Source: Arthrobacter beigongshangensis (GTDB lineage: Bacteria; Bacillota; Bacilli; Bacillales_A; Planococcaceae). Taken from it: 64,000 nt of DNA. Position numbers and translations under genes: made by a program. Each line of letters starts with the position of its first letter. Positions within the stretch are counted from its first letter, which is position 1. Under the pieces are notes generated by a model. That model did not search any database, was not told the origin of the DNA, and was given only the letters and a program-made list of their open reading frames with translations. The DNA is taken from contig NZ_JADHDX010000003.1 in NCBI RefSeq assembly GCF_016820585.1, forward strand, positions 186,001 through 250,000, in the 5' to 3' direction. Below, one piece after another: positions 1 to 64,000 of this stretch.

Positions 1-193
1 GCATGTCATTGATTTTATTGGCGTATTGCTGTTTATCGAAATCAAAAATGAAATCTTCGTATGGATAGTCATAGTCGATATGCTCCGTGAAACAAATTTC
101 TGTAAGTCCTTTTTTGATGGCGCCTTTAATCATTTCTTCCATTGGAATGGGGCAATCAGCAGAAAAAGAACTGTGTAGATGATAATCAAACAT
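1..193 (-). CDS. hisJ: HisJ-type histidinol-phosphatase (PHP family), 5' end only
   Basis: The visible N-terminal ~64 residues begin MFDYHLHSSFSADC and contain a second block FTEHIDYDYPYEDF. The paired HxH and later EH motifs are the first metal ligands of PHP-domain histidinol-phosphate phosphatases. In Bacillales this enzyme (HisJ/HisK) dephosphorylates L-histidinol phosphate, a step the adjacent operon does not otherwise encode. The ATG has a good GAGGAGAT ribosome binding site. The gene is divergent from hisZ and runs off the left edge. A different PHP phosphatase cannot be excluded from the fragment alone, but the position next to his genes supports the call. Confidence 0.8.
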   Translation of the reverse strand, partial: MFDYHLHSSFSADCPIPMEEMIKGAIKKGLTEICFTEHIDYDYPYEDFIFDFDKQQYANKINDM

Positions 194-213
194 AAAAAAC
201 TCATCTCCTCTTG

Positions 214-242
214 TTGACATTTTGTCTGTATACCCTTATAGT
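214..242 (+). promoter_or_regulatory. Sigma-A promoter of the his operon
   Basis: TTGACA (214-219) and TATAGT (237-242) are separated by exactly 17 bases. The promoter reads into hisZ and leaves a leader of only about 40 nt, so there is no room for a T-box or attenuator. Confidence 0.75.
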
Positions 243-289
243 ACTAAATAACTTTAGTGTAGTAAAGTGATAAAGTAGAGGTGTTGGAA

Positions 290-1531
290 TTGGTTAGAAA
301 TGAAGTGTATCCCGAACGTATATTAGTAGACAATGAAAAAGTAGAACGAATCATTAAGACCATTAATAAACGTTTTACAACGTATGGCTATAAACGAATT
401 AAAACATCGGCCTTCGAGCAATATGATTTATATTCTAAAGTGAAAAGTTCAATTAATCAAAATGAAATGATTAAGGTTATTGATTATACGGGGCAAGTGT
501 TGGTATTGCGGCCAGATGTGACGATTCCAATTACGCGAGAATTGGCGGAGAATTATCCTAATCTAGCAGATGAGCTGCGTTACTTCTATGTTCAAGAAGT
601 GTTTCGTCAGCCTGGGGATCGTAATGATAGTATTGAAAGTACACAGGCTGGTGTTGAATACTTTTGCCAAAGCTCAGCAGAGGCGGATGCAGAGGTCATT
701 GCACTTGCTTGTCATACGATGAAGGATTTAGGCTTCATGGATATTAAAATCGAGATTGGTCATGCGGCATTTTTCAATGAGCTGGTGCAGGATCTGCCCT
801 TGACAGCACAACAAATTAAGCAGTTGAAAATACTCATTCAAGCGAAAAATGTTGTGGAAATTGGTCCATTCCTTCAACGACTAAACATTGATGAGGGAGT
901 GCGGGATGCCATTGAGCGAATTCCATTCCTCTATGGTAACCCAGAGGAAGTGAGTGAACGCGCACAAGGGATTGCTTTGACACCGAAAATGCAAGATACA
1001 CTCGATTACTTAATGGATGTTTATCACATATTGAAAATGTATGGGTTGGAGCAGTATATCGTCAGTGATTTAGGGTTAATCAACCATATGGGCTATTACT
1101 CAGGTGTTATTTTTCAAGGCTATGTTGAGAAGTTCGGTAAGCCAGTGTTAATGGGTGGGCGTTATGACCAACTAGGTGACGAGTTTGGTGCAACATTGCC
1201 GGCAATTGGCTTTGCATGTGAAATTGAATCATTGGTGAAGGCGAAGGAAAGTAGAGAAGTTAGTTCCCGTTTTCCAATTGATGTCAACATCATTTATGAC
1301 GATACGCGGTTAGAGCAGGCTATTGGGATTGCGAATGAATTGCGAGAGAGAAACTATAGCGTGTTATCATTTCCGATGCAAAAGAAACAAGTGAATCGTC
1401 AGCAAAGTGTGTATACCATTCAACTTGAAAAAGAGGGCAATCGACTGAATTATAAAGAAAAAACCATTCCATTTTTAGATTTGAAAGAGGTTTTGGGTTT
1501 ACTTGTAGGGGTAAAGGGGGCTACACAATGA
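290..1531 (+). CDS. hisZ: ATP phosphoribosyltransferase regulatory subunit HisZ
   Basis: HisZ is a catalytically inactive paralogue of histidyl-tRNA synthetase that forms the octameric ATP phosphoribosyltransferase with the short-form HisG. The protein (~413 aa) carries the class II synthetase core, including LRPDVT (about residue 77) and the motif-2-like block YFYVQEVFRQPGD (about 100-112). The C-terminal third lacks a recognisable anticodon-binding domain. The open frame extends to a GTG at 281, but GAGGTG (278-283) is a ribosome binding site ideally spaced for TTG 290, so I prefer that start. It is the first gene of the operon and overlaps hisG by 4 bp (ATGA). The presence of hisZ agrees with the short HisG that follows. 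Confidence 0.9.
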   Translation: MVRNEVYPERILVDNEKVERIIKTINKRFTTYGYKRIKTSAFEQYDLYSKVKSSINQNEMIKVIDYTGQVLVLRPDVTIPITRELAENYPNLADELRYFYVQEVFRQPGDRNDSIESTQAGVEYFCQSSAEADAEVIALACHTMKDLGFMDIKIEIGHAAFFNELVQDLPLTAQQIKQLKILIQAKNVVEIGPFLQRLNIDEGVRDAIERIPFLYGNPEEVSERAQGIALTPKMQDTLDYLMDVYHILKMYGLEQYIVSDLGLINHMGYYSGVIFQGYVEKFGKPVLMGGRYDQLGDEFGATLPAIGFACEIESLVKAKESREVSSRFPIDVNIIYDDTRLEQAIGIANELRERNYSVLSFPMQKKQVNRQQSVYTIQLEKEGNRLNYKEKTIPFLDLKEVLGLLVGVKGATQ

Positions 1532-2154
1532 CACATCTTACCGTTGCGATGGCGAAAGGTCGCACTGCTGATCAGGCATTCGGATTTTTGGACAAGGCAG
1601 GTATCCGATTTTCTGAATTTCATGATGCCAGTAGAAAACTAGTCATCTATGATGATGCTGACAAAGTGAAGCTTATTTTTGTAAAGGCTGTAGATGTACC
1701 CATTTACGTAGAAAAAGGGGCAGCGGATATTGGCATTGTAGGGAAGGATACGATTATGGAAGATCCTGTAGATGTCTATGAGCTTTTGGATCTAGGCATT
1801 GGTAAATGCCAGCTGGCAGTCGCTGGATTTCCAGATAAAGAGTTTTCAAGTAGTACTTCATTGACGGTCGCGTCGAAATATCCATCTGTCGCCAAAGAGT
1901 ATTTTGAAGGTAAGGGTATTCGTGTTGAAACGATTAAATTGAATGGTTCCGTTGAATTGGCTCCTCTCATAGGTATGTCGGACGTCATCGTTGATATTGT
2001 AGAATCGGGTGCAACATTAAAGGAAAATGGTTTAGTCGTTTTAGAGGAAATTGCCGATGTCAGTGCACGATTGATTGTCAATAAGGCGAGTTACGCAACG
2101 AAAACGACTCAGATTCAGCAGTTCATCTCAGACTTAAAAGTGGCATTGGAGTGA
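1528..2154 (+). CDS. hisG: ATP phosphoribosyltransferase, short form (HisG)
   Basis: HisG condenses ATP with PRPP, the first and committed step of histidine synthesis. At 208 aa it is the short HisG(S) form, lacking the C-terminal histidine-binding regulatory domain and therefore dependent on HisZ. MAKGR near the N-terminus and the PRPP-binding block DIVESGATLKENGL (about 157-170) are characteristic. It overlaps hisZ by 4 bp and is followed after 7 bp by hisD, so translation is probably coupled. Confidence 0.95.
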   Translation: MTHLTVAMAKGRTADQAFGFLDKAGIRFSEFHDASRKLVIYDDADKVKLIFVKAVDVPIYVEKGAADIGIVGKDTIMEDPVDVYELLDLGIGKCQLAVAGFPDKEFSSSTSLTVASKYPSVAKEYFEGKGIRVETIKLNGSVELAPLIGMSDVIVDIVESGATLKENGLVVLEEIADVSARLIVNKASYATKTTQIQQFISDLKVALE

Positions 2155-2161
2155 TGGGTTC

Positions 2162-3448
2162 ATGCGAATTGTAACTGTGGCGCAATATAATGATGAAAAC
2201 AGCCAGGCGAATGCTGTGCAACATAACGACCTCGATTTTGATAAAACTGTGCTTGAAATAATCGGAACAGTTCGTGAAAGTGGAGATGAGGCATTGCTAA
2301 GCTATACCGAGCAATTCGACGGTGTGCGATTGGAGCGGCTTATTGTGACGGACGAAGAGTTTGAGGAAGCACAGACGCTTATTACGGAAGAGTTTCTGCG
2401 TGCATTACGGAAAGCGAAGAACAATATTTCAGTATTTCATGAAGAGCAGAAAGAAAAATCCTGGTTTATTAATCAAGACAAAGGGATTGTGCTTGGGCAG
2501 AAAGTGACACCTCTTGAGAGTGTAGGCATTTACGTGCCAGGCGGAAAAGCGGCGTATCCATCTACAGTTCTGATGAATGCTCTACCAGCGAAAATTGCAG
2601 GTGTTGGAAAAATTGCGATGGTGACGCCACCGCAGCGAGACGGAAAAGTGAATCCACATGTTCTCGTGGCAGCACGGGAAGCAGGTGTCGATGTTGTCTA
2701 TAAAATAGGCGGTGCACAAGCAATTGCGGCGTTAGCCTATGGTACGGAAACGGTAGAAAAAGTAGTGAAGATTACAGGACCGGGAAATGCCTATGTGGCA
2801 CGTGCGAAAAAATGGGTGTTTGGGGATGTCGCGATTGATATGATTGCGGGTCCAAGCGAAATTTGTGTTGTAGCGGATGATACAGCGGTAGCAGAGTATG
2901 TCGCTGCTGATTTACTATCACAAGCGGAGCATGACGAGCGTGCGACAGCGATTTGTGTGACGACGAGCGCAGCGTTTGCTGAAGCCCTACAACAACAAGT
3001 GGCCGAGCAAATGGCGTGTGCGGATCGTAAGGACATCATTGAAGCGTCAATCATGGATAACGGCCGTATCGTGCTCGTCGATTCGCTGGATGAAGCATAT
3101 AACTTCGTCAATGAGCTGGCGCCGGAGCATTTACAGCTCATGGTGGAAAATCCGATGGAGCAATTGACCTTCATTCATAATGCGGGAGCCATCTTTTTAG
3201 GAAACTATTCACCAGAGGCATTAGGCGATTATATGGCAGGACCTAATCACACGTTGCCAACAAGTGGCACATCGGCATTTTCTTCGCCACTAGGCGTGTA
3301 TGATTTTATGAAAAAATCAAGTATTATCCATTATACAGCGCAAGCGTTGCAAGACGTTGCGGATGATATTATCACGATTGCGAATGCAGAGGGCTTAACG
3401 GCTCATGCAAATTCGATTCAAGTAAGAAAGGCGGAATACAATGCGTAG
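2162..3448 (+). CDS. hisD: Histidinol dehydrogenase HisD
   Basis: HisD is the zinc- and NAD-dependent enzyme that oxidises L-histidinol to L-histidine in the last two steps. The 428-aa length is standard. Visible signatures are KIGGAQAIAALAYGTETV (about 180-197), the metal-ligand segment SQAEHDERA (Q and H, about 253-261), APEHLQL (about 325) and GPNHTLPTSGTSAFSSPLGV near residue 360. The ATG lies 7 bp after the hisG stop and its weak Shine-Dalgarno is inside hisG. It overlaps hisB by 8 bp. Confidence 0.96.
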   Translation: MRIVTVAQYNDENSQANAVQHNDLDFDKTVLEIIGTVRESGDEALLSYTEQFDGVRLERLIVTDEEFEEAQTLITEEFLRALRKAKNNISVFHEEQKEKSWFINQDKGIVLGQKVTPLESVGIYVPGGKAAYPSTVLMNALPAKIAGVGKIAMVTPPQRDGKVNPHVLVAAREAGVDVVYKIGGAQAIAALAYGTETVEKVVKITGPGNAYVARAKKWVFGDVAIDMIAGPSEICVVADDTAVAEYVAADLLSQAEHDERATAICVTTSAAFAEALQQQVAEQMACADRKDIIEASIMDNGRIVLVDSLDEAYNFVNELAPEHLQLMVENPMEQLTFIHNAGAIFLGNYSPEALGDYMAGPNHTLPTSGTSAFSSPLGVYDFMKKSSIIHYTAQALQDVADDIITIANAEGLTAHANSIQVRKAEYNA

Positions 3449-4025
3449 TAAATCGATTTCAAGGCAAACGGCAGAAACGAAGATTAAGCTAGACTTCGCC
3501 ATTGACGGTAGTGGGGAAACAGATATTCAGACAGGTGTAGGGTTTTTCGATCATATGCTGACATTATTCACAAAGCATGGACGATTTGATTTAAAAGTAG
3601 ATTGTGATGGGGATACAGAAGTGGATCAGCACCACTCGGTTGAAGACATCGGCATCGTATTAGGACAAGCGTTTTATGACAGCATTGGTACGAAAGAAGG
3701 CATTGAGCGCTATGCGACAGTGTCAACACCAATGGATGAAGCACTTTCTACAGTGTCTCTCGATATTAGTGGCCGTTCGTTTCTCGTCTTCAATGTTGAA
3801 GGCATGAAGGACAAAGTCGGTGATTTCGATACGGAACTCGTGGAAGAATTCTTCTTAGCTTTTACCAATAATGCAAAAATCAACTTACACATCAATTTAC
3901 AATATGGCAAAAACACACACCATATTATCGAATCGATTTTCAAAGGCTTCGGCAGAGCGTTGCGGGTAGCGAGTACGATTAATCCGGATGTAAAAGGTGT
4001 ACCATCTACAAAGGGAATGCTTTAA
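3441..4025 (+). CDS. hisB: Imidazoleglycerol-phosphate dehydratase HisB
   Basis: This is the monofunctional dehydratase (194 aa) that converts imidazoleglycerol phosphate to imidazole acetol phosphate. The manganese-binding histidine clusters are intact: GFFDHML (about 34), DQHHSVEDIGI (about 61-71), and NTHHIIESIFKGFGRAL (about 155-171). The C-terminus STKGML is typical. In Bacillales hisB is normally followed directly by hisH; here the next coding region is hisA, 233 bp further on, and the gap holds a hairpin-rich repeat. Confidence 0.96.
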   Translation: MRSKSISRQTAETKIKLDFAIDGSGETDIQTGVGFFDHMLTLFTKHGRFDLKVDCDGDTEVDQHHSVEDIGIVLGQAFYDSIGTKEGIERYATVSTPMDEALSTVSLDISGRSFLVFNVEGMKDKVGDFDTELVEEFFLAFTNNAKINLHINLQYGKNTHHIIESIFKGFGRALRVASTINPDVKGVPSTKGML

Positions 4026-4258
4026 GGTTTATCTTTTGCTTGTGCTGCTTGAATGTAGTAGGAAACTAAGCGCAGGTGCCTTAACGGGGGCAGCCAACCG
4101 AACAACGGAGAGTTCGGTTTGTATAATTTCTGTGCTCTTTGCAGAAATTATACAGAAAATGCAAAGGAGCAACTGGCTTATGGCGGGAGGGCATCCCCCA
4201 GCACCGTAGCGGATTTGAAGGAAATATTTATATAAGCACTATAAAAGGGGGTACCAAC
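4026..4258 (+). repeat. hisB-hisA gap: structured dispersed repeat where hisH is expected
   Basis: There is no credible coding sequence here. The gap contains two clear hairpins: AACCGAAC/GTTCGGTT (about 4096-4119) and a perfect 13-bp stem TGTATAATTTCTG/CAGAAATTATACA (about 4119-4153). The flanks read AAGCGCAGGTGCCTTA (about 4068) and CTTATGGCGGGAG...CAGCACC (about 4177-4205). These match the ends of the reverse complement of the element at 42847-42976, so this looks like a divergent copy in opposite orientation. The hisA ribosome binding site (AAAAGGGGG, 4243-4251) lies at the right end. Confidence 0.6.
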
Positions 4259-4981
4259 ATGATTTTATTTCCAGCCATCGATATTCGAGATGGGAAATGT
4301 GTTCGATTAATTCAAGGGGATTACGATCAAGAAATTATTTACAACGATTCACCAACTGCGATGGCGAAAGAGTGGGAACAGCAAGGCGCTGCTTACATTC
4401 ATGTTGTGGATTTGGACGGAGCAAAAACGGGTAATTCATCGAACAAAGAAGCGATTCGAGCGATTGCTGCGAGTGTATCTGTCCCTGTGCAAGTCGGTGG
4501 AGGCATTCGGAATATGGAAATCGTCGATGCACATATTGCATCAGGCGTCAGTCGAGTGATTATCGGAACAGCCGCCATCCAAAATCAGCAATTTCTAAAA
4601 GAAGCCGTTGACAAGTACGGTGACAAAATTGCGGTGTCTATCGATGCAAGGGGCGGCTTTGTGGCGACAGATGGTTGGACAGAGTTGAGTGATGTCAAAG
4701 CGGTTGACCTGCTGCAACAGCTAGTAGAAATTGGCGTGAAAACGGTTGTCTATACCGATATTTTGAAAGACGGCATGCTACAAGGTCCTAATTTAGTTGA
4801 ACTAGACATGATGAATAATGCATCGAGCATTGATATTATCGCATCAGGTGGCGTTTCTACAGAGCAAGATATCGCAAAATTACGCGAATTAAATATGTAC
4901 GGCGCAATTATCGGCAAAGCGTTATATGAAGGGAAATTATCCTTAGTTAAACTATTGGAGGACGACAACGATGGCAAGTAA
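4259..4981 (+). CDS. hisA: ProFAR isomerase HisA
   Basis: HisA is the (beta-alpha)8-barrel isomerase that converts ProFAR to PRFAR. The 240-aa protein begins [17 protein letters not shown], with the catalytic Asp at residue 8. The second catalytic Asp is in YTDILKDGM (about 160), and phosphate-binding glycine loops are seen in VGGGIR (about 80) and SGGVS (about 199). The open frame extends upstream to 4139, but ATG 4259 has the AAAAGGGGG site and the canonical N-terminus. It overlaps hisF by 11 bp. Confidence 0.95.
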
Positions 4982-5732
4982 TCGAATTATTCCATGCTTA
5001 GATTTTGATAACGGCAAGGTTGTAAAAGGGAAGAAGTTTCTTGAGGTGAAAGAAGTTGCAGATCCACTCACATTGGCTAGAAAATATGTGGCTGATGGTG
5101 CAGACGAACTGGTATTTTACGATATTGCTGCCTCAACGAATAACCGTGCCATGTTTCTTGATTTGATTGCCGAAATTGCGAATGAAGTGCCGATTCCATT
5201 TATCGTCGGTGGTGGTATCCGGACGATTGAAGATATCCAAAAGGTTTTTGATGCAGGTGGCGATAAAGTGTCTATCAACAGCGCGGCGCTGACGAATCCA
5301 TCTTTAATTGAAGAGGCGGCGAAAAAGTTTGGCTCTGGACGCATTATCTTGTCGATGGATGTCAACGAAGTGGGGCCTGGTAAATGGTCGGTATTTGCCA
5401 AGGGTGGCATGGAAGATACGGGGATGGACGCCATAGAATGGGCGATTGAAGGCGAAAGACTAGGTGCCGGCGAATTAGTCGTCAACAGTATTGGAGAGGA
5501 CGGCGTTAAAGATGGTTATAACCTCGAATTGACACGCACAATTGCAGAGGCCGTCACGATTCCTGTCATTGCCAGCGGTGGTGCAGGTAAGCCTGAGCAC
5601 TTCCGTACCGTATTAACAGAAGGAAAAGCTGACGCAGCGCTTGCAGCATCGGTTTTCCATTTTGAAGACATTCACATTGGTGAATTAAAAAACTACTTAG
5701 CTGAACAAAATACATCTGTTGGGAATGACTAA
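4971..5732 (+). CDS. hisF: Imidazole glycerol phosphate synthase cyclase subunit HisF
   Basis: HisF (253 aa) uses ammonia to convert PRFAR into imidazoleglycerol phosphate and AICAR. Catalytic aspartates are in [13 protein letters not shown] (D11) and SMDVNEV (D130), and phosphate loops in VGGGIR and IASGGAG. Normally ammonia is supplied by the glutaminase HisH through the barrel of HisF. No hisH is present in this operon, so HisF must use free ammonia, a HisH encoded elsewhere, or another amidotransferase. The sequence itself shows no obvious damage. Confidence 0.95.
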
Positions 5733-5734
5733 CT

Positions 5735-6376
5735 ATGACAATCGAAATCGACAAATTGACATTTGATAATAACGGCCTAATTCCTGCCATCGTGCAAGAT
5801 GATCGGACAGGAAAGGTTCTGATGCTTGCTTATATGAACGAAGAAGCATTGCAAAAAACGATTGATACGAAAGAAACATGGTTTTACAGCCGCTCTAGAC
5901 AAGAGTTGTGGAATAAAGGAGCAACGTCTGGCAATCGCCAGCAAGTCCAACGTTTACTATTCGATTGTGACCAGGATGCGATTTTAGTACAAGTTACACC
6001 GCAAGGTCCAGCTTGTCATACAGGTGAAGAGACTTGCTTCCATAAGAAAGCGTTTGAACAAACAATCTCTCACCGAGAAGTCGTGCAGGAAGTAGTCGAT
6101 GAAATTAAAGAACGTCATCAAAATCCAGTAGAAGGCTCGTACACGACGTATCTATTCCGCGAAGGGTTAGATAAAATCCTGAAAAAAGTCGGGGAAGAAA
6201 CAACTGAGGTTGTCATTGGCGCGAAAAATCGTGATAAAGCAGAGGTGACGAGTGAACTAGCGGATTTGACATATCACTCGCTTGTGCTAATGGAAGAACT
6301 CGGTGTAACGGTGGAAGATGTCAAAAATGAATTGCGAAAAAGACGACCGAATCGTGAAGTGCTGCGCGATGAGTAA
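5735..6376 (+). CDS. hisI: Bifunctional PRA-CH / PRA-PH (HisI, HisIE type)
   Basis: This two-domain enzyme catalyses steps 2 and 3. The N-terminal phosphoribosyl-AMP cyclohydrolase domain (about 1-110) has [12 protein letters not shown] and the zinc-cysteine segment [10 protein letters not shown] (about 93-102). The C-terminal pyrophosphohydrolase domain (about 120-213) has [13 protein letters not shown]. It starts 2 bp after hisF and overlaps hisC by 8 bp. Confidence 0.95.
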
Positions 6377-7430
6377 ATTTTGGAGTAGCATGGTGAAACG
6401 GGCGGAGCCATATGTACCAGGTGAACAAGTAAATCAACAGGAGATTGTGAAGCTCAATACGAATGAAAACCCATATCCGCCAAGTCCGAAAGTGCTGGAG
6501 GCCATTCATGGAGAGATGGAGCGTAATCTTCAATTGTATCCATCTCCGACTGCAGATGATTTGCGTGCAACGGTTGGTCAGCGGTATGGACTCACTGCTG
6601 ACGAAGTGTTCGTTGGCAATGGATCAGACGAAGTATTGGCATTTTCCTTTATGGCGTTTTTTGAACCTGGTCAACCTATCCGTTTTCCAGAAGTTACATA
6701 CAGTTTTTATCCGGTGTATGCAAAGCTATTTGATATTCCTTACGAGGAAGTTGCGTTAAATAAGGATTTTACATTGCAAATCGATAAGTTCTTTCAGTCG
6801 GAAGGTGGCGTCATTTTACCAAATCCGAACGCACCGACGAGTCTTTACGCGGAACTGGATTCGATTGAAGAGATTGTGAAAAATAATCCTCATCAAGTTG
6901 TCATCATTGATGAGGCTTATATTGATTTTGCAACGAAGTCTGCGGCTGAACTGATCCAGAAGTATGATAATTTACTGGTCGTTCAGACGACATCGAAATC
7001 ACGTTCATTGGCGGGATTACGTGTTGGTTTTGCAATGGGTAATGCTTCGTTGATAGATGCGTTAATTCGTATTAAAGATTCATTTAACTCCTATACATTG
7101 GATCGGTTGGCATTGGTCGGAGCCAAAGCGGCATTTGAGGATGAAGCCTATTTTAAGGGGAGTACAGCAAAAATCATTGCAACGCGCGAGAATACAACTA
7201 CAGAATTAGCACAACTTGGATTCATTGTCCTCCCTTCGCAAGCAAACTTTGTATTTGCTCGTCATGAAAAATTTTCGGCGGAGTTATTATACAATGAATT
7301 AAAACAAGAAGGTATCCTCGTCAGATATTTTAACAAGCCGGGCATTGACAATTATTTACGGATGACCATTGGGACAGATGAGCAAATGGAACGGTTGGTT
7401 GTAGCGTTGGAAAAGATTGTGAACAAATAA
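6369..7430 (+). CDS. hisC: Histidinol-phosphate aminotransferase HisC
   Basis: HisC is a fold-type I PLP aminotransferase acting on imidazole acetol phosphate. In the 353-aa protein, [11 protein letters not shown] lies near the N-terminus, PNPNAPTS and IIDEAYIDF mark the cofactor pocket, and the Schiff-base lysine is in [14 protein letters not shown] (about 218). The open frame runs upstream to 6318 inside hisI; ATG 6369 gives the standard [18 protein letters not shown] start. It is the last gene of the operon and a terminator follows. Confidence 0.93.
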
Positions 7431-7432
7431 AA

Positions 7433-7475
7433 ATGGTAAGCCACTTCATGGGTTGAAGGGCTTACCATTTTTTTA
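7433..7475. terminator. Bidirectional terminator between hisC and the hydroxyacid gene
   Basis: AAATGGTAAGCC pairs with GGCTTACCATTT around a 16-17-nt loop, with A and T tracts on the two sides. It serves both the his operon and the convergent gene. Confidence 0.85.
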
Positions 7476-8588
7476 TACTTTTATAAGTAACTGCTCATTA
7501 ATTTCATGAATAGTGCGTGCACCAGCAAGTGCCATAGATACTTCCAACTCATGAAGAATCTCTTCGATTACTTGCTGTACACCTGCTTCTCCGTCTACAG
7601 CTAATCCATAAATATAGGGGCGACCAAGTAAGATTGCATCAGCACCAAGCGCTAGTGCTTTAAAAACATCGACCCCACTACGGATGCCACTATCTAGTAA
7701 GACCGGAATGCGTCCCTTTACAACGTGGCAAATGTCAGGAAGTGCATCCAATGATGAGATGCAGTGATCCAATTGTCGTCCGCCATGATTGGAAACGATA
7801 ATTCCGTCGATTCCATGTTCAAGGGCAAGCTGTGCATCATCTGGATGTAAAATACCTTTTAGTAAAATCGGCAATTTTGTATAAGAACGTATTTTTTGTA
7901 ATTCATCCCAATGGAGTCCTGGTCTATCGATGATATCAATTTGTTTCTGGAAAGCTGCTTTTTGATCTTCAGAAGGTGACTTTTCTAGCAACTGACAAAA
8001 TGCAGGATCAGAAATATAGTTGCCGCAGCCATTACCTTCGAAAAGAGGCGAGTAATTATTGTGTTGATCCGCTTTGCGAACACCGAGTACAGGGGTGTCG
8101 ACTGTAACGACGATGGCACTGTAACCGCTCGCTTCCGCACGTTTAATAAGACTTTCTGTAACGGAGTCCTCAAGAGAGCAGTAAAGCTGAAACCACCGCG
8201 TGTTGTTGTCGAGTACCTGTGCAATTTCTTCCATGGAATACGATGCTGCACTACTTACGACGTAGGGGATTGCAAAAGTCCCAGCAACTTTTGCTGTGGC
8301 AAGTTCACCATCGGGATGGACAATACGTTGCACACCAATTGGAGCAAGAAGCAGCGGCGTTTGTATTAATTGATCAAAAAGGGAAACGGAAAAATCGATC
8401 TTGGATACATCACGTAATACGCGTGGACGAATTTTCCACTTGTCGAAAGCATGGAGGTTTTCTTGCATGGTTGCCTCCACACCAGCTCCTCTAGCAATGT
8501 AGTCGAAGGCTTCTTTTCTTAGTTTTTCAGATGCTTGTGATTCCAGGTGGCTTTCAAAACGTGGAATCAGATCGGTTTTTTTTCTCAT
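7473..8588 (-). CDS. FMN-dependent alpha-hydroxyacid oxidoreductase (lactate oxidase/2-monooxygenase-like)
   Basis: The 371-aa protein belongs to the glycolate oxidase/lactate oxidase TIM-barrel family that oxidises L-2-hydroxyacids with FMN. FMN-site segments are LLLAPIGVQRI (about 79-89), SSAASYSMEEIAQ (about 112) and VTVDTPVLGVRK (about 160-171). The catalytic segment is VSNHGGRQLD (about 265), with the active-site His and a substrate-binding Arg. C-terminal GVDVFKALALGADAILLGRPYIYGLA binds the FMN phosphate. The insert after LGVRK resembles lactate 2-monooxygenase-like proteins, but the substrate cannot be assigned. The gene is monocistronic and converges on the his operon. Confidence 0.85.
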   Translation of the reverse strand: MRKKTDLIPRFESHLESQASEKLRKEAFDYIARGAGVEATMQENLHAFDKWKIRPRVLRDVSKIDFSVSLFDQLIQTPLLLAPIGVQRIVHPDGELATAKVAGTFAIPYVVSSAASYSMEEIAQVLDNNTRWFQLYCSLEDSVTESLIKRAEASGYSAIVVTVDTPVLGVRKADQHNNYSPLFEGNGCGNYISDPAFCQLLEKSPSEDQKAAFQKQIDIIDRPGLHWDELQKIRSYTKLPILLKGILHPDDAQLALEHGIDGIIVSNHGGRQLDHCISSLDALPDICHVVKGRIPVLLDSGIRSGVDVFKALALGADAILLGRPYIYGLAVDGEAGVQQVIEEILHELEVSMALAGARTIHEINEQLLIKV

Positions 8589-8887
8589 TGTGTGCCCACC
8601 ATTCTAAGTAGTTACGTGAACTTTTAGGTACTATTGATAGTTGAGTAAACTTTACATGATTGAATAATGAAAAAGCAAGTACATAATTGAATTTGTATTT
8701 GCTTTAGTATGAATAAACTTTTTCATTACGATATATGTTGAAAGTAAGAACCCTACTCACAACGCTTACCCAGGTAAGGCGCTTTGGCTGGAAAATATAG
8801 AATCATTAAGATCAATATATAATAGAATGATAAATTGTAGGAAGCTGTTATACTTGTATAAACAAAGACAAGCGGAAGGGGGACTTG
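8589..8887 (+). other. Intergenic region with a short repeat (8731-8826)
   Basis: This is the upstream region of two divergent genes. Its central part, 8731-8826, is clearly related to the luxS leader at 20831-20991. Both contain TTGAAA..AAGAAYCYTAC near the left end and GCTGGA..ATAGAATCATTA near the right end. Most differences at the left end are transitions. This copy lacks the ~65-bp long hairpin of the luxS copy and has a small one instead (GCTTACC/GGTAAGGC). The rest is AT-rich with no clear promoter. Confidence 0.55.
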
Positions 8888-9073
8888 ATGATGTTGAAAT
8901 CAAAATATATCGATCTTGCACTTATATTATTCATGGCTTATTTCGCATTTACTAGGTTTGAAAAAGGTCAAATTGGTTTTGGAATCTTTTTCACTGTATT
9001 GTGTTTTTTAAATATCGTAACAGTTGCGGTAAAGATCAAGCAGGAAAAAGAAACAAAAAATAGTGTCAATTGA
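8888..9073 (+). CDS. Small two-helix membrane protein
   Basis: A 61-62-aa protein with two hydrophobic segments (about residues 8-20 and 31-48) separated by the short basic turn RFEKGQ, and a charged Lys/Glu-rich tail. GGAAGGGGGA precedes tandem ATGs at 8888 and 8891; the earlier TTG is less likely. A hairpin terminator follows. I do not recognise the family. Good start signals, a terminator and two plausible transmembrane helices make it likely real. Confidence 0.6.
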   Translation: MMLKSKYIDLALILFMAYFAFTRFEKGQIGFGIFFTVLCFLNIVTVAVKIKQEKETKNSVN

Positions 9074-9102
9074 TGGTGCAAGCAAGTAGTAAAGTAAATA
9101 AG

Positions 9103-9141
9103 GATAACCTAAGAAATAACGGGTTATTCTTATTTTTTTAT
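9103..9141 (+). terminator. Terminator after the small membrane protein
   Basis: GATAACC pairs with GGGTTATT around AAGAAATAAC, followed by a run of Ts. Confidence 0.7.
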
Positions 9142-9293
9142 GGCCATTTGAGAAATAAATAAACAGCTTAACTTTGTGGCTAGAGGAACGCGGATAATAG
9201 GACGTTATTTTGTATGAATGAAATTAGTTGTTCCAATTCGCCATTTCCTGTAGTATAATATGAGAATTGCATTTTTTGAAAAGAGGAGTATTT

Positions 9294-10358
9294 ATGAAAA
9301 ATTCTATATATGGATTAACGATGGAACAACTGACAGAATGGTTATTAGAGCGAGGACATAAAAAATTCCGGGCATCTCAAGTTTGGGATTGGTTGTACAA
9401 AAAGCGTGTCACAAGTTTTGAGGAAATGACAAACGTTAATAAAGAATGTATTCAATTGTTGGAAGACAATTTTGCAATTCAAACATTGGAGCTATCAGTG
9501 AAGCAAGAGTCGGCGGATGGAACGATTAAGTTCCTATTTAAAATGCAGGATGGCAATCTCATTGAGACGGTACTGATGAGATTCCCTTATGGTCACTCTG
9601 TTTGTGTGACAACACAAGTCGGCTGTAATATTGGCTGTAGCTTCTGTGCTAGTGGATTATTGAAAAAGAGCCGCGATTTAAATGCGGGCGAAATCGTGGA
9701 ACAAATTATGAAAGTACAGTTCCATCTTGATGCAAAAGAGCAAGAGGATCGCGTCAGTCATATTGTGGTCATGGGCATTGGCGAACCATTCGACAATTAC
9801 AAGAACTTGATGGATTTCCTTCGTGTCGTTAATGACCAAAAAGGACTAGCAATCGGTGCGCGCCATATTACGGTATCGACAAGTGGAAATCCACATAAAA
9901 TTAGAGAATTTGCTAATGAAAATATCCAAGTTAACTTGGCCGTTTCTTTGCATGCGCCAAATAATGATTTGCGTACACGTATTATGAAAATTAACAAAGC
10001 ATTCCCGATCGAATCATTGATGGATTCCATCGATTATTACTTGGAAACGACAAACCGTCGAATTACGTTTGAATATATCATGCTACAAGACGTTAATGAC
10101 CATGTGGTAGAGGCGCAGCAATTAGGAAAACTACTTGAAAATAAACGCCATCTATCTTACGTCAACTTGATTCCGTACAATCCAGTTGACGAACATGACC
10201 AATATCGCCGTAGTACACCAGAAGCGATTGATGCATTTTACAAAGCACTTCGTAAAAAAGGCATAAATGGCGGTGTCCGCCTCGAACAAGGGACAGACAT
10301 TGACGCAGCATGTGGACAGTTACGCAGTAAGCAGATTAAGAAAGAAAAAGTGGTTTGA
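9294..10358 (+). CDS. rlmN: Dual-specificity rRNA/tRNA adenine C2-methyltransferase RlmN
   Basis: RlmN is a radical-SAM enzyme that methylates A2503 of 23S rRNA and A37 of some tRNAs. The radical-SAM cluster motif is CNIGCSFC (CX3CX2C, about 112-119). [26 protein letters not shown] and [13 protein letters not shown] are family blocks. Near the C-terminus [17 protein letters not shown] carries the methyl-accepting cysteine. ATG 9294 (AAAAGAGGAGT site) gives a 354-aa protein of normal length; an upstream in-frame extension to 9267 is unlikely. A TATAAT hexamer lies at 9254-9259, but its -35 partner is unclear. Confidence 0.93.
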
Positions 10359-10369
10359 TTCGATGAATA

Positions 10370-10412
10370 ACAAAAACGCATCCAAAGGTTCATACGGATG
10401 CGTTTTTTGTTA
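10370..10412. terminator. Terminator shared by rlmN and the convergent gene
   Basis: AAAACGCATCC pairs with GGATGCGTTTT, followed by Ts. Confidence 0.85.
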
Positions 10413-10778
10413 TTTATTTTTTCGCGTGAGAATCACAACAGCTTGGACCATGAAGGCGATGCCTAATCCGAATGAAGTGATGATGAATAAAGACAAAATG
10501 CCTGCCAGGTCACCAAAGCCATCTTTATTCATCAAGAAATTACGGAAAAGCTCTACGAATCCAATTGCGACAGCAATGATGAAAATTCGAAAAGCAATGT
10601 TCAATTTGTAGAATAGCAAAAGGGTAGAAAAAACGCCTACAATTAATCCGAATATAGCGAACGCTAAATAATTTCTCCATTCAAGCTCTTGTCCCAAAAC
10701 AGTACGTACGCCAAGTATGAGAAGAACGAAAGACGTTAGTCCTGTAAAAAAACCAATCTTCCATAATTTGTTATCCAT
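10410..10778 (-). CDS. Four-helix membrane protein of unknown function
   Basis: A 122-aa protein (MDNKLWKIGFFTG...) with four hydrophobic segments at about residues 5-25, 35-56, 60-80 and 92-115 and a short basic tail TRKNK. AGAAGG sits 8 nt before ATG 10778, so the longer GTG-started frame is not preferred. I do not recognise a characterised family. The convergent terminator with rlmN marks its 3' end. Confidence 0.6.
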   Translation of the reverse strand: MDNKLWKIGFFTGLTSFVLLILGVRTVLGQELEWRNYLAFAIFGLIVGVFSTLLLFYKLNIAFRIFIIAVAIGFVELFRNFLMNKDGFGDLAGILSLFIITSFGLGIAFMVQAVVILTRKNK

Positions 10779-10867
10779 AAACTGCACCTTCTTTCAATAC
10801 TATCATACCGAAAGAAGGGTAGATTGCGCCACTGAATGCATTGTATTGCCAAAAAGACGAAACAATG

Positions 10868-10902
10868 AAAATCCCATTCGCCGGGGGGAGACGAATGGGA
10901 TT
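10868..10902 (-). terminator. Terminator after the YflT-like stress gene
   Basis: AATCCCATTCG/CGAATGGGATT is a perfect 11-bp stem with an 11-nt loop, just after the stop of the minus-strand gene. Confidence 0.75.
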
Positions 10903-10904
10903 GG

Positions 10905-11225
10905 TTATTTTTTAGCAATAATGATGAGTTTACCTTGATCGAGCTCTTCTTCAGCAGCTGCAGCTTCTTCCTTCGATAGACCTGCGGCTTCCATTTTACT
11001 CCGCAATTCATCACCGCGAGAAGTGAACATGTTTTTCATGCTTTTGAGGAACCCCTGGTCTTTCATGCTAACTGTTTCTGTGTCGAGGGCATCGTTAATA
11101 TGATTGCCTCTTTTTTTATCATGTGCAAACACGTAGATATCATCATGCGTATACCCTTTCGTGACTAAATCATCAATTTCTTTCTTTGCTTGTAGCCCAT
11201 TTTCTACAGTTCGTTTGATTGGCAA
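10905..11225 (-). CDS. YflT-family general stress protein
   Basis: A 106-aa soluble protein: IKRTVENGLQAKKEIDDL, then GYTHDDIYVFAHDKKR, then a helical EAAAAEEELDQGKLIIIAKK tail. This is the layout of the heat/general-stress YflT domain (sigma-B regulon in B. subtilis). The start is TTG 11225, supported by GGGAGGG 8 nt upstream. A sigma-B-like promoter is present upstream. Molecular function is unknown for the family. Confidence 0.8.
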   Translation of the reverse strand: MPIKRTVENGLQAKKEIDDLVTKGYTHDDIYVFAHDKKRGNHINDALDTETVSMKDQGFLKSMKNMFTSRGDELRSKMEAAGLSKEEAAAAEEELDQGKLIIIAKK

Positions 11226-11260
11226 TGAAAATTCCCTCCCGTTTATTTGTCCATGTTATC

Positions 11261-11287
11261 ATTGCCAATAAAGACTCGATTTTAAAC
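11261..11287 (-). promoter_or_regulatory. Candidate sigma-B promoter of the YflT-like gene
   Basis: On the minus strand GTTTAA (11287-11282), a 15-nt spacer and GGCAAT (11266-11261) approximate the sigma-B consensus GTTTaa-N12-15-GGGtAt, with two mismatches in the -10 element. Assignment rests on this match and on the family's known regulon. Confidence 0.45.
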
Positions 11288-11303
11288 ACATTGAAAAAGG
11301 AAA

Positions 11304-11600
11304 TCATTGCCGTAACTTTCTATATGCTTGAATGAAAGAAGTCGGGTCGGTATCTATCTCAAACATAAATACACCTTGGTTTGTATGCAAATAAAACAAT
11401 CCAGCCCCGCCAGAAAAAGGCTTATAGGACATATCCAATACATGCTCTAATTTGAAGCTGTTTTTGGTGGTTGAAATTGAATCGGCATATAGATGAATGT
11501 AGTGAGCGGTACGATTTGTTGTTTGATCATACCAACCAGCAATACGTTCGACTAGATGATATGTAATTGTGCAAATGGCTTGATGTTTTGATGTATGCAT
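11304..11600 (-). CDS. Hypothetical 98-aa protein
   Basis: The sequence is mixed alpha/beta with no signal peptide: HAICTITYHLVERIAGWYDQ, then repeated short beta-like stretches (HYIHLYADSIST, FKLEHVLDMSYK, GLFYLHTNQGVFMFEID) and a C-terminal helix (PTSFIQAYRKLRQ). This strand pattern followed by a helix resembles PH-like folds, but I do not recognise the family. It has its own small intergenic spaces and conventional codon use. Confidence 0.5.
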   Translation of the reverse strand: MHTSKHQAICTITYHLVERIAGWYDQTTNRTAHYIHLYADSISTTKNSFKLEHVLDMSYKPFSGGAGLFYLHTNQGVFMFEIDTDPTSFIQAYRKLRQ

Positions 11601-11683
11601 GCGATCCCTCCACTAGTAAGATGCCCGTGACGGAAAATATATAAGCATATCATAACAGTTTTAATCGAATGGCAGAAAGTTTT

Positions 11684-12625
11684 TTATCTTGTTCTAATTT
11701 CAATAGCATTGCCAGAAGGGTCTACAACAGAAAGTGTTCCATTGCTGGTATCGAAGGGGATATCCAGATGTTTGAGTTGAGCTTCCGCTTCATCCATCTC
11801 TTGCTGGGTGAAAAAGATTATAAACTTCTTCAAGCCTCTTGCGTTTTCTGGTGGTGAAGGTATGCCAATGCCCGACCATATATTCAACGCGATATGATGA
11901 TGATAATTGTCTTTTGAGATAAACAAGCTGCCATTGTCATTACTCGTAATAGTAAATCCTAAACCGTCTACGTAAAATTGCTCGACCTGTTCAAGTTCAG
12001 CAACTTGCAAATGCATATGCCCAATCCGTGTGCGGTCCGGTAGGCCTGTCCAAGGAGGGTTCGCCTCATTAACCAATCCCTCAATATCAATTGGATATGA
12101 TCCACCTACATAGCCGCCGTCGGCATCACGTTCCCACTTTTCAGATGGATAGTCCACATAAAGTTCAATCCCGTTATTATCCGGGTCTGCAAGATAGAGG
12201 GCATCGCTATATTGATGGTTGGCTGCACCTTGGACAGGATATTCGTTTTCGGCTAAATGGAGGAGTGCATTGGCTAAACTTGGCCGATCCGGAAACAGAA
12301 TTGCAAAATGATAGAGACCCGTTGTTCCAGGGGGCCTTTCCACGGAATTATTCACTTCTTCTAATAGGAGTAGAGGAGTGAATCCATCAGCCGTTAATGT
12401 CACTTTGTTCGCCTCTTGCGTTAAAATATCAAACCCAATCATATGCTGATAAAATTTAACAGAACGCTCAAGATCAGAGACGACTAGATATACTTCTCCT
12501 ACTCGAGGTAGGGTGTCCGTATCATATGTTTCATAAGCTGAGTTTTTATTAGTCAGCAGGGCAATAAGTGAAATGACTAAAACCACTGAAACGACAATGC
12601 CAATAATGATTCGTTTGTTTTTCAT
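11684..12625 (-). CDS. Membrane-anchored VOC protein, catechol-2,3-dioxygenase-like
   Basis: A 313-aa protein with an N-terminal uncleaved anchor (about residues 5-25), then two tandem vicinal-oxygen-chelate modules. The first begins RVGEVYLVVSDLERSVKFY (about 41) and includes GLYHFAIL and DNNGIELYVD; the second begins IGHMHLQVAELEQVEQFY (about 201) and ends LSVVDPSGNAIEIRTR. H, H and E metal-ligand candidates are visible. The domain plan matches the Bacillus CatE/YfiE group, but the anchor is an addition and the substrate is unknown. An ACTAC-N5-GTAGT operator lies just upstream, shared with the blaI and bdbD promoters. Confidence 0.75.
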   Translation of the reverse strand: MKNKRIIIGIVVSVVLVISLIALLTNKNSAYETYDTDTLPRVGEVYLVVSDLERSVKFYQHMIGFDILTQEANKVTLTADGFTPLLLLEEVNNSVERPPGTTGLYHFAILFPDRPSLANALLHLAENEYPVQGAANHQYSDALYLADPDNNGIELYVDYPSEKWERDADGGYVGGSYPIDIEGLVNEANPPWTGLPDRTRIGHMHLQVAELEQVEQFYVDGLGFTITSNDNGSLFISKDNYHHHIALNIWSGIGIPSPPENARGLKKFIIFFTQQEMDEAEAQLKHLDIPFDTSNGTLSVVDPSGNAIEIRTR

Positions 12626-12649
12626 TGTATAGTTCTCCTTTTTAAATAG

Positions 12650-12664
12650 ACTACTTGACGTAGT
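12650..12664. promoter_or_regulatory. Operator site 1 (VOC gene), ACTAC-N5-GTAGT
   Basis: ACTAC TTGAC GTAGT, a perfect inverted repeat with a 5-nt spacer, 25 bp upstream of the VOC gene. It is identical in its half-sites to sites 2 and 3. Confidence 0.75.
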
Positions 12665-12740
12665 GTAACAGTCTTTCAGTTAAACTTCAGCTAGAAGATG
12701 TTACAAATTTGTTAATTGAACTATTTGTAATTAACAATTC

Positions 12741-12776
12741 TTGACGAGATAACACTATCAAACTACAATGAGTAGT
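12741..12776 (+). promoter_or_regulatory. blaI promoter with overlapping operator site 2
   Basis: TTGACG (12741-12746), 17 nt, TACAAT (12764-12769). The operator ACTAC AATGA GTAGT (12762-12776) covers the -10 box, the classical arrangement for autorepression by a BlaI/CopY-type protein. Confidence 0.8.
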
Positions 12777-12792
12777 GTGAGGTGAGCAAGTC

Positions 12793-13206
12793 ATGAAAAT
12801 CCGTAAATTCAAAATGAATGAAAGTGGGCTGAATCGTTTTTTCGGACCGCTTGAAGCGAAAATTATGGACGTTTTATGGAACGATGTAGAAATGACCATT
12901 AAAAATGTCCAACAAGTGCTTGAACAGGAAAAATTAACGAATTTCAACACAGTCATGACGGTTATGAATCGATTAGTCGATAAGGGCATTCTTCAAAAGA
13001 GGGCAGCGGGGAGATCATCTATGTATAGACCGATTCTTTCGCGAGATGAGTTTTTGAATACGCAATCAAAGGAAATGACCAATGAGCTGATGGACGAGTT
13101 CGGAAGTGTTGTCGTCAGTCATATGTTAGATGCTCTGGAAGATGTAGATGATGATCTTGTCGCTAAACTTGAGGCGAAAATTAAAGAATTGAAAAAGGAC
13201 ATGTAG
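12793..13206 (+). CDS. BlaI/MecI/CopY-family transcriptional repressor
   Basis: A 137-aa winged-helix repressor. LEAKIMDVLWNDVEMTIKNVQQVLEQE (about 20-46) and NFNTVMTVMNRLVDKGILQKR (about 50-70) are the DNA-binding region of this family, followed by GRSSMYRPILSRDEF. The C-terminal part is the dimerisation region normally cut by BlaR1/MecR1. Three identical dyads lie at its own promoter, upstream of the divergent VOC gene and upstream of bdbD, which makes this protein their likely binder. No copper-binding CxC tail is seen, so it is not a typical CopY. Confidence 0.88.
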   Translation: MKIRKFKMNESGLNRFFGPLEAKIMDVLWNDVEMTIKNVQQVLEQEKLTNFNTVMTVMNRLVDKGILQKRAAGRSSMYRPILSRDEFLNTQSKEMTNELMDEFGSVVVSHMLDALEDVDDDLVAKLEAKIKELKKDM

Positions 13207-13209
13207 CCT

Positions 13210-14064
13210 ATGTTCAAACGTCAATCATCTATCATGCTCATCGTGTCACTTATCATTTCGGGAACTATTTTTCTGCAAATGGGTTTGTACTTCATCGCAA
13301 TGATAGCTGGCTGGAACGTACGGTATAACCTTGTTGCCGTCTGTCATAGTTGGCTGAAAGCGATAGGGTTGTCCTCGCTTGATTATGTACTTGATGTACT
13401 CGTCATTTATACCTTGTTTTTTACACTGTGGAAAATAGCATCACAATTCTATCATGCTGTTCGTATGCAAAAACGATTTGAGCAATACAGAGAAAATAGG
13501 CTTACAATCGATATGAATCGAACGTATGGAGAAGGGCAAGATGCATTTATGGTCATCTCGCATCCTACACCACTGGCAATTACGATGGGATTTATACGGC
13601 CTCAAATTGTCTTATCGACAGGTTTGATGAGTCTATTAACAGCGGATGAATTAAAGGCTGTCATTTCACATGAGATGTATCATAAAGAACATCGTGATCC
13701 ACTTAACATCTTTTTGATGACTCTTTGTTCGTCCACAATGTGGTATATTCCGATTCTAAAGTGGTGTAATCAAAAATATAGAATTGTGAAGGAATTGCTG
13801 GCGGATGAATATGCAATCGAAAAACAACAGACTTCTGTCAACTTAGGTAGTGCACTGTTAAAGATGCTAAAAGTGAGCAAACAAGAAAAAATGCCGTTTG
13901 CTTATGCATCATTTGCAGATACGTCTGTCAATTATCGGATTGACTATATTTTGGATCCATTACAAGAAATTGATTGGAAGCTTCCGATGAAGACCACGAT
14001 CCTATCGTTAACGATTTTTAGCGTCATTTGTACATTATTTATTTACGCCTTAGCATTGGCGTAA
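13210..14064 (+). CDS. BlaR1-like M56 membrane metalloprotease, no beta-lactam sensor
   Basis: A 284-aa membrane protein 3 bp after blaI. Hydrophobic segments lie at about 8-38, 55-80, 165-190 and 262-284. The cytoplasmic zinc-protease core has the HEMYH motif (HExxH, about 156) and the third-ligand segment KELLADEYAIE (about 195-205). The family cleaves its BlaI partner upon signal. Unlike BlaR1/MecR1 it stops after the last helix and has no extracellular penicillin-binding domain, so the inducer is not a beta-lactam sensed that way. Confidence 0.85.
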   Translation: MFKRQSSIMLIVSLIISGTIFLQMGLYFIAMIAGWNVRYNLVAVCHSWLKAIGLSSLDYVLDVLVIYTLFFTLWKIASQFYHAVRMQKRFEQYRENRLTIDMNRTYGEGQDAFMVISHPTPLAITMGFIRPQIVLSTGLMSLLTADELKAVISHEMYHKEHRDPLNIFLMTLCSSTMWYIPILKWCNQKYRIVKELLADEYAIEKQQTSVNLGSALLKMLKVSKQEKMPFAYASFADTSVNYRIDYILDPLQEIDWKLPMKTTILSLTIFSVICTLFIYALALA

Positions 14065-14081
14065 ATTTTTCGGCCCATTAC

Positions 14082-14096
14082 ACTACGTTATGTAGT
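14082..14096. promoter_or_regulatory. Operator site 3 (bdbD), ACTAC-N5-GTAGT
   Basis: ACTAC GTTAT GTAGT in the 53-bp gap between the protease gene and bdbD, 22 bp before the bdbD start. This links the thiol-oxidase genes to the repressor. Confidence 0.75.
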
Positions 14097-14117
14097 TTGA
14101 ATTAGGAGTGTTCTACT

Positions 14118-14762
14118 ATGAACAAGAGGATATTTTGGATTATAGGTCTAGTTGCTGTTTGTATCATTGGAATTGTTATGTTAACGAATGTGAATGAAAA
14201 GTCAGTCGTTATTGACTATGAAGGGCAGCCATTTTTAGGGGAAGCCTCGGCTCCGGTAGAAATTGTTGAGTTCGGTGACTACAAATGCCCAAGCTGTAAA
14301 GATTTTAATGATAGACTTTTTCCGATTATTTATGAGGAGTTAGTTAAAACAGGAAAAGCGAAGTTTTACTTTATGAATTTCTCCTTTATTGCCCCGGATT
14401 CAACGACAGCGGCACAGTTTGCGGAAACGGTCTACAAAGAACTGGGCAATGATAAGTTTTGGGAATTCCATAACTTATTGTTTGCCAATCAAACAACAGA
14501 ATCAGGACAACCGACTTTATTTAACGATGCTACCTTGGAAGAAATGCTGGCGAAAGTTGCAAGTGAAGAGGAAACGAGTAAAGTGATGGTAGCTTTCGGG
14601 GAAAGTAAGGGCAAAGAAGCTTGGGAGAAGGATATGAGGACGGCTAATGGCTTGGGTGTATCATCAACACCGACAATCTTTATAGGCGGCAAGCAATTTA
14701 ATGGCAGTACGATAAATGATTTTATAAAAATGGCGGAAGAGTCAGCTGCTAGTGGTCAGTAA
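14118..14762 (+). CDS. bdbD: Thiol-disulfide oxidase BdbD (DsbA family)
   Basis: A 214-aa extracytoplasmic oxidoreductase. The N-terminal membrane anchor is at about 5-24, and the thioredoxin fold begins at about 34 with the active site CPSC in EFGDYKCPSCKDFND (about 52-66). The helical insertion includes FWEFHNLLFANQ, and the cis-proline segment is SSTPTIFIGG (about 188). It oxidises cysteines in exported proteins and is re-oxidised by BdbC, encoded next with an 11-bp overlap. Confidence 0.9.
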   Translation: MNKRIFWIIGLVAVCIIGIVMLTNVNEKSVVIDYEGQPFLGEASAPVEIVEFGDYKCPSCKDFNDRLFPIIYEELVKTGKAKFYFMNFSFIAPDSTTAAQFAETVYKELGNDKFWEFHNLLFANQTTESGQPTLFNDATLEEMLAKVASEEETSKVMVAFGESKGKEAWEKDMRTANGLGVSSTPTIFIGGKQFNGSTINDFIKMAEESAASGQ

Positions 14763-15156
14763 GTCGTTGCTATTTGCCTGGTTGACGTCGATTATTGCGA
14801 TGGTAGGAAGTTTGTTCTTTAGTGAGCGAATGGGCTTTGTGCCATGCACATTATGCTGGTATCAGCGTATTTTAATGTACCCTCTGGTTCTTTTCTTAGG
14901 TCTCGCATTTTATCGCAATGACCGAGAAATTTATAAGTACGTTCTTCCAATGTCAATCATCGGCATGGTTGTTTCCAGCTATCATTATGCATTGCAAAAG
15001 TTGCCTTCCTTGCATGAATTCGGCACCTGTACGAGTGGAGTACCGTGTTCAGGACAATATATTAACTGGTTTGGTTTAGTGACGATTCCATTTTTAGCGT
15101 TTATTGCATTTACATTGATAACAATCCTCATGTTAATATTACGGAAACATAAGTAA
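14752..15156 (+). CDS. bdbC: Quinone-dependent thiol oxidoreductase BdbC (DsbB family)
   Basis: A 134-aa protein with four transmembrane segments that passes electrons from BdbD to quinone. The first cysteine pair is CTLC in GFVPCTLCWYQRI (about 26-38) and the second is in GTCTSGVPCSGQYINW (about 93-108). The start is GTG 14752, inside the bdbD 3' end with a weak ribosome binding site, so translation is likely coupled. Confidence 0.92.
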   Translation: MVSKSLLFAWLTSIIAMVGSLFFSERMGFVPCTLCWYQRILMYPLVLFLGLAFYRNDREIYKYVLPMSIIGMVVSSYHYALQKLPSLHEFGTCTSGVPCSGQYINWFGLVTIPFLAFIAFTLITILMLILRKHK

Positions 15157-15173
15157 GATGAATTGAACATAGG

Positions 15174-15204
15174 ATAGCCTCCCCAAGTGAACAGGGGAGG
15201 CTAT
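15174..15204. terminator. Bidirectional terminator after bdbC
   Basis: ATAGCCTCCCC/GGGGAGGCTAT, perfect 11-bp stem with a 9-nt loop, between convergent genes. Confidence 0.75.
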
Positions 15205-15205
15205 G

Positions 15206-16024
15206 TTAATTCCACAAATAATAATCTTGTGCTTGAACACTCACGAATCCAATATTTTCATATAACCGAAGGGCATGGCTATTTTTTGCCTCGACATCAA
15301 GTCCGATATTATACCCTGCATCATGTTGTTGCTTGACGATATTGCGGAGCGCTTTCCCACCATAGCCTTTGCCTTGGAATTCTGGTGAAATAGCAAAACC
15401 ATAGATATACGCTTCTCCATCTATTTTGCTAACACGGATTTTGCCGACGTCGTTGCCTTCAGCTACGATGATAAAACGGTATTCCTCTGTCCTATTCTTG
15501 ACATCTTCATAATGATGCCATGCATCTTCCTCACTCATTTGGAAGGCAAGTACATCAAGTTGTATCTCAAAGGCAGAATCGGAAGATATTGCTTGACGTA
15601 GCTCAATATCTTCACTTGCTTCAAGTGATCGTTGCACCCACTGCATCTGAAACTCTGAAAATTCATACGTGCATGGTTGGGCTGCAAGCCACTCCTTAGC
15701 GGGTATCGAAGAGGCTGGTGCATTCAATAAAATCTTCTGAAAGCCTTTATCTTCAATCACTTGAAGTGCTTGTTTCCAAAGGCTCGAAAAGTGATGCTTT
15801 CTTCTTTCACTTGGCTTGACCATCCCGCAAACTTCTACTGATGAGCCGAAACCATATAAAGCTAAATAAGCAATGAGTTGTCCATTTTCTTCGTAGAAAA
15901 AATCCATACTTAAATCATCTCTTTGCCGTAGCATATCCCAGTTTAGTTTTAATTGAATAGTATCGGCGTGCTCGCATTCTTTTTGAAGAACTTCAATAGC
16001 ATGTAATTGTTCACTAGTTAGCAT
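15206..16024 (-). CDS. GNAT-family N-acetyltransferase, two-domain
   Basis: A 272-aa protein with two GNAT-like halves. The C-terminal half carries the acetyl-CoA motif in ISPEFQGKGYGGKALRNIVKQ (Q/RxxGxG/A, about 213-233), followed by IGLDVEAKNSHALRLYENIGF, typical of motif B. The N-terminal half (about 1-130) keeps the fold pattern but no clear CoA loop. Substrate unknown. Confidence 0.8.
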   Translation of the reverse strand: MLTSEQLHAIEVLQKECEHADTIQLKLNWDMLRQRDDLSMDFFYEENGQLIAYLALYGFGSSVEVCGMVKPSERRKHHFSSLWKQALQVIEDKGFQKILLNAPASSIPAKEWLAAQPCTYEFSEFQMQWVQRSLEASEDIELRQAISSDSAFEIQLDVLAFQMSEEDAWHHYEDVKNRTEEYRFIIVAEGNDVGKIRVSKIDGEAYIYGFAISPEFQGKGYGGKALRNIVKQQHDAGYNIGLDVEAKNSHALRLYENIGFVSVQAQDYYLWN

Positions 16025-16098
16025 GTTTTTTCCCCTTTATCATAAGATACTATTACTATATATGAAAAAATGGGGGAGTGGCTAGGTTAATCTGTTTC

Positions 16099-16127
16099 GT
16101 GACAATTTTCATAGAAAGAAGTATGAT
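16099..16127 (+). promoter_or_regulatory. Candidate promoter upstream of the dedA-like gene
   Basis: GTGACA, 17 nt, TATGAT. If used, the ~280-nt leader contains the repeat at 16153-16378. Confidence 0.4.
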
Positions 16128-16152
16128 GAATAAGGCTGTTTTAACTTCATTT

Positions 16153-16378
16153 AACTTGAATCAGCAAATGTGTTTGTACTGAAAGCGAAGCGTCAGCTAG
16201 AGAAGTTCGCCACTCCTATAAGTCCAATTACGCAGAGGCGTAATTGATTAACTATTTTTGTAATGAAAGCGAAACGTCTGCTGAAAAGGGGAACTCACAC
16301 TAAGTTCTTGTCGTCCTTTATTGATGGTAGTCTAGTTGAGCGCGATTCAAAGTCTAGACGCAATTGCGCTGAGAAACA
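16153..16378 (+). repeat. Modular hairpin repeat, copy A (two degenerate tandem units)
   Basis: The first unit begins ACTTGAATCAGCAAATGTG, continues TACTGAAAGCGAAGCGTCAGC and ends with the terminal hairpin CAATTACGC AGA GGCGTAATTG (about 16229-16251). A second, more diverged unit begins TAATGAAAGCGAAACGTCTGC and ends ATTCAAAGTCTAGACGCAATTGCGC. It fills most of the 373-bp gap before the dedA-like gene. Confidence 0.75.
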
Positions 16379-16415
16379 ACAGACTTAACAAATAATTGTG
16401 AAAGTGAGTACGTAT

Positions 16416-17060
16416 ATGACAATCATTCAGAACTTAATTAGCTTTATTTTGCATATCGATCAGCATTTGGTTGAAATCATTCAACAATTTGGCTCATGGT
16501 CGTATGTGATTTTATTTTTAATCGTTTTTGTGGAGACAGGCATTGTTATTTTCCCTTTTTTACCGGGTGATTCCTTATTATTTGCGAGTGGGGCACTAGC
16601 GGCGATGGATGCTTTTAACATTGTTTTGCTCATCATTGTATTTTTTGTGGCAGCTGTCATTGGTGATACAGTAAACTATCAAATTGGTAAAAAAGTAGGA
16701 ATGTCAATCCCGCCGAATAGCTTTATGGGCAGAATGATCAATCAAGAGAAAATGACCAAGGCTCAAAATTTCTTTAATCGACATGGTGGTAAAACAATCG
16801 TAATCGCACGCTTTATGCCTTTTATCCGCACATTTATCCCATTTGTTGCAGGGGCTAGTCGCATGAATTATGGCTATTTCCTTTTATATAATGTTTTGGG
16901 TGCAGCTCTTTGGGTAGGGATTTGTACGATAGCAGGCTATTTCTTTGGCAATTATCCCCTAATTAAAGAGAATTTTTCAACAGTCATTTTACTCATTATT
17001 TTTGTATCTGTTTTACCTGTTCTGATAAGCGTTGTGAAATCACGTTTGCAAAATAAATAA
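16416..17060 (+). CDS. DedA-family membrane protein
   Basis: A 214-aa polytopic protein. DedA signatures are FPFLPGDSLLFASGALA (about 46-62), GDTVNYQIGKKVG, FFNRHGGKTIVIARFMPFIRTFIPFVAGASRMNY (shown here only as landmarks, about 118-151) and a C-terminal helix pair. Members act in membrane homeostasis as lipid flippases (undecaprenyl-phosphate or phosphatidylethanolamine transporters); which lipid cannot be told here. A GTG at 16398 extends the frame, but AAAGTGAG precedes ATG 16416 at good spacing. Confidence 0.88.
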   Translation: MTIIQNLISFILHIDQHLVEIIQQFGSWSYVILFLIVFVETGIVIFPFLPGDSLLFASGALAAMDAFNIVLLIIVFFVAAVIGDTVNYQIGKKVGMSIPPNSFMGRMINQEKMTKAQNFFNRHGGKTIVIARFMPFIRTFIPFVAGASRMNYGYFLLYNVLGAALWVGICTIAGYFFGNYPLIKENFSTVILLIIFVSVLPVLISVVKSRLQNK

Positions 17061-17061
17061 T

Positions 17062-17099
17062 AAAACAGCTCTCGGATTCGAAATCCGAGAGCTGTTTTT
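17062..17099. terminator. Bidirectional terminator between dedA-like gene and sco
   Basis: AAAACAGCTCTCGGATT pairs with AATCCGAGAGCTGTTTT; almost no loop, strong stem. Confidence 0.85.
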
Positions 17100-17670
17100 A
17101 ATAAGTTTGAATTTTTTTAATGTCTTTCATTAATTGTTCTGCGTAAGAGGAATCAACGTAATTATATTCTTTGATGATAACACCTTGCTCATCGACCAGA
17201 TAGAAGTTAGTGCCGTGAAGAACTTGATTAGATGTTTCAGGTTTGAGAATAATTGTTTTGAACTCATTCATCGCAAATTCTTCAATATCTTTTTGGGAAT
17301 AGCCAGTGAGCATATGCCAGTTGGACTCGTCGTCCGAATATTGACTGATGTATTCCTTTAATACTTCTGGTGAATCAACTAAAGGATCCACCGTAAAGGT
17401 GACAAATTCGACTTGTAGACCTTGTTCCTCGAACTGTTTCTGTAAGGTAGCAGCTTCAAACATCATGGGTAGGCAAACAGTCTGACATTCGGTGAATATA
17501 AAATCGGCAATCCAAACTTTACCGGCTAACTCTTCGGTTCCAAAGGCTTGTCCATCTTGATCTGTAAAAGAGAAAGCTGACACAGGTTTACTCATTAAAG
17601 GTTTTGCACCACAAGCTGAAAGCAGTAGCAGGAAGACAATAGAAAACAGTAGACCGTTTATTTTTTTCAT
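17098..17670 (-). CDS. SCO1/SenC-family copper chaperone lipoprotein
   Basis: A ~190-aa lipoprotein with lipobox LLSAC (about 18-22). The thioredoxin-like fold carries the copper-binding CxxxC in ECQTVCLPM (about 65-73) and the conserved distal His in LHGTNFYLVD (about 157). SCO proteins deliver copper to the CuA site of cytochrome c oxidase. The start M of MKKINGLLF (17670) is one base after the histidine-kinase stop, so sco is the third gene of a response regulator-kinase-sco operon, an unusual linkage. Confidence 0.88.
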   Translation of the reverse strand: MKKINGLLFSIVFLLLLSACGAKPLMSKPVSAFSFTDQDGQAFGTEELAGKVWIADFIFTECQTVCLPMMFEAATLQKQFEEQGLQVEFVTFTVDPLVDSPEVLKEYISQYSDDESNWHMLTGYSQKDIEEFAMNEFKTIILKPETSNQVLHGTNFYLVDEQGVIIKEYNYVDSSYAEQLMKDIKKIQTY

Positions 17671-17671
17671 G

Positions 17672-19087
17672 TTAGATATCTTCTTTCTCATCGATTGGTA
17701 AACCAGGTAATTGAATTGTGACGGTTGTTCCTAAATTAGCATCGCTAGTTATTGTAAACTGACCATTATGAAGGCGAATAATCTCTTTGACGATAGTGAT
17801 GCCTAAGCCGGTTCCACCTGTTGTCCGGGTGCGTGCTTTGTCTGTTCGGAAAAAGCGCTCGCCAATCCGTTTAAGATCCTCGTCATTGATATGTGTTCCT
17901 TTGTTCACTAATCTAAATTGAACAAAGTTGTCCTCGTCCTTCAGTGTAATAGCAATCGTCCCATTGGCAACGGAATACTTAATGGCATTGTCGATTGTAT
18001 TGTAAAAAACTTGCTGAATTCTTTTTGAATCACCCATAATAATAAGGTCTTCCCCAATGTTTAAATCCAAACGTAAATTTTTCTCGGTGAAATGAATAGT
18101 GAAAAGATCAATCGTATCGACAAGTAATTGCGCGATAGCGATCGGTTGGCTATCAATGGAATACATATCTTCTTGTAAATGATTCAGTTCGATTAAATCG
18201 TTGATCAGCTTATTGAGTCGGATTGTTTCTTTTTCGATTGTACTTAAATAATTTTCCGCTTCTTCTGGAGATGAGTAGATTTTTTCCTTTAGCACATGCG
18301 TATAGCCGCCGATATACGTTAATGGTGTTCGCAGCTCATGGACAATATTGGAGATGAACTCCTTCTTACGAATCTCTTGCTGCTCAAGCGATTGACTCAT
18401 GGAGTTGAATGCTTGCGTCAATTGACCGAGCTCATCTTGGCTAACGGTTTCAATACGGTTTGAGTAATTGCCCTTCGACACTTCAACAGAAAGTCGCTGT
18501 AGCTCTTGAATAGGCTTGAATAAAGATTGCCATACGCGATTGACGACAAGAAAAAGTATGAAGAAAAATAAGACACCTACAATAATTAGAAGAGGAATAC
18601 TTTCTTGGAATACGTCTTGAATGGCTGCAAGAGGTACATAAATATAGATGAAGCCAAGAAGTCCACCTTCTCCTTTAATTGGGAAAATTGCTCCAATTAT
18701 TTCACGATCAAGCTCTTCGACAAATCCTTCTTTCATCACAAATGACCCTTGTTCTAGAATGGGTAGGTCGTCAGCGTCAACAAGCGATTCATAATTGATT
18801 TTGTAAGGAAATGAAGTCGTAAGCTCCTCCAAATTATCGACAACAATAATTTCGTATTCTGAAATGACGTTGTACCATTGGATTTTATTGATGATATCCT
18901 CACTTAATTCCCCAAAATGATAATGAGCTGCCGTTTTTTGTCCTTGATAGACGATAGATTCCTCAATACTTGTTAAATATAATTTTGAATACAAATAGTA
19001 AATGAAGAAAAAGGAAAATAAAATTGAAAAACCGATACTAGCGCCGAGCACGACGAGGATTTTCTTACTTAAAGTTATGTTTTTCAT
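17672..19087 (-). CDS. Membrane sensor histidine kinase (HAMP-HisKA-HATPase)
   Basis: A 471-aa kinase. Two transmembrane segments (about 7-29 and 155-178) flank a ~125-residue extracytoplasmic sensor. A HAMP linker follows (about 180-235), then HisKA with the phospho-acceptor in NIVHELRTPLTYIGG (about 250) and the HATPase with N-box NTIDNAIKYS and G-box GTGLGITIVKEI (about 430). ATG 19087 has the GAGGTG site; the longer frame overlaps the response regulator and is not preferred. It overlaps the regulator stop and is followed by sco. The signal is unknown. Confidence 0.92.
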   Translation of the reverse strand: MKNITLSKKILVVLGASIGFSILFSFFFIYYLYSKLYLTSIEESIVYQGQKTAAHYHFGELSEDIINKIQWYNVISEYEIIVVDNLEELTTSFPYKINYESLVDADDLPILEQGSFVMKEGFVEELDREIIGAIFPIKGEGGLLGFIYIYVPLAAIQDVFQESIPLLIIVGVLFFFILFLVVNRVWQSLFKPIQELQRLSVEVSKGNYSNRIETVSQDELGQLTQAFNSMSQSLEQQEIRKKEFISNIVHELRTPLTYIGGYTHVLKEKIYSSPEEAENYLSTIEKETIRLNKLINDLIELNHLQEDMYSIDSQPIAIAQLLVDTIDLFTIHFTEKNLRLDLNIGEDLIIMGDSKRIQQVFYNTIDNAIKYSVANGTIAITLKDEDNFVQFRLVNKGTHINDEDLKRIGERFFRTDKARTRTTGGTGLGITIVKEIIRLHNGQFTITSDANLGTTVTIQLPGLPIDEKEDI

Positions 19088-19088
19088 G

Positions 19089-19763
19089 TTACACCTCAAA
19101 CTTATAGCCAAGACCCCAGACGGTTTCAATTAGATCTCCTTCACTGCCCATTTTGAGTCGTAATGTCTTTATATGTGTATCAACGGTTCTTGCGCTACTT
19201 TGATGATCTTCTCCCCAAATAAGCTGCAATAGTTGTTCGCGTGTATAGACGCGACCTTTATTTTTCACAAGTAAATGGAGCATGCCAAATTCCTTCGGTG
19301 TTAAAGATAATGGTGTCCCATTGAGTGTTACAGTATGCGCCTCGGTGTCAATCACAATCGGCCCGATTTTCAAAATATCGCTAAGCGGCTTATGTTGGTA
19401 GGAGCGCCTTAAGACAGATTCCACCCTTGCCAGAAGTTCATCGGGTAAAAATGGTTTGACGATATAATCATCACCGCCTAGCTTTAGGCCTTGTACTTTG
19501 TCCCATTCCTCACCTTTGGCGGATAAAAAAATGAGTGGAACGTTAGAGCTACGCTTCACTTCACGTGCAAAGGTAAAGCCGTCCATATAGGGCATCATCA
19601 CGTCTACAATTAAAAGCTGCGGAGCAGTTTTGTCGATTAAAAACAACGCGTGCACACCATCAGTCGCTTCAACGACTGTGTATCCTTCTTTTTCTAATAA
19701 TGTTCGAATCAATTGCCTCATTTGTTCTTCATCGTCTATAATCATAATCGTTGATTTATTCAT
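19089..19763 (-). CDS. OmpR/PhoB-family response regulator
   Basis: A 224-aa two-domain regulator. The receiver has the acidic pair in IIDDEEQ (about 8-14), the phospho-acceptor Asp in IVDVMMPYMDG (about 54) and the conserved Lys in GDDYIVKPF. The C-terminal winged helix has LTPKEFGMLHLL and the recognition-helix region SARTVDTHIKTLRLKM. It is the first gene of the three-gene operon with the kinase and sco. Confidence 0.93.
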   Translation of the reverse strand: MNKSTIMIIDDEEQMRQLIRTLLEKEGYTVVEATDGVHALFLIDKTAPQLLIVDVMMPYMDGFTFAREVKRSSNVPLIFLSAKGEEWDKVQGLKLGGDDYIVKPFLPDELLARVESVLRRSYQHKPLSDILKIGPIVIDTEAHTVTLNGTPLSLTPKEFGMLHLLVKNKGRVYTREQLLQLIWGEDHQSSARTVDTHIKTLRLKMGSEGDLIETVWGLGYKFEV

Positions 19764-19928
19764 AAAATAACCTCACTTTGATAAGAGATTTATCCATCCA
19801 TTATTTTCTCAAAAAGATGTGAAGACTATGTGAAACTTCGGACTTCACAATTACTTCTTACTTTCCTTATATAATCATACTGAATTTACTGTGGTACGTT
19901 AAGTAATACGATAGCGGAGGGAACTTGA

Positions 19929-20693
19929 ATGAGACGAAAATTATGGTTGTTAATGGTGGGGCTAGTGCTGGCGACGATGGCGGCATGTGGTAATGAGAAA
20001 TCAAAGGAAGTTGTTGCTGATGCAGTACCTCAACCGATTATTGTAGATTTGACCGTGACTGAAGAAGTTGAAGTGAATGGACCTGTGAGCATGGCGGCAG
20101 TCGTGACACATGGGGATGAAAAAGTAGAAGATGCAGACGAAGTTCTATTTGAAATTTGGGAAGAAGGCAAGAAAGAGGATAGTGTGAAGATGGAATCCGT
20201 CAATGAAAAAGACGGTTTGTATACAGCTGAAACAACCTTCGATCATGATGGTGTTTTCCATGTTCAAGTGCATGTAACGGCAAGAGGTTTGCATACGATG
20301 CCGATGAAAAAAGTGATTGTTGGTAGCGGTGCACAGGATGTAGAAGAGCATGACGATGAAGAAGGGCATCAAAGTGAAGACCATCATGGGCAGTCAGAAG
20401 GATTCTCGATGCATTTCACAGAGCCTGAAAATGTGAAGTCAGCGAGTGAAATTGGACTTGTCGTTCATTTACAGGTCGATGGGAAACCGCTTGAACAAGC
20501 ACGAGTTCGGTATGAAATATGGGACGAAGCGAATCCTGATAAACATGATTGGATTGACGCTACAGAATCAGAAGCAGGTGAATACGCTTCTGATTATACA
20601 TTTGCACAAGCTGGAGCGTTCAGCGTACAAATTCACGTTGAAGACGACAAAGACTTGCACGAGCATGAAGTGTATACAATTGAAGTTGAATAA
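19929..20693 (+). CDS. Lipoprotein with two YtkA-like domains
   Basis: A 254-aa lipoprotein: signal with lipobox MAAC (about 17-20), then two related beta-rich repeats. Repeat 1 contains VLFEIWEEG and GLYTAETTFDHDGVFHVQVHV (about 71-117); repeat 2 contains VRYEIWDEA and GEYASDYTFAQAGAFSVQIHV (about 188-238). A His/Asp/Glu-rich linker (about 138-157) could bind metal. YtkA/FixH-like domains occur near respiratory-oxidase and copper genes, which fits the nearby sco operon, on the opposite strand. Role unproven. Confidence 0.78.
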   Translation: MRRKLWLLMVGLVLATMAACGNEKSKEVVADAVPQPIIVDLTVTEEVEVNGPVSMAAVVTHGDEKVEDADEVLFEIWEEGKKEDSVKMESVNEKDGLYTAETTFDHDGVFHVQVHVTARGLHTMPMKKVIVGSGAQDVEEHDDEEGHQSEDHHGQSEGFSMHFTEPENVKSASEIGLVVHLQVDGKPLEQARVRYEIWDEANPDKHDWIDATESEAGEYASDYTFAQAGAFSVQIHVEDDKDLHEHEVYTIEVE

Positions 20694-20702
20694 ACATGTG
20701 TG

Positions 20703-20737
20703 ACCTCCTTGACGAATATGTCAGGAGGTTTTTTAAT
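20703..20737 (+). terminator. Terminator after the YtkA-domain gene
   Basis: CCTCCTTGAC pairs with GTCAGGAGG, loop GAATAT, followed by TTTTTT. Confidence 0.85.
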
Positions 20738-20752
20738 TCTGAATAAAGTGAG

Positions 20753-20782
20753 TTGGCATTCAAATTAGAATTATGGTATAAC
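20753..20782 (+). promoter_or_regulatory. luxS promoter
   Basis: TTGGCA (20753-20758), 18 nt, TATAAC (20777-20782) with an upstream TG (extended -10). It leaves a ~230-nt transcribed leader before luxS. Confidence 0.6.
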
Positions 20783-20830
20783 TAGATTATTAAGTAGAGT
20801 AATTAAGTCGGAATAGTAAATTTAGTGACT

Positions 20831-20991
20831 CTATACATTGAAATAAAGAATCTTACCTATAATGCTTGGCGCTTGGGGATGCCTCCCGCAATAAGCCTGA
20901 TAGAAAACCACTATCAGTCTTATCGCTTCGGCTACCCCAGTCGACGCCTTCGCTGGAGATTACATAGAATCATTAGTTCAACATATAGAGG
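20831..20991 (+). repeat. luxS leader hairpin element (long copy)
   Basis: Conserved flanks match 8731-8826. Inside is an ~80-nt nested hairpin: GGCG/CGCC at the base, GGGGATGCC/GGCTACCCC with one internal mismatch, then ATAAG-C-CTGATAG / CTATCAG-T-CTTAT capped by AAAACCA. It lies wholly in the predicted luxS 5' leader. Confidence 0.65.
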
Positions 20992-21019
20992 ATCTGACAA
21001 ACCAATAGGGGGAATGATG

Positions 21020-21484
21020 ATGATGAAAATGAATGTGGAAAGTTTTAATCTAGATCATACGAAGGTTGCTGCGCCGTTTGTTCGTTTGGCAGGTACGAAA
21101 CAAGGGAATCATGGAGATGTCGTCTATAAATATGATGTTCGTTTTAAACAGCCGAACAAAGAACATATGGAAATGCCTGCTTTGCATTCGATTGAACATT
21201 TAATGGCAGAAAATATTCGTAATCATTCAGATCAAGTGGTTGACTTGAGTCCAATGGGCTGTCAAACAGGTTTTTATTTATCTGTCATTAACCATGAGGA
21301 TTACGAGGATATTTTGGTTATTTTAGAAAAGACGTTAGAAGATGTAGTCGTTGCAACAGAAGTGCCAGCGTGCAATGAAGTGCAGTGTGGATGGGCAGCG
21401 AGCCATAGCTTAGAAGGTGCACAACAATTAGCGAGAGAGATGCTAGCGAAGAAAGAGGAGTGGCGTCAAATTTTTGCGGATTAA
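21020..21484 (+). CDS. luxS: S-ribosylhomocysteine lyase LuxS
   Basis: LuxS cleaves S-ribosylhomocysteine to homocysteine and the AI-2 precursor DPD. The Fe(II)-binding motif is HSIEHLMAE (HxxEH), the catalytic-cysteine segment is [11 protein letters not shown], and the third ligand is in [12 protein letters not shown]. The ATG cluster at 21014-21025 leaves the precise start uncertain; AGGGGG (21007-21012) best fits 21020. The frame extends to 20825 but that is non-coding leader. Length ~154 aa is normal. Confidence 0.93.
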
Positions 21485-21497
21485 TAGAGAAGAGAAG

Positions 21498-21527
21498 CCA
21501 TTCACGATGTTGTGAATGGTTTTTTTT
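21498..21527 (+). terminator. luxS terminator
   Basis: CCATTCAC/GTGAATGG with a 6-nt loop, then a run of eight Ts. Confidence 0.85.
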
Positions 21528-21529
21528 AC

Positions 21530-21655
21530 TTGACTCAGCAAATGTGTTTGTACTGAAAGCGAAGCGTCAGCTACAGAAGTCCCCCGCTAAGGAGAAATTT
21601 AGTTCCACTTCTCCTTAGCGGGGGATGGATGCTAGAAAAGCATTTCAATCAGAGG
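21530..21655 (+). repeat. Modular hairpin repeat, copy B (left module only)
   Basis: It begins CTTGACTCAGCAAATGTG and shares TACTGAAAGCGAAGCGTCAGC with copies A and E. Its central hairpin, CCCCCGCTAAGGAGAA / TTCTCCTTAGCGGGGG, has different arms from copy E yet pairs perfectly. It ends GAAAAGCATTTCAATCAGAGG, as in copy E. Confidence 0.8.
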
Positions 21656-21681
21656 AAGTTTGAGGAAATATCAGTGATTCA

Positions 21682-21706
21682 TTGTATAATGGGAGTCATT
21701 ATACAA
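21682..21706. promoter_or_regulatory. 25-bp dyad upstream of the OsmC-like gene
   Basis: TTGTATAATG and CATTATACAA form a perfect 10-bp inverted repeat with 5 nt between, 22 bp before the gene. It contains a TATAAT that may be the -10 box, so it could be an operator over the promoter. The cognate regulator is unknown. Confidence 0.5.
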
Positions 21707-21728
21707 ACTTTTGTTGGAGGGATTTATA

Positions 21729-22172
21729 ATGGCAGAGCATTACTTTCATTTAACAGCGAACTGGCCTGGCTTGCGGAATGATGTGGGGACAATAGAAACG
21801 GGGAATTTAGTAACAGAGGTGTCGATTCCGCCAGAGATGGATGGACCGGGGATTGGTACCAATCCAGATGAAATGCTATTAGGAGCGGCGGCCACTTGTT
21901 ATATCATTACACTCGCAGCTATGATGGAGAGAAGTAAGCTAGAGAAGGAGGCTTTGACGATGAAGTCCGTCGGTGTTGTAGATGTGACGAATGGTGTCAT
22001 TACTTACAAGAAAATTATCCATAAACCGCATATTGTGTTGAAAGCGGATGCAACGGAAAAAGATGAAGCACTCGCGCAAAGATTAGCTGAAAAAGCGGAA
22101 ACCACATGTATGATTAGTCGAGCTATCAAGGGAAATGTCGACATCGGGTTGGAATTAGTAGTGAGCAAATAA
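21729..22172 (+). CDS. OsmC-family peroxiredoxin (SACOL1771-like)
   Basis: A 147-aa OsmC/Ohr-fold protein. The two reactive cysteines of the family are seen in GAAATCYIITL (about 56) and ETTCMISRAIKGN (about 125-137). NWPGLRNDVGTI near the N-terminus fits the staphylococcal SACOL1771-like subgroup better than OhrA/OhrB. It probably reduces organic hydroperoxides with a dithiol donor. ATG 21729 has the GGAGGGAT site; the frame extends to TTG 21711 without support. Confidence 0.82.
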   Translation: MAEHYFHLTANWPGLRNDVGTIETGNLVTEVSIPPEMDGPGIGTNPDEMLLGAAATCYIITLAAMMERSKLEKEALTMKSVGVVDVTNGVITYKKIIHKPHIVLKADATEKDEALAQRLAEKAETTCMISRAIKGNVDIGLELVVSK

Positions 22173-22188
22173 AATAGAGAATGAAAGG

Positions 22189-22219
22189 AAAACCGTGCAC
22201 AATAGAGTACGGTTTTTTA
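22189..22219 (+). terminator. Terminator after the OsmC-like gene
   Basis: AAAACCGT pairs with ACGGTTTT around GCACAATAGAGT, with Ts following. Confidence 0.7.
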
Positions 22220-22301
22220 TTTCGTCCAAAAAGAAGTTGATAAAAACATAGATGAAATATATAATTATCTATGATTATATAGATTTAAACGAAAGGTGTT
22301 T

Positions 22302-23411
22302 ATGTTAATTGTGAATAACTTAGAAGGTGTTTCTGTGGGAGTGATGGAAAAAGGCTATACGGAAGAGAAGCACGATTACTGCTGTCTCCTTTGTGATAAA
22401 AGGGTTGCTAAGGGAGTCATTTACCCTGTCGGAGAGGTACTTTATGAAGATTGGCGTTATATGGAGCATCATATCGAAGAAGCGCATGGTTCAATTTTTG
22501 AACATCTATTGTCAGGAGGAAGGGAAAATACGGGTCTGTCCGATCAGCAAACGAAACTACTGTTACTGATTTACGCAGGGAAGTCAGATAAAGATATTCA
22601 GCAGGAACTACAAATCGGTAGTCTGTCAACCATTCGTAATCATCGTTTTGCGTTAAGGAAAAAGGAAAAACAGGCAAAAACACTTGTGGCTGTCATGAAT
22701 TTATTGAGACAGCAAGAATTGCAGTCGATTGAACCGGTAAATAATAAGCCGATTGGCAAATCTTTTGAACCTCCTGCAGAATTGACGCGCTATTTTTCTG
22801 AAGAGGATGGTCGTTTGGTATCGTATCAACTAAAAGAGTATGAAAAAGAGCAGTTGGTAGCAGAAGTAGCGCTGCTATTTAATCCAAAGAAAGTTTATAC
22901 AGAAAAGGAAGTCAATAAAGTATTAGTGGAGGTTTACGAGGATTATATGCTGTTACGGCGGGAGCTCATCGATCGGGGCCTGTTGACGCGTAATAGTGAA
23001 GGAAGTGAATATCGCCTTGTGTCTAATTTAGAAGATGGAGAGGATAGCGAAATGGATTTTAAGAAAGAAATGAAATTGAAGGCGAAAGAAGAGAAACCGA
23101 GTTATGGAGTCTTTCAAATCAAGAATTTGACCAACGGAAAAATATTTGTCGGCTCTACGCCGAATTTTAAAACGTTAAACGGATTGAAATTCAGCTTAAA
23201 TAATGGTGTCAGTACGCATAAAGATCTTCAAGCGGATTGGAATGCCTGTGGAAAAGAACAGTTTGAATTTATAGAACTAGAAACCGTAGATGAAAAAGAT
23301 TGGAAGGGGAAAAGTAAAAAGGAAATCCTTGAGAAGCTGTTGGATAAATGGCTAGAGGAATTACAGCCATTTGGAGATAGTGGGTATAATGGAGTGAAAA
23401 AAGAGTTGTAA
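22302..23411 (+). CDS. LuxR-type HTH / DUF2087 regulator with C-terminal GIY-YIG-like domain
   Basis: A ~369-aa multidomain protein. About 15-65 has CCLLCDK plus H/E pairs (EHHIEEAH), possibly a small metal site. About 80-130 is a LuxR-type HTH (GLSDQQTKLLLLIYAGKSDKDI). About 150-235 is DUF2087 (RYFSEEDGRLVSYQLKEYEKEQ, then LLRRELIDRGLLTRNSEGSEYRL). About 265-320 is GIY-YIG-like: YGVFQIKNLTNGKIFVGSTPNF, where GIY and YIG are degenerate (GVF, FVG). ATG 22302 follows AAAGG at 5 nt. Probably a transcriptional regulator; nuclease activity is doubtful. A terminator shared with convergent gbsR follows. Confidence 0.72.
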   Translation: MLIVNNLEGVSVGVMEKGYTEEKHDYCCLLCDKRVAKGVIYPVGEVLYEDWRYMEHHIEEAHGSIFEHLLSGGRENTGLSDQQTKLLLLIYAGKSDKDIQQELQIGSLSTIRNHRFALRKKEKQAKTLVAVMNLLRQQELQSIEPVNNKPIGKSFEPPAELTRYFSEEDGRLVSYQLKEYEKEQLVAEVALLFNPKKVYTEKEVNKVLVEVYEDYMLLRRELIDRGLLTRNSEGSEYRLVSNLEDGEDSEMDFKKEMKLKAKEEKPSYGVFQIKNLTNGKIFVGSTPNFKTLNGLKFSLNNGVSTHKDLQADWNACGKEQFEFIELETVDEKDWKGKSKKEILEKLLDKWLEELQPFGDSGYNGVKKEL

Positions 23412-23453
23412 AAAAGACGGTGCTCAGGTTTAACCCTGGCGCCGTCTTTTTGC
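23412..23453. terminator. Bidirectional terminator
   Basis: AAAAAGACGGTGC pairs with GCGCCGTCTTTTT, T tracts on both sides, between convergent genes. Confidence 0.85.
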
Positions 23454-23457
23454 ATGA

Positions 23458-24015
23458 TCACTTTTCTAAAGTGCCTGGCTGTGGTTTTTTAATCGGTACG
23501 AGATTAAAAATATCATGATCCTCAAAGGCATCGACAAGTCGGTCGAGCCATTCGTAGTAATCACGCATATACTGTAACTTTTCAATATCTATATGGGCCA
23601 ACTCTTTTACTTCATCACTAATAGATGGGTCCACCACTAATTCTTCTAGTTCTACTAACGACCTTCTAATTGCGACTGAATGCTGGTTAACCGATTTTCT
23701 CCATTTAATTGAAAATAAATCAATAAAGCTTTGGTACCAATCATCGGTTACCTGATAAAGATCTTTTCGGACGCCTTTTTTCCAAGCGCGCTCGACTAAT
23801 TTTAAATCGGATAATGCCCGTACAGAAGTACTCATGCTCGTTTTGCTCATCCCGAGTTCTTCCGTCATATCATCTAATGTCAACGGCTCATTATGAAAAA
23901 ACATAGTGGCAAACTGCCTTCCAGAAGAAGGTGTCAGGCCATAAAGATGTATATTTTGTGCGATGGATTCAATAATCCGTTCACGCGTTTTTTCAAGTCT
24001 TTCTTTACCGTTCAT
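23458..24015 (-). CDS. GbsR/OpcR-family MarR-type repressor
   Basis: A 185-aa winged-helix regulator. MFFHNEPLTLDDMTEELGMSKTSMSTSVRALSDLKLVERAWKKG covers the HTH (about 40-83; landmark residues DDM and SKTSMS). The acidic C-terminal half with YEWLDRLVDAFEDHDIF is typical of the GbsR/OpcR group that controls choline and glycine-betaine genes in Bacillus. Divergent placement from opuA and a dyad (ACAGT-N4-ACTGT, 24123-24136) in the shared region suggest it regulates that operon. Confidence 0.85.
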   Translation of the reverse strand: MNGKERLEKTRERIIESIAQNIHLYGLTPSSGRQFATMFFHNEPLTLDDMTEELGMSKTSMSTSVRALSDLKLVERAWKKGVRKDLYQVTDDWYQSFIDLFSIKWRKSVNQHSVAIRRSLVELEELVVDPSISDEVKELAHIDIEKLQYMRDYYEWLDRLVDAFEDHDIFNLVPIKKPQPGTLEK

Positions 24016-24122
24016 GCTAGTTTTCCCTCCACTGTCATCGGCATTCGTTAACCAACCCAGTTATTTTCTTCTAGCGTATTATATTGACTCCAAAAAAGCA
24101 ATTTATAATTATTATAACTAAA

Positions 24123-24136
24123 ACAGTTTTTACTGT
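24123..24136. promoter_or_regulatory. Candidate GbsR-type operator
   Basis: ACAGT TTTT ACTGT, a perfect inverted repeat, between gbsR and opuA and 26 bp upstream of the opuA -35 box. Confidence 0.45.
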
Positions 24137-24162
24137 ACAAACGATTAATTTGGTCTTAACGG

Positions 24163-24191
24163 TTGAATTTATTTTTTTATAGGTCTATACT
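24163..24191 (+). promoter_or_regulatory. opuA promoter
   Basis: TTGAAT (24163-24168), 17 nt, TATACT (24186-24191). It leaves a ~290-nt leader that contains repeat copy C. Confidence 0.6.
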
Positions 24192-24210
24192 AGTAAACAT
24201 TCATAAGCTT

Positions 24211-24461
24211 TAATTTGAATCAGAGGTAGTTCAAACTCTTTGCTGATTCAAGTTGAGCCTCCGGCGGATGTCGTAAATTTTGAAGGGAGTTAAGGAAGGC
24301 AACCAAAGAGCGCCGCGTCCTAAAAGTGCCTTAGTTTCTGCAAAGTACGCAGAAATACGGCCAATCAAACCGTTCGCTGTTCGATTGATGATGGTTGAAT
24401 ACCTGCATCCTGTAAGCCACAAGCACAATTCAAAATTTGGACGCAATTAAGCCACGGAGTA
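24211..24461 (+). repeat. Modular hairpin repeat, copy C
   Basis: It contains TGCTGATTCAAGTTGAGCC, the conserved CCTCCGGCGGATGTC, a stem AAATTTTGAA/TTCAAAATTT and a decayed terminal hairpin GCAATTAAGCCACGGAGTAATTG. The stem encloses a ~130-nt insert with its own hairpin TTTCTGC/GCAGAAA. It occupies the opuA leader and ends 26 bp before the opuAA start. Confidence 0.78.
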
Positions 24462-24486
24462 ATTGATAATTGTAAGGAGTGTACGC

Positions 24487-25749
24487 ATGAGTGATCAAAT
24501 TGCCATAAAAAAAATCGAAGTGCACAACACGACGAAGATTTTCGGCAAAAACAGTAAACGAGCGGCACAGCTGCTCAACGAAGGAAAGACGAAAAGTGAA
24601 ATATTGAAAGCGACTGGAGCGACAGTCGGTGTGAAAAAGGCATCCTTTGATGTCTATGAAGGTGAAATATTTGTCATTATGGGCTTGTCCGGCAGTGGGA
24701 AATCGACGCTTGTCAGATTGCTAAACCGCTTGATTGACCCGACGATGGGTACGATTTTGCTAGATGGCGAGGACATCGTCAAGATGAATAAAGAACAGCT
24801 TCGTGAAGTGAGACGTAAAAAAATTGGTATGGTCTTTCAAAATTTTGCGCTCTTCCCTCATAAGACGATTCTTGAAAATACGGAATATGGGCTAGAAATT
24901 CAAGGCGTAGCGAAAGTAGAACGTCAGGAAAAGGCTAAAGAATCCTTGAAACTAGTTGGTCTTGCTGGATATGAAGACCAGTATCCGAACCAATTAAGTG
25001 GTGGGATGCAGCAGCGTGTTGGTCTTGCTAGAGCATTAGCGAATGGACCCGATATATTATTAATGGATGAAGCGTTTAGCGCACTTGATCCACTCATTCG
25101 AAAAGATATGCAAGATGAGTTGCTACAGCTTCATAATGATATGGGAAAAACGATTATCTTCATTACCCATGATTTGGATGAGGCCTTACGCATTGGCGAT
25201 CGAATTGCACTGATGAAAGATGGAGAAATCGTTCAAATTGGGACGCCCGAAGAAATATTAATGAGCCCATCAAATGAATATGTTGAACGTTTTGTTGAGG
25301 ATGTAGATTTATCGAAGGTGTTGACAGCAGGTCACATTATGATAAAAGCTGACACAGTCCAAATCGACCGCGGACCTAGGGTTGCGCTTCGACTGATGAA
25401 ACGTCTTGGGATTTCTTCTATTTATGTAGTGGATAAAGGAAATCGTCTACTCGGTGCGGTAACAGCGCAGGATGCGGTAGATGCAGTTGAATCAGGTAAA
25501 ACGTTGGATGCGGTTCTCATCTCCGATCTTCCAATGATATCTGCGGATACATTGCTGATTGACCTATTTGACATTGTTTCAACAGCGACGATACCTGTGG
25601 CTGTGGTAAATGAAGATAATAAGCTACAAGGGATTATTATTCGCGGTGCACTGATTGGGGCATTAGCTGGCGACAATCAGTTTATTAATAATGATGGTGT
25701 TGTTGATTCCGTCGAGCAAAACGATTCGGAGGTGAAATCAAATGAATAA
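24487..25749 (+). CDS. opuAA: Glycine betaine ABC transporter ATPase OpuAA
   Basis: A 420-aa ATPase of the OpuA/ProV class. Walker A is in GLSGSGKSTL (about 67-76), the signature LSGGMQQRVGLARAL (about 177-191), Walker B ILLMDEAFSALDP and the H-loop FITHDLDEA. Two CBS domains at the C-terminus (about 285-400), which sense ionic strength in this family, include VVDKGNRLLGAVTAQDA and VVNEDNKLQGII. ATG 24487 follows AAGGAGTG; the operon continues with 8-bp and 4-bp overlaps into opuAB and opuAC. Confidence 0.95.
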   Translation: MSDQIAIKKIEVHNTTKIFGKNSKRAAQLLNEGKTKSEILKATGATVGVKKASFDVYEGEIFVIMGLSGSGKSTLVRLLNRLIDPTMGTILLDGEDIVKMNKEQLREVRRKKIGMVFQNFALFPHKTILENTEYGLEIQGVAKVERQEKAKESLKLVGLAGYEDQYPNQLSGGMQQRVGLARALANGPDILLMDEAFSALDPLIRKDMQDELLQLHNDMGKTIIFITHDLDEALRIGDRIALMKDGEIVQIGTPEEILMSPSNEYVERFVEDVDLSKVLTAGHIMIKADTVQIDRGPRVALRLMKRLGISSIYVVDKGNRLLGAVTAQDAVDAVESGKTLDAVLISDLPMISADTLLIDLFDIVSTATIPVAVVNEDNKLQGIIIRGALIGALAGDNQFINNDGVVDSVEQNDSEVKSNE

Positions 25750-26590
25750 CTTACCTCGTCTACCGTTTGCGGACTGGATCGATAATGGTGTCGACTGGCT
25801 TGTGACCACGTTTGGTACTGTGTTTGATGGTATTGCGGATTTACTTGCGGGGATTGTTGAAGGGTCAGTTGAAGGACTTAATATGGTACCATCGATTCTG
25901 CTTGCCGTTCTATTCTCCTTGCTTGCGTGGCTAATTTCCACGCGGCGGATTGCTCTGATGTCACTGGTTGGTTTGCTGTTCATCGATTATTTAGGCTATT
26001 GGTATCCGATGTTACAGATGCTAGCACTTGTCGTTACATCTGTAGCGATAGCTATTGTGATAGGCATTCCACTTGGTATTTGGGGTTCACAGCAAGCACG
26101 TGCGCGTAAGATCATTAATCCTATTTTGGATCTGATGCAGACGATGCCTGCGTTTGTTTACTTGTTACCCGCAATTTTCTTTTTCAATATTGGTGTTGTT
26201 CCAGGAGTGGTTGCATCGGTTATATTTTCGATGCCACCAACGATTCGTCTGACAATGCTAGGTATCGAGCAAGTGCCAAAAGATTTGATCGAGGCAACAG
26301 AAGCATTTGGTTCTACAACGTGGCAGCGGTTAATAAAGACACAAATACCACTAGCTAAACCGACGATTATGGCCGGCGTCAATCAAAGCATTATGCTGAG
26401 TTTATCTATGGTCGTCATCGCATCAATGGTTGGTGCACCGGGTCTCGGTGAGGAAGTGTACCGGGCTGTTACACAATTAAAAACAGGCGTTGGGTTTGAA
26501 GCGGGTCTAGCAATTGTTATTGTGGCCATTATTTTGGACCGAGTTACACAATACGCAGGAAAGAAAAAACAAGGGGGAACTACATTATGA
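25742..26590 (+). CDS. opuAB: Glycine betaine ABC transporter permease OpuAB
   Basis: A 282-aa permease with about six to seven membrane helices. The EAA-type coupling loop is IEATEAFGSTTWQRLIKTQIPLAKPTIMAGVNQ (landmarks EATEAFG and PLAKPTI, about 180-205). GIPLGIWGSQQ and MPAFVYLLPAIFFF are usual OpuAB/ProW blocks. Overlaps the ATPase gene by 8 bp and the binding-protein gene by 4 bp, so the three are one translation-coupled unit. Confidence 0.95.
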   Translation: MNNLPRLPFADWIDNGVDWLVTTFGTVFDGIADLLAGIVEGSVEGLNMVPSILLAVLFSLLAWLISTRRIALMSLVGLLFIDYLGYWYPMLQMLALVVTSVAIAIVIGIPLGIWGSQQARARKIINPILDLMQTMPAFVYLLPAIFFFNIGVVPGVVASVIFSMPPTIRLTMLGIEQVPKDLIEATEAFGSTTWQRLIKTQIPLAKPTIMAGVNQSIMLSLSMVVIASMVGAPGLGEEVYRAVTQLKTGVGFEAGLAIVIVAIILDRVTQYAGKKKQGGTTL

Positions 26591-27486
26591 AATTGACAAA
26601 AAAGGTATTAGGACTTGGAGCGGTTGCTCTACTGGCGGTTGGACTTGCAGCATGTGGGAACGATGATGAGAAAGCAGGGACGGATTCAACAAAATCTGTC
26701 GGCGAATCACTGAACTATAAAATTACTGGGATTGACCCAGGTGCAGGTATTATGGAAGCTACAGAGAAGGCTATTGAAGAGTATGGCTTAGATGAATATG
26801 ACCTGGTAACAGGCTCAGGTGCGGCGATGACGGCAGCGTTGAAAAAAGCTTATGATAAAGAAGAGCCAATCGTCGTAACGGGTTGGACACCGCATTGGAA
26901 GTTCGCCGAATATGATTTGAAATACCTTGAAGATCCAAAAGGTGTATACGGTGAAGAGGAACAAATTCGTTCGATCGGTAGACTCGGTCTGGCAGAAGAT
27001 TTACCAGAAGCACATAAAATTTTGTCGCAGTTCAACTGGACAGAAGCTGATATGGGTGAAGTGATGATTGCTATCCAAGAAGGCGAAAAAGAAGAAGCTG
27101 CTGCACAAAATTGGGTTGATGCGAACGCGGATAAAGTAGCGGAATGGACAGCAGGCGTAGAAAAAGTAGATGGCGATAAAATTAAACTAGCTTATGTGGC
27201 ATGGGATAGCGAAATTGCTAGCCATAATGTGATTAAATTAGTGTTAGAAGATATGGGGTATACTGTAACGTTGGTTCAAGTTGAAGCAGGTCCTTTATGG
27301 ACGGCGGTAGCAGATGGTAGTGCAGATGCATCGCTTGCAGCATGGTTACCATTGACACATAAAACGTATGCAGAAAAATTTGATGGCAAGTTTGAAGAGC
27401 TTGGTGTTAACATGGAAGGCGTTAAAACAGGACTTGTTGTGCCGGCGTATATGGACATTACATCAATTGAAGATTTGAAGAAATAA
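26587..27486 (+). CDS. opuAC: Glycine betaine-binding lipoprotein OpuAC
   Basis: A 299-aa lipoprotein with lipobox VGLAAC (about 18-23). The mature part has GIDPGAGIMEATEKA, VVTGWTPHWKF, and later LAYVAWDSEIASHNV and LAAWLPLTHKTYAEKF. Tryptophans in these blocks are the aromatic cage that binds the trimethylammonium head of glycine betaine in OpuAC. Single copy of the binding domain, followed by a terminator. Confidence 0.95.
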   Translation: MKLTKKVLGLGAVALLAVGLAACGNDDEKAGTDSTKSVGESLNYKITGIDPGAGIMEATEKAIEEYGLDEYDLVTGSGAAMTAALKKAYDKEEPIVVTGWTPHWKFAEYDLKYLEDPKGVYGEEEQIRSIGRLGLAEDLPEAHKILSQFNWTEADMGEVMIAIQEGEKEEAAAQNWVDANADKVAEWTAGVEKVDGDKIKLAYVAWDSEIASHNVIKLVLEDMGYTVTLVQVEAGPLWTAVADGSADASLAAWLPLTHKTYAEKFDGKFEELGVNMEGVKTGLVVPAYMDITSIEDLKK

Positions 27487-27494
27487 GTAACATG

Positions 27495-27533
27495 AAAAGA
27501 CTCAGTTCCAGTTAAATGGAGTTGAGTCTTTTT
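27495..27533 (+). terminator. opuA operon terminator
   Basis: AAAAGACTCA pairs with TTGAGTCTTTT (one G-T pair), loop of about 20 nt with an inner TTCCA/TGGAG pairing, then Ts. Confidence 0.8.
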
Positions 27534-27583
27534 GATTATATGAGGGTAATATGTTATCTTATCATCAGTACGTTTTAGAAAAA

Positions 27584-27722
27584 CTCTTCGGGGCAAGGTG
27601 AAATTCCTTACCGGCGGTGATCGAGCGATTGCTCGTTAGTCCGTGACCCGCCCTTCCTATTTGGAAGGCGGTGGAGCTGGTGAAATTCCGGCACCGACAG
27701 TTAAAGTCTGGATGGGAGAAGC
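27584..27722 (+). promoter_or_regulatory. FMN riboswitch (RFN element)
   Basis: All RFN landmarks are present: TCTTCGGGGCAAGGTGAAAT, CCTTACCGGCGGTGAT, the variable GAGCGATTGCTC stem, AGTCCGTGACCCGCC, GGTGGAGCTGGTGAAATTCC, GGCACCGACAGTTAAAGTC and GGATGGGAGAAG closing with TCTTC. It should reduce expression of the downstream rib genes when FMN is high. No U-tract terminator follows. A repeat (27750-27882) and a hairpin covering the ribD ribosome binding site come next. Confidence 0.95.
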
Positions 27723-27749
27723 TGTTTGACTATATGTACTATGCTTATT

Positions 27750-27882
27750 TAACTTGCTTGAGTAGGATTAAATCCTACTCAAGCAAGTTAAAGCCTCCGG
27801 CGGATGTCACAGATTTTGAAAGGAGTTAATCGAGCAAGCTCGATTCAAAATCTGGACGCAATTACGCCGAGGCGCAATTGAT
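27750..27882 (+). repeat. Modular hairpin repeat, copy D
   Basis: The left module is reduced to a perfect 18-bp stem AACTTGCTTGAGTAGGAT / ATCCTACTCAAGCAAGTT. Then come the conserved GCCTCCGGCGGATGTCAC, the stem CAGATTTTGAA/TTCAAAATCTG enclosing ATCGAGC/GCTCGAT, and GACGCAATTACGCCGAGGCG. It sits between the FMN aptamer and ribD. Confidence 0.85.
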
Positions 27883-27887
27883 CTCTG

Positions 27888-27909
27888 CCCTTTCATAACA
27901 GTGAAAGGG
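27888..27909 (+). promoter_or_regulatory. Hairpin masking the ribD ribosome binding site
   Basis: CCCTTTCA (27888-27895) pairs with TGAAAGGG (27902-27909), covering the AAAGGGGG site of the ribD remnant. It could be the riboswitch expression platform working on translation. Confidence 0.5.
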
Positions 27910-27918
27910 GGAATGCTG

Positions 27919-28528
27919 ATGGACCATAGATATTGTATGGGAATTACTCTTGGACTTGCGTACAGTGCAAGAGGACAGAATTCACCGAATCCTTTCGCCA
28001 ATGGAACAGGAATCGGGCTTCTTAAAGTTGCCGAAATGGAAGCTATCACCGGCATTTTACAGGAAGAGGCAGAGCAGATGAATCGAGCATTTTTTCACCT
28101 TATTAATTACTACGGGAAGCCGTATGTCACCTTGAAAGCCGCCGCAACTCTCGACGGTTGTCTTTCAACGCAGACTGGGGACAGCAAATGGATTACTTCG
28201 GATGCAGCAAGAACCGATGTCCATCACCTCCGCCATACCCATGATGCTATTTTGGTCGGCATACAAACCGTACTTCATGATAACCCTTTCCTCACCACCC
28301 GTTTGCCCCATGGTGGAAAGAATCCAATTCGAATTATCTTTAGACAGGCATCCTAGGATGCCAACAACAGCAATATTACGACGAGACGCAATTGATCAGA
28401 GTCGGAAATTAATTAGCCATGGTGCTTCTTTATTCATGGACAATACAAGGAACCGGATGACGAATCACTCCGTTTTTTAGATGTGCCACAAATCGGGGAT
28501 GATATTCGATTGAGTGCCAGGTTCGTGA
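27919..28528 (+). pseudogene. ribD: Decayed ribD (riboflavin deaminase/reductase)
   Basis: Three RibD pieces are in one frame. The N-terminal helix and NSPNPFANG resemble the deaminase start. An in-frame deletion of roughly 100 residues has removed the zinc site (HAE and PCxxxxxxPPC). GILQEEAEQMNRAFF then leads into VTLKAAATLDGCLSTQTGDSKWITSD and ILVGIQTVLHDNPFLTTRLP of the reductase domain. An in-frame TAG follows at 28354-28356, then further stops, and finally LDVPQIGDDIRLSARFVKED, which has the look of the RibD C-terminus, ending at 28528. About 150 reductase residues are also missing. A normal RibD is ~360 aa, so neither activity can survive. Confidence 0.88.
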
Positions 28529-28545
28529 AGGAGGATTGACAGTAA

Positions 28546-29196
28546 TTGTTTACTGGAATTATTGAAGAAATCGGAACAGTTTCAGCGGTAAGGCCAGCGA
28601 CGAATTCATTGCAACTATCGATCCGTTGTAGCAAAGTGCTAAGCGATGTTAAAAAAGGAGATAGTATTGCAGTGAATGGTGTTTGTTTGACGGTCTCACA
28701 CTTCTCAAGCAACCAATTTACAGCGGATGTCATGCCGGAAACAGTTAAGGCGACAACACTCCAAGCATTGCGTGCGGGAAGTCCCGTCAACTTAGAGAGA
28801 GCGATGGCGGCGGATGGTCGCTTCGGTGGTCATCTAGTCAGTGGACATGTTGATGGCACGGGCGAAATTATATCGATTAGACAGAAAGAAAATGCGGTGT
28901 ATGTGGAAATCAACGTGGATGCTAATCTGTTAAAGTATTTTATCCCAAAGGGTTCTGTAACAGTGGATGGCACTTCACTGACTGTCTTTGGTGTGACGGA
29001 TAAAGGATTTATCATCTCACTCATCCCAGTCACACAAGATGACTCAATCATAAGCAGGAAAAGGACTGGGGATCGAGTGAACGTTGAATGTGACATGCTC
29101 GCAAAATATATTGAACGGCTAATGACTACAAACAAAGAGAATTCGGCTGGTGGTTTAACTATGGATACACTCATCACCAGTGGTTTCCTCGGTTAA
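28546..29196 (+). CDS. ribE: Riboflavin synthase alpha chain RibE
   Basis: A 216-aa protein with the usual internal duplication. Start TTG 28546 gives [12 protein letters not shown], the invariant family N-terminus, and GGAGG lies 11 nt upstream. [13 protein letters not shown] and [12 protein letters not shown] belong to the first barrel and the second begins near [19 protein letters not shown]. It dismutates two 6,7-dimethyl-8-ribityllumazines to riboflavin and 5-amino-6-ribitylaminouracil. Appears intact. Confidence 0.93.
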
Positions 29197-29209
29197 GGGA
29201 GGACGACAG

Positions 29210-29848
29210 ATGTATACTACTGTTGAAATAGCAGTCGAGGAACTGAAAAAAGGGAAAGCGATTATCGTCGTTGATGACGAGGACCGAGAAAATGAAGGGG
29301 ACTTTGTTGCACTCGGGGAATTTGCTACACCTGAAATGATTAACTTTATGGCAACGGAGGGTCGTGGACTAATCTGCGTGCCAATAGATGAGGAGAAATC
29401 ACGGCAGCTCGAACTTGGGCTCATGACAGAAAATAATAGTGATGTGCACGGAACTGCATTTACCATCAGCATTGATCATTCGGAAAGTCACACCGGAATC
29501 TCCGCGTTTGAACGTTCAGAGACCGTATTGAAAATGCTTGGGAGTGATGCAGGATCAACCGATTTTAGAAGACCGGGACATATTTTTCCGTTGATTGCAA
29601 AAGAGGGCGGAGTCCTGAAACGGGCCGGCCATACGGAGGCTGCTGTTGACTTAGCTAGGCTGGCTGGAGCAGAACCAGTCGGTGTTATTTGTGAAATTAT
29701 GAATGTCGATGGAACGATGGCAAGTGGGCCGCAGCTGAAAGAGATTGCGGAACGATTGAATCTTGTTATTTTGACGATCCAGGAACTGATTACCTATTGC
29801 GAAGAAAATGAAAAACGTATCAAGCATATCGCTGATATTGAATTTTAA
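29210..29848 (+). CDS. ribB: 3,4-dihydroxy-2-butanone-4-phosphate synthase RibB, stand-alone
   Basis: A 212-aa enzyme making the four-carbon precursor from ribulose 5-phosphate. Motifs are [12 protein letters not shown] (about 21-32, acidic metal loop), [23 protein letters not shown] (landmark HTGISA), and [17 protein letters not shown] and [14 protein letters not shown]. In B. subtilis and most relatives this domain is fused to GTP cyclohydrolase II (RibBA, ~400 aa). Here the frame stops after [20 protein letters not shown] and ribH starts 9 bp later, so the RibA half is absent. AAGGGAGGA precedes ATG 29210. Confidence 0.92.
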
Positions 29849-29857
29849 GGGGGATTT

Positions 29858-30325
29858 ATGATGAGAACAATTTACGAAGGACATTTAGTTGGAACAGGAT
29901 TGAAAATTGGAATCGTTGTTGCGAGATTTAATGAATTTATTACTGGAAAATTATTAGATGGCGCGGAAGATGCATTGCGTCGTCATGGTGTTGCTGAAAG
30001 TGATACGGCAGTTGCGTGGGTGCCGGGTGCTTATGAAATTCCTCTTGTGGCTAAGAAAATGGCGGCTTCGGGGAAATATGATGCTGTCATTACGCTTGGT
30101 ACAGTAATTCGTGGCGCAACACCACATTTCGATTTTGTGTGTAATGAAGTGGCAAAAGGTGTGGCCGCCATCAATATGCAAGAAGGCGTTCCGGTTATCT
30201 TCGGTGTCTTAACGACAGATACAATCGAGCAGGCAATTGAACGCGCAGGGACGAAAGCCGGTAATAAAGGCTGGGATGCAGGGGCGTCTGCTATTGAAAT
30301 GGCGAATTTATTGAAACAAATATAA
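29858..30325 (+). CDS. ribH: 6,7-dimethyl-8-ribityllumazine synthase RibH
   Basis: A 155-aa subunit of the lumazine synthase capsid. [47 protein letters not shown] and [14 protein letters not shown] are canonical; the catalytic His is in ATPHFD. Tandem ATGs at 29858 and 29861 follow AAGGGGG. It condenses the RibB product with 5-amino-6-ribitylaminouracil and ends the operon. Confidence 0.95.
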
Positions 30326-30335
30326 AGAATAGGAC

Positions 30336-30372
30336 GGGCTCAGCTGCAATTAATGGGTTGAGCCTTTCTATT
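30336..30372 (+). terminator. rib operon terminator
   Basis: GGCTCAGC and GGTTGAGCC form the stem (with G-T pairing), loop about 11 nt, followed by TTTCT. Confidence 0.6.
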
Positions 30373-30563
30373 GATCTTATGTTCTTTCCAGAAATCAGAA
30401 GCTGGTGAGAGTGAACTTTATGTGGAATAAATGTGAACGATACGTGTCTGAAAATATTTTTTTCGCTATGTCGATGTGATTACAGCCTTTGAATTGTCGC
30501 AAAAACGAATGAAAATCGTTATGATAAAGATAGAAGTTATTGTAAAAGAAGGAGCGATTTAAG

Positions 30564-30896
30564 ATGACTGCTTTTCCAGAAAAGACATGCTCAATTGAAA
30601 AACTAGTTACAATCCCAGAGGATGTTCAAAAAGTATTGAATGGTCAAAAGACGGCTACGCGCCGCAATGGTGTGTACGCTTATCCGGGAGAGATTATGGT
30701 ACTGGATGGTCAAGAGTTTAAGGTGGATGCACTTTATTCACAAACACTTGGTGAAATGACGGACGAACACGCAAAGCAAGAGGGCTATACGAACATGGAG
30801 GAGTACAAACAAGCGATTTTGTCTATGCATGCAAAAATGCCATGGATTCCGACGATGAGCGTGTGGGTCCATGAATTTAGCCCGATAGCGAAGTAA
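30564..30896 (+). CDS. ASCH-domain protein
   Basis: A 110-aa protein. KVLNGQKTATRRNGVYAYPGEIMVLDGQEFKVDAL is the beta-barrel core (landmarks TATRRNG and YPGE, about 25-42) of ASCH/PUA-like domains, which are proposed RNA- or nucleoside-binding modules. The C-terminal PWIPTMSVWVHEF strand is also typical. AGGAGCGA precedes the ATG. The next gene starts 8 bp later. Precise role unknown. Confidence 0.75.
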   Translation: MTAFPEKTCSIEKLVTIPEDVQKVLNGQKTATRRNGVYAYPGEIMVLDGQEFKVDALYSQTLGEMTDEHAKQEGYTNMEEYKQAILSMHAKMPWIPTMSVWVHEFSPIAK

Positions 30897-30903
30897 TCGT
30901 GAG

Positions 30904-31347
30904 ATGAAATCGGAAATCTACGGAATAATTGTTTTTCTCCATGTGCTGAGTGCAGTTCTGTCCATTGGTCCGTTAACAATTTTGATGCCGGTTATCAAGC
31001 GTCTACATGGTGTTGAAGCTGGCATAGAACAAGCATACTTATCCGTAATTAAGGTTGTCATTCGAATCGTTATGCACGCAGGGCATGTCCTTGTAGTTAG
31101 TGGTGTCTTGCTACTGATTTTTGGACCTTATCCATGGACTACATCATGGGTGATTCTAACGCTTGCTGTTTTACTTGTATCAGGTGTTTTCTTATCAAAA
31201 GGCTTTACAATTGTGTTGCGCCGGTTTCATAAGCCTGATGCCGATAAAACCGATATTCTTAAAAGGTTGATGACCACGTCATGGGTTTATCTTGGGCTAA
31301 TGCTCCTCATGCTTTGGCTGATGGTACAAAAGCCGATGATTTGGTGA
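30904..31347 (+). CDS. DUF2269-family membrane protein
   Basis: A 147-aa protein with four membrane helices at about 5-25, 50-75, 80-102 and 124-142. IIVFLHVLSAVLSIGP near the start, with an embedded His, and MHAGHVLVVSGVLLL are typical of the DUF2269 (predicted integral membrane) family; histidines inside helices may bind heme or metal. Co-directional with the ASCH gene. Function unknown. Confidence 0.72.
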   Translation: MKSEIYGIIVFLHVLSAVLSIGPLTILMPVIKRLHGVEAGIEQAYLSVIKVVIRIVMHAGHVLVVSGVLLLIFGPYPWTTSWVILTLAVLLVSGVFLSKGFTIVLRRFHKPDADKTDILKRLMTTSWVYLGLMLLMLWLMVQKPMIW

Positions 31348-31371
31348 ATAAATATTTGTGATACATAGAAA

Positions 31372-31405
31372 GAGATGTGCGCCTTTGCAGGTGCATATCT
31401 TTTTT
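31372..31405 (+). terminator. Terminator after the DUF2269 gene
   Basis: AGATGTGC and GCATATCT pair (one mismatch region) followed by TTTTTT. Confidence 0.6.
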
Positions 31406-31465
31406 ATATTCTTTATCGATTCCTTTTATGGTGTTGTTCGTCTAGATAGGAAAGGGGGTGGGACA

Positions 31466-31978
31466 GTGGAGCAAAGTGAGGAGTCAATTTACCTTGAACA
31501 TAGTGATCGCATTTATCGATATATTTTTTTACAAGTCCGTCAGAAGGAGTTGGCGGAAGATTTGACGCAGGAGACATTTTATCGGGCATTTAAAAATCTG
31601 CATACCTTTCAGAAGCAAGCAAGTCTATCGACATGGTTACTTAAAATAGCAAAAAATGCAACTTATGATCATTTTAGGCGTAAGAGAATCATTCAGTTTT
31701 TTAGTATGGGGAAAGAGGAAGTCACAGATGCGATTAGTTTTTCTCCAGAGGATGAATACTTGAAAAAGGATAGCACTCAAAGACTTTACAATGCGTTGGC
31801 GAGCCTAAAGAAGGACTATCGTGAAGTACTTCTTTTACGAAAAATTAACGAAAGTTCGATTAAAGAAACGGCATATATATTGGGTTGGACGGAGACCAAA
31901 GTGAAGTCGACAATGGCGCGGGCATTTGCTGCACTGAAAAAAGAAATGCTAGAACGGGAGGGAAGAATCGATGAGTGA
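31466..31978 (+). CDS. ECF-type sigma factor
   Basis: A 170-aa extracytoplasmic-function sigma factor. Region 2 is DRIYRYIFLQVRQKELAEDLTQETFYRAF with the -10 recognition segment STWLLKIAKNATYDHFRRKR (about 12-75). Region 4 is LKKDYREVLLLRKINESSIKETAYILGW with the recognition helix TETKVKSTMARAF (about 115-160). GTG 31466 follows AAAGGGGG; the longer frame from 31358 runs through a terminator and is rejected. It overlaps by 8 bp the membrane protein that follows, the normal position for an anti-sigma factor. Confidence 0.9.
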   Translation: MEQSEESIYLEHSDRIYRYIFLQVRQKELAEDLTQETFYRAFKNLHTFQKQASLSTWLLKIAKNATYDHFRRKRIIQFFSMGKEEVTDAISFSPEDEYLKKDSTQRLYNALASLKKDYREVLLLRKINESSIKETAYILGWTETKVKSTMARAFAALKKEMLEREGRIDE

Positions 31979-32756
31979 TTTCGACGAATATGATGTGGAA
32001 TTTGACAAGTTGAAGGATCTTGAGAGAACCGATATTGCACGGGTGGCTAGTTTTAATAAATTGGAGGATCGTAGCAGGAAGAAGAAATTGCGCATACTCC
32101 CGATGATTGCTTCTAGTGTAGTGGTTTCTGTAGTTGCCTTGTTTTTAGTTTTGACGCTGTTTGAGTATGTACCTAATTTAGGTAGTGGGAAATCCATTAT
32201 TGACGATCAAACCGAACTGGAAATTCCTATTGTTGAAGTAACGGCGAATATGTTCACAGTTGAGTATGGAATCGATAATATGGACCGAGGAAATCATGAT
32301 TATGAAACCACCGGTACTGATAAACGAATTGTAATAGACCTTGGAGTATCAAACTTCAAGCGAGGAGATATCGTCTATTTTAAAATGCCTGTCTATTCGA
32401 ACGAAAATTCTGGATTAAATTTGAAAGAACATCAACTATCACGAATTGTTGGCCTACCTGGGGAGAAAATTGAAATTAAAAAGGGGCAAGTCTTTATTAA
32501 TAATCAGAAACTCGAAGCCTTTTACTCAATTCCAACTGTGAGAGGAATGGCAATGGAAGAGTATTTTGAAAAAGTTAGTTCTCAAAACACCATGATGAAC
32601 GAAGAAGATTTTCAAGAAAATATGGAGTCTATTTTAGTTCCTGAAGGCTCGGTGTTTGTTTTAGGGGATCAATGGTGGAGGAGTGTTGACAGTCGTCATT
32701 TTGGACCAATATCTTTAAGTGACGTCGAGGGAAAAGTGCTAGGATATGATCGTTGA
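31971..32756 (+). CDS. Putative anti-sigma factor with an inactive signal-peptidase I domain
   Basis: A 261-aa protein: ~45-residue charged cytoplasmic N-terminus, one transmembrane helix (about 43-65), then an extracytoplasmic S26 signal-peptidase-like domain. Landmarks are FKRGDIVYFKMP, HQLSRIVGLPGEKIEIKKG and FVLGDQWWRSVDSRHFGPIS, which correspond to SPase boxes C, D and E. In SipS-like enzymes the nucleophile is in an SMxPT motif and the general base is the Lys of KRxxGxPG. Here the aligned positions are VTANMFTV (Ser to Asn) and LSRIVGLPG (Lys to Ser), so it should be proteolytically dead. Overlap with the sigma gene suggests an anti-sigma role with a sensor domain made from a pseudo-enzyme. 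Confidence 0.78.
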   Translation: MSDFDEYDVEFDKLKDLERTDIARVASFNKLEDRSRKKKLRILPMIASSVVVSVVALFLVLTLFEYVPNLGSGKSIIDDQTELEIPIVEVTANMFTVEYGIDNMDRGNHDYETTGTDKRIVIDLGVSNFKRGDIVYFKMPVYSNENSGLNLKEHQLSRIVGLPGEKIEIKKGQVFINNQKLEAFYSIPTVRGMAMEEYFEKVSSQNTMMNEEDFQENMESILVPEGSVFVLGDQWWRSVDSRHFGPISLSDVEGKVLGYDR

Positions 32757-32860
32757 TACTAAGTATGGAGGGGTAGCAGAAGCCGCTATAGCGGCTTCCG
32801 TGAAATCATTCCATTTGCTTTACTAGGCCCATACACATTTTTTATGGAACACGAAATCCA

Positions 32861-33439
32861 CTAAAGCGTTAAACTACGAAATCGCTCCGCAACAAACGCT
32901 AAATCCTCTAAAAATAAAGCCCTCAAATTAGGTCGTCGTCGAACGGCAAGGGGATGATAAGCCACAGCAGTGGGGTAGCCTTGAATGTTATGCCATTGTC
33001 CGCGTAATGATTTCACGTCAGCCTTTGGATTTCGAAAAAAGGATTGGACTGCGACATTGCCTAGACAAAGAATAAGCTCTGGCTTTTTCATTTGTATTTG
33101 TTGCTCTAAATGTTGCATACATATTTGGCGTGTTTGGTCTTTATCATAAGCACGCACAGGTTTTCTTTTTAGGATGAAGGTCACATACATATCTTCCGTT
33201 TTCAATCCAGCTTCATTGACTGTTTGCTGTAAGGTTTGCCGTGTTCCGCAAATAAAAGCATTGCCTTCACGGTCTTCTCGCGCTCCCGGATTATCGAGAA
33301 TAACTAGAATGGGAGCATCTGGATTCCCTTCTCCCCAAACCATACGCGTTCCATGTTTATCAAGCCCGCATTCACAACAGTCTTTTGCGTTATCAGGTAC
33401 TGGTTCTTCTGGCCATATTGTCGGGCAAAAATCAGACAT
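32861..33439 (-). CDS. Uracil-DNA glycosylase superfamily protein (family 4-like)
   Basis: A 192-aa protein with the UDG fold. CCECGLDKHG (about 21-30) gives the first cluster cysteines, VILDNPGAREDREGNAFICG (about 47-66) corresponds to motif 1, and AYHPLAVRRRPNLRALFLEDL (about 160-180) to the HPS motif. Family 4 enzymes hold a 4Fe-4S cluster with four Cys; here the third, normally in a VKCRPP segment, reads ILKRKPV, while the fourth may be QICMQHL. Possibly a divergent or clusterless member. Confidence 0.72.
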   Translation of the reverse strand: MSDFCPTIWPEEPVPDNAKDCCECGLDKHGTRMVWGEGNPDAPILVILDNPGAREDREGNAFICGTRQTLQQTVNEAGLKTEDMYVTFILKRKPVRAYDKDQTRQICMQHLEQQIQMKKPELILCLGNVAVQSFFRNPKADVKSLRGQWHNIQGYPTAVAYHPLAVRRRPNLRALFLEDLAFVAERFRSLTL

Positions 33440-33567
33440 CTATATCAGCTCCTTCCACTATGTTTTATTATCTCCATTTTGGGGAACAATTATGTGTGGT
33501 CTATTTGAATCTATTCAGATAAATGATAAAGTAGGCTTAGTGATGAAAAACGAAGGAGTGAAGGGAA

Positions 33568-33996
33568 ATGGCAGTTGATGTCTATTTTAATTTTAATGGG
33601 AATTGTCGCGAGGCAGTGATGTTTTATGCAGAGGTTTTTGAAACAGAAGCCCCAAAAATTATGACGTTTGGAGAAGGACCACCTAATCCGGAGTATCCTT
33701 TGCCAGAAGAAGCGAAGAATTTAGTGATGCACACACGACTTAATATCAGTGGTAGCAATGTGATGTTTTCGGATATTTTTCCAGGATCACCTTTTACGCT
33801 AGGAAATAACATTACACTTGCAGTTGTCAGTAAAGACGAGAATGAAATTAAATCTGTGTTCAGTAAGCTGAAAGAAGGCGGCAAAGTAAACTTGGAGCTG
33901 CAAGAAACATTTTTCAGCAAATGTTATGGGCAAATAACGGACAAATTTGGTATTGAGTGGCAATTAAGTCTGGACAGTGGCGAAACATTCGGGTAA
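33568..33996 (+). CDS. PhnB-like VOC protein
   Basis: A 142-aa glyoxalase/bleomycin-resistance-fold protein of the PhnB (DUF1338-unrelated, '3-demethylubiquinone-9 3-methyltransferase' domain) group. VYFNFNGNCREAVMFYAEVF is the usual opening, GSNVMFSDIFPG lies mid-domain, and YGQITDKFGIEWQLSL closes it. Function of the group is unsettled. AAGGAGTG precedes the ATG by a good distance and a strong terminator follows. Confidence 0.8.
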   Translation: MAVDVYFNFNGNCREAVMFYAEVFETEAPKIMTFGEGPPNPEYPLPEEAKNLVMHTRLNISGSNVMFSDIFPGSPFTLGNNITLAVVSKDENEIKSVFSKLKEGGKVNLELQETFFSKCYGQITDKFGIEWQLSLDSGETFG

Positions 33997-34002
33997 TTTG
34001 AA

Positions 34003-34051
34003 GGATATGGTACCTTTCTTTTTTGGAGAAAGGTGTCATATCCTTTTTTTA
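34003..34051 (+). terminator. Terminator after the PhnB-like gene
   Basis: AGGATATGGTACCTTTCT pairs with AGAAAGGTGTCATATCCT, followed by seven Ts. Confidence 0.85.
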
Positions 34052-34074
34052 ATAGTGTTTGAGGAGGAATGGCA

Positions 34075-34935
34075 ATGGAATTTAAACAGTATGCTGATGT
34101 GCATGATTTTGCGCTACAAGCTGAGCCGATTTTGACAGAAAAAGAAGATGTCTACAGTCTGTTTTTCGGTGTGTTACAGGCCATCAAAGCAGGTCGCTAT
34201 GACAATCCTTTTATGGCGGCGATTGAAAAGGATGGGGAAGTGCTGGCATTAATGCAAATGACACCGCCCCATCCGTTAAATCTCATTCTTGTGGATGACA
34301 CACGATTAGAGGAAATCATGGATTTGGTAATTAAAAAATTAGTGGAACTAAAGATTGAAATGAGTTCTGTCATTAGTCTTAAGCCGATGGCATACCTTTT
34401 TGCAGAGAAATGGGAAGCGCAAACAGGGACGGCTCATCAATTGTTGATGGATCAAGGGTTGTATCGGTTAGAAGAAGTAAATATAGAATTACAACAAAGT
34501 CCTGGTAGCTGGCGTTTGGCGGGTGAGGAGGATTGTCCTTTGATTGAGAGATGGTTTACGATATTTGAGGAGGATACTGGACTTCCAATTACACCCAAAG
34601 AAGATGTGGAAACGCGTGTGGCCTTATTTGTTAGTGAACGAGAAGTGTTTTTATGGGAGCATGAAGGGAAAGTTGTGTCGATGATGAAAAAGTCGCGTCC
34701 TACCGAGCACGGTGTCACGGTATCCCTGGTTTTTACACCCCATGAGGAGCGAAAAAAAGGCTATGCCCGAACGATGGTGGCGGCTTGCTCAACAGAACTG
34801 CTAAAAAGCTATGATTTTTGTGTGCTCTATACAGATTTGATGAACCCGACGTCCAATAAAATCTACCAAGAAATTGGTTACAAACGCATTGCCGATTCCG
34901 TGCAGTTAGGATTTGCCATGCCCATAACAGATTAA
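34075..34935 (+). CDS. GNAT-family N-acetyltransferase
   Basis: A 286-aa protein with a divergent N-terminal half (ADVHDFALQAEPIL) and a C-terminal GNAT domain: SLVFTPHEERKKGYARTMVAACS is the acetyl-CoA loop (RxxGYA, about 220-242), and LYTDLMNPTSNKIYQEIGYKRI the conserved NxxYxxxGY block. GGAGG fits ATG 34075 (7 nt) better than ATG 34069. Substrate unknown. Confidence 0.82.
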   Translation: MEFKQYADVHDFALQAEPILTEKEDVYSLFFGVLQAIKAGRYDNPFMAAIEKDGEVLALMQMTPPHPLNLILVDDTRLEEIMDLVIKKLVELKIEMSSVISLKPMAYLFAEKWEAQTGTAHQLLMDQGLYRLEEVNIELQQSPGSWRLAGEEDCPLIERWFTIFEEDTGLPITPKEDVETRVALFVSEREVFLWEHEGKVVSMMKKSRPTEHGVTVSLVFTPHEERKKGYARTMVAACSTELLKSYDFCVLYTDLMNPTSNKIYQEIGYKRIADSVQLGFAMPITD

Positions 34936-35028
34936 TTGAACAGCATCAGTAAGTTCCTCAACCATAATCAATAACATATAATAGCTGGAGAGCTGAAAGA
35001 ATCATTCGGTAAAATGGTTAGAGGGGCG

Positions 35029-35367
35029 ATGATTTTGCGACGAAATGATCCGGTCATTCACGATAAAATAATGTCTAATGATAACTCCTTAAATAAGGGG
35101 GCTAAAATTTCGCTGTTAGGGTCAGTCATTTCAACATTAGGTGATGCCTTACAAACAGTTGGTGGAGCGATTTCAATAGAAGAGGGCTTGATTGCTGATG
35201 CACAGCAACAGCAAGGACTTGACAAGCTCCAAAGTCAAATCGACGAATTGAAAAAAGAGCAGTCACGGAATGATACGATGAATGCAGATGTTAAAACGCT
35301 AGGTAAATTACTAGAGAGACTTGTAGATCGATTGGACGGAGAAGTGGATGAAAGAACGAAAAGTTAG
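35029..35367 (+). CDS. Small coiled-coil protein of unknown function
   Basis: A ~112-aa protein. An alpha-helical glycine-containing segment GAKISLLGSVISTLGDALQTVGGAIS (landmarks only, about 25-50) is followed by a Gln/Glu/Lys-rich coiled coil LDKLQSQIDELKKEQSRND and a second helix. AGAGGGG lies just upstream; ATG 35029 or TTG 35035 are the likely starts. Not recognised. The hydrophobic part is weakly amphipathic rather than a clear membrane helix. Confidence 0.5.
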   Translation: MILRRNDPVIHDKIMSNDNSLNKGAKISLLGSVISTLGDALQTVGGAISIEEGLIADAQQQQGLDKLQSQIDELKKEQSRNDTMNADVKTLGKLLERLVDRLDGEVDERTKS

Positions 35368-35399
35368 TTCTGCAATGAACGTAGGGGCATTATTTGAAT

Positions 35400-35438
35400 G
35401 AAAAACTGACGAACGAGTTGTGGTTCGTCAGTTTTTTA
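35400..35438. terminator. Bidirectional terminator
   Basis: AAAACTGACGAAC/GTTCGTCAGTTTT, loop GAGTTGTG, T tract, between convergent genes. Confidence 0.88.
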
Positions 35439-35467
35439 TCAATTAATTTCGACTCAGTGTATTTCGT

Positions 35468-36631
35468 TTATGAAAATAATCCAAGTTTTTCAATACGTGC
35501 AACGGCTTCTCTCAAGCGCTCTTCCGTTTCCAATAATCCAACACGTACATAGCCTTCACCATAAGTACCAAAGGCGTGACCTGGTGAAACGGCTACATCG
35601 GCTTTATTGAGCAGGACATTTGTAAACGATTCACTTGTATAGCCCGTAGGAACGGGCAACCATGCGAAAAATGATGCGGTCGGCGCGATGACGTTCCAGC
35701 CAATTCGGTTGCACTCTGCAATTAAAACATTACGCCGACTTTCATACAGAGCGACGAGCTCATCGACACATTCTTGACTACTTGTTAACGCAACAGCGGC
35801 GGCACGTTGAATGGCTGGGAAGATGTCGATGAATAAATAATCTTGCAAGGTGCCAATGGCTTGAATCATATCGGCATTGCCAACAGCAAAACCGACACGC
35901 CAGCCGGCCATATTATACGTTTTTGACATGGTGTACATTTCAATTCCAACCTCTTTAGCACCTGTTGCCTGTAGGAAGCTGATAGGTTTTTGACCGTCGA
36001 AACCGATACCGCCGTATGCAAAGTCGTGCATAATAGCGATGTTATTTGCTTTTGCCAAGGCAACTGTTTCCTCGAAAAATGGAATGGATGCAGTAGCACT
36101 CGTAGGGTTGTTTGGATAGTTTAAATACATTAACTTAGCTTTTTTTTGTTCGTCGGATAATGTGCTGTAATCTGGTAAAAAATTATTTTCCGCCAGCAAA
36201 GGAATAGTATCGTAGCTGATATTTGCTAAGCTGACACTAGACAAATAATCTGGATAACCTGGGTCTGGTAGTAATAGCAATTCCCCTTCATTCATAAGGG
36301 CAAGAGGCAACTCGACTAAACCAGGCTTTGTGCCAAATAGGACAGCAACCTCGTTTTTTGGGTCAATATTGACATTGTACTCACGTTTGTAAAAGTCAGC
36401 AGCAGCCTGCTTGAATTCCGCGATTCCTCTGAATGGTGAGTATCCATGCGTTGCGGGGTCTTCAACAGCCTCCTGCAATGCTTTGACAATATGAGGCGGT
36501 GTTGGTTGGTCGGGATTGCCTCGACCTAAGTTAATCACATCTCGCCCCTCAGCAAGTGCTTGTTCAACATTTCGAACGAGAGAAGAAAAGAAGTGTGGCG
36601 GTAAATTTTTTAATCGATTTGACAGTGTCAT
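35468..36631 (-). CDS. mtnE: Methionine-salvage aminotransferase MtnE
   Basis: A 387-aa fold-type I PLP aminotransferase. Recall of the Bacillus MtnE (YkrV) sequence gives close agreement throughout, e.g. DVINLGRGNPDQPTPPHIV, LMYLNYPNNPTSA, IMHDFAYGGIGFDGQKP and the lysine segment MYTMSKTYNMAGWRVGF, plus FFAWLPVPTGYTSE. MtnE converts 2-keto-4-methylthiobutyrate to methionine. No other mtn gene is in the window, so a related transaminase cannot be excluded. Confidence 0.82.
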   Translation of the reverse strand: MTLSNRLKNLPPHFFSSLVRNVEQALAEGRDVINLGRGNPDQPTPPHIVKALQEAVEDPATHGYSPFRGIAEFKQAAADFYKREYNVNIDPKNEVAVLFGTKPGLVELPLALMNEGELLLLPDPGYPDYLSSVSLANISYDTIPLLAENNFLPDYSTLSDEQKKAKLMYLNYPNNPTSATASIPFFEETVALAKANNIAIMHDFAYGGIGFDGQKPISFLQATGAKEVGIEMYTMSKTYNMAGWRVGFAVGNADMIQAIGTLQDYLFIDIFPAIQRAAAVALTSSQECVDELVALYESRRNVLIAECNRIGWNVIAPTASFFAWLPVPTGYTSESFTNVLLNKADVAVSPGHAFGTYGEGYVRVGLLETEERLREAVARIEKLGLFS

Positions 36632-36726
36632 AGATTAACCTCTTTCTCTTAAGTAGTCCCTATTTATACGTTAGTATACATTAATTGTCCCATTAGTAGT
36701 ACTAGTCTGTTATTTTGTTCGCGCGA

Positions 36727-36753
36727 AAAAAGTGACCCCACTCAAGGAGTCAC
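36727..36753 (-). terminator. Terminator after pepF
   Basis: AAAGTGAC/GTCACTTT with an 11-nt loop, downstream of the minus-strand pepF stop. Confidence 0.6.
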
Positions 36754-36771
36754 TTTACAATGTGAGGAAAA

Positions 36772-38586
36772 TTAGTTGCTTGCCTCGATTTCTTCTGTTA
36801 ATACAACTAATTGATCAATTAGCTCACCAATATAAGCGATTGTGTCACGTAACGGTTGCTCGGTTGTAATGTCAACGCCGGCCATTTTGGCAAGGTCGGC
36901 AGGTGATTTTGTACCACCAGTCTTCAACACTTCCAACCATTCATCGACGGCTGGCTGACCTTCTGCTAAGACACGCTTAGATACTTGTGTTGAAATCGTC
37001 AGTCCAGCACTGTATGTGTATGGATACAAGCCCATGTAGTAGTGTGGCTGACGCATCCATGTCAATTCAGCGCCTTCTGTAATGTCAACGTCGTCTCCCC
37101 AGAATTCTTCTAGTACGCCACGTTTTAAGTTATTCAACACGCCTGCATTGACACTGCCACCTGCATCGATACGCTCATAGACTTTACGCTGATAAGCGGC
37201 TTCTAGCAAATGTGTTACAAAGTTATGGTAGTACGTGCGTGCCACGATAGAAGAAATAACCCAACGTTTAAACTTCGGATCATCCGAGTTTTTTAACAGA
37301 TGATTGGCGACTAGCATTTCATTCATCGTTGAAGGTGCCTCAATGAAGTATAAAGATGGACGCGCATTGAAAATATTTTGCTTGCGATTGGCATTATAGA
37401 AATGTCCAGCATGCCCAAGCTCATGTGCTAGGACGAAGACGTCTTCCATGCTACCTGTCCATGAAATCAGGATATACGGGTGATTGCCGTAAGGGCTTGA
37501 ACAGAAAGCACCTGTGGATTTGCCTTTATTTTGCGCAAAATCTATCCAGCGTTCGTCGTAAGAACGTTGCACCATGTTCAAGTAATCATCACCCATAATC
37601 GCAAGAGCATCGTCAATATACTTTTTCGATTCCTCCACAGTGATTGTCGGCTCATACGTAGGATCAAGCGGGATTTTCAAGTCAGCGAACGTCATTTTAT
37701 CCAAGCCATGCACTTTTTGAAGCAGTTTCGCATATTTACGCATATGCGGTGCGAGTTCTGTCGTGATCAAATCGATCTGACGGTCATACATAGATTTATC
37801 GACTTCCTGATTAAACAATAAATAATCAAAAATCGTGTTGTAACCACGTAAATCAGAGGTTGTCTTTTCAATTTGCAGGTGCATATCGTACGTTTTTGCA
37901 GTTGTATGTTGATAATCCTTCAATTTAGTAGAGAAGGCTTCAAATGCTGCACGGCGCTTGGCAGTATTTGCTTCAGACTCCCAGTCACCTTCGAATGATA
38001 CATAGCTTAGCGGATACTTTTGCCCCTCTGCTTCAAAATCATCGAATGACATATCGACCATTTTTGTTGTGTTATACAAGCCATATGGTCCATTGAATGT
38101 TGAAGAAAATGCGGCAAGTGTTTTCTCGACTTCAGGATGCAGCTGATAATCTTTTTGGCGAATTAATTTTTCTAAGTAATTCTGGTAATCAGCGGATTGT
38201 TGCATTGCTTCTTTTAGAATGTCAACAGGCAATTCAGCCAGTTCGCTGTCGACAAAAGACAGTTTGCTATTAATTTTTGCAGCAATCGAACCGAATTTAC
38301 TGGAACGCATTTGTGCTGTATCATCCGTTTGGTCTGTACTGGATGATAGGCTTGTATACGTGCCGATAGGAACTATTTTTTCGTAAAGTGTCGCATAGCC
38401 TTTTAATGCTTCAATGACTGTTATTGGATTAGATATGTTGCCAGCGAATTTCTCGACAAATACATCTACGGCAGTTTCGAGCTCTGCGATGGCTGCATTG
38501 TAGTCTTCCTCAGTTTTGAAAAGATCTTGTAAATTCCACGTTTCTTCTAGATTAACTTCCGAACGCAGTGGTAAACTTTTAACCAA
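36772..38586 (-). CDS. pepF: Oligoendopeptidase F (M3 family)
   Basis: A 604-aa cytoplasmic zinc endopeptidase. The HExxH zinc motif is in VLAHELGHAGHFYN (about 386-399), and the third ligand in FFIEAPSTMNEM-like segment YFIEAPSTMNEML (about 416). SYDERWIDFAQNKGKSTGAFC and HYYMGLYPYTYSAGLTIS are conserved family blocks. It degrades oligopeptides of roughly 7-17 residues. Full length and intact. Confidence 0.93.
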   Translation of the reverse strand: MVKSLPLRSEVNLEETWNLQDLFKTEEDYNAAIAELETAVDVFVEKFAGNISNPITVIEALKGYATLYEKIVPIGTYTSLSSSTDQTDDTAQMRSSKFGSIAAKINSKLSFVDSELAELPVDILKEAMQQSADYQNYLEKLIRQKDYQLHPEVEKTLAAFSSTFNGPYGLYNTTKMVDMSFDDFEAEGQKYPLSYVSFEGDWESEANTAKRRAAFEAFSTKLKDYQHTTAKTYDMHLQIEKTTSDLRGYNTIFDYLLFNQEVDKSMYDRQIDLITTELAPHMRKYAKLLQKVHGLDKMTFADLKIPLDPTYEPTITVEESKKYIDDALAIMGDDYLNMVQRSYDERWIDFAQNKGKSTGAFCSSPYGNHPYILISWTGSMEDVFVLAHELGHAGHFYNANRKQNIFNARPSLYFIEAPSTMNEMLVANHLLKNSDDPKFKRWVISSIVARTYYHNFVTHLLEAAYQRKVYERIDAGGSVNAGVLNNLKRGVLEEFWGDDVDITEGAELTWMRQPHYYMGLYPYTYSAGLTISTQVSKRVLAEGQPAVDEWLEVLKTGGTKSPADLAKMAGVDITTEQPLRDTIAYIGELIDQLVVLTEEIEASN

Positions 38587-38675
38587 ATCTCATCTCTCCC
38601 TTTTATTACGGATTTCGAACTAATTAATAGTATATAGTAAAATAGAGGGAAAGTAAAAAGAATATAAATATTCAG

Positions 38676-38981
38676 TTATTGGTGTTTTTTTGCAAGCAGT
38701 TCAATTTCATTGGCAACGATAAAAGCCAGCTCTTCATTACCGAAGAGCTGGAGCACATCGAGCATTGTTTCGTTATCGATGTTGATGTCATCTTCGGCAT
38801 CAGCTTGTTCGATGATGTTCTTCATGGCTGCATTTTCCTGTTGGTTTGGATAGGCACGTTTGTATAACTCGTGGGGGTCCAACTGATGATTAGCACACCA
38901 TTGCACGAATAGACGAATCATTAACTGTTCATCTTCCTGATATTTTTGAATGACTTGTTCTTCGATATTTTTAAAATCCAT
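38676..38981 (-). CDS. Hypothetical acidic 101-aa protein
   Basis: A soluble, all-helical, acidic protein: MDFKNIEEQVIQKYQEDEQLMIRLFVQWC, then LDPHELYKRAYP and MLDVLQLFGNEELAFIVANEI. The start has AAGGAGCG upstream. I do not recognise a named family, though the layout is seen in small conserved Bacillales proteins. Lies between pepF and another small minus-strand gene. Confidence 0.6.
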   Translation of the reverse strand: MDFKNIEEQVIQKYQEDEQLMIRLFVQWCANHQLDPHELYKRAYPNQQENAAMKNIIEQADAEDDINIDNETMLDVLQLFGNEELAFIVANEIELLAKKHQ

Positions 38982-39046
38982 AATTATGCGCTCCTTTTTT
39001 TAACGCTTATGACTAGTATATAGGATGAAGCACATTTTGGAGGAAA

Positions 39047-39490
39047 TCAAAGTTTATTGCTAATAAAAAAATGAACCAACCACTCCGCATCAAGTGGACC
39101 ATCAACAACTTCGTAGTAGAGTAAAGAGTTTTGGATAATTAGATTTTCATTGATGATGATGCTTAAAGTATTTCCGTCCTCGTCTTGCAACTGAATACTG
39201 AATTGCATGGTTTCGTCACTCGTATTTATTTCTTCGGGCTTTAATTTCCGGATATGGTAATCTTGAAGGAAGTCCAGTAAGCTGTTAATTTCGGAATGCT
39301 CATCGACATGCCATGTTTCACTGGTGTTTCCCGAAGTGGATGGTTTTGTAAAGAGTGCTGTGATGAATGATGGATTCATGGTATTAAGAAGGTCTGTGAA
39401 CTGTTTTTCGTTGTAGTCGTTGAACGACTGTATCATCGTATAGCAACCGCCAATGAGAATGACAATGAGTAGGAATGCTCTCATTTTCAT
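39047..39490 (-). CDS. Hypothetical membrane-anchored protein
   Basis: A ~147-aa protein starting MKMRAFLLIVILIGGCYTM after a GGGGG site 8 nt upstream; the longer frame to 39562 is not supported. The N-terminal hydrophobic segment ends in GGC and may be a lipobox or a simple anchor. The extracytoplasmic part has a beta-rich pattern (FSIQLQDEDGNTLSIIINENLI) and ends DAEWLVHFFISNKL. Not recognised. Confidence 0.55.
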   Translation of the reverse strand: MKMRAFLLIVILIGGCYTMIQSFNDYNEKQFTDLLNTMNPSFITALFTKPSTSGNTSETWHVDEHSEINSLLDFLQDYHIRKLKPEEINTSDETMQFSIQLQDEDGNTLSIIINENLIIQNSLLYYEVVDGPLDAEWLVHFFISNKL

Positions 39491-39590
39491 ATTGAATACC
39501 CCCTGCATTTCGTTTCTGTAGTATACGCAGACGACGGTGGTTAGTATCGTACTTGTGACCATAAAGGTGTAAGACTGGAGGGATGAACGA

Positions 39591-40319
39591 TTGGTTTTGA
39601 GAAGAATAACGCTGCTTCATGAGGAAACTGCAGGGAATGAGGAGTATCCTTTCTCGATTCCTTCTATTCAATCCATGACGGAATTGGATTTAACAAAGAG
39701 AGTAACATTTTTTGTAGGGGAAAATGGTTCTGGGAAGTCAACATTGCTAGAGGGAATTGCAGATCTATGTGGGTTTAATCCAGCGGGTGGGGGTAGGAAT
39801 AATACGTATGACGTCGATGCGTCGGAAAGCGCATTGAGTGAACATCTACGATTGTCATGGATGCCGAAAGTGACTAATGGCTTCTTTTTACGTGCCGAAT
39901 CCTTTTATCATTTTGCGTCCCATGTCGATGATATGGCGAGACAACCTTACGGCTCTTATCAAGCTTACGGCGGAAAATCACTACACGAGCAATCTCACGG
40001 TGAATCATTTTTGTCTTTATTTTTAAATCGATTTGGAGGAAAAGCCATCTACTTACTCGATGAGCCGGAAGCTGCATTATCACCCCAAAGACAATTAGCA
40101 TTTTTACGCGTTATGCATGATCTTGTTCAGGAGGAAGATTGTCAATTCATCATCGCCACACATTCACCAATTATTTTAGGTTATCCAGATGCGACAATCC
40201 TAAGTTTTGATGATGGGGAAATTAAAGAAACGGACTATGAATCAACAGAACACTATCAGATTACAAAATATTTTTTGGATCACCGAGAAAAGTTTTTGAA
40301 AGATATTTTGGGTAATTAA
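39591..40319 (+). CDS. Stand-alone AAA/ABC-type ATPase
   Basis: A 242-aa soluble ATPase. Walker A is FFVGENGSGKSTLLEG (about 41-56), a Q-rich/signature-like SHGESFLSLFLNRF lies at about 134-147, Walker B is AIYLLDEPEAALSPQRQ (about 151-167) and the switch His is in IIATHSPIIL. This is the RecF/SMC-like 'AAA_23' arrangement without a coiled coil or nuclease domain. Start TTG 39591 is supported by CTGGAGGGA 7 nt upstream. No partner gene is evident, so its function is open. Confidence 0.75.
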   Translation: MVLRRITLLHEETAGNEEYPFSIPSIQSMTELDLTKRVTFFVGENGSGKSTLLEGIADLCGFNPAGGGRNNTYDVDASESALSEHLRLSWMPKVTNGFFLRAESFYHFASHVDDMARQPYGSYQAYGGKSLHEQSHGESFLSLFLNRFGGKAIYLLDEPEAALSPQRQLAFLRVMHDLVQEEDCQFIIATHSPIILGYPDATILSFDDGEIKETDYESTEHYQITKYFLDHREKFLKDILGN

Positions 40320-40360
40320 TTTAATGTTATAATTGTTTTGATAGACTGTAGAATGGGAGG

Positions 40361-40852
40361 ATGATGACGATGCCGAAAGAAGTTTTGCATGCCATTCAAG
40401 ACGAATACCCAGATGATTTTGCCTGGTGCTTTGGCTGTGGACGATTGAATGAGGATGGCTATCATTTTCGGACAGGCTGGCAAGGTGAAGAAACGGTGAC
40501 GTTTTACGAGCCATCATCGAAGCATATTGCCATTCCAGGTTTTGTTTATGGGGGACTAATTGCTTCACTTGTTGACTGCCATGGAACAGGTTCTTGTGCA
40601 CTGGCACTTCATCGGAAAAATGGACACGAGCCCGGGAATGGCGAGGAAGTACCGCGTTTTGTGACAGCATCATTGAATGTTAATTATTTGAAACCAACAC
40701 CCCATGGTACTTTGTTAAAAGCGGTTGGGAAAGTGGAAGAAATTCATCCGAAGAAATTTAAAGTGCAGGTGGAAGTATTTGCAGATGATTTGCTTTGTGC
40801 AACTGGTGAAGTCGTAGGAGTCGTAATGCCAGCATCATTTGCAAGTAAATAA
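40361..40852 (+). CDS. PaaI-like hotdog-fold thioesterase
   Basis: A 163-aa 4HBT-family protein. DFAWCFGCGRLNEDGYHF (about 19-36) is the conserved opening and GFVYGGLIASLVDCHGTGS (about 66-84) contains the catalytic-site loop and the long hotdog helix; FVTASLNVNYLKPTP closes the core. It likely hydrolyses an acyl-CoA. Three ATGs (40361, 40364, 40370) follow GGGAGG, so the start is uncertain by a few codons. Confidence 0.78.
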   Translation: MMTMPKEVLHAIQDEYPDDFAWCFGCGRLNEDGYHFRTGWQGEETVTFYEPSSKHIAIPGFVYGGLIASLVDCHGTGSCALALHRKNGHEPGNGEEVPRFVTASLNVNYLKPTPHGTLLKAVGKVEEIHPKKFKVQVEVFADDLLCATGEVVGVVMPASFASK

Positions 40853-40909
40853 TAATTGAGTTTAAAAGCTGATTGCTAGATGCAATTGGCTTTTTTCATG
40901 AATAAAAAA

Positions 40910-40964
40910 TTGACATACAACCATTTGGTTATATATAATTTAATGTGAAACCAAATGGTTGTAT
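40910..40964 (+). promoter_or_regulatory. Promoter and paired operator for the SRPBCC-ArsR operon
   Basis: TTGACA (40910-40915), 18 nt, TATAAT (40934-40939). The spacer holds ATACAACCATTTGGTT (40915-40930) and its exact inverted copy AACCAAATGGTTGTAT lies just past the -10 box (40949-40964). This flanking arrangement suggests repression by the ArsR protein encoded downstream. Confidence 0.75.
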
Positions 40965-40992
40965 TTATCAGGGGTTTTAAAGGAGAGCTTTT

Positions 40993-41042
40993 CAAGCGAA
41001 CTCGAAAAATTTCGGATGCAATTACGCGAGGCATAATGGATT
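40993..41042 (+). repeat. Modular hairpin repeat, copy F (degenerate right end)
   Basis: Only the last part is recognisable: TTTCGGATGCAATTACGCGAGGCATAATGGAT corresponds to GACGCAATTACGCCGAGGCGTAATTGAT of full copies (landmarks GCAATTACGC and GAGGC). It lies in the transcribed leader, 18 bp before the SRPBCC gene start. Confidence 0.55.
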
Positions 41043-41059
41043 GTTTAGGAGGAATTTAT

Positions 41060-41479
41060 ATGTCAATTAATGAAAGTTTTGCAGAAGTTAGAAAAAATAT
41101 TGTTATCAATGCGCCAATCGAAAAAGTATGGGGATATGTTGCAACAGCGGAAGGGATTTCTGCATGGTTCATGCCGAATGATATGCAACCGATTGAAGGA
41201 AAAGAATTCATCCTGCAAGCAGGACCATGGGGGAATTCAGCATGTAAAGTGACGGAAGTGAATCCGCCAAATCGTCTATCATTTGAGTGGGGGTCGGATT
41301 GGCTTATCACGTTTGAATTGAAGGAACGAGACGGTCAAACTGAATTGACATTGATTCATGCAGGATGGGACGAAGGAAAACAGACGGAGTTCGGTGAGTC
41401 ACATACAGAGGTACGTTCACGTATGGCGGGCGGATGGGATGGACTTGTTCTAAAAATGAAAACTGTTGTTGAAGCCTAA
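41060..41479 (+). CDS. SRPBCC/AHSA1-domain protein
   Basis: A 139-aa START-like fold protein. IVINAPIEKVWGYVATAEGISAWFM is the typical beginning of AHSA1-type domains, with NPPNRLSFEWGSDW in the middle and GWDGLVLKMKTVVEA as the C-terminal helix. These proteins bind small hydrophobic ligands; the ligand is unknown. AGGAGGAA precedes ATG 41060. The stop TAA abuts the start of arsR, and such SRPBCC-ArsR pairs are common, with the regulator controlling the pair. Confidence 0.82.
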   Translation: MSINESFAEVRKNIVINAPIEKVWGYVATAEGISAWFMPNDMQPIEGKEFILQAGPWGNSACKVTEVNPPNRLSFEWGSDWLITFELKERDGQTELTLIHAGWDEGKQTEFGESHTEVRSRMAGGWDGLVLKMKTVVEA

Positions 41480-41812
41480 ATGACTGAAGAGTCGCAGAGA
41501 TACGATGTTTTTCAAGCCATTGCTGATCCGACACGGCGCAAATTACTTGAACTACTCGCGGGCAAAGAATTACCGATTTCGACGATTAGTAGCCATTTTA
41601 CAATGAGCCGAACAGCTGTAACAAAACATTTACATGTTTTAGAATCAGCGGGCCTCGTCACTACACAAAAAGTAGGACGGGAAAAGCGATATCGGTTGGA
41701 GGCTAAGCCGTTGCAAACATTACAAACCTGGCTGGACTTCTACGAACAGTATTGGGACAACAAGCTTTCTAAACTTAAGAAAATTGTTGAAGATGATCTA
41801 CATGCAGAATGA
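41480..41812 (+). CDS. ArsR-family winged-helix regulator
   Basis: A 110-aa regulator. FQAIADPTRRKLLELLAGKELPIS and MSRTAVTKHLHVLESAGLVTTQKVGREKRYRL form the winged helix (about 11-70). No metal-binding ELCVCDL motif is present, so it is not an arsenic-type sensor. It starts directly after the SRPBCC stop. It probably binds the inverted repeats around the operon promoter. Confidence 0.87.
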   Translation: MTEESQRYDVFQAIADPTRRKLLELLAGKELPISTISSHFTMSRTAVTKHLHVLESAGLVTTQKVGREKRYRLEAKPLQTLQTWLDFYEQYWDNKLSKLKKIVEDDLHAE

Positions 41813-41865
41813 TAACAGTTGAGAGTCGGCTTACCACCGGCTCATTTTTGATAATCAAAATTAAA

Positions 41866-42078
41866 AGACGCGGCAAACTTGCAAAGCAAGTATGAACAGA
41901 ATCGAAAAGAATTGATTGCAAATATTTCACATGATTTGAAGACACTTATCACATCCATCAAAGGATATGTCGAGGGGATCAGGGATGGAGTTGCAAGTAC
42001 CCAAAGAAAATGGAGTGTTATCGTAAAACCATTTACGTCAAGGCAACCGACAGTGTAATGTTTGAATTCGTAAAAGGA
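41866..42078 (+). pseudogene. Sensor histidine kinase relic (HisKA fragment)
   Basis: Reading [27 protein letters not shown] then [17 protein letters not shown] up to about 42005, followed after a frameshift near 42005-42012 by [22 protein letters not shown]. Together these match the dimerisation helices around the phospho-acceptor His of a histidine kinase. The rest of the kinase (sensor, ATPase) is gone and the conserved Pro after SHDLKT is Leu. This fills the arsR-42090 gap. Confidence 0.8.
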
Positions 42079-42089
42079 GGTTAATTTTA

Positions 42090-42710
42090 ATGAATATATT
42101 AATTTTAGGTGGAACTGGACGAGTTGGGAGTCAAATAGTTACTCATGCTCTTCATGACAAACATCATATTACTGTACTAGTTCGCACCCCGGAGAAGATT
42201 CAAATAATTCATGAAAACTTAACTATTATTCAAGGTAATGTTTTGAATAAAGATGATATCGTACGTGCAATGCATGGAATTGATGTCGTTATTAGTGCAC
42301 TCAATACTGATGGGGCAACCACTCTATCAGAAAGTATGCCGTTTATTATCGGAGCAATGGAAATTGAAGGTGTTCAAAGAATTATCACTGTAGGAACTGC
42401 TGGAATCCTGCAAAGTAGAATTACCCCAAATTTATTACGTTATCAGTCAAGCGAATCAAAGCAAAAGTCAGTCCGTGCAGCCGAAGAACATAATAAAGTC
42501 TACGGTATGCTTAAACAATCAAAACTCGAATGGACGATTGTCTGTCCTACATATTTGCCAGATGGAGAAAGGTTAGGTAAATATCGAATAGACCGTAATT
42601 TTTTGCCTGAGGGTGGTATTAAAATTTCAGTGTCAGATACAGCGGAATTTACATTTAGCCAAATAAACAGTAGCGATTATATAAAAACGCGTGTAGGTAT
42701 CGCCTACTAA
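42090..42710 (+). CDS. NmrA/SDR-type NAD(P)-binding oxidoreductase
   Basis: A 206-aa Rossmann protein. ILILGGTGRVGSQIV (about 3-17) is the NAD(P)-binding GxxGxxG loop and DVVISALNTDGATT the following strand; VQRIITVGTAGIL and WTIVCPTYLPDGE belong to the atypical SDR fold (biliverdin-reductase-B/NmrA group). AGGAGGTT lies upstream of the ATG. Substrate unknown; the sequence is complete. Confidence 0.78.
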   Translation: MNILILGGTGRVGSQIVTHALHDKHHITVLVRTPEKIQIIHENLTIIQGNVLNKDDIVRAMHGIDVVISALNTDGATTLSESMPFIIGAMEIEGVQRIITVGTAGILQSRITPNLLRYQSSESKQKSVRAAEEHNKVYGMLKQSKLEWTIVCPTYLPDGERLGKYRIDRNFLPEGGIKISVSDTAEFTFSQINSSDYIKTRVGIAY

Positions 42711-43132
42711 TAATGTCCTCTTATACTATTTACTAATCGAACTACAGAGGGCTTTATTTTATATTTTGTACCACTCAACTGAACAGGTTATCAATTGTAT
42801 CTACTGTGTTTTTTTTATAAGGTTAGAAAGTATATTTTTTCAACCTTAAACAGTGTCTAGCTTCAGCACCTAGGGACTCGGGTCATAAGTTAGCCTAGCT
42901 ATGCGGCAAAAGAACGCCACGTCGCTGGTCCGCCTTATGCCTGTCGTCCCTGATCAAGGCACTCGCGCTTTTCTTATTTAAGAAATTACTAATATGAAGT
43001 TTAGAATCTCAATGTATTTTATAGATAAGGTTAATGATTAGGAGTGGAATTGCATTTTCAAAGGAGTCAGAACAACTCTACAAAAACAACAGACATGATG
43101 GATAACTCCAATCATGTCTGTTGTTTTCAATA
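42711..43132 (+). repeat. Gap with a dispersed hairpin element (42847-42976)
   Basis: 42847-42976 begins GTGTCTAGCTTCAGCACC, contains GGTCATAAGTTAGCC and CCGCCTTATGCCTGTCG, and ends AAGGCACTCGCGCTTTTC. The two CATAAG/CTTATG and GGGAC/GTCCC segments pair into a long imperfect hairpin. I recognise this pattern (start GTGTCTAGCT, end GCGCTTTT) as a common intergenic repeat of Bacillales. The hisB-hisA gap carries a divergent reverse copy. The remaining gap is AT-rich without a gene. Confidence 0.65.
43084..43126 (+). terminator. Strong hairpin before repeat copy E
   Basis: AACAACAGACATGAT/ATCATGTCTGTTGTT, a perfect 15-bp stem with an 11-nt loop followed by TTTCAATAT. It may be a terminator, although the upstream gene ends 370 bp earlier. 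Confidence 0.5.
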
Positions 43133-43364
43133 TAACTTGATTCAGCAAATTCTTTTGTACTGAAAGCGAAGCGTCAGCTACAGAAGTCCCCCACTTCTAT
43201 AAGTGGTGGGGGGAATGCCAGAAAAGCATTTCAATCAGAGGGAGTTCAAACTGCATGCTGATTCAAGTTAAGCCTCCGGCGGATGTTAGGGATTTTGAGG
43301 GGAGTTAATTGTGCTGTGCACAATTCAAAATCCCAACGCAATTACGCCGAGGCGTAATTGATTT
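43133..43364 (+). repeat. Modular hairpin repeat, copy E (full length, reference copy)
   Basis: Order: TAACTTGATTCAGCA (pairs with TGCTGATTCAAGTTA), TACTGAAAGCGAAGCGTCAGC, a CCCCCACTT/AAGTGGTGGGGG hairpin, GAAAAGCATTTCAATCAG, then AGCCTCCGGCGGATGTTAG, stem GGGATTTTGA/TCAAAATCCC enclosing AATTGTGC/GCACAATT, and terminal hairpin CAATTACGCC GA GGCGTAATTG. It lies on the plus strand immediately past the 3' end of the minus-strand esterase gene. Confidence 0.88.
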
Positions 43365-43367
43365 ACA

Positions 43368-44645
43368 TCACATTCCGTTCGTCATTTCTTGCACAGTAAT
43401 TGGTTCCACTGCATTTGTCTGATCAATAAATATAAAAGCATCGTAGCGATTGCCAATTTGGGTTGGCACGTAATTCCCATAGGCCTCAAATTCAGGATTG
43501 TACACGACCCCAATTGCTCGGTGACCAATCCACGGAGTAAAATATTTTCGGTTATCTTCATTGAAAATAAATAATTTATCGACAGCACCCGAGTTATGCA
43601 AGAGGTCTTCCCATGAATGTTCTCGGGCGGGAGGCACTACAATATTTTCGAAAGGCACACCCCATTTTTCAGCTGCGATAACAGTGCCGCGGTGTGTGCC
43701 AAATCCAACAGCATAAACCTCTTCCTGCTGAAACTGTTCGCGAAGCAGTTGACCGACATTTAGCATGCCGTCCTCTGGCATCGTCGTTGCCCGGGCATCG
43801 CCAATATGTGTATTATGCTCCCAAACGATGATTTTTGAATCTTCTCCGTAATGATTTCGTACTTCATGAATTGCCTCTACCATATGTTCGTCCCGAATAT
43901 TCCAGGAACCCGCATTATCCTGAAGCATAATACGGTAGTATTGTTCAGCATTTTTAGCAACTAATGCATTCATTTTTAAATTTAGATCGGATTCCTGATC
44001 GTCTGTATAAAGATCTTTATGGGATCGGATGGATGATAATAAATGGCTAACCTCATCAATGCATACTTCTGAAAAATGTGCAGTTGAAATTGCGTAATGT
44101 TCTGGTAGGCCGTTGAAAGGCTCGAAACAGGAAAATGCTTTGCGTGCTAGTTCAAGATCTGCACCTGTCGGATTGGTTTCGGTTAAGTATTTAATAATCT
44201 CATCAATGGATTCCCATAGACTATACATATCAATCCCGTAAAATCCTACTTGCTCATTGGGGGTTTTATAATTATTGCGCATTTTCAACCAGTCGATGAA
44301 TTGAGCTATTTCTTCATTAGCCCACATCCATGTAGGCCATCGATTAAAGGCTTTCAAGACTTCTGGGGCAGTTTTTGTTTCTTCACCATACCTTTTTATA
44401 TACCGATTTACATGCTGGGCGGAGGGCCAATCGCCTTCAACTGCAATAGCGGAGAAACCTTTTTGCTCAATTAACATCTGAGACAGCTTTGCCCGAATGG
44501 TATAAAATTCTGAAGTTCCATGACTAGCTTCGCCTAGCAGGACAACTTTTGCATCCCCGATAGCTTCGAGTAAAGGCAGAAGATCGGCTTCTGATTCAAA
44601 AGGAAGTGCATATTTTTTTACAGCTTCTTTGAGTGTATCATTCAT
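43368..44645 (-). CDS. Erythromycin-esterase-family protein
   Basis: A 425-aa protein. The two histidine motifs of the family are intact: VLLGEASHGTSEFY (about 35-48) and IIVWEHNTHIGDAR (about 273-286), with GVEGDWP-like AVEGDWPSAQHVNRYI at about 70. The family includes Ere macrolide esterases and many chromosomal Bacillus homologues (succinoglycan-biosynthesis-like) of unknown substrate; macrolide hydrolysis cannot be inferred. Start ATG 44645 is clear. Copy E of the repeat sits just after its stop. Confidence 0.82.
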   Translation of the reverse strand: MNDTLKEAVKKYALPFESEADLLPLLEAIGDAKVVLLGEASHGTSEFYTIRAKLSQMLIEQKGFSAIAVEGDWPSAQHVNRYIKRYGEETKTAPEVLKAFNRWPTWMWANEEIAQFIDWLKMRNNYKTPNEQVGFYGIDMYSLWESIDEIIKYLTETNPTGADLELARKAFSCFEPFNGLPEHYAISTAHFSEVCIDEVSHLLSSIRSHKDLYTDDQESDLNLKMNALVAKNAEQYYRIMLQDNAGSWNIRDEHMVEAIHEVRNHYGEDSKIIVWEHNTHIGDARATTMPEDGMLNVGQLLREQFQQEEVYAVGFGTHRGTVIAAEKWGVPFENIVVPPAREHSWEDLLHNSGAVDKLFIFNEDNRKYFTPWIGHRAIGVVYNPEFEAYGNYVPTQIGNRYDAFIFIDQTNAVEPITVQEMTNGM

Positions 44646-44788
44646 TAGAAAACCCCATTTCCTTCAGGTTATTGTGACAGTATGCCCAGCTATTCATTTA
44701 GTAGCCCTACGATGTGATTGAAATTCCTATGACAGACAATTGCAATAATGTACAATTGATTAGACTATAGAAATAAGGGGAGATAACT

Positions 44789-45028
44789 ATGTTGACTGCC
44801 GTATTAATCGTTGGAATGGTCATGGCTGTGCCGATTACCGCAATTATTACAGATCATAATCGTCGAGTTGTGAAACTGAAAGCGGAATTTATTCGTGATG
44901 AAATTGAGTTGGAAAAATTAAAACAGCAGAACTTTATCGTAGAAACGGAGAAAATGAAGCTCGAATTGGAAAGAATGAAGCTAGATTATTCTGCAGAGCA
45001 AAAGCATATTTTAGAACTTAAAAAATAA
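44789..45028 (+). CDS. Small membrane-anchored coiled-coil protein
   Basis: A 79-aa protein: one N-terminal transmembrane helix (about 2-22) followed by a basic/acidic coiled coil rich in Lys, Glu and Leu (ELEKLKQQNFIVETEKMKL). AAGGGGAG precedes the ATG. The next gene begins 12 bp after the stop, so it is the first gene of a three-gene operon with the DUF1992 protein and NagZ. It resembles small PspB-like proteins in layout only; not recognised. Confidence 0.6.
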   Translation: MLTAVLIVGMVMAVPITAIITDHNRRVVKLKAEFIRDEIELEKLKQQNFIVETEKMKLELERMKLDYSAEQKHILELKK

Positions 45029-45040
45029 GGGGGAAAAGTG

Positions 45041-45430
45041 ATGAAGGATGATCATTTCGCTCCACCATACAATGACCTTATGGGAGATATTCTAAAAAAG
45101 CATACGGCTGAGGGCGGTATGGATAACTTGAAAGGACAAGGGAAACCGCTTCCGCAAGAGTATTTCTCTGGTGATACTTTTCAGCATTTTCAACGAATCG
45201 CCAAAGATGCGGGATATAAGCCGCAGTGGTTGAGACTGCAGCATGACATTCGTGATGAAGTGATGGCCATTGCAGAAGGTTATGTAGCTAATCCGGTGGC
45301 AGATTGGGATAATCGGATAGACGAATTAAACAGTAAGATATTCGCATACAATCAATCATGCCCACCACCACTGCAGAAAGGCTCTGTGTCGCTTACGACG
45401 ATTCAATCCGCAATTGAACGGTGGAAATAA
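45041..45430 (+). CDS. DUF1992 (DnaJ-C28-like) protein
   Basis: A 129-aa protein. FDNLKGQGKPL-type motif appears as GGMDNLKGQGKPLPQEYF (about 25-42), followed by RIAKDAGYKPQWLRLQHDIRDEV; these are the DUF1992 signature. Despite the family name there is no J domain. AAGGGGGA fits ATG 45041 better than GTG 45038. Role unknown. Confidence 0.8.
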   Translation: MKDDHFAPPYNDLMGDILKKHTAEGGMDNLKGQGKPLPQEYFSGDTFQHFQRIAKDAGYKPQWLRLQHDIRDEVMAIAEGYVANPVADWDNRIDELNSKIFAYNQSCPPPLQKGSVSLTTIQSAIERWK

Positions 45431-45448
45431 AATCGAGGGGGAGTGAGG

Positions 45449-46717
45449 ATGAAACGTCATGGACTATTCATATTTGGGGTTATCTGTTGCTTATTGTTAT
45501 TATCAGGATGTTTTCAATCAGCGCCGAAAGACAGCAGCCCAGATGAAAGTAAAACAACTCCTCCGACGGTAGGGCCTTCTGAACAAGAGCCGATTATCGT
45601 CGAGCTACCGGAAATTATTGTCTCGCCGATAGATGAGATGATTGATCAAATGACATTGGCAGAAAAGATTGGACAGCTTCTGGTGATAGGAATAGATGGA
45701 ACGTCGTTTTCGGACGAAATGGACAATTTAATCCGAAATTATCATGTCGGTGGCGTAATTGTAATGGGTAAAAATGTCTCGACGACAGCCGAAATGTTAC
45801 AACTCATTAATGATAGCAAACAAGCGAATGAACCGAATAAAATCCCTTTATTCATATCTGTTGACGAAGAGGGTGGAAGAGTTTCAAGGTTGCCAGCAGG
45901 GATTCCTAAACTGCCCGCAAGTGCACAAATAGGTAAAAGAAATGATAAAACAATTAGTTATCGCGCTGGTAATTATGTAGCTGAAGTTCTTCATGAATTT
46001 GGCTACAATATGAACTTCGCGCCTGTGTTAGACATCAACAACAATCCGAAAAATCCGGTGATTGGAGATCGTTCACTTGGTGCAAATCCCGAATTAGTTG
46101 GAAGGTTAGGCGTCGCCACAATGCATGGCATGATGGACGATGGCATCATTTCAGTTGTGAAGCATTTTCCTGGACATGGGGATACGGTCGTTGATTCGCA
46201 TAAGGCATTGCCGAAGGTGGAAGCGACACTGGAAAAGCTACGAAACGTGGAGCTTGTCCCTTTTCAACAAGCCGTTGATGAAGGTGCTGATGCTGTTATG
46301 GTTGCTCATATTTTATTTCCAGCGCTTGACCCAAACTATCCGTCGTCTATGTCCGAGTCTATTATCACGGGCTTGCTGCGTGACGACATGCAATTTGACG
46401 GTGTTGTTATTACCGATGATTTAACAATGGGCGCCATCGTGAATGACTATACGGTACCTGAAGCGGCCGTTCAATCCTTCATTGCAGGAAGTGATTTGTT
46501 ACTCATTGTCAATGGCTATGATAATCAAATCAATACGATCAATGCGCTTGTAACAGCTATTGAAGCCGGAGAAATTACAGAAGAACGGCTGAATGAAAGT
46601 GTTAAACGAATTTTGACTCTTAAAGAGAAATATGATGTGTCGGATGAGGTCAAGGAGTCCGTAGATGTAGAAAAACTGAATAAGCTTTATCAGGAATTCA
46701 TCATCCGTTTGAAATAA
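45449..46717 (+). CDS. nagZ: Beta-N-acetylglucosaminidase NagZ (GH3), lipoprotein
   Basis: A 422-aa exported lipoprotein, lipobox LLSGC (about 18-22), with a Ser/Pro-rich linker. The GH3 barrel begins MIDQMTLAEKIGQLL (about 67); VKHFPGHGDTVVDSHKALP (about 233) holds the His/Asp dyad of NagZ-type enzymes, and the nucleophile Asp is in VVITDDLTMGAI (about 312-323). It removes N-acetylglucosamine from muropeptides during wall recycling. Start ATG 45449 after GAGGGGGAG. Confidence 0.9.
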   Translation: MKRHGLFIFGVICCLLLLSGCFQSAPKDSSPDESKTTPPTVGPSEQEPIIVELPEIIVSPIDEMIDQMTLAEKIGQLLVIGIDGTSFSDEMDNLIRNYHVGGVIVMGKNVSTTAEMLQLINDSKQANEPNKIPLFISVDEEGGRVSRLPAGIPKLPASAQIGKRNDKTISYRAGNYVAEVLHEFGYNMNFAPVLDINNNPKNPVIGDRSLGANPELVGRLGVATMHGMMDDGIISVVKHFPGHGDTVVDSHKALPKVEATLEKLRNVELVPFQQAVDEGADAVMVAHILFPALDPNYPSSMSESIITGLLRDDMQFDGVVITDDLTMGAIVNDYTVPEAAVQSFIAGSDLLLIVNGYDNQINTINALVTAIEAGEITEERLNESVKRILTLKEKYDVSDEVKESVDVEKLNKLYQEFIIRLK

Positions 46718-46779
46718 ATGAAACTTCCTTTTCACTCATCCGTATAATAAGATACTAGAAAGAGTAGGAGGTTTTTTAT

Positions 46780-47106
46780 ATGGAAAGTAAGAATGATTCT
46801 TTGGATAATAAAGGATTAAAAATATTGGTACATGCTAGTGCATTTTTCATGCCCTTTTTAGTACCATTTATTATTTACCTAGTCGTTGCGGATGCAGCGG
46901 TGAAAAGAGTGGCGATCCAAGCGATTTTGTTTCAAGTTGTAATGGGGATATTGATTACGATTTCAATTGTGTTGAGTTTCATCCTCATAGGTATTCCGTT
47001 CCTCATTATCTTTGGTTTGATGACGATTATCATTCCAATCTTGGGGATTATCAAGACACTTAGTGGCGAAACGTATAATTACCCGATTGTCGGAAGATGG
47101 ATTTAA
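46780..47106 (+). CDS. DUF4870 membrane protein
   Basis: A 108-aa protein with hydrophobic segments at about 17-40, 50-68 and 72-95. KGLKILVHASAFFMPFLVPFIIYL and the end TYNYPIVGRWI are typical of the DUF4870 (Tic20-like) family of small membrane proteins. GTAGGAGG lies upstream. Function unknown. Confidence 0.78.
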   Translation: MESKNDSLDNKGLKILVHASAFFMPFLVPFIIYLVVADAAVKRVAIQAILFQVVMGILITISIVLSFILIGIPFLIIFGLMTIIIPILGIIKTLSGETYNYPIVGRWI

Positions 47107-47118
47107 TTGAATAAATAG

Positions 47119-47160
47119 ACGCCCACCGCGAAGTGTGATTCATGCGGGGGGCGTTTTTTG
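47119..47160 (+). terminator. Terminator after the DUF4870 gene
   Basis: GACGCCC-A-CCGC pairs with GCGG-GG-GGCGTT (small bulge), loop about 15 nt, then TTTTTT. Confidence 0.75.
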
Positions 47161-47225
47161 TTTAGGCATGTTCCAGCTCTGATTTGTATAGGATGAATGA
47201 AGTAGAAAAAAGAAGGGAGAGGAAC

Positions 47226-48455
47226 ATGAAGGTAAAGCTCAATCTTGTGACGCAAATTTTTATTGCATTTGTCTTAGCTATTATTTTAGGGAGTCTTTTC
47301 GGTAGTTCGATTGATTTTTTGAAACCGTTTGGGGATTTGTTTTTAAGATTAATTAAATTTATTATTGCACCACTTATTTTATCGACATTGGTCGTTGGAG
47401 TTGCGGGAACTTCTGATGCAAAACAGCTAGGAAGAATCGGAATTAAAACCGTTGCTTACTATTTGGCGACAACCGCAGTAGCAATTGTCATTGGTCTTGT
47501 GGTTGCATTTATGATCTCCCCAGGTAAGGGTGTCACGGTTTCGACGGAGGGATTGGCTATTCCGGAAGCAGCCGCACAAGAACCACAAAGTGCGATTACA
47601 ACAATCTTGAACATAATTCCAGAAAACCCGTTTACGGCATTAGCAGCAGGAAATGTATTGCAAATTATTTTTTTCGCGTTATTCATCGGCTTGGCTATCA
47701 CCTTAGTTGGAGAAAAAGCACAGCCGGTCTATCGGTTTTTTGAAGGTTTTGCAGAGGTCATGTACAAAATTACCGGCATCGTCATGAAAGTGGCACCCAT
47801 CGGTGTTTTAGGCTTACTTGCGCCAGTTGTAGGTCAGTATGGTCTTTCCGTATTATTACCTCTCGTAAAAGTGATACTAGCAGTTTACATTGCGTGTATC
47901 CTACATGCTACTATTGTGTACTCGGCAGCTGTGAAAACATGGGGGAAAATGAGTCCTCTTAAATTCTTCAAAGGAATTTCACCTGCAGCCCTTGTCGCTT
48001 TTAGTACAGCAAGCAGTTCAGGTACATTGCCTGTAACGATTAAAAATACGAATGAAAATCTTGGTGTTCCTAATAAGATTTCAAGTTTTGTTCTCCCACT
48101 TGGGGCAACGGTTAACATGGACGGAACGGCTATTTATCAAGGAGTAGCAGTTATTTTTATTGCACAATTTTATAACTTGAATTTGTCTTTTGCTCAACTG
48201 TTAACGGTGGTCTTAATCACGATTTTGGCATCAATTGGAACAGCTGGCGTTCCTGGAGCCGGAATGATTATGTTGGCAATGGTGTTAACCTCTGTCAATA
48301 TGCCACTCGAAGGAATCGCGCTAATTGCCGGAATTGACCGGGTTTTGGATATGATGCGTACATGTGTCAACGTTGTAGGTGATGCATCTGCCGCAGTCGT
48401 TGTGGCAGGTACGGAGAAAAAACGAAATGAAATTGAAGTAGTGCCTACAGATTAA
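47226..48455 (+). CDS. Dicarboxylate/amino acid:cation symporter (GltP/DctA family)
   Basis: A 409-aa transporter of the DAACS family (eight helices, two re-entrant loops). STASSSGTLPVTIKN (about 258-272) is the serine-rich hairpin, LPLGATVNMDGTAIYQG (about 291-307) the NMDG motif, and GIDRVLDMMRTCVNVVGDASAA (landmark RTCVNVVGD) the ion/substrate-binding end. GltP-type glutamate uptake is the closest guess. ATG 47226 has AGAAGGGAGAGG upstream; the frame to 47184 is not preferred. Confidence 0.88.
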   Translation: MKVKLNLVTQIFIAFVLAIILGSLFGSSIDFLKPFGDLFLRLIKFIIAPLILSTLVVGVAGTSDAKQLGRIGIKTVAYYLATTAVAIVIGLVVAFMISPGKGVTVSTEGLAIPEAAAQEPQSAITTILNIIPENPFTALAAGNVLQIIFFALFIGLAITLVGEKAQPVYRFFEGFAEVMYKITGIVMKVAPIGVLGLLAPVVGQYGLSVLLPLVKVILAVYIACILHATIVYSAAVKTWGKMSPLKFFKGISPAALVAFSTASSSGTLPVTIKNTNENLGVPNKISSFVLPLGATVNMDGTAIYQGVAVIFIAQFYNLNLSFAQLLTVVLITILASIGTAGVPGAGMIMLAMVLTSVNMPLEGIALIAGIDRVLDMMRTCVNVVGDASAAVVVAGTEKKRNEIEVVPTD

Positions 48456-48978
48456 CTTACTTGCGGCATTTTCCACGCCTGTTGATTAACGAAAAAATAG
48501 CTTAATCAAATACTAGGCGCTCTATGTTCAATTGCTCTTGGGTTGCTTTGGATTGAACGACTTCTATACAATATCCGTGTTATTTTATGTCTAGGGATGC
48601 GACTTCGCCGCATCCCTAGACATTTTTTCGGTAACCGTATGGCGGCCGTTCATCCGTCGCTCACCAAAAACGCTTGTACACGGAATGTTACTGCTTTTGG
48701 TGACGAGGGAATAGAGGGCTTCTTAACTGGAGAGGGCCGCCAAAGATACAATTTTGGCGGCTGAATCCTTCGTCATAGTCTTTTCTTGATACATCCCCTC
48801 CCAAAGGAGGAATGAACGCCAATTCCTCCCCGATCATCATGTCCTAACTAGTTAGCCGAAAGCAAATCGAACATAATCAAGTAAAAAAGGTAGTTTTTCA
48901 ACCTGTGTTTACCTGTTTTTTTTAGTAAATGGTTAATCAACAGGTGCGGTAATATGTATTGATAATGATTTGAAGTAA
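48456..48978 (+). other. Non-coding block with nested hairpins, possible mobile-element relic
   Basis: No convincing gene. 48586-48622 is a perfect 14-bp stem TGTCTAGGGATGCG/CGCATCCCTAGACA followed by TTTTTT, a terminator. 48629-48760 has a nested dyad: GGCGGCC...GGCCGCC outside, CACCAAAA...TTTTGGTG inside, and then GCCGCCAAA/TTTTGGCGGC. Further on lies GGAGGAAT-GAACGCCA-ATTCCTCC (about 48806-48829). Hairpins near an end with a GAACGCCA loop recall IS200/IS605-type element ends, but no transposase or TnpB is present. Confidence 0.5.
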
Positions 48979-49007
48979 TTGACACTTACCTATTAGTAAG
49001 TTAGTAT
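48979..49007 (+). promoter_or_regulatory. tetR-fabF promoter with operator in the spacer
   Basis: TTGACA (48979-48984), 17 nt, TAGTAT (49002-49007). Within the spacer ACTTAC-CTATTA-GTAAGT (48984-49001) is a perfect dyad, the expected place for autorepression by the TetR product. The start codon is only 7 nt past the -10 box. Confidence 0.72.
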
Positions 49008-49013
49008 GGAAAT

Positions 49014-49586
49014 ATGGAAAATAGAAAATCACAAATTATTGAGCTAGCACTCAGAAATATTCGAGAAAAGGGCTATTTATCTTTTAGTTATGATGATTTA
49101 GCGAAAGAACTTGGTGTAACGAAAGCAAGCATTCATTATCACTTCATGAAGAAAGAGGATTTAGGTTTTGCTTTGTGTACAAGAATAAAAGAAGGACTAG
49201 AAAAATCTTATTTATACATTGATCAAGCTCAAATAAATCTTGAGGATAAACCGTGGGAATTTATTTCAAGAAGAGTTAAACAAATAGGAAATAATGAGGT
49301 ATGTCCTTTATCGTCTTTACAGGCTGACTTTAATTTTTTACCAGTTTCTATGCAAGAGAGTATACAACAAATAAGTCAGATGGAAATAGACTATCTCAAA
49401 AAACTACTTGAAGATATTAAAAAAGAGGGGAAGCTTCTACCGACTATTGATACAGCAGCATTAGCTACAGTGCTTATATCTAGCGTAAAAGGTGCACTAC
49501 AATATAGACGTGTAGTGGAAGAAGATTTAGTTTCTACGGTATTTGATCAATTAAAACAGCTTGTTTATGGAAATAGTAAATCATGA
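49014..49586 (+). CDS. TetR/AcrR-family repressor
   Basis: A 190-aa regulator. IIELALRNIREKGYLSFSYDDLAKELGVTKASIHYHFMKKEDLG (about 8-51; landmarks GVTKASIHYHF) is the TetR HTH. The C-terminal domain contains one Cys (CPLSSL) and resembles TetR_C of the YcdC/YxaF type. There is no ribosome binding site before ATG 49014, and the promoter geometry predicts a leaderless mRNA. Stop overlaps the beginning of the upstream extension of fabF; 20 bp separate it from the real fabF start. Noticeably AT-rich compared with neighbours. Confidence 0.88.
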   Translation: MENRKSQIIELALRNIREKGYLSFSYDDLAKELGVTKASIHYHFMKKEDLGFALCTRIKEGLEKSYLYIDQAQINLEDKPWEFISRRVKQIGNNEVCPLSSLQADFNFLPVSMQESIQQISQMEIDYLKKLLEDIKKEGKLLPTIDTAALATVLISSVKGALQYRRVVEEDLVSTVFDQLKQLVYGNSKS

Positions 49587-49606
49587 CGAATTTATTGGAG
49601 GTATAT

Positions 49607-50842
49607 ATGAAACGTCGAGTGGTTGTAACGGGTTATGGAGTCGTATCGCCATTAGGAAATGATGTTGATACGCTTTGGAATCATATTAAAGAAGGTAAAT
49701 CTGGCATTAAGAAAATTGAGTCCGATGAATTCAAAGAAATTAACACGCAAATTGCTGGGATTGTAAATGATTTTGATGCAGAAAGCTACTTTGATAAAAA
49801 AGAATTAGGGAAATATGATTTGTTTGCGCAGTATGCCTATGCAGCGGCAAAACAAGCGATCGATCAATCTGGAATTGACCTTGATACTGTGAATAGGGAG
49901 CGCATCGGAGTTTATGTCGGATCAGGTATCGGTGGAATTGATACTGTAATGGACAACCATAAACTTTTATTAGAAAAAGGAGTAAGGAGAGTTTCTCCAT
50001 TTATGGTACCCATGATGATCAGTAATATGGCGGCGGGTATTATCGCGATTAAAAATGGTTTTAAAGGTCCGAGCTTTGCGCCAGTTTCTGCTTGTGCAAC
50101 AGGGAACCACGCTATCGGTGAAGCTTACTTAAATATTTTGCACGGCTATTCTGATGCCATTGTAGCAGGAGGGGCGGAAGCTTCAATCAATCCGTTATCT
50201 TTTGCCGGATTCTCAAGAATGAGAGCCATGTCTACGTTAAATGATGCACCCGAAAAGGCGAGTCGTCCTTTTGATGGTGAGCGCGATGGCTTCGTCATGT
50301 CAGAGGGGGCAGGTATTTTAGTACTTGAGGAATATGAACATGCTAAAAAACGAGGTGCAACCATCCTAGGTGAAATCGTAGGCTACGGTTCAACAACGGA
50401 TGCCTTTCATATTACGTCTCCTGATTTTGATGGCGCGGCACGAGCCATGAAGTTAGCCTTAGAAATGGCGCAAATTGACCCTACTGCTATTGATTATATA
50501 AATGCGCATGGAACGAGCACACCTGAAGGAGATAAATCAGAAACGAAAGCCATTAAAGCTACATTTGGTGCCCATGCTTATCAATTAAAGGTCAGCTCTA
50601 CTAAATCAATGACAGGACATTTATTCGGAGCAGCAGGTGGAATTGAGGCGATAATTACGCTTAATAGTATAATGGAAGATATTGCACCTGCCACGATTAA
50701 TTATGAAAATCCAGATGAAGAATGTGACTTGAATTACGTTCCAAACGAAGCTATTAACTTAGAGATAAACTATGCACTTTCAAATGGTTTCGGTTTCGGT
50801 GGCCATAATGCAGTACTTGCTTTCAAGAAGTTCAAAAGTTAA
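49607..50842 (+). CDS. fabF: 3-oxoacyl-ACP synthase II (FabF type)
   Basis: A 411-aa condensing enzyme that elongates acyl-ACP with malonyl-ACP. The Cys-His-His triad is intact: SACATGNHAIG (about 160), INAHGTSTPEGDK (about 300) and STKSMTGHLFGAAGG (about 330-345). GGAGG lies 5 nt before ATG 49607. It is paired with tetR rather than with other fab genes, so it is probably an accessory or second FabF under TetR control; a housekeeping role cannot be ruled out. Confidence 0.9.
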   Translation: MKRRVVVTGYGVVSPLGNDVDTLWNHIKEGKSGIKKIESDEFKEINTQIAGIVNDFDAESYFDKKELGKYDLFAQYAYAAAKQAIDQSGIDLDTVNRERIGVYVGSGIGGIDTVMDNHKLLLEKGVRRVSPFMVPMMISNMAAGIIAIKNGFKGPSFAPVSACATGNHAIGEAYLNILHGYSDAIVAGGAEASINPLSFAGFSRMRAMSTLNDAPEKASRPFDGERDGFVMSEGAGILVLEEYEHAKKRGATILGEIVGYGSTTDAFHITSPDFDGAARAMKLALEMAQIDPTAIDYINAHGTSTPEGDKSETKAIKATFGAHAYQLKVSSTKSMTGHLFGAAGGIEAIITLNSIMEDIAPATINYENPDEECDLNYVPNEAINLEINYALSNGFGFGGHNAVLAFKKFKS

Positions 50843-50955
50843 CTTGGAACGACGTCTATTTTACGGAGAGGCTTCACCAATGTAGTGAAAAGGTGATTGA
50901 ATGGATGTGAAGTGATATTAATGTGCGATACATCCCAAATCTTTTTCAAATGTAT

Positions 50956-50992
50956 AAAAACGAGATTCCGCTGACATGGGATCTCGTTTTTA
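50956..50992. terminator. Terminator between fabF and the racemase-like gene
   Basis: AAAAACGAGAT/ATCTCGTTTTT with a loop of about 13 nt. Confidence 0.75.
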
Positions 50993-51042
50993 TGTAGATA
51001 AGTTTTTGTATATGGTATTACATTGAGCTGCTATTCATTTGC

Positions 51043-51723
51043 CTATGGAGTGTTCTTCTCTGCCTTCAGTTGGCGAACAATGGAAGTTACTAAAGGAGTC
51101 AGTGGATTCATAATAGTTGTAGCTGTCTCAGATTCAACTTGCCGAGCTGCATCCACCATTGAGAGTTGCGCCACGGACATAGCGATCATATTGTCTTGAA
51201 TAATGTGCGTTAAAAATTTGACGATTTCTTGATCATATTCTTCTTTTAGCCCCTGCATGATCAAGTCAAATGTATCATCAATTACAACAATCTCTAGATC
51301 TAACGATTTTTGGAGACGATATGCATGACGATGAAGCCGCTCCATTGTGCCTTCGACAGTGGCCGGATTCGTAAAGAAGATTTTCTGGGGTTGCTGAATA
51401 TGACAAATAGCATCAAAGTAAGGCTCGTCAATTTTTATAATCGGTACTGTTATCGACAGTTGGTCTTCACGTAAAAGGGCAATATAGTTTGTACACGTAA
51501 TCAGGATAGCCTCCACATTCGCTTGGGCAATCCATTCAAGTTGTTCTTTGACTTTATGTTGAGCATCGGATTCCTTGAAATTGGGATCGGAAGTGACTCG
51601 ATGCATGAGTCCTGGATCAACAAAGTGGATGCATTCAATATCAAATGGAGCAAGTGCCTGTTCGATATAGTCTATATTTGAATAATGGGCGTGTAAACAT
51701 CCTAATCTTTTGCTCAAAGCCAT
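51043..51723 (-). CDS. Asp/Glu racemase-superfamily-like protein
   Basis: A 226-aa protein. RLGCLHAHYSNIDYIEQAL at the start and ILITCTNYIALL (about 73-84, a possible catalytic Cys) recall the Asp/Glu/hydantoin racemase superfamily. FFTNPATVEGTMERLHRHA (about 115) and the SMVDAARQV segment near residue 195 also fit, but a clear second catalytic Cys is not visible. Function is therefore uncertain. It follows the HAAS-protein gene by 15 bp and may share its operon. Confidence 0.6.
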   Translation of the reverse strand: MALSKRLGCLHAHYSNIDYIEQALAPFDIECIHFVDPGLMHRVTSDPNFKESDAQHKVKEQLEWIAQANVEAILITCTNYIALLREDQLSITVPIIKIDEPYFDAICHIQQPQKIFFTNPATVEGTMERLHRHAYRLQKSLDLEIVVIDDTFDLIMQGLKEEYDQEIVKFLTHIIQDNMIAMSVAQLSMVDAARQVESETATTIMNPLTPLVTSIVRQLKAEKNTP

Positions 51724-51738
51724 CCCTCCTTTACGCCG

Positions 51739-52755
51739 TTATTTTATCTTTGCTTTACGAAAACCTGTATAGCAGTCTAGTAAACTCGTCACAATGACAG
51801 AAGCGACAATGATTCCGTAAATCCAGCTAAGCGCTGAAGACAAATTATCTTGTGAGTTGTCTAGTAGCTCGGAGAAGTAAGTGACGAATGCAGGATTTAC
51901 TAAATTGGGATTGCTGACGATGATGATGAATCCAATGACGCCGACTAATTGGACGACTGTATTAGTTATCGCAAGTTTGAACGTCCATTGACCTAGCTTG
52001 GCTTTGTAGGCAAGTAACAGTAGCTCCAGTACGATGAGCAATGATACAAGTGGCCAATAGGAGAGAAGGATATCATGTTGGAAAACAGGCGTGACAAATT
52101 CTAACCCACTTTGACCTTCTCTTGATTCATAAATGCCTATGAGATGTGTAGCTCTGAAATAAACAACAGCCCAAATGACTGTCCAGAGGAGCCCAGCACC
52201 AATTTCACTTGTTTTAATGGCCTTTTTCAACGGGACGTTAGGAATATTTTTCAAATCATCCGGTTTCCAAGGAGTACCTGATAGCGTTAACGGAACGTGA
52301 ACGGTAGGTGATATGGTGCGTTCTAAGATGATAAAAGTGATGGTTACCCAAAAGAAGGTTTGGGCAGCAGCTCCTAACAGAATTGCTATTGCTTCAACGA
52401 TAAAACCAGAGACAGTGAGTAAGGATAGCGTGTCAACATTTGAAAGTGACGCGACTTTCTCGATAATAAATACCGATAAAACAACGATGGATACAATGGT
52501 CAGTGTCAGTTTTAGTATTGAAATGTAGATGTCATAAAATTTAGGTCCTATCAGATGCATCGGCCGGTCTCGATATTGGGCGGCAAGTGTTGCGGGATTG
52601 CCAAGCTTCTCAAGCGCTTGTGTCACATTGTCCTCCGTATAATCGTCTGGAAGCATGTCTTCGATTGTCGAGCGCAATTCCAATGCGATATCATTACGCA
52701 TTTTTTCGGGCAACCTACGCGTCACCTCTCGTACATAGACCTCAATCAGTTCCAT
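51739..52755 (-). CDS. HAAS-domain membrane protein
   Basis: A 338-aa protein. The N-terminal ~70 residues, ELIEVYVREVTRRLPEKMRNDIALELRSTIEDML with LEKLGNPATLAAQYR (landmarks RRLP, ELRSTI and LGNP), are the HAAS [16 protein letters not shown] regularly encoded beside PadR regulators. Six to seven transmembrane segments follow (about 80-335). Overlaps padR by 14 bp. Function unknown; the pairing implies a PadR-controlled membrane process. Confidence 0.8.
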   Translation of the reverse strand: MELIEVYVREVTRRLPEKMRNDIALELRSTIEDMLPDDYTEDNVTQALEKLGNPATLAAQYRDRPMHLIGPKFYDIYISILKLTLTIVSIVVLSVFIIEKVASLSNVDTLSLLTVSGFIVEAIAILLGAAAQTFFWVTITFIILERTISPTVHVPLTLSGTPWKPDDLKNIPNVPLKKAIKTSEIGAGLLWTVIWAVVYFRATHLIGIYESREGQSGLEFVTPVFQHDILLSYWPLVSLLIVLELLLLAYKAKLGQWTFKLAITNTVVQLVGVIGFIIIVSNPNLVNPAFVTYFSELLDNSQDNLSSALSWIYGIIVASVIVTSLLDCYTGFRKAKIK

Positions 52756-53089
52756 TTGTGTCAGCTCCTTTTAACACGATTGTCAGTTCCTTCGTCATTT
52801 TTTCCCATTCTGCTTGTAGCTGTTCAAAAACCTCAATGCCAACATCGCTAATCAAGTAATATTTTCGCGGTCTGCTTTCCGTCGTATCCCAGCTACTCGA
52901 TAATAGTTCTTGTTTTTCAAGGCGTCGTAGTAAGGGATATAAGGTGCTTTGGTCAATTTCGATTCCGGATTTCTCAAGAAGCTGAACGAGTGAATAACCG
53001 TATTGTGGTGTTTTTAGCTGACTGAGTACAGCTAATGTTAGTGTTCCTCTCCGCAATTCTGTCGTTAAGGAATTCAATAGATCACTCAT
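52742..53089 (-). CDS. PadR-family transcriptional regulator
   Basis: A 115-aa winged helix. ELRRGTLTLAVLSQLKTPQYGYSLVQLLEKSGIEIDQSTLYPLLRRLEKQELLSSSW (about 9-67; landmarks YGYSLV and STLYPLLRRLE) is the PadR signature, with RKYYLISDVG as the wing. A dyad AGTGTAT-ATC-ATACACT lies 20 bp upstream. First gene of a padR-HAAS operon. Confidence 0.92.
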   Translation of the reverse strand: MSDLLNSLTTELRRGTLTLAVLSQLKTPQYGYSLVQLLEKSGIEIDQSTLYPLLRRLEKQELLSSSWDTTESRPRKYYLISDVGIEVFEQLQAEWEKMTKELTIVLKGADTNGTD

Positions 53090-53109
53090 TAGATCACCTC
53101 ACTCTTTAT

Positions 53110-53126
53110 AGTGTATATCATACACT
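53110..53126. promoter_or_regulatory. Candidate PadR operator
   Basis: AGTGTAT ATC ATACACT, a perfect inverted repeat in the padR promoter region; PadR proteins usually bind ATGT/ACAT-type dyads near their own gene. Confidence 0.55.
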
Positions 53127-53223
53127 ACTGTTTGATGCATATCAATTGAAAATATAAATATTGATTTTAGTGGGGGATGCCGGTCCGTACCATATGAAAA
53201 AGGAATAATGTCAGAAAGTAAAA

Positions 53224-53274
53224 CAAAAAACCAGCTCACTCCAATGGATTTTCTCCATGGAATGAGCTGGTTTG
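53224..53274 (-). terminator. katA terminator
   Basis: AAACCAGCTCATTCC and the opposite arm GGAGTGAGCTGGTTT pair (one G-T pair), with an inner ATGGA/TCCAT helix, then T-rich sequence on the minus strand. Confidence 0.8.
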
Positions 53275-54870
53275 TTAATAAGGTTCTGCGTTATGACCTT
53301 TGTCAACGGCTTCTTCAGGTGCTTTGTCGCCATCTCGATTGCCAAGTGGCTTCCGACTAGATCCACCTGTTGTTGCATGTGCCAATCCGTCACGTAAACG
53401 GCGTCCATATTCCGCGTCAGCTTCATCAGCAAGGGCCATTATTTTATCTTGAATGCGAGGATCACAATTTGAAAGGTCTGCTACCAAATTTGAAATTAAA
53501 TCTTCACGTTCCCACTCCTCAAACATGCGGTAGGTTTCTCCAGCTTGTTTCGTATTACTTTGGCGATCAATCGACTCGCGTACGAGATGTCCTTCTATAA
53601 AAGGCGTGTATTCTTTACCATCTTGTGTGGCTTCTTTTAAACCACCTAACATCGATGGCTCATAGTTAATATGCGGATTCTGACCAGGAGCTCTATCTAG
53701 TTTATATTGCATCTGCCCGCCACTCTGATTTGTCGCAACACGCTTTTTGGGTGAGTTGATAGGGAGCTGTAAATAGTTGGCACCTACACGATGGCGCTGT
53801 GTATCGGAATAGGAGAAGGTCCGCCCCTGCAGCATTTTATCATCGGAAAAATCGAGACCGTCCACAAGAACCCCGGTACCAAATGCCACCTGCTCTACTT
53901 CAGTAAAATAATCGTCAGGGTTTTTGTGTAACACCATTCTACCAACAGGCAGCCAAGGAAATTGATCCTCCGGCCATAATTTTGTATCATCGAGCGGATC
54001 AAAATCGAGCTCTGGATGGTCATCGTCGCTCATTACTTGAACGAGTAGCTCCCATTCAGGATAATCACCGTCTTTGATAGCGTCATACAAGTCTTGTGTC
54101 GCATGATTGAAACTCGACGCCTGAATATCACTAGCTTCTTGCTGCGTTAAGTTTTTAATCCCTTGTTTCGGCTCCCAATGATATTTCACCAGCACTGCAA
54201 CACCCTCTTCATTGACCCATTTGTACGTATTGACGCCAGAGCCTTGCATCATACGGTAGTTGGCAGGGATACCCCAAGGTGAATAGACAAAAGTCACCAT
54301 ATGGAATGATTCGGGTGAGCTAGCGCAAAAATCGAAAAAGCGCTCGCTATCTTGAATATTCGTAATGGGATCCGGTTTAAAGGCGTGAATCATATCGGGA
54401 AATTTAATGGCATCGCGGATAAAGAAAATTTTTAAATTGTTGCCGACTAGATCCCAGTTACCGTCTTCTGTATAAAACTTAACTGCAAAGCCGCGGGGAT
54501 CGCGCAACGTTTCCGGGGAGTGACCGCCATGGATAACCGACGAAAAGCGTACAAAGACGGGTGTCTGTTTACCTTTATTCTGAAAGAGTTTGGCACGCGT
54601 ATACTTGGAAACGGGATCATTACCTGCTGTTCCATAAGCTTCAAAATAACCATGAGCTCCAGCCCCACGTGCATGGACAACGCGCTCTGGAACACGCTCC
54701 CTATCGAAATGGCTGATTTTTTCTAGAAAATCATAATTTTCGAGTACGGCCGGGCCTCGATTACCGACCGTTCGTATATTTTGATTATTGGTGACGGGGT
54801 GTCCCTGTCGGTTGGTTAGTGTGTCTTCCCGCTCCTCGTCGGACTGAGTAGTGGATGGATCTTGCCTCAA
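53275..54870 (-). CDS. katA: Monofunctional heme catalase
   Basis: A 531-aa catalase. [22 protein letters not shown] (landmark [11 protein letters not shown], about 58-69) has the catalytic His, [23 protein letters not shown] the Asn, and [19 protein letters not shown] (about 345-363) the proximal heme-ligand Tyr. It is ~45 residues longer than KatA of B. subtilis, mainly an acidic/polar N-terminus and a charged C-terminal tail ([16 protein letters not shown]), approaching the size of spore catalase KatX. Class assignment within small-subunit catalases is tentative. Confidence 0.9.
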
Positions 54871-55031
54871 ATGATTTCCTCCTTAAGAAAAATATTTAGC
54901 TCTATGCGTAGCACTTGTACTCACTCTGTGTCATTCCGATAGAATTCATTCCAATTGATAATTTTTATTTGAAATGAATTGTTCATGCCCATCATATAGT
55001 TCTAGAAAGTATTTGAAGTAGGTGGGGAACT

Positions 55032-55646
55032 ATGTACTTTTTTAAAAGAGCGTTAGTGATAGTAATTGGTAGTACATTTATTGCAATTGGTTTAAATGGA
55101 TTTCTCATCCCTTTTGGGTTGTTAGAAGGCGGTGCACTTGGGATTAGCTTGATATTTCATTATTTAATCGGTATTAAAGTTGGGTTCACATTTTTATTAG
55201 TGAGCATTCCGATTTTTATAGTAGCCTGGATATTTTATCGTCCGTTCTTTTTTAACGGTATTCATGGCATGCTGTTGTCATCTCTTATCATTGACGTGCT
55301 ATCTCCATTGCAAAGCATTGGTAGGGAATTTGTCATTTCTACGTTAGCGGGTGCCATTTGCGGTGGAATCATCATTGGAATAGGAATCGGTATCATGCTT
55401 TGTTTAGATATTAGTATTGGTGGAACGGACTTGTTGGCGCAAATGCTTGCAAGGAAGCTTACTGTTAATCCCGGAATAATGATTTTTTGCTTAGATGTGT
55501 TAATTGTAATTTTGGGGAGCTATATTATACCTGCAGTTCAGCTAAGTACATCATTAGTCACGGTATGTTGTGTTGGAATTACAACTAGTCTACTTATTAC
55601 GACAGTAAGCAAAGCGCGAAAAAGAAGGTTTTTTGATTGTGACTAG
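55032..55646 (+). CDS. YitT-family membrane protein without the C-terminal domain
   Basis: A 204-aa protein with five hydrophobic segments. FIAIGLNGFLIPFGLLEGGALGIS (landmarks NGFLIPFGL and GGALGIS) and GIGIGIMLCLDISIGGTDLLAQMLARK are the YitT/YczE membrane domain. Typical YitT proteins are ~280 aa and end in a cytoplasmic DUF2179 domain that is missing here; the protein stops after KARKRRFFDCD. GGTGGGG lies upstream. Function unknown. Confidence 0.78.
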   Translation: MYFFKRALVIVIGSTFIAIGLNGFLIPFGLLEGGALGISLIFHYLIGIKVGFTFLLVSIPIFIVAWIFYRPFFFNGIHGMLLSSLIIDVLSPLQSIGREFVISTLAGAICGGIIIGIGIGIMLCLDISIGGTDLLAQMLARKLTVNPGIMIFCLDVLIVILGSYIIPAVQLSTSLVTVCCVGITTSLLITTVSKARKRRFFDCD

Positions 55647-55763
55647 TGAAAAGGTACTACCTAATTAAAAGTGCGAATAATGTCGAACTCTATACTGCGT
55701 TTTATATTCTTCCGTGGTATGATAAAAAGAATAAGTTGGTAATTTTTTGAGGGGGGAGGGGAA

Positions 55764-58022
55764 ATGGAAGTGAAAACAATTGCTGAATTCATTGCTGAAA
55801 CAAATGAATTTTGTCGACAAGCAGGAATGAATCCAGAAGAGTTACCTTCTGTAGCAATTCCTTTTTCTGACACAAATAACTCGGCGAAATTAGGTTTATA
55901 TGAAGAAATCATTTCGGTCACTCGCCTTTTTAGCGGAAAGATTACAGAGTTGTTGGAGGGCATTCCGTTACTAATAGCAGTCTCAGACGAGCATGGCGTT
56001 ATATTAGACATGGTCGGGGATGATACTATACAACAATATGTGGATAAATTTGGTGTCAAACAAGGTGTTCAGTTTTCGGTTAATACGATGGGAACAAACA
56101 TCATTAACTTATCATTGGCTCATCACTGGGAGCCTGTTGAACTCATAGGTGCTGAACATTATTACCATTACCTGCAGTCGACGGCTTGCTATGGTGTAGC
56201 ATTTAAAAATACGGATACAGAAGAAATACTTGGTTCACTGGTCATCCTAACGGACTTGTCACACCAAAATCCGATGATAACGATGTTGCTGGCAACAATG
56301 GTCGACTCAATTGAAAGAGAATTGGTATTGCGAAAGCAAAATAGGCAGTTGAATATGCTGCACCAAGTGATGATGGATAATAGTCAATATGGCGTTATCA
56401 CGACAGATTTAGAGGGAAACGTATTAGAATTTAATATTAGAGCAGAAATCCTTCTTGGCAATAAAATTCGTGACGTCATCGGAAACCATGCAAGGCACTT
56501 GACTGGTATTGGACAGTATATGGAAGCTGTGTTGAGTGAAAAAAAACGGTTTGACGATGTGTATATTACGATTGGCAATGAAGGGGACCCCGCGCAACGA
56601 TATTGTCTGTTTGATGCATTTCCTATCTACGATGATAGCTACCAAACGATTGGTGTGTTTGCGCAGTTACGTGATATTACAGAGGTTTACAATGTACAAC
56701 AGCGTTTTAACTTTTTGGCAAATCATGATGAACAGACCGGTTTACCAAACCGCAGATTTTTACTGGCTAATTTAACAAATATGATTGAAGAACGTGACAA
56801 GAACAAAGCGAATGGTCAACTTGCTGTAATCCATTTAGATTTGGATCGCTTTAAGATCGTCAATGATACATTAGGACAAAAAGATGGCGATTTTATATTA
56901 AAAAGAATTGCAAATCGTTTAGCCAACTATTCTGGAGAAAATAATTTCATAGCAAGAGTGGGTGGGGATGATTTTGTCTTAATTTTTCGCTTGCAGGAGC
57001 AAGATGATGTGCAGCAAATTGGTCAGCAGCTTCTTACTCTATTTAACAATCCTTTTGCGATGAAAGGCTATGATTTTCACATTACAGCTAGTATTGGTGT
57101 TGCTGTTTATCCAAATAATGGACGAACAACGGAAGAACTGCTGGTCAAGGCGGATACAGCTATGTTCCAAGCTAAAAAACAAGGGAAAAATCAATTTGTT
57201 CTCTATTCAGATGAGCTGGATCCGAAAACACATGACAAAATTCTACTGGAAGCTTCCTTGCGAAAAGCGATAGATTCAGATGAACTTGTTCTTTACTATC
57301 AACCACAAATTGATATTAAAACAAATACAATGATTGGCGTAGAAGCCCTCATTAGATGGGAGCACCCGACATTGGGGACGTTGCTACCGAGTGAATTTGT
57401 ACCTTTGGCGGAAGAAACAGGCCTAATTAATCAAATGGATGAATGGGTGTTACGGACCGCGTGTAAGCAAAATAAGAAGTGGCAGGACATGGGAATCCGA
57501 CCCTTTAGTGTAGCGATTAATTTATCTTCCAATCAGTTTGCAAGTAATAAGTTGCCGGAGTTAGTTCAAAGGGTTTTATGCGATACGGGGTTAAAGCCTG
57601 AGTACATAGAGCTTGAAATTACTGAAACCATGACAATGGATGTAGAACATGCAATTCCAACTTTGAGGGAATTAAATGAGCTAGGAGTTAAAATTAGCAT
57701 TGACGATTTTGGTACAGGTTATAGCTCGATGAATTACTTGACGAAGTTTCCAATTGATCGATTAAAGATTGATCGGTCATTTATTTGGAATATCGATAAT
57801 AATGATAGTGATTCAAACATTGTCATTACGATTATCCGGATGGCCCATAATCTTGGACTAAAAGTCATTGCTGAGGGAGTTGAGAATGATAAACAGCTTC
57901 AGTTTTTATATGAGCATGACTGTGATGAAGTGCAAGGGTTCTTCTTTAGCAAACCATTGTCAGTAGAAATGATTGAATCGAGTTTTGTCGAGATTCAGGG
58001 AGCACTAAGAGGAAATAAATAA
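55764..58022 (+). CDS. GAF-PAS-GGDEF-EAL cyclic-di-GMP protein
   Basis: A 752-aa soluble [17 protein letters not shown]. About 40-195 resembles the AcoR-type GAF sensor (NTMGTNIINLSL, GAEHYYHYL). About 205-325 is PAS (NSQYGVITTDLEGNVLEFN). About 330-485 is GGDEF with the signature GGDDF and no RxxD inhibitory site. About 500-745 is EAL with GVEALIRWEHP, AINLSSNQF, ELEITETMT and IDDFGTGYSS, so the phosphodiesterase looks active. GGDDF deviates from GG[DE]EF by Glu to Asp and may have low cyclase activity or only bind GTP. Strong GGGGGAGGGG site. Confidence 0.9.
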   Translation: MEVKTIAEFIAETNEFCRQAGMNPEELPSVAIPFSDTNNSAKLGLYEEIISVTRLFSGKITELLEGIPLLIAVSDEHGVILDMVGDDTIQQYVDKFGVKQGVQFSVNTMGTNIINLSLAHHWEPVELIGAEHYYHYLQSTACYGVAFKNTDTEEILGSLVILTDLSHQNPMITMLLATMVDSIERELVLRKQNRQLNMLHQVMMDNSQYGVITTDLEGNVLEFNIRAEILLGNKIRDVIGNHARHLTGIGQYMEAVLSEKKRFDDVYITIGNEGDPAQRYCLFDAFPIYDDSYQTIGVFAQLRDITEVYNVQQRFNFLANHDEQTGLPNRRFLLANLTNMIEERDKNKANGQLAVIHLDLDRFKIVNDTLGQKDGDFILKRIANRLANYSGENNFIARVGGDDFVLIFRLQEQDDVQQIGQQLLTLFNNPFAMKGYDFHITASIGVAVYPNNGRTTEELLVKADTAMFQAKKQGKNQFVLYSDELDPKTHDKILLEASLRKAIDSDELVLYYQPQIDIKTNTMIGVEALIRWEHPTLGTLLPSEFVPLAEETGLINQMDEWVLRTACKQNKKWQDMGIRPFSVAINLSSNQFASNKLPELVQRVLCDTGLKPEYIELEITETMTMDVEHAIPTLRELNELGVKISIDDFGTGYSSMNYLTKFPIDRLKIDRSFIWNIDNNDSDSNIVITIIRMAHNLGLKVIAEGVENDKQLQFLYEHDCDEVQGFFFSKPLSVEMIESSFVEIQGALRGNK

Positions 58023-58040
58023 GAAGATTTTTGTATACAT

Positions 58041-58082
58041 TGAAAACAAGACCGAGTCAGTACTGATTCAGTCTTGTTTTTC
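58041..58082. terminator. Bidirectional terminator
   Basis: AAAACAAGACCGAGTCAGTA pairs with TACTGATTCAGTCTTGTTTT (small loop), followed by Ts, between convergent genes. Confidence 0.85.
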
Positions 58083-58084
58083 TA

Positions 58085-58993
58085 TTAGTTATTTTTTTCG
58101 TAAATCCTTAGCTTTGTATAGATTGTTTCGAGTATCGGAACTGCCATGCCATTTGCATGTTGTAGCAGGTATCCTTGTAGATGATCTGCTTCCAACGGTA
58201 GGGATTTTTCCAAGTCACGTTGCATTGATGATTTCATGTTATAAGGCAGCGAGCTTATTTTATTGGCCAGGTCAGTTGTAATCGTTTCTTGAATAGGTGC
58301 ACCCATTTTACGCATGATCGCTGCAAGTTCCTCCAAAAAGGATTCGACCGTATGTCGTCCCGTATCTAGCTCCATAATGGGTCCGATTGGTGATTCCATA
58401 AGCGAAGTGATTCCAGAAAGTGTTGTGATGAAGAGATATTTATGCCACATTTCTTGAGTGATTTGCGTGCTCAATTCGAATGAAGCGTTTGCTCCATTGA
58501 AAACATCCCTTACTTTTTCAATCCGAGGTGTGCGTTCACCGGATCTTTCGCCATAAATCAGTTGGTGACTCGGGCTTTTTTGAAGGATCTTTCCCTGATC
58601 GTCAAGTGTCGTTTCAATAAAGCAAAGTCCTCCAATAACAGCATCTTCCCCAAAAGCCTCTATTAATTGATCGAGATGGGCTATACCATTCAATAGAGGT
58701 AAAATAGTTGTTTCGTTATTTACAAATGGACGGATATCCTCGATTGCCTGTGCCAGGTGATAAGACTTCGTTGATAGGAGAATCAAATCAAAGGTTTCTC
58801 CACTATCGTTTATTGTAATGAGACGAGGCACTAGCTTGGCATTCCCGTTGATACTTTCGATTTGTAGGCCGGTTTTCTCGAGCGCTTGTTTCCTACCCTC
58901 CCTTACTAGGAAGGTAACATCCTGTCCCTTTTCCAACAACCTACCACCAAAGTAACCTCCAATTGCACCTGCTCCGACAACTAGGATTTTCAT
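58085..58993 (-). CDS. panE: 2-dehydropantoate 2-reductase (PanE/ApbA family)
   Basis: A 302-aa NADPH-dependent ketopantoate reductase-like enzyme. KILVVGAGAIGGYFGGRLL (landmark GAGAIGGYFG) is the nucleotide-binding loop; LLSTKSYHL contains the conserved Lys-adjacent region, LLNGIAHLDQL the Asn, and MWHKYLFITTLSGITSLM the catalytic Lys (about 178). Late conserved Glu in KSSMQRDLEKSLPLEAD. Several paralogues often occur, so the exact substrate is tentative. Confidence 0.85.
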   Translation of the reverse strand: MKILVVGAGAIGGYFGGRLLEKGQDVTFLVREGRKQALEKTGLQIESINGNAKLVPRLITINDSGETFDLILLSTKSYHLAQAIEDIRPFVNNETTILPLLNGIAHLDQLIEAFGEDAVIGGLCFIETTLDDQGKILQKSPSHQLIYGERSGERTPRIEKVRDVFNGANASFELSTQITQEMWHKYLFITTLSGITSLMESPIGPIMELDTGRHTVESFLEELAAIMRKMGAPIQETITTDLANKISSLPYNMKSSMQRDLEKSLPLEADHLQGYLLQHANGMAVPILETIYTKLRIYEKNN

Positions 58994-59114
58994 GCTTTGT
59001 TCCCCCTTATATACGTTTTGTCCATTCTAGTATACACGAGTTAGATTAATAAGAATATTCGTAGGAGAAACAATGGCAAGCTGGAATGTGTTGATCCAAC
59101 TTGCCATCAATTAG

Positions 59115-60041
59115 TTAACCAATCATCGTAATATACTGTTCGCCAAGTATTTCTTTCATTTCGTAATCAGCCGTGGACAATTGATTATTTATAAACGCTT
59201 TGACATCATTTTGTTCGATTGAATAAAACTCTTCAATTTCACGTGAGAATAATAATTTTTCCTGTTTGAGCAATGTTTGTAAATTTGGTTGTTGCTTTGG
59301 AGTGATATTTTCACTAGGAAGCATTTGTTGGAGAGCTGAAATATAGTGTTCTAGTGCACGAGCACCAACGATTTTGACACCTTTTTTCTCCTCGTTTAAC
59401 AGAACGATTGTTGGGAATCCGCGAGCACCTAATTGACGAACAAGCTGAAAATCCTCATGCAACGAAGTATCTGCTTCAGGAAGTTTGGATTGTTTAATGA
59501 TTTCTTCTCCGTTGAGTCCGACCTGATTGACAAGATCAATCATCGTGTCATCTTGTGCAATATTTTGATTGAAAGCGAAAAGGGCTTCGCGTGCACGGCG
59601 TAAAAATGCATTCGCGAGATCTGGATTTTGTTTGTGAATTACTTTGAAAACGCGGGAAGGGATGAATGATGATTCAATAGGATTCGTGAGCCATACAGTC
59701 CCGTCAATTGGCATACGAGAATGTTCACCGACTTCTCTCCAGTGATCGGCTACATCTGCTGGTCCGTTGATGCCGTTGGCGACATCCGCAAAGCCGTCCC
59801 ATTTTTCTAGTAAGCCACCCATCAATGTATGTGTATTAAAGTATTGTCCATACTGCTCTGTGAACTTACGGAAAACGGGTTCCAATGCCCAACAATGTGA
59901 ACAAATTGGATCCGTTATATAGTATAAATCGATCGTTTTTTTCGGTGCTGAGAGGTCGATGAATTGCATTACTTCGTCATCACCACCAGGTCCACATACG
60001 CCTGTTTCCAAATCACACATCATATTGTTTTTCATATCCAT
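59115..60041 (-). CDS. DsbA-family thioredoxin-fold protein (YjbH/FrnE-like)
   Basis: A ~308-aa cytoplasmic protein (no signal peptide). An N-terminal CDLETGVCGPGG segment (two Cys) precedes the thioredoxin fold with the CxxC in TDPICSHCWALEPVFRKF (about 42-59) and GARGFPTIVLLNE at the cis-Pro. Layout and blocks resemble the Spx adaptor YjbH and FrnE-like DsbA proteins. The helical C-terminus is long. The gene follows hxlR by 4 bp, suggesting redox-controlled expression. Start ATG 60041 is preferred (AGAGG site). Confidence 0.78.
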   Translation of the reverse strand: MDMKNNMMCDLETGVCGPGGDDEVMQFIDLSAPKKTIDLYYITDPICSHCWALEPVFRKFTEQYGQYFNTHTLMGGLLEKWDGFADVANGINGPADVADHWREVGEHSRMPIDGTVWLTNPIESSFIPSRVFKVIHKQNPDLANAFLRRAREALFAFNQNIAQDDTMIDLVNQVGLNGEEIIKQSKLPEADTSLHEDFQLVRQLGARGFPTIVLLNEEKKGVKIVGARALEHYISALQQMLPSENITPKQQPNLQTLLKQEKLLFSREIEEFYSIEQNDVKAFINNQLSTADYEMKEILGEQYITMIG

Positions 60042-60045
60042 TCTA

Positions 60046-60390
60046 TTACCTCTTTTCATTAGTATTGTCAAAAACGATATTTTTTAGTGCCCATTTATGG
60101 ACAGGCTGCAAGGCGATTGCTAGTTGCTGACCTTTTTCAGATAGGTGATAGGAAATCGTGACGGGAGACTCAGCTGTCACTTTTTTAATAATTAAATCAT
60201 GCTCAGCAAGTTCCGTTAGCTTTAATGAGAGAGAACGGGGAGTAATATCATTCAAATCTCGCTTCATATCGGAAAAGTGTGCAGTGAAATCCGGGCAATT
60301 CGATAAGTAATGGATGATAAGTCCGTTCCAACGTCTACCTAAAATTTCAAAGCATGATTCTAAATATGGGCAAACTTCCAATTCAGTCAC
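60046..60390 (-). CDS. HxlR-family (DUF24) transcriptional regulator
   Basis: A 114-aa winged-helix regulator. CPYLESCFEILGRRWNGLIIHYL (landmarks CPYLESC and RRWNGLI) includes the N-terminal Cys that in HypR/YodB-type regulators senses disulfide or quinone stress. ITPRSLSLKLTELAEHDLI is the recognition region and VTISYHLSEKGQQL the wing. It starts with GTG. A 14-bp inverted repeat lies in its promoter. Flanked by a DsbA-like protein gene and a nitroreductase gene, both on the same strand. Confidence 0.88.
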   Translation of the reverse strand: MTELEVCPYLESCFEILGRRWNGLIIHYLSNCPDFTAHFSDMKRDLNDITPRSLSLKLTELAEHDLIIKKVTAESPVTISYHLSEKGQQLAIALQPVHKWALKNIVFDNTNEKR

Positions 60391-60400
60391 CTCTTCTATC

Positions 60401-60454
60401 GACTATACTTTTTATATCTAGTATATAAAGTATATCGAATGTAAAAGTATAGTC
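60401..60454. promoter_or_regulatory. Candidate HxlR operator
   Basis: GACTATACTTTTTA (60401-60414) and GTAAAAGTATAGTC (60441-60454) form a nearly perfect inverted repeat flanking ATATCTAGTATAT. Located 11 bp upstream of hxlR. Confidence 0.6.
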
Positions 60455-60464
60455 AATAAAAAAG

Positions 60465-60490
60465 CCCTTATCAAATTTGATAAGGACATT
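60465..60490 (-). terminator. Terminator after the nitroreductase gene
   Basis: CCTTATCAAATTTGATAAGG is a perfect palindromic stem, followed on the minus strand by GCTTTTTT. Confidence 0.8.
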
Positions 60491-60493
60491 TGG

Positions 60494-61063
60494 TCAATCA
60501 ATCCAAGTTGTTAATTCTTTGAAATGAGTTCTTGTATAAGGTTTTGGTTCGAAATCTGAATAGCCTAGGTAAATAAAGGCGGCAATCTCACCTTTTTCGG
60601 ACAGACCGAAGAAGTCGCGCACATCTGGATGGTAACAAATCGCACCTGTTCGCCAAACTGCACCGAGACCAAGAGCGTGTGCGGTTAACAGCATGTTTTG
60701 GACAGCGCTACTGACAGCGGCAAATTCCTCTTTTAAAATGATGTTATCTTTGGTTCCAGGTTCAACACCCACTGCAATGATGACGGGAGAGCGAAGGGGA
60801 TTGCGTTCACTTCTTTCGATTTTCGTCTGGCTCTCTTCTGACTGGGGATCTTCTTGTTGCGCTGTTGTAATTTTTTTAAATACTTTCCCTAATTTCTCTC
60901 TACCTTCGCCGCGTAGAACGAAAAAGCGCCACGGTTCTGATTTATGGTGATTGGGTGCAAATGTACCTGCCTCAATAATTTGTTCAATCAATTCTTTCGA
61001 AACGGGTTGTTCATTAACTAATGAGATACTTCTCCGCGTTTGAATCGCCTCATGTATGTTCAA
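60494..61063 (-). CDS. Nitroreductase-family FMN oxidoreductase
   Basis: A 189-aa flavoprotein. EAIQTRRSISLVNEQPVS near the N-terminus is the FMN-binding RRS(I/V) motif, APNHHKSEPWRFFVLRGEGR (landmark NHHKSEPWRF) and AVSSAVQNMLLTAHALGLGAVWRTG complete the family pattern. It resembles YdjA/YfkO-type NAD(P)H nitroreductases. Position next to hxlR recalls the hypR-hypO relationship of B. subtilis. Confidence 0.88.
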   Translation of the reverse strand: MNIHEAIQTRRSISLVNEQPVSKELIEQIIEAGTFAPNHHKSEPWRFFVLRGEGREKLGKVFKKITTAQQEDPQSEESQTKIERSERNPLRSPVIIAVGVEPGTKDNIILKEEFAAVSSAVQNMLLTAHALGLGAVWRTGAICYHPDVRDFFGLSEKGEIAAFIYLGYSDFEPKPYTRTHFKELTTWID

Positions 61064-61200
61064 ATTAAATCTCCTCTTTCTCTAAGTGATTATGATTCTA
61101 TTTGTTAGTATAGCAGGTATAAAAGGAAAGTCATTGTTTTCAACTTTGCGAAAATTGAGCTATACTAATTCAAGTACTCGATGAAGGAAAGGAAGATTAA

Positions 61201-62415
61201 ATGACAACGATAAAAGAACCAACGACACTCGGTAATCCTGTCTATCCAGTTATGTTTGCCATCGCTGGTTGTCATTTACTGAACGATACGCTTCAAGCGG
61301 TGATTCCAGCCATTTTTCCAGTGCTGGCAGAGGAGAAGGGACTCACCTTTACCCAACTTGGTTTTATCGCCTTTGCACTAAATATGGTCGCCTCTGTTTT
61401 ACAACCTGTCGTCGGCTATATTAGTGATAAAAAGCCGATGCCTTATGCACTACCGACGGGGATGTTATTTTCGCTTATCGGAATTGGGGGGCTTGCTTTT
61501 GCTCCAGACTATTGGATGATTGTTGTTTCGGTTATGCTACTAGGGTTTGGTTCTGCAGTATTTCATCCAGAAGGATCGCGTGTGTCGTTTATGGCGGCGG
61601 GTTCGAAACGAGGACTATCGCAGTCCATTTACCAAGTGGGTGGAAATTCGGGGCAGGCACTTGCTCCATTGATAGGTGCATACATATTGGTTCCTTACGG
61701 ACAAAAAAGTGCGGCTTTATTTATGATGGTTGCGGCGCTTGGTATTTTTATATTGATGAAGATTTCAGTATGGTATAAAAAACAGTTGGATCAGGAGAAA
61801 TTGAATAATCGTAAAAAAGTACTCTTATCAACTATTGGAGATTTAACGAAAAAGCAAGTTGGAATCGCATTATCACTACTTCTTGTACTTATTTTTGCTC
61901 GTTCGTTTTATGTGACTAGTATCACTAGTTTTTTCCTCTTTCATTTGATGGAGAAGTATAATTTACAAAGTGAGGAAGGGCTACTCTATATCTTTCTCTT
62001 TTTAGCACTTGGAGCAGTCGGTACATTTTTCGGTGGACCTATTGCGGATAAAATTGGGCGGAAGAATGTTATTGTCTTGTCTCTAGCTGTCCCAATTCCC
62101 CTTTGTATTCTTTTGCCGTATTCTCCATTATGGGCGGTTATTGTATTGCTTATGATTATTGGTTTCTTTATTATGCTTAGTTTTTCAGTAACGGTCGTGT
62201 ATGCTCAGGAGCTTGTGCCAAGTAAAATTGGTACAATGGCAGGGCTGACAGTTGGCCTTGCATTTGGCATGGGGGCTATTGGGGCTGTGGTCATTGGGAT
62301 ATTAATGGATCAGCTTGGCATTTATACGACGATGATTATTGTGTCATTCCTGCCAATCATAGGGCTTGTTGGACTGGCGCTACCGCGTGATGGGAAAATT
62401 ACTGCCGCTAGTTGA
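61201..62415 (+). CDS. MFS exporter, fosmidomycin-resistance (Fsr) type
   Basis: A 404-aa 12-helix transporter. MFAIAGCHLLNDTLQAVIPAIFPVL (landmark HLLNDTLQ), VGYISDKKPMPYAL, FGSAVFHPEGSRVSFMAAG and FFGGPIADKIGRKNVI are typical of the Fsr group. In that group HPE in the fourth helix region is conserved. Substrates of chromosomal Fsr homologues are largely unknown; fosmidomycin export is family knowledge from E. coli, not evidence here. Confidence 0.85.
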   Translation: MTTIKEPTTLGNPVYPVMFAIAGCHLLNDTLQAVIPAIFPVLAEEKGLTFTQLGFIAFALNMVASVLQPVVGYISDKKPMPYALPTGMLFSLIGIGGLAFAPDYWMIVVSVMLLGFGSAVFHPEGSRVSFMAAGSKRGLSQSIYQVGGNSGQALAPLIGAYILVPYGQKSAALFMMVAALGIFILMKISVWYKKQLDQEKLNNRKKVLLSTIGDLTKKQVGIALSLLLVLIFARSFYVTSITSFFLFHLMEKYNLQSEEGLLYIFLFLALGAVGTFFGGPIADKIGRKNVIVLSLAVPIPLCILLPYSPLWAVIVLLMIIGFFIMLSFSVTVVYAQELVPSKIGTMAGLTVGLAFGMGAIGAVVIGILMDQLGIYTTMIIVSFLPIIGLVGLALPRDGKITAAS

Positions 62416-62525
62416 TCAAGGAAAAAAGATAGTATACGTGAAATAAATAAGTAGCTTATTCTTTCAAATCTCATTATAATGGGGAGTCGGCGTAAATAGG
62501 CTGATTAGAAAGAAGGTTAACTAAT

Positions 62526-63704
62526 TTGACTCGAGATCAACGTAAGAAAATGCTTATATTAATGATTAATATGTTTATTGCGATTGGAAGTTTCGGCATT
62601 ATTATTCCTATTTTACCTGCGTATCTATTATCGATTGGACAAGCAGGAACCGCAGCTGGTCTGATGATAGCTATATTCGCTGGTGCGCAGCTTATCATGT
62701 CTCCGATTGCAGGAAAGTGGGCAGATAAGTACGGACGAAGAGTTATGATTATTTCAGGGCTTAGCGGATTAGCTTTGTCGATGTTTGTTTTTTATTTTTC
62801 TGATTCCATTTGGATTCTCTATCTGTCGCGTGTCATCGGTGGAGTTGGAGCGGCGCTATTAGTCCCTGCAATTTTTGCTTATGTTGCTGACATTACAACG
62901 TTGGATCAGCGTGCGAAAGGGAATAGTTTTATTTCTGCATCGATGTCGCTAGGTATTGTGATTGGACCGGGGATAGGTGGATTTTTAGCCGATTTCGGTT
63001 TGAAAATGCCACTCCTTATTTCAGCAATTGTTGGAGTAGGAGCTGTACTCTTTTCAGCAGTGATGTTGAAGGAAAGTAAAGATACGACGGTTGAAGCGTC
63101 AGATAAGAAGCCTGAACCGATGGTGAAAGAAATTGCACAGTCATTTAGCAAACCGTACTTTATTCCATTAGTAATCACACTTGTAATGAGTTTTGGATTA
63201 ATGGCGTATGAATCGGTGTTAGGTCTTTTTGTTGATAATGTATTCGGAGCATCTCCAAAGGATATTGCGATTATGGTGACGTCTACGGGTATTATTAGCG
63301 TAATTATCCAATTGTTTGCGGTCGATTGGGTTGTCCGTCGATTTGGAGAAGCAGCGGTACTCAGTATTTTTCTAGGTGTTGCCGCAGTTGGATTTTTCCT
63401 GTCCATACTTGCACCAAGCTACATCATGTTTTTCGGTGTAACGATGATTATTTTCCTAGCAACTTCTATTTTGAGACCTGTTTTGACGACGCTTATATCT
63501 AAATTGGCGGGGAATGAACAGGGATTTGCGATGGGTATGAACAATGCTTATATGAGCATTGGGAATGTACTTGGACCGCTCTTGGCAGGATTGCTATTTG
63601 ACGTTCACATTCTGTATCCGTTCATCCTTGGGTTGATCGTACTTGTTGTGACAACCTTCGTGTCGATAAAGTGGAAAGGGCCAGGGAAGATGTTAGCTAA
63701 GTAA
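62526..63704 (+). CDS. MFS drug exporter (NorA/Bmr-like, DHA1)
   Basis: A 392-aa 12-helix transporter. GIIIPILPAYLLSIGQAG, MSPIAGKWADKYGRRVMII (motif A) and SLGIVIGPGIGGFLADFG (motif C, antiporter signature) place it in the DHA1 drug:H+ antiporters. Start is TTG 62526, 8 nt after AGAAGG. The MarR-family gene that follows is a plausible regulator. Confidence 0.87.
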   Translation: MTRDQRKKMLILMINMFIAIGSFGIIIPILPAYLLSIGQAGTAAGLMIAIFAGAQLIMSPIAGKWADKYGRRVMIISGLSGLALSMFVFYFSDSIWILYLSRVIGGVGAALLVPAIFAYVADITTLDQRAKGNSFISASMSLGIVIGPGIGGFLADFGLKMPLLISAIVGVGAVLFSAVMLKESKDTTVEASDKKPEPMVKEIAQSFSKPYFIPLVITLVMSFGLMAYESVLGLFVDNVFGASPKDIAIMVTSTGIISVIIQLFAVDWVVRRFGEAAVLSIFLGVAAVGFFLSILAPSYIMFFGVTMIIFLATSILRPVLTTLISKLAGNEQGFAMGMNNAYMSIGNVLGPLLAGLLFDVHILYPFILGLIVLVVTTFVSIKWKGPGKMLAK

Positions 63705-63720
63705 TAAAGTAGTAGAGAGG

Positions 63721-63753
63721 CAGGCCATGCAAATTTGCGGGCCTGTTTTTTTG
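63721..63753 (+). terminator. Terminator after the MFS gene
   Basis: CAGGCC-ATGCAAATTTGCG-GGCCTG, followed by eight Ts. Confidence 0.85.
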
Positions 63754-63764
63754 AATTCAAATCC

Positions 63765-63811
63765 TTTACAAGTTTCGATTACCGAAGTATAATTATATAG
63801 TTACCTAGCTA
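63765..63811 (+). promoter_or_regulatory. marR promoter with candidate operator
   Basis: TTTACA (63765-63770), 17 nt, TATAAT (63788-63793). Just downstream TAGTTA-CC-TAGCTA (63798-63811) is an imperfect dyad at the start of the transcript, fitting autoregulation. Confidence 0.6.
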
Positions 63812-63830
63812 AATAAAAGGAGTTGGCAGC

Positions 63831-64000
63831 GTGAATCCGTTATTCCATGATATTTTCCAAAAAACACGACTGTTGAGTAAAGAATTAAACTTAGTATTGA
63901 AAAAGTATGATTTGTTCGCGGCCCAATGGACAGTCTTATTTTGTATACATCAACATGGTGAAATGACGTTAACACAAATATGGAAGTATTTGAACGTTGA
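63831..64000 (+). CDS. MarR-family regulator, 5' end only
   Basis: The first ~56 residues read MNPLFHDIFQKTRLLSKELN, then KKYDLFAAQWTVLFCIHQHGEMTLTQIWKYLNVE. This is the N-terminal dimer helix and the first winged-helix elements of a MarR protein. GTG start after AAAAGGAGTTGG. The gene runs off the right edge. It may control the upstream MFS exporter or a gene beyond the window. Confidence 0.8.
   Translation, partial: MNPLFHDIFQKTRLLSKELNLVLKKYDLFAAQWTVLFCIHQHGEMTLTQIWKYLNV

What the first reader, a model, noticed from the sequence alone, without database searches (positions are those of the whole stretch)
31466..32756. ECF sigma factor paired with a membrane protein carrying a dead signal peptidase domain
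Seen: the ECF gene overlaps by 8 bp a one-helix membrane protein whose outside domain keeps SPase I boxes (KRGDIV, RIVGLPGE, LGDQWWRSVDSRHFG). Both catalytic residues are replaced: Ser by Asn at the SMxPT position and Lys by Ser before RIVGLPG. Established: ECF factors are usually followed by a membrane anti-sigma factor; SPase I cleaves signal peptides with a Ser-Lys dyad. Inference: a pseudo-peptidase is used as the sensing part of an anti-sigma factor, perhaps binding signal peptides or secretion intermediates, so the sigma factor may report on secretion load.
Basis: partly seen in the sequence, partly recalled or inferred. Interest (0 to 1): 0.78.

Follow-up and report, generated by a model that had tools for sequence, protein, structure and literature searches.

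The report
Dead signal-peptidase domain on anti-sigma factors
A soil bacterium (Sporosarcina-like) places a catalytically dead copy of the enzyme that trims exported proteins on the outer end of what is very probably the membrane switch controlling a stress-type sigma factor, and the same dead domain is traded between several such switches and free lipoproteins across Bacilli.

Summary
An ECF sigma gene (31466-31978) overlaps by 8 bp a one-helix membrane protein (31971-32756) whose outer part is an S26 signal-peptidase domain (Pfam 1.9e-25; Foldseek top hit the pseudo-peptidase SipA). The Lys position is Ser157 and the Ser position is Asn103. The genome has two separate, intact SPase I genes.

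This is a family, not one odd gene. In 116 distinct homologues from Bacilli the Lys is gone in 115, Ser remains in only 23, and none has both. Other residues became nearly invariant (M104, E165, Y185, W235). Half the members sit directly behind an ECF gene and carry a cytoplasmic N-terminus; most others are free lipoproteins. The ECF-linked state changes at least 6 times on the tree.

The N-terminus follows the sigma factor while the outer domain is swapped: closely related ECFs are paired with the same N-terminus but an NTF2-like outer domain. A conserved ECF-type promoter precedes the operon.

Best reading: a membrane anti-sigma factor with an exchangeable, non-catalytic SPase-fold sensor. 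Anti-sigma activity, ligand and regulon are untested; 'secretion load' is a guess. Standard models misname these proteins signal peptidase I. New variant of a known kind.

The parts
31368..31405 (+). terminator-like hairpin plus T-run that separates the ECF operon from the upstream genes
   Evidence: the only one found in 30400-33500; shuffles give a mean of 2.2, so not significant by itself; a similar hairpin is visible in orthologues L004 and L005
31417..31444 (+). predicted autoregulatory ECF promoter: CGATTCCTTTT (-35 region, 31417-31427), 11-nt spacer, CGTCTA (-10, 31439-31444)
   Evidence: same motif and the same 22-nt CGA-to-CGTCTA spacing in ECF loci of the same type; the best or equal-best match in each of 7 genomes lies at the ECF operon itself; 0 mismatches in the window
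31466..31978 (+). ECF sigma factor (170 aa, GTG start), regions 2 and 4
31971..32756 (+). putative membrane anti-sigma factor with dead S26 outer domain (261 aa); overlaps the ECF gene by 8 bp
31971..32099 (+). cytoplasmic N-terminus, residues 1-43: putative anti-sigma segment, two predicted helices
   Evidence: H4-15, H21-65; homologous to the N-termini of L191 (z=12) and L192 (z=7.8), which have other outer domains
32100..32165 (+). transmembrane segment, about residues 44-65
   Evidence: 19-residue mean hydropathy 2.68; helix
32190..32753 (+). extracytoplasmic S26-like (pseudo-signal-peptidase) domain, about residues 74-261
32277..32279 (+). Asn103 codon, position of the catalytic Ser (preferred register), in IDNMDRGNHD
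   Evidence: the alternative register puts His109 (32295-32297) there
32439..32441 (+). Ser157 codon, position of the general-base Lys, before RIVGLPGE
   Evidence: K in 1 of 116 family members

Best explanation
The two genes are an autoregulated ECF sigma / membrane anti-sigma pair. The short cytoplasmic N-terminus (about 43 residues, two predicted helices) holds the sigma factor, one helix crosses the membrane, and the outer part is a signal-peptidase-fold domain that has lost peptidase chemistry and serves as an exchangeable sensing module. Binding of something at the outer face (a protein or peptide is most likely, given the ancestry of the fold) would expose the anti-sigma factor to regulated proteolysis or change its conformation and free the sigma factor, which then transcribes its own operon from the CGATTC...CGTCTA promoter. 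Shown computationally: gene order and overlap, topology, fold, loss of the dyad, conservation and purifying selection, promoter conservation, and swapping of the outer domain on a constant sigma/N-terminus pair. Inferred: sigma binding, ligand binding, release mechanism, output.
For: Sigma regions 2 and 4 and an overlapping TM protein. S26 fold: Pfam 1.9e-25, hhalign 99.6% to SPase I, Foldseek E 2.9e-7 to SipA 4n31, then SPase structures. Dyad loss across 116 members, none with both Ser and Lys; the positions equivalent to E. coli Gly272 and Ser278 also drifted (G in 39 and S in 27 of 116), while other residues stayed. Purifying selection: dN/dS about 0.19 in the outer domain. ECF adjacency and N-terminal extension go together (57 of 58 against 6 of 58). 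Domain swap: L189/L191 (ECF 64% identical to P0001) have the same N-terminus (z=12 for L191) and an unrelated, NTF2-like outer domain. Type-C anti-sigma-like proteins exist with and without the S26 module. At least 6 changes of the ECF-linked state on starred branches. Conserved promoter with fixed spacing.
Against: No experiment and no complex model: sigma binding is inferred from neighbourhood and architecture. The N-terminus matches no known anti-sigma Pfam or NCBIfam model. No regulon beyond the operon itself was found. No ligand is indicated. Conserved acidic/His residues (D102, D105, H109, E165, D233) leave room for an unknown activity.
Confidence: 0.72

Rival explanations
1. The specific reading of the first reader: the dead domain binds signal peptides or secretion intermediates in the old substrate cleft, so the sigma factor reports secretion load.
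For: The SPase fold binds signal peptides in active relatives; in SipA the cleft is strongly conserved although the dyad is lost (PMC4049620); the hydrophobic residue at 156 next to the Lys site is kept (I/L/V/M in all 116).
Against: No secretion gene is next to the locus and no secretion regulon was found. The most conserved residues (MDRG, FY, W235) are not SPase hallmarks. A closely related ECF uses an NTF2-like outer domain instead.
Confidence: 0.2
2. The S26 domain is not a receptor but a folded guard: it shields the juxtamembrane region from site-1 cleavage, and the true signal acts on it indirectly (membrane or protease stress).
For: RsiV shows that a juxtamembrane element can protect an anti-sigma factor from signal peptidase (PMC6066255). 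The module can be absent or replaced without loss of the N-terminus.
Against: A mere guard would hardly need family-specific, nearly invariant motifs across 116 proteins, nor be kept as free lipoproteins. RsiV's DUF4179 was not found in P0002.
Confidence: 0.2
3. The membrane protein is not an anti-sigma factor but an output of the sigma factor, a surface protein co-transcribed with its regulator.
For: Only the operon's own promoter matches the motif well; the same domain works without any sigma gene as a lipoprotein.
Against: The N-terminal extension is present almost only next to ECF genes and is kept when the outer domain is replaced. Several unrelated N-termini are each matched to their own ECF type.
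Confidence: 0.12
4. The protein is still a protease with a rebuilt active site.
For: Conserved D102, D105, H109, E165 and D233 near the old site in sequence.
Against: No conserved Lys, Cys or alternative Ser nucleophile (only S241, 77 of 89 filled, which is also conserved in SPases outside the dyad). The Ser site accepts N, A, S, T, G, D, E, V. The Gly next to the Lys is lost in two thirds.
Confidence: 0.05

Closest known systems
SipA of Streptococcus pyogenes (PDB 4n31, 4k8w; PMC4049620)
   Same: S26/SPase I fold, membrane-tethered outer domain, both catalytic residues replaced (there Asp48 and Gly85), no peptidase activity expected; best Foldseek hit of the model
   Different: SipA serves pilus polymerisation next to sortase genes; here no sortase or pilin is adjacent, and the domain is fused to a sigma-linked N-terminus
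RsiV/SigV of Bacillus subtilis (PMC4183432, PMC6066255)
   Same: ECF operon with a one-helix membrane anti-sigma factor whose outer domain is a direct receptor (lysozyme); signal peptidase takes part in its proteolysis
   Different: RsiV is a substrate of signal peptidase; the protein here resembles signal peptidase itself and has no DUF4179
CnrY-type (class II) anti-sigma factors (PMC7406223, PMC4598750)
   Same: very short cytoplasmic part with two helices; ASDI domains average 101 aa, and those under 50 aa were set aside as possible class II
   Different: no sequence similarity was shown; CnrY relies on a separate sensor (CnrX), whereas here the outer domain is in the same chain
Type I signal peptidases SipS/SpsB/LepB (S26A)
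   Same: fold and boxes; TIGR02227 matches above its curated cut-off, so such proteins are named signal peptidase I
   Different: Ser-Lys dyad absent in every member of the family; the genome has two intact SPase I genes besides this one

Membership tests
Type I signal peptidase (S26A) | S26 fold | tested here: met
Type I signal peptidase (S26A) | Lys general base in KRxxGxPG | tested here: not met
   Ser157 in the window; not Lys in 115 of 116 relatives
Type I signal peptidase (S26A) | Ser nucleophile in SMxP | tested here: not met
   Asn103 (or His109 in the other register)
Type I signal peptidase (S26A) | peptidase activity | not testable with these tools
   needs an assay
SipA-like pseudo-SPase of pilus loci | SPase fold with both catalytic residues replaced | tested here: met
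SipA-like pseudo-SPase of pilus loci | neighbouring sortase/pilin genes | tested here: not met
   neighbours, judged by their translated sequences, are riboflavin genes, a small soluble protein, a small membrane protein and a uracil-DNA-glycosylase-like gene
ECF sigma factor | sigma regions 2 and 4 | tested here: met
ECF-linked membrane anti-sigma factor (functional class) | overlapping downstream gene coding a TM protein with cytoplasmic N-terminus | tested here: met
ECF-linked membrane anti-sigma factor (functional class) | autoregulated ECF-type promoter | tested here: met
   conserved sequence and spacing; not shown by transcription
ECF-linked membrane anti-sigma factor (functional class) | binds and inhibits its sigma factor | not testable with these tools
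   only single-chain prediction was available
Class I anti-sigma domain (ASDI) | about 100-aa, four-helix cytoplasmic domain | tested here: not met
   cytoplasmic part is about 43 aa; no Pfam anti-sigma hit up to E=1
Class II anti-sigma (CnrY-like) | two short helices that wrap sigma2 and sigma4 | tested here: inconclusive
   two helices predicted (H4-15, H21-65) with low confidence in residues 1-20; no complex model
RsiV/DUF4179 anti-sigma factors | DUF4179 juxtamembrane domain | tested here: not met
   no hit for P0002 up to E=1

The most novel reading that the evidence does not exclude
The signal-peptidase fold has been domesticated as a general, non-catalytic ligand-binding module on the outer face of the membrane in Bacilli. 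It is traded between free lipoproteins and several unrelated ECF anti-sigma factors, and senses exported peptides or proteins (or a metal at the acidic MDRGNHD loop) at the former active site, so that a dead processing enzyme became a receptor.
Probability: 0.25. Interest if true: 0.8.

Novelty: new variant of a known kind. Interest (0 to 1): 0.6.

Why it matters
Outer sensor domains of anti-sigma factors decide what ECF systems respond to, and few have known ligands. Here a whole family of them, at present named 'signal peptidase I' by standard models, proves to lack the catalytic dyad and to be attached to several different sigma factors. It gives a natural set of swapped sensors on one sigma/anti-sigma core, with a candidate promoter to use as a reporter, so ligand screens are straightforward. 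It also warns that SPase I counts in Bacilli genomes are inflated.

Tried and rejected
Single-sequence scan of genome contigs found nothing; the alignment scan found 80 loci. The order-level genome search returned the same 261 genomes as the family search. hhalign and MAFFT suggested Ser aligned to His109; I prefer Asn103 because short-loop members bridge the gap, but the point stays open since no coordinates could be inspected. Regulon search with the type A motif gave no convincing targets: 2-mismatch hits were not consistently above the reversed-pattern control, and those inspected lie inside or near unrelated genes; the one upstream of a secreted protein (L236) looks like a generic GAAAC...CGTC ECF promoter. 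The type C motif likewise hits only its own operon. Pseudogene decay was rejected: dN/dS about 0.2 and family-wide conserved motifs. Literature searches for S26 domains in anti-sigma factors returned nothing pertinent; most subscription papers are not held, so a prior mention cannot be excluded.

Full report
Observation. The ECF gene (31466-31978) and the membrane gene (31971-32756) overlap by ATGAGTGA. The sigma factor has regions 2 and 4. The second protein has about 43 cytoplasmic residues, a hydrophobic segment at about 44-65 and a Peptidase_S26 domain. AlphaFold2 gives mean pLDDT 83.8, with the outer domain mostly above 90. Foldseek finds the pseudo-peptidase SipA (4n31) first and then true SPases. 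The genome carries exactly three S26 proteins: two SPase I with intact SM and KR motifs and this one.

Dead dyad. Lys to Ser157 is supported by HMMER alignments to PDB chains and by hhalign. For Ser, two registers are possible. MAFFT and hhalign with close relatives put His109 at the site. Members with a shorter loop (L161 DNMDRGNHDFYDELIVVD, L171, L082 DVMQRDGQFPEKVVVD) keep nearly SPase spacing when the residue before the near-invariant Met is taken as the Ser site, which gives Asn103. Either way the window protein has no Ser there. Across 116 distinct family members (score at least 65 bits, duplicates by C-terminus removed) the Lys site is G 46, S 43, A 19, T 4, and one each of I, K, H, V; the one K (L070) has Asp at the Ser site. 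The Ser site is N 38, A 32, S 23, T 12, others 10, gap 1. None has both. The Gly that in SPases lies against the Lys (E. coli Gly272, PMC4049620) is kept in 39, and the Ser278 equivalent in 27. In contrast M104 (115/115), E165 (115/116), Y185 (113/116), D233 (111/111) and W235 (109/111) are nearly fixed. The outer domain evolves with dN/dS about 0.19 against the 73%-identical orthologue. This is a conserved domain that has left peptidase chemistry, not a decaying gene.

Family and architectures. Profile searches separate the family from SPase I. It occurs across Planococcaceae and sporadically in Bacillaceae, Paenibacillus and others. Architectures: (i) ECF plus TM protein with S26; (ii) ECF plus a protein of about 380 aa with an extra domain before S26; (iii) ECF plus a protein of 515-530 aa with extra regions on both sides; (iv) free lipoproteins with lipobox; (v) a few TM-anchored forms without sigma. 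Of 58 ECF-adjacent members 57 have at least 36 residues before the membrane segment, against 6 of 58 others (Fisher p about 1e-24, not corrected for kinship). Inspection makes most of the six explicable: L071 and L160 have shortened ECF frames just upstream, L147 lies at a contig end, and L030 and L176 start too early; L152 remains a real exception. On a tree of 111 domains the ECF label needs 13 changes, at least 6 on well-supported branches, so the module moved repeatedly between anti-sigma-like and lipoprotein contexts (for example L094/L063 lipoproteins beside L054/L062/L021 ECF-linked forms).

Domain swap. The strongest evidence for the roles of the parts comes from close ECF relatives. 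L189 and L191 (ECF 64% identical) and L192 (50%) are followed by an overlapping TM protein whose first 44 residues match the window's (z = 12 for L191, whose protein is 97% identical to that of L189, and 7.8 for L192; a genome search with the L191 protein also returns the window's N-terminus with E = 1.4e-5), but whose outer part is unrelated. The L191 outer domain also circulates as free lipoproteins, and its model is alpha+beta with weak NTF2-like matches (E no better than 1.6e-3). Type C proteins exist with N-terminus plus middle domain but no S26 (L198, L206, L211, L213, L214), with both, and with S26 alone (L045, L049, L053). So the N-terminus follows the sigma factor, and the S26 domain is an add-on that can be gained, lost or replaced.

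Promoter and output. Upstream of the ECF start the type A loci have CGAYTCYTTTT-like and CGTCTA boxes 22 nt apart; in the window they lie at 31417-31444, after a terminator-like hairpin at 31368-31405. In each of seven genomes the best or equal-best match is at this operon, and weaker hits are not consistently above control. Type C has its own motif, again unique to its operon. Autoregulation is well supported by conservation; other targets are unknown.

Interpretation. The pair is best read as an ECF/membrane anti-sigma system with a class II-like short cytoplasmic part (ASDI domains average 101 aa, and those under 50 aa are possible class II; PMC7406223) and a dead SPase-fold sensor. Precedents for the pieces: SipA is a dead SPase with a conserved cleft (PMC4049620), and RsiV is an anti-sigma receptor processed by signal peptidase (PMC6066255). 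I found no report of the combination, but the searchable library lacks most subscription papers. The secretion-load idea is open and rated low. NCBIfam TIGR02227 matches these proteins above its cut-off, and a plasmid-borne lipoprotein member is annotated lepB, so the family is hidden under a wrong name.

Noticed in passing
window 27580-30325: Riboflavin operon with an FMN riboswitch (27580-27727) but a broken ribD remnant (no deaminase part, frame change near 28350) and a ribB-sized gene (29180-29848) without the RibA half; ribE and ribH look intact.
   Followed up: partly
L091 = Planococcus lenghuensis plasmid NZ_CP019641.1, 29013-29579: A plasmid-borne lipoprotein member of the dead S26 family is annotated as lepB, signal peptidase I.
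   Followed up: partly
L191:1991-2710 and L255-L264: A second outer-domain family (NTF2-like by weak fold matches) is likewise shared between anti-sigma-like proteins (L189, L191; L260 looks like another N-terminal type) and free lipoproteins; the window's own genome has members (best at G000:C9:11872-12279).
   Followed up: partly
L070:1384-2067: The single family member that carries Lys at the general-base position has Asp at the Ser position: either a retained or a regained Lys.
   Followed up: no
L067:1498-2958 (minus strand): Two tandem S26-like genes behind an ECF gene, one ECF-linked with His at the Lys position and one further form.
   Followed up: no
L183, L112 and L016: ECF-linked members with long extra C-terminal regions of unknown nature.
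   Followed up: no
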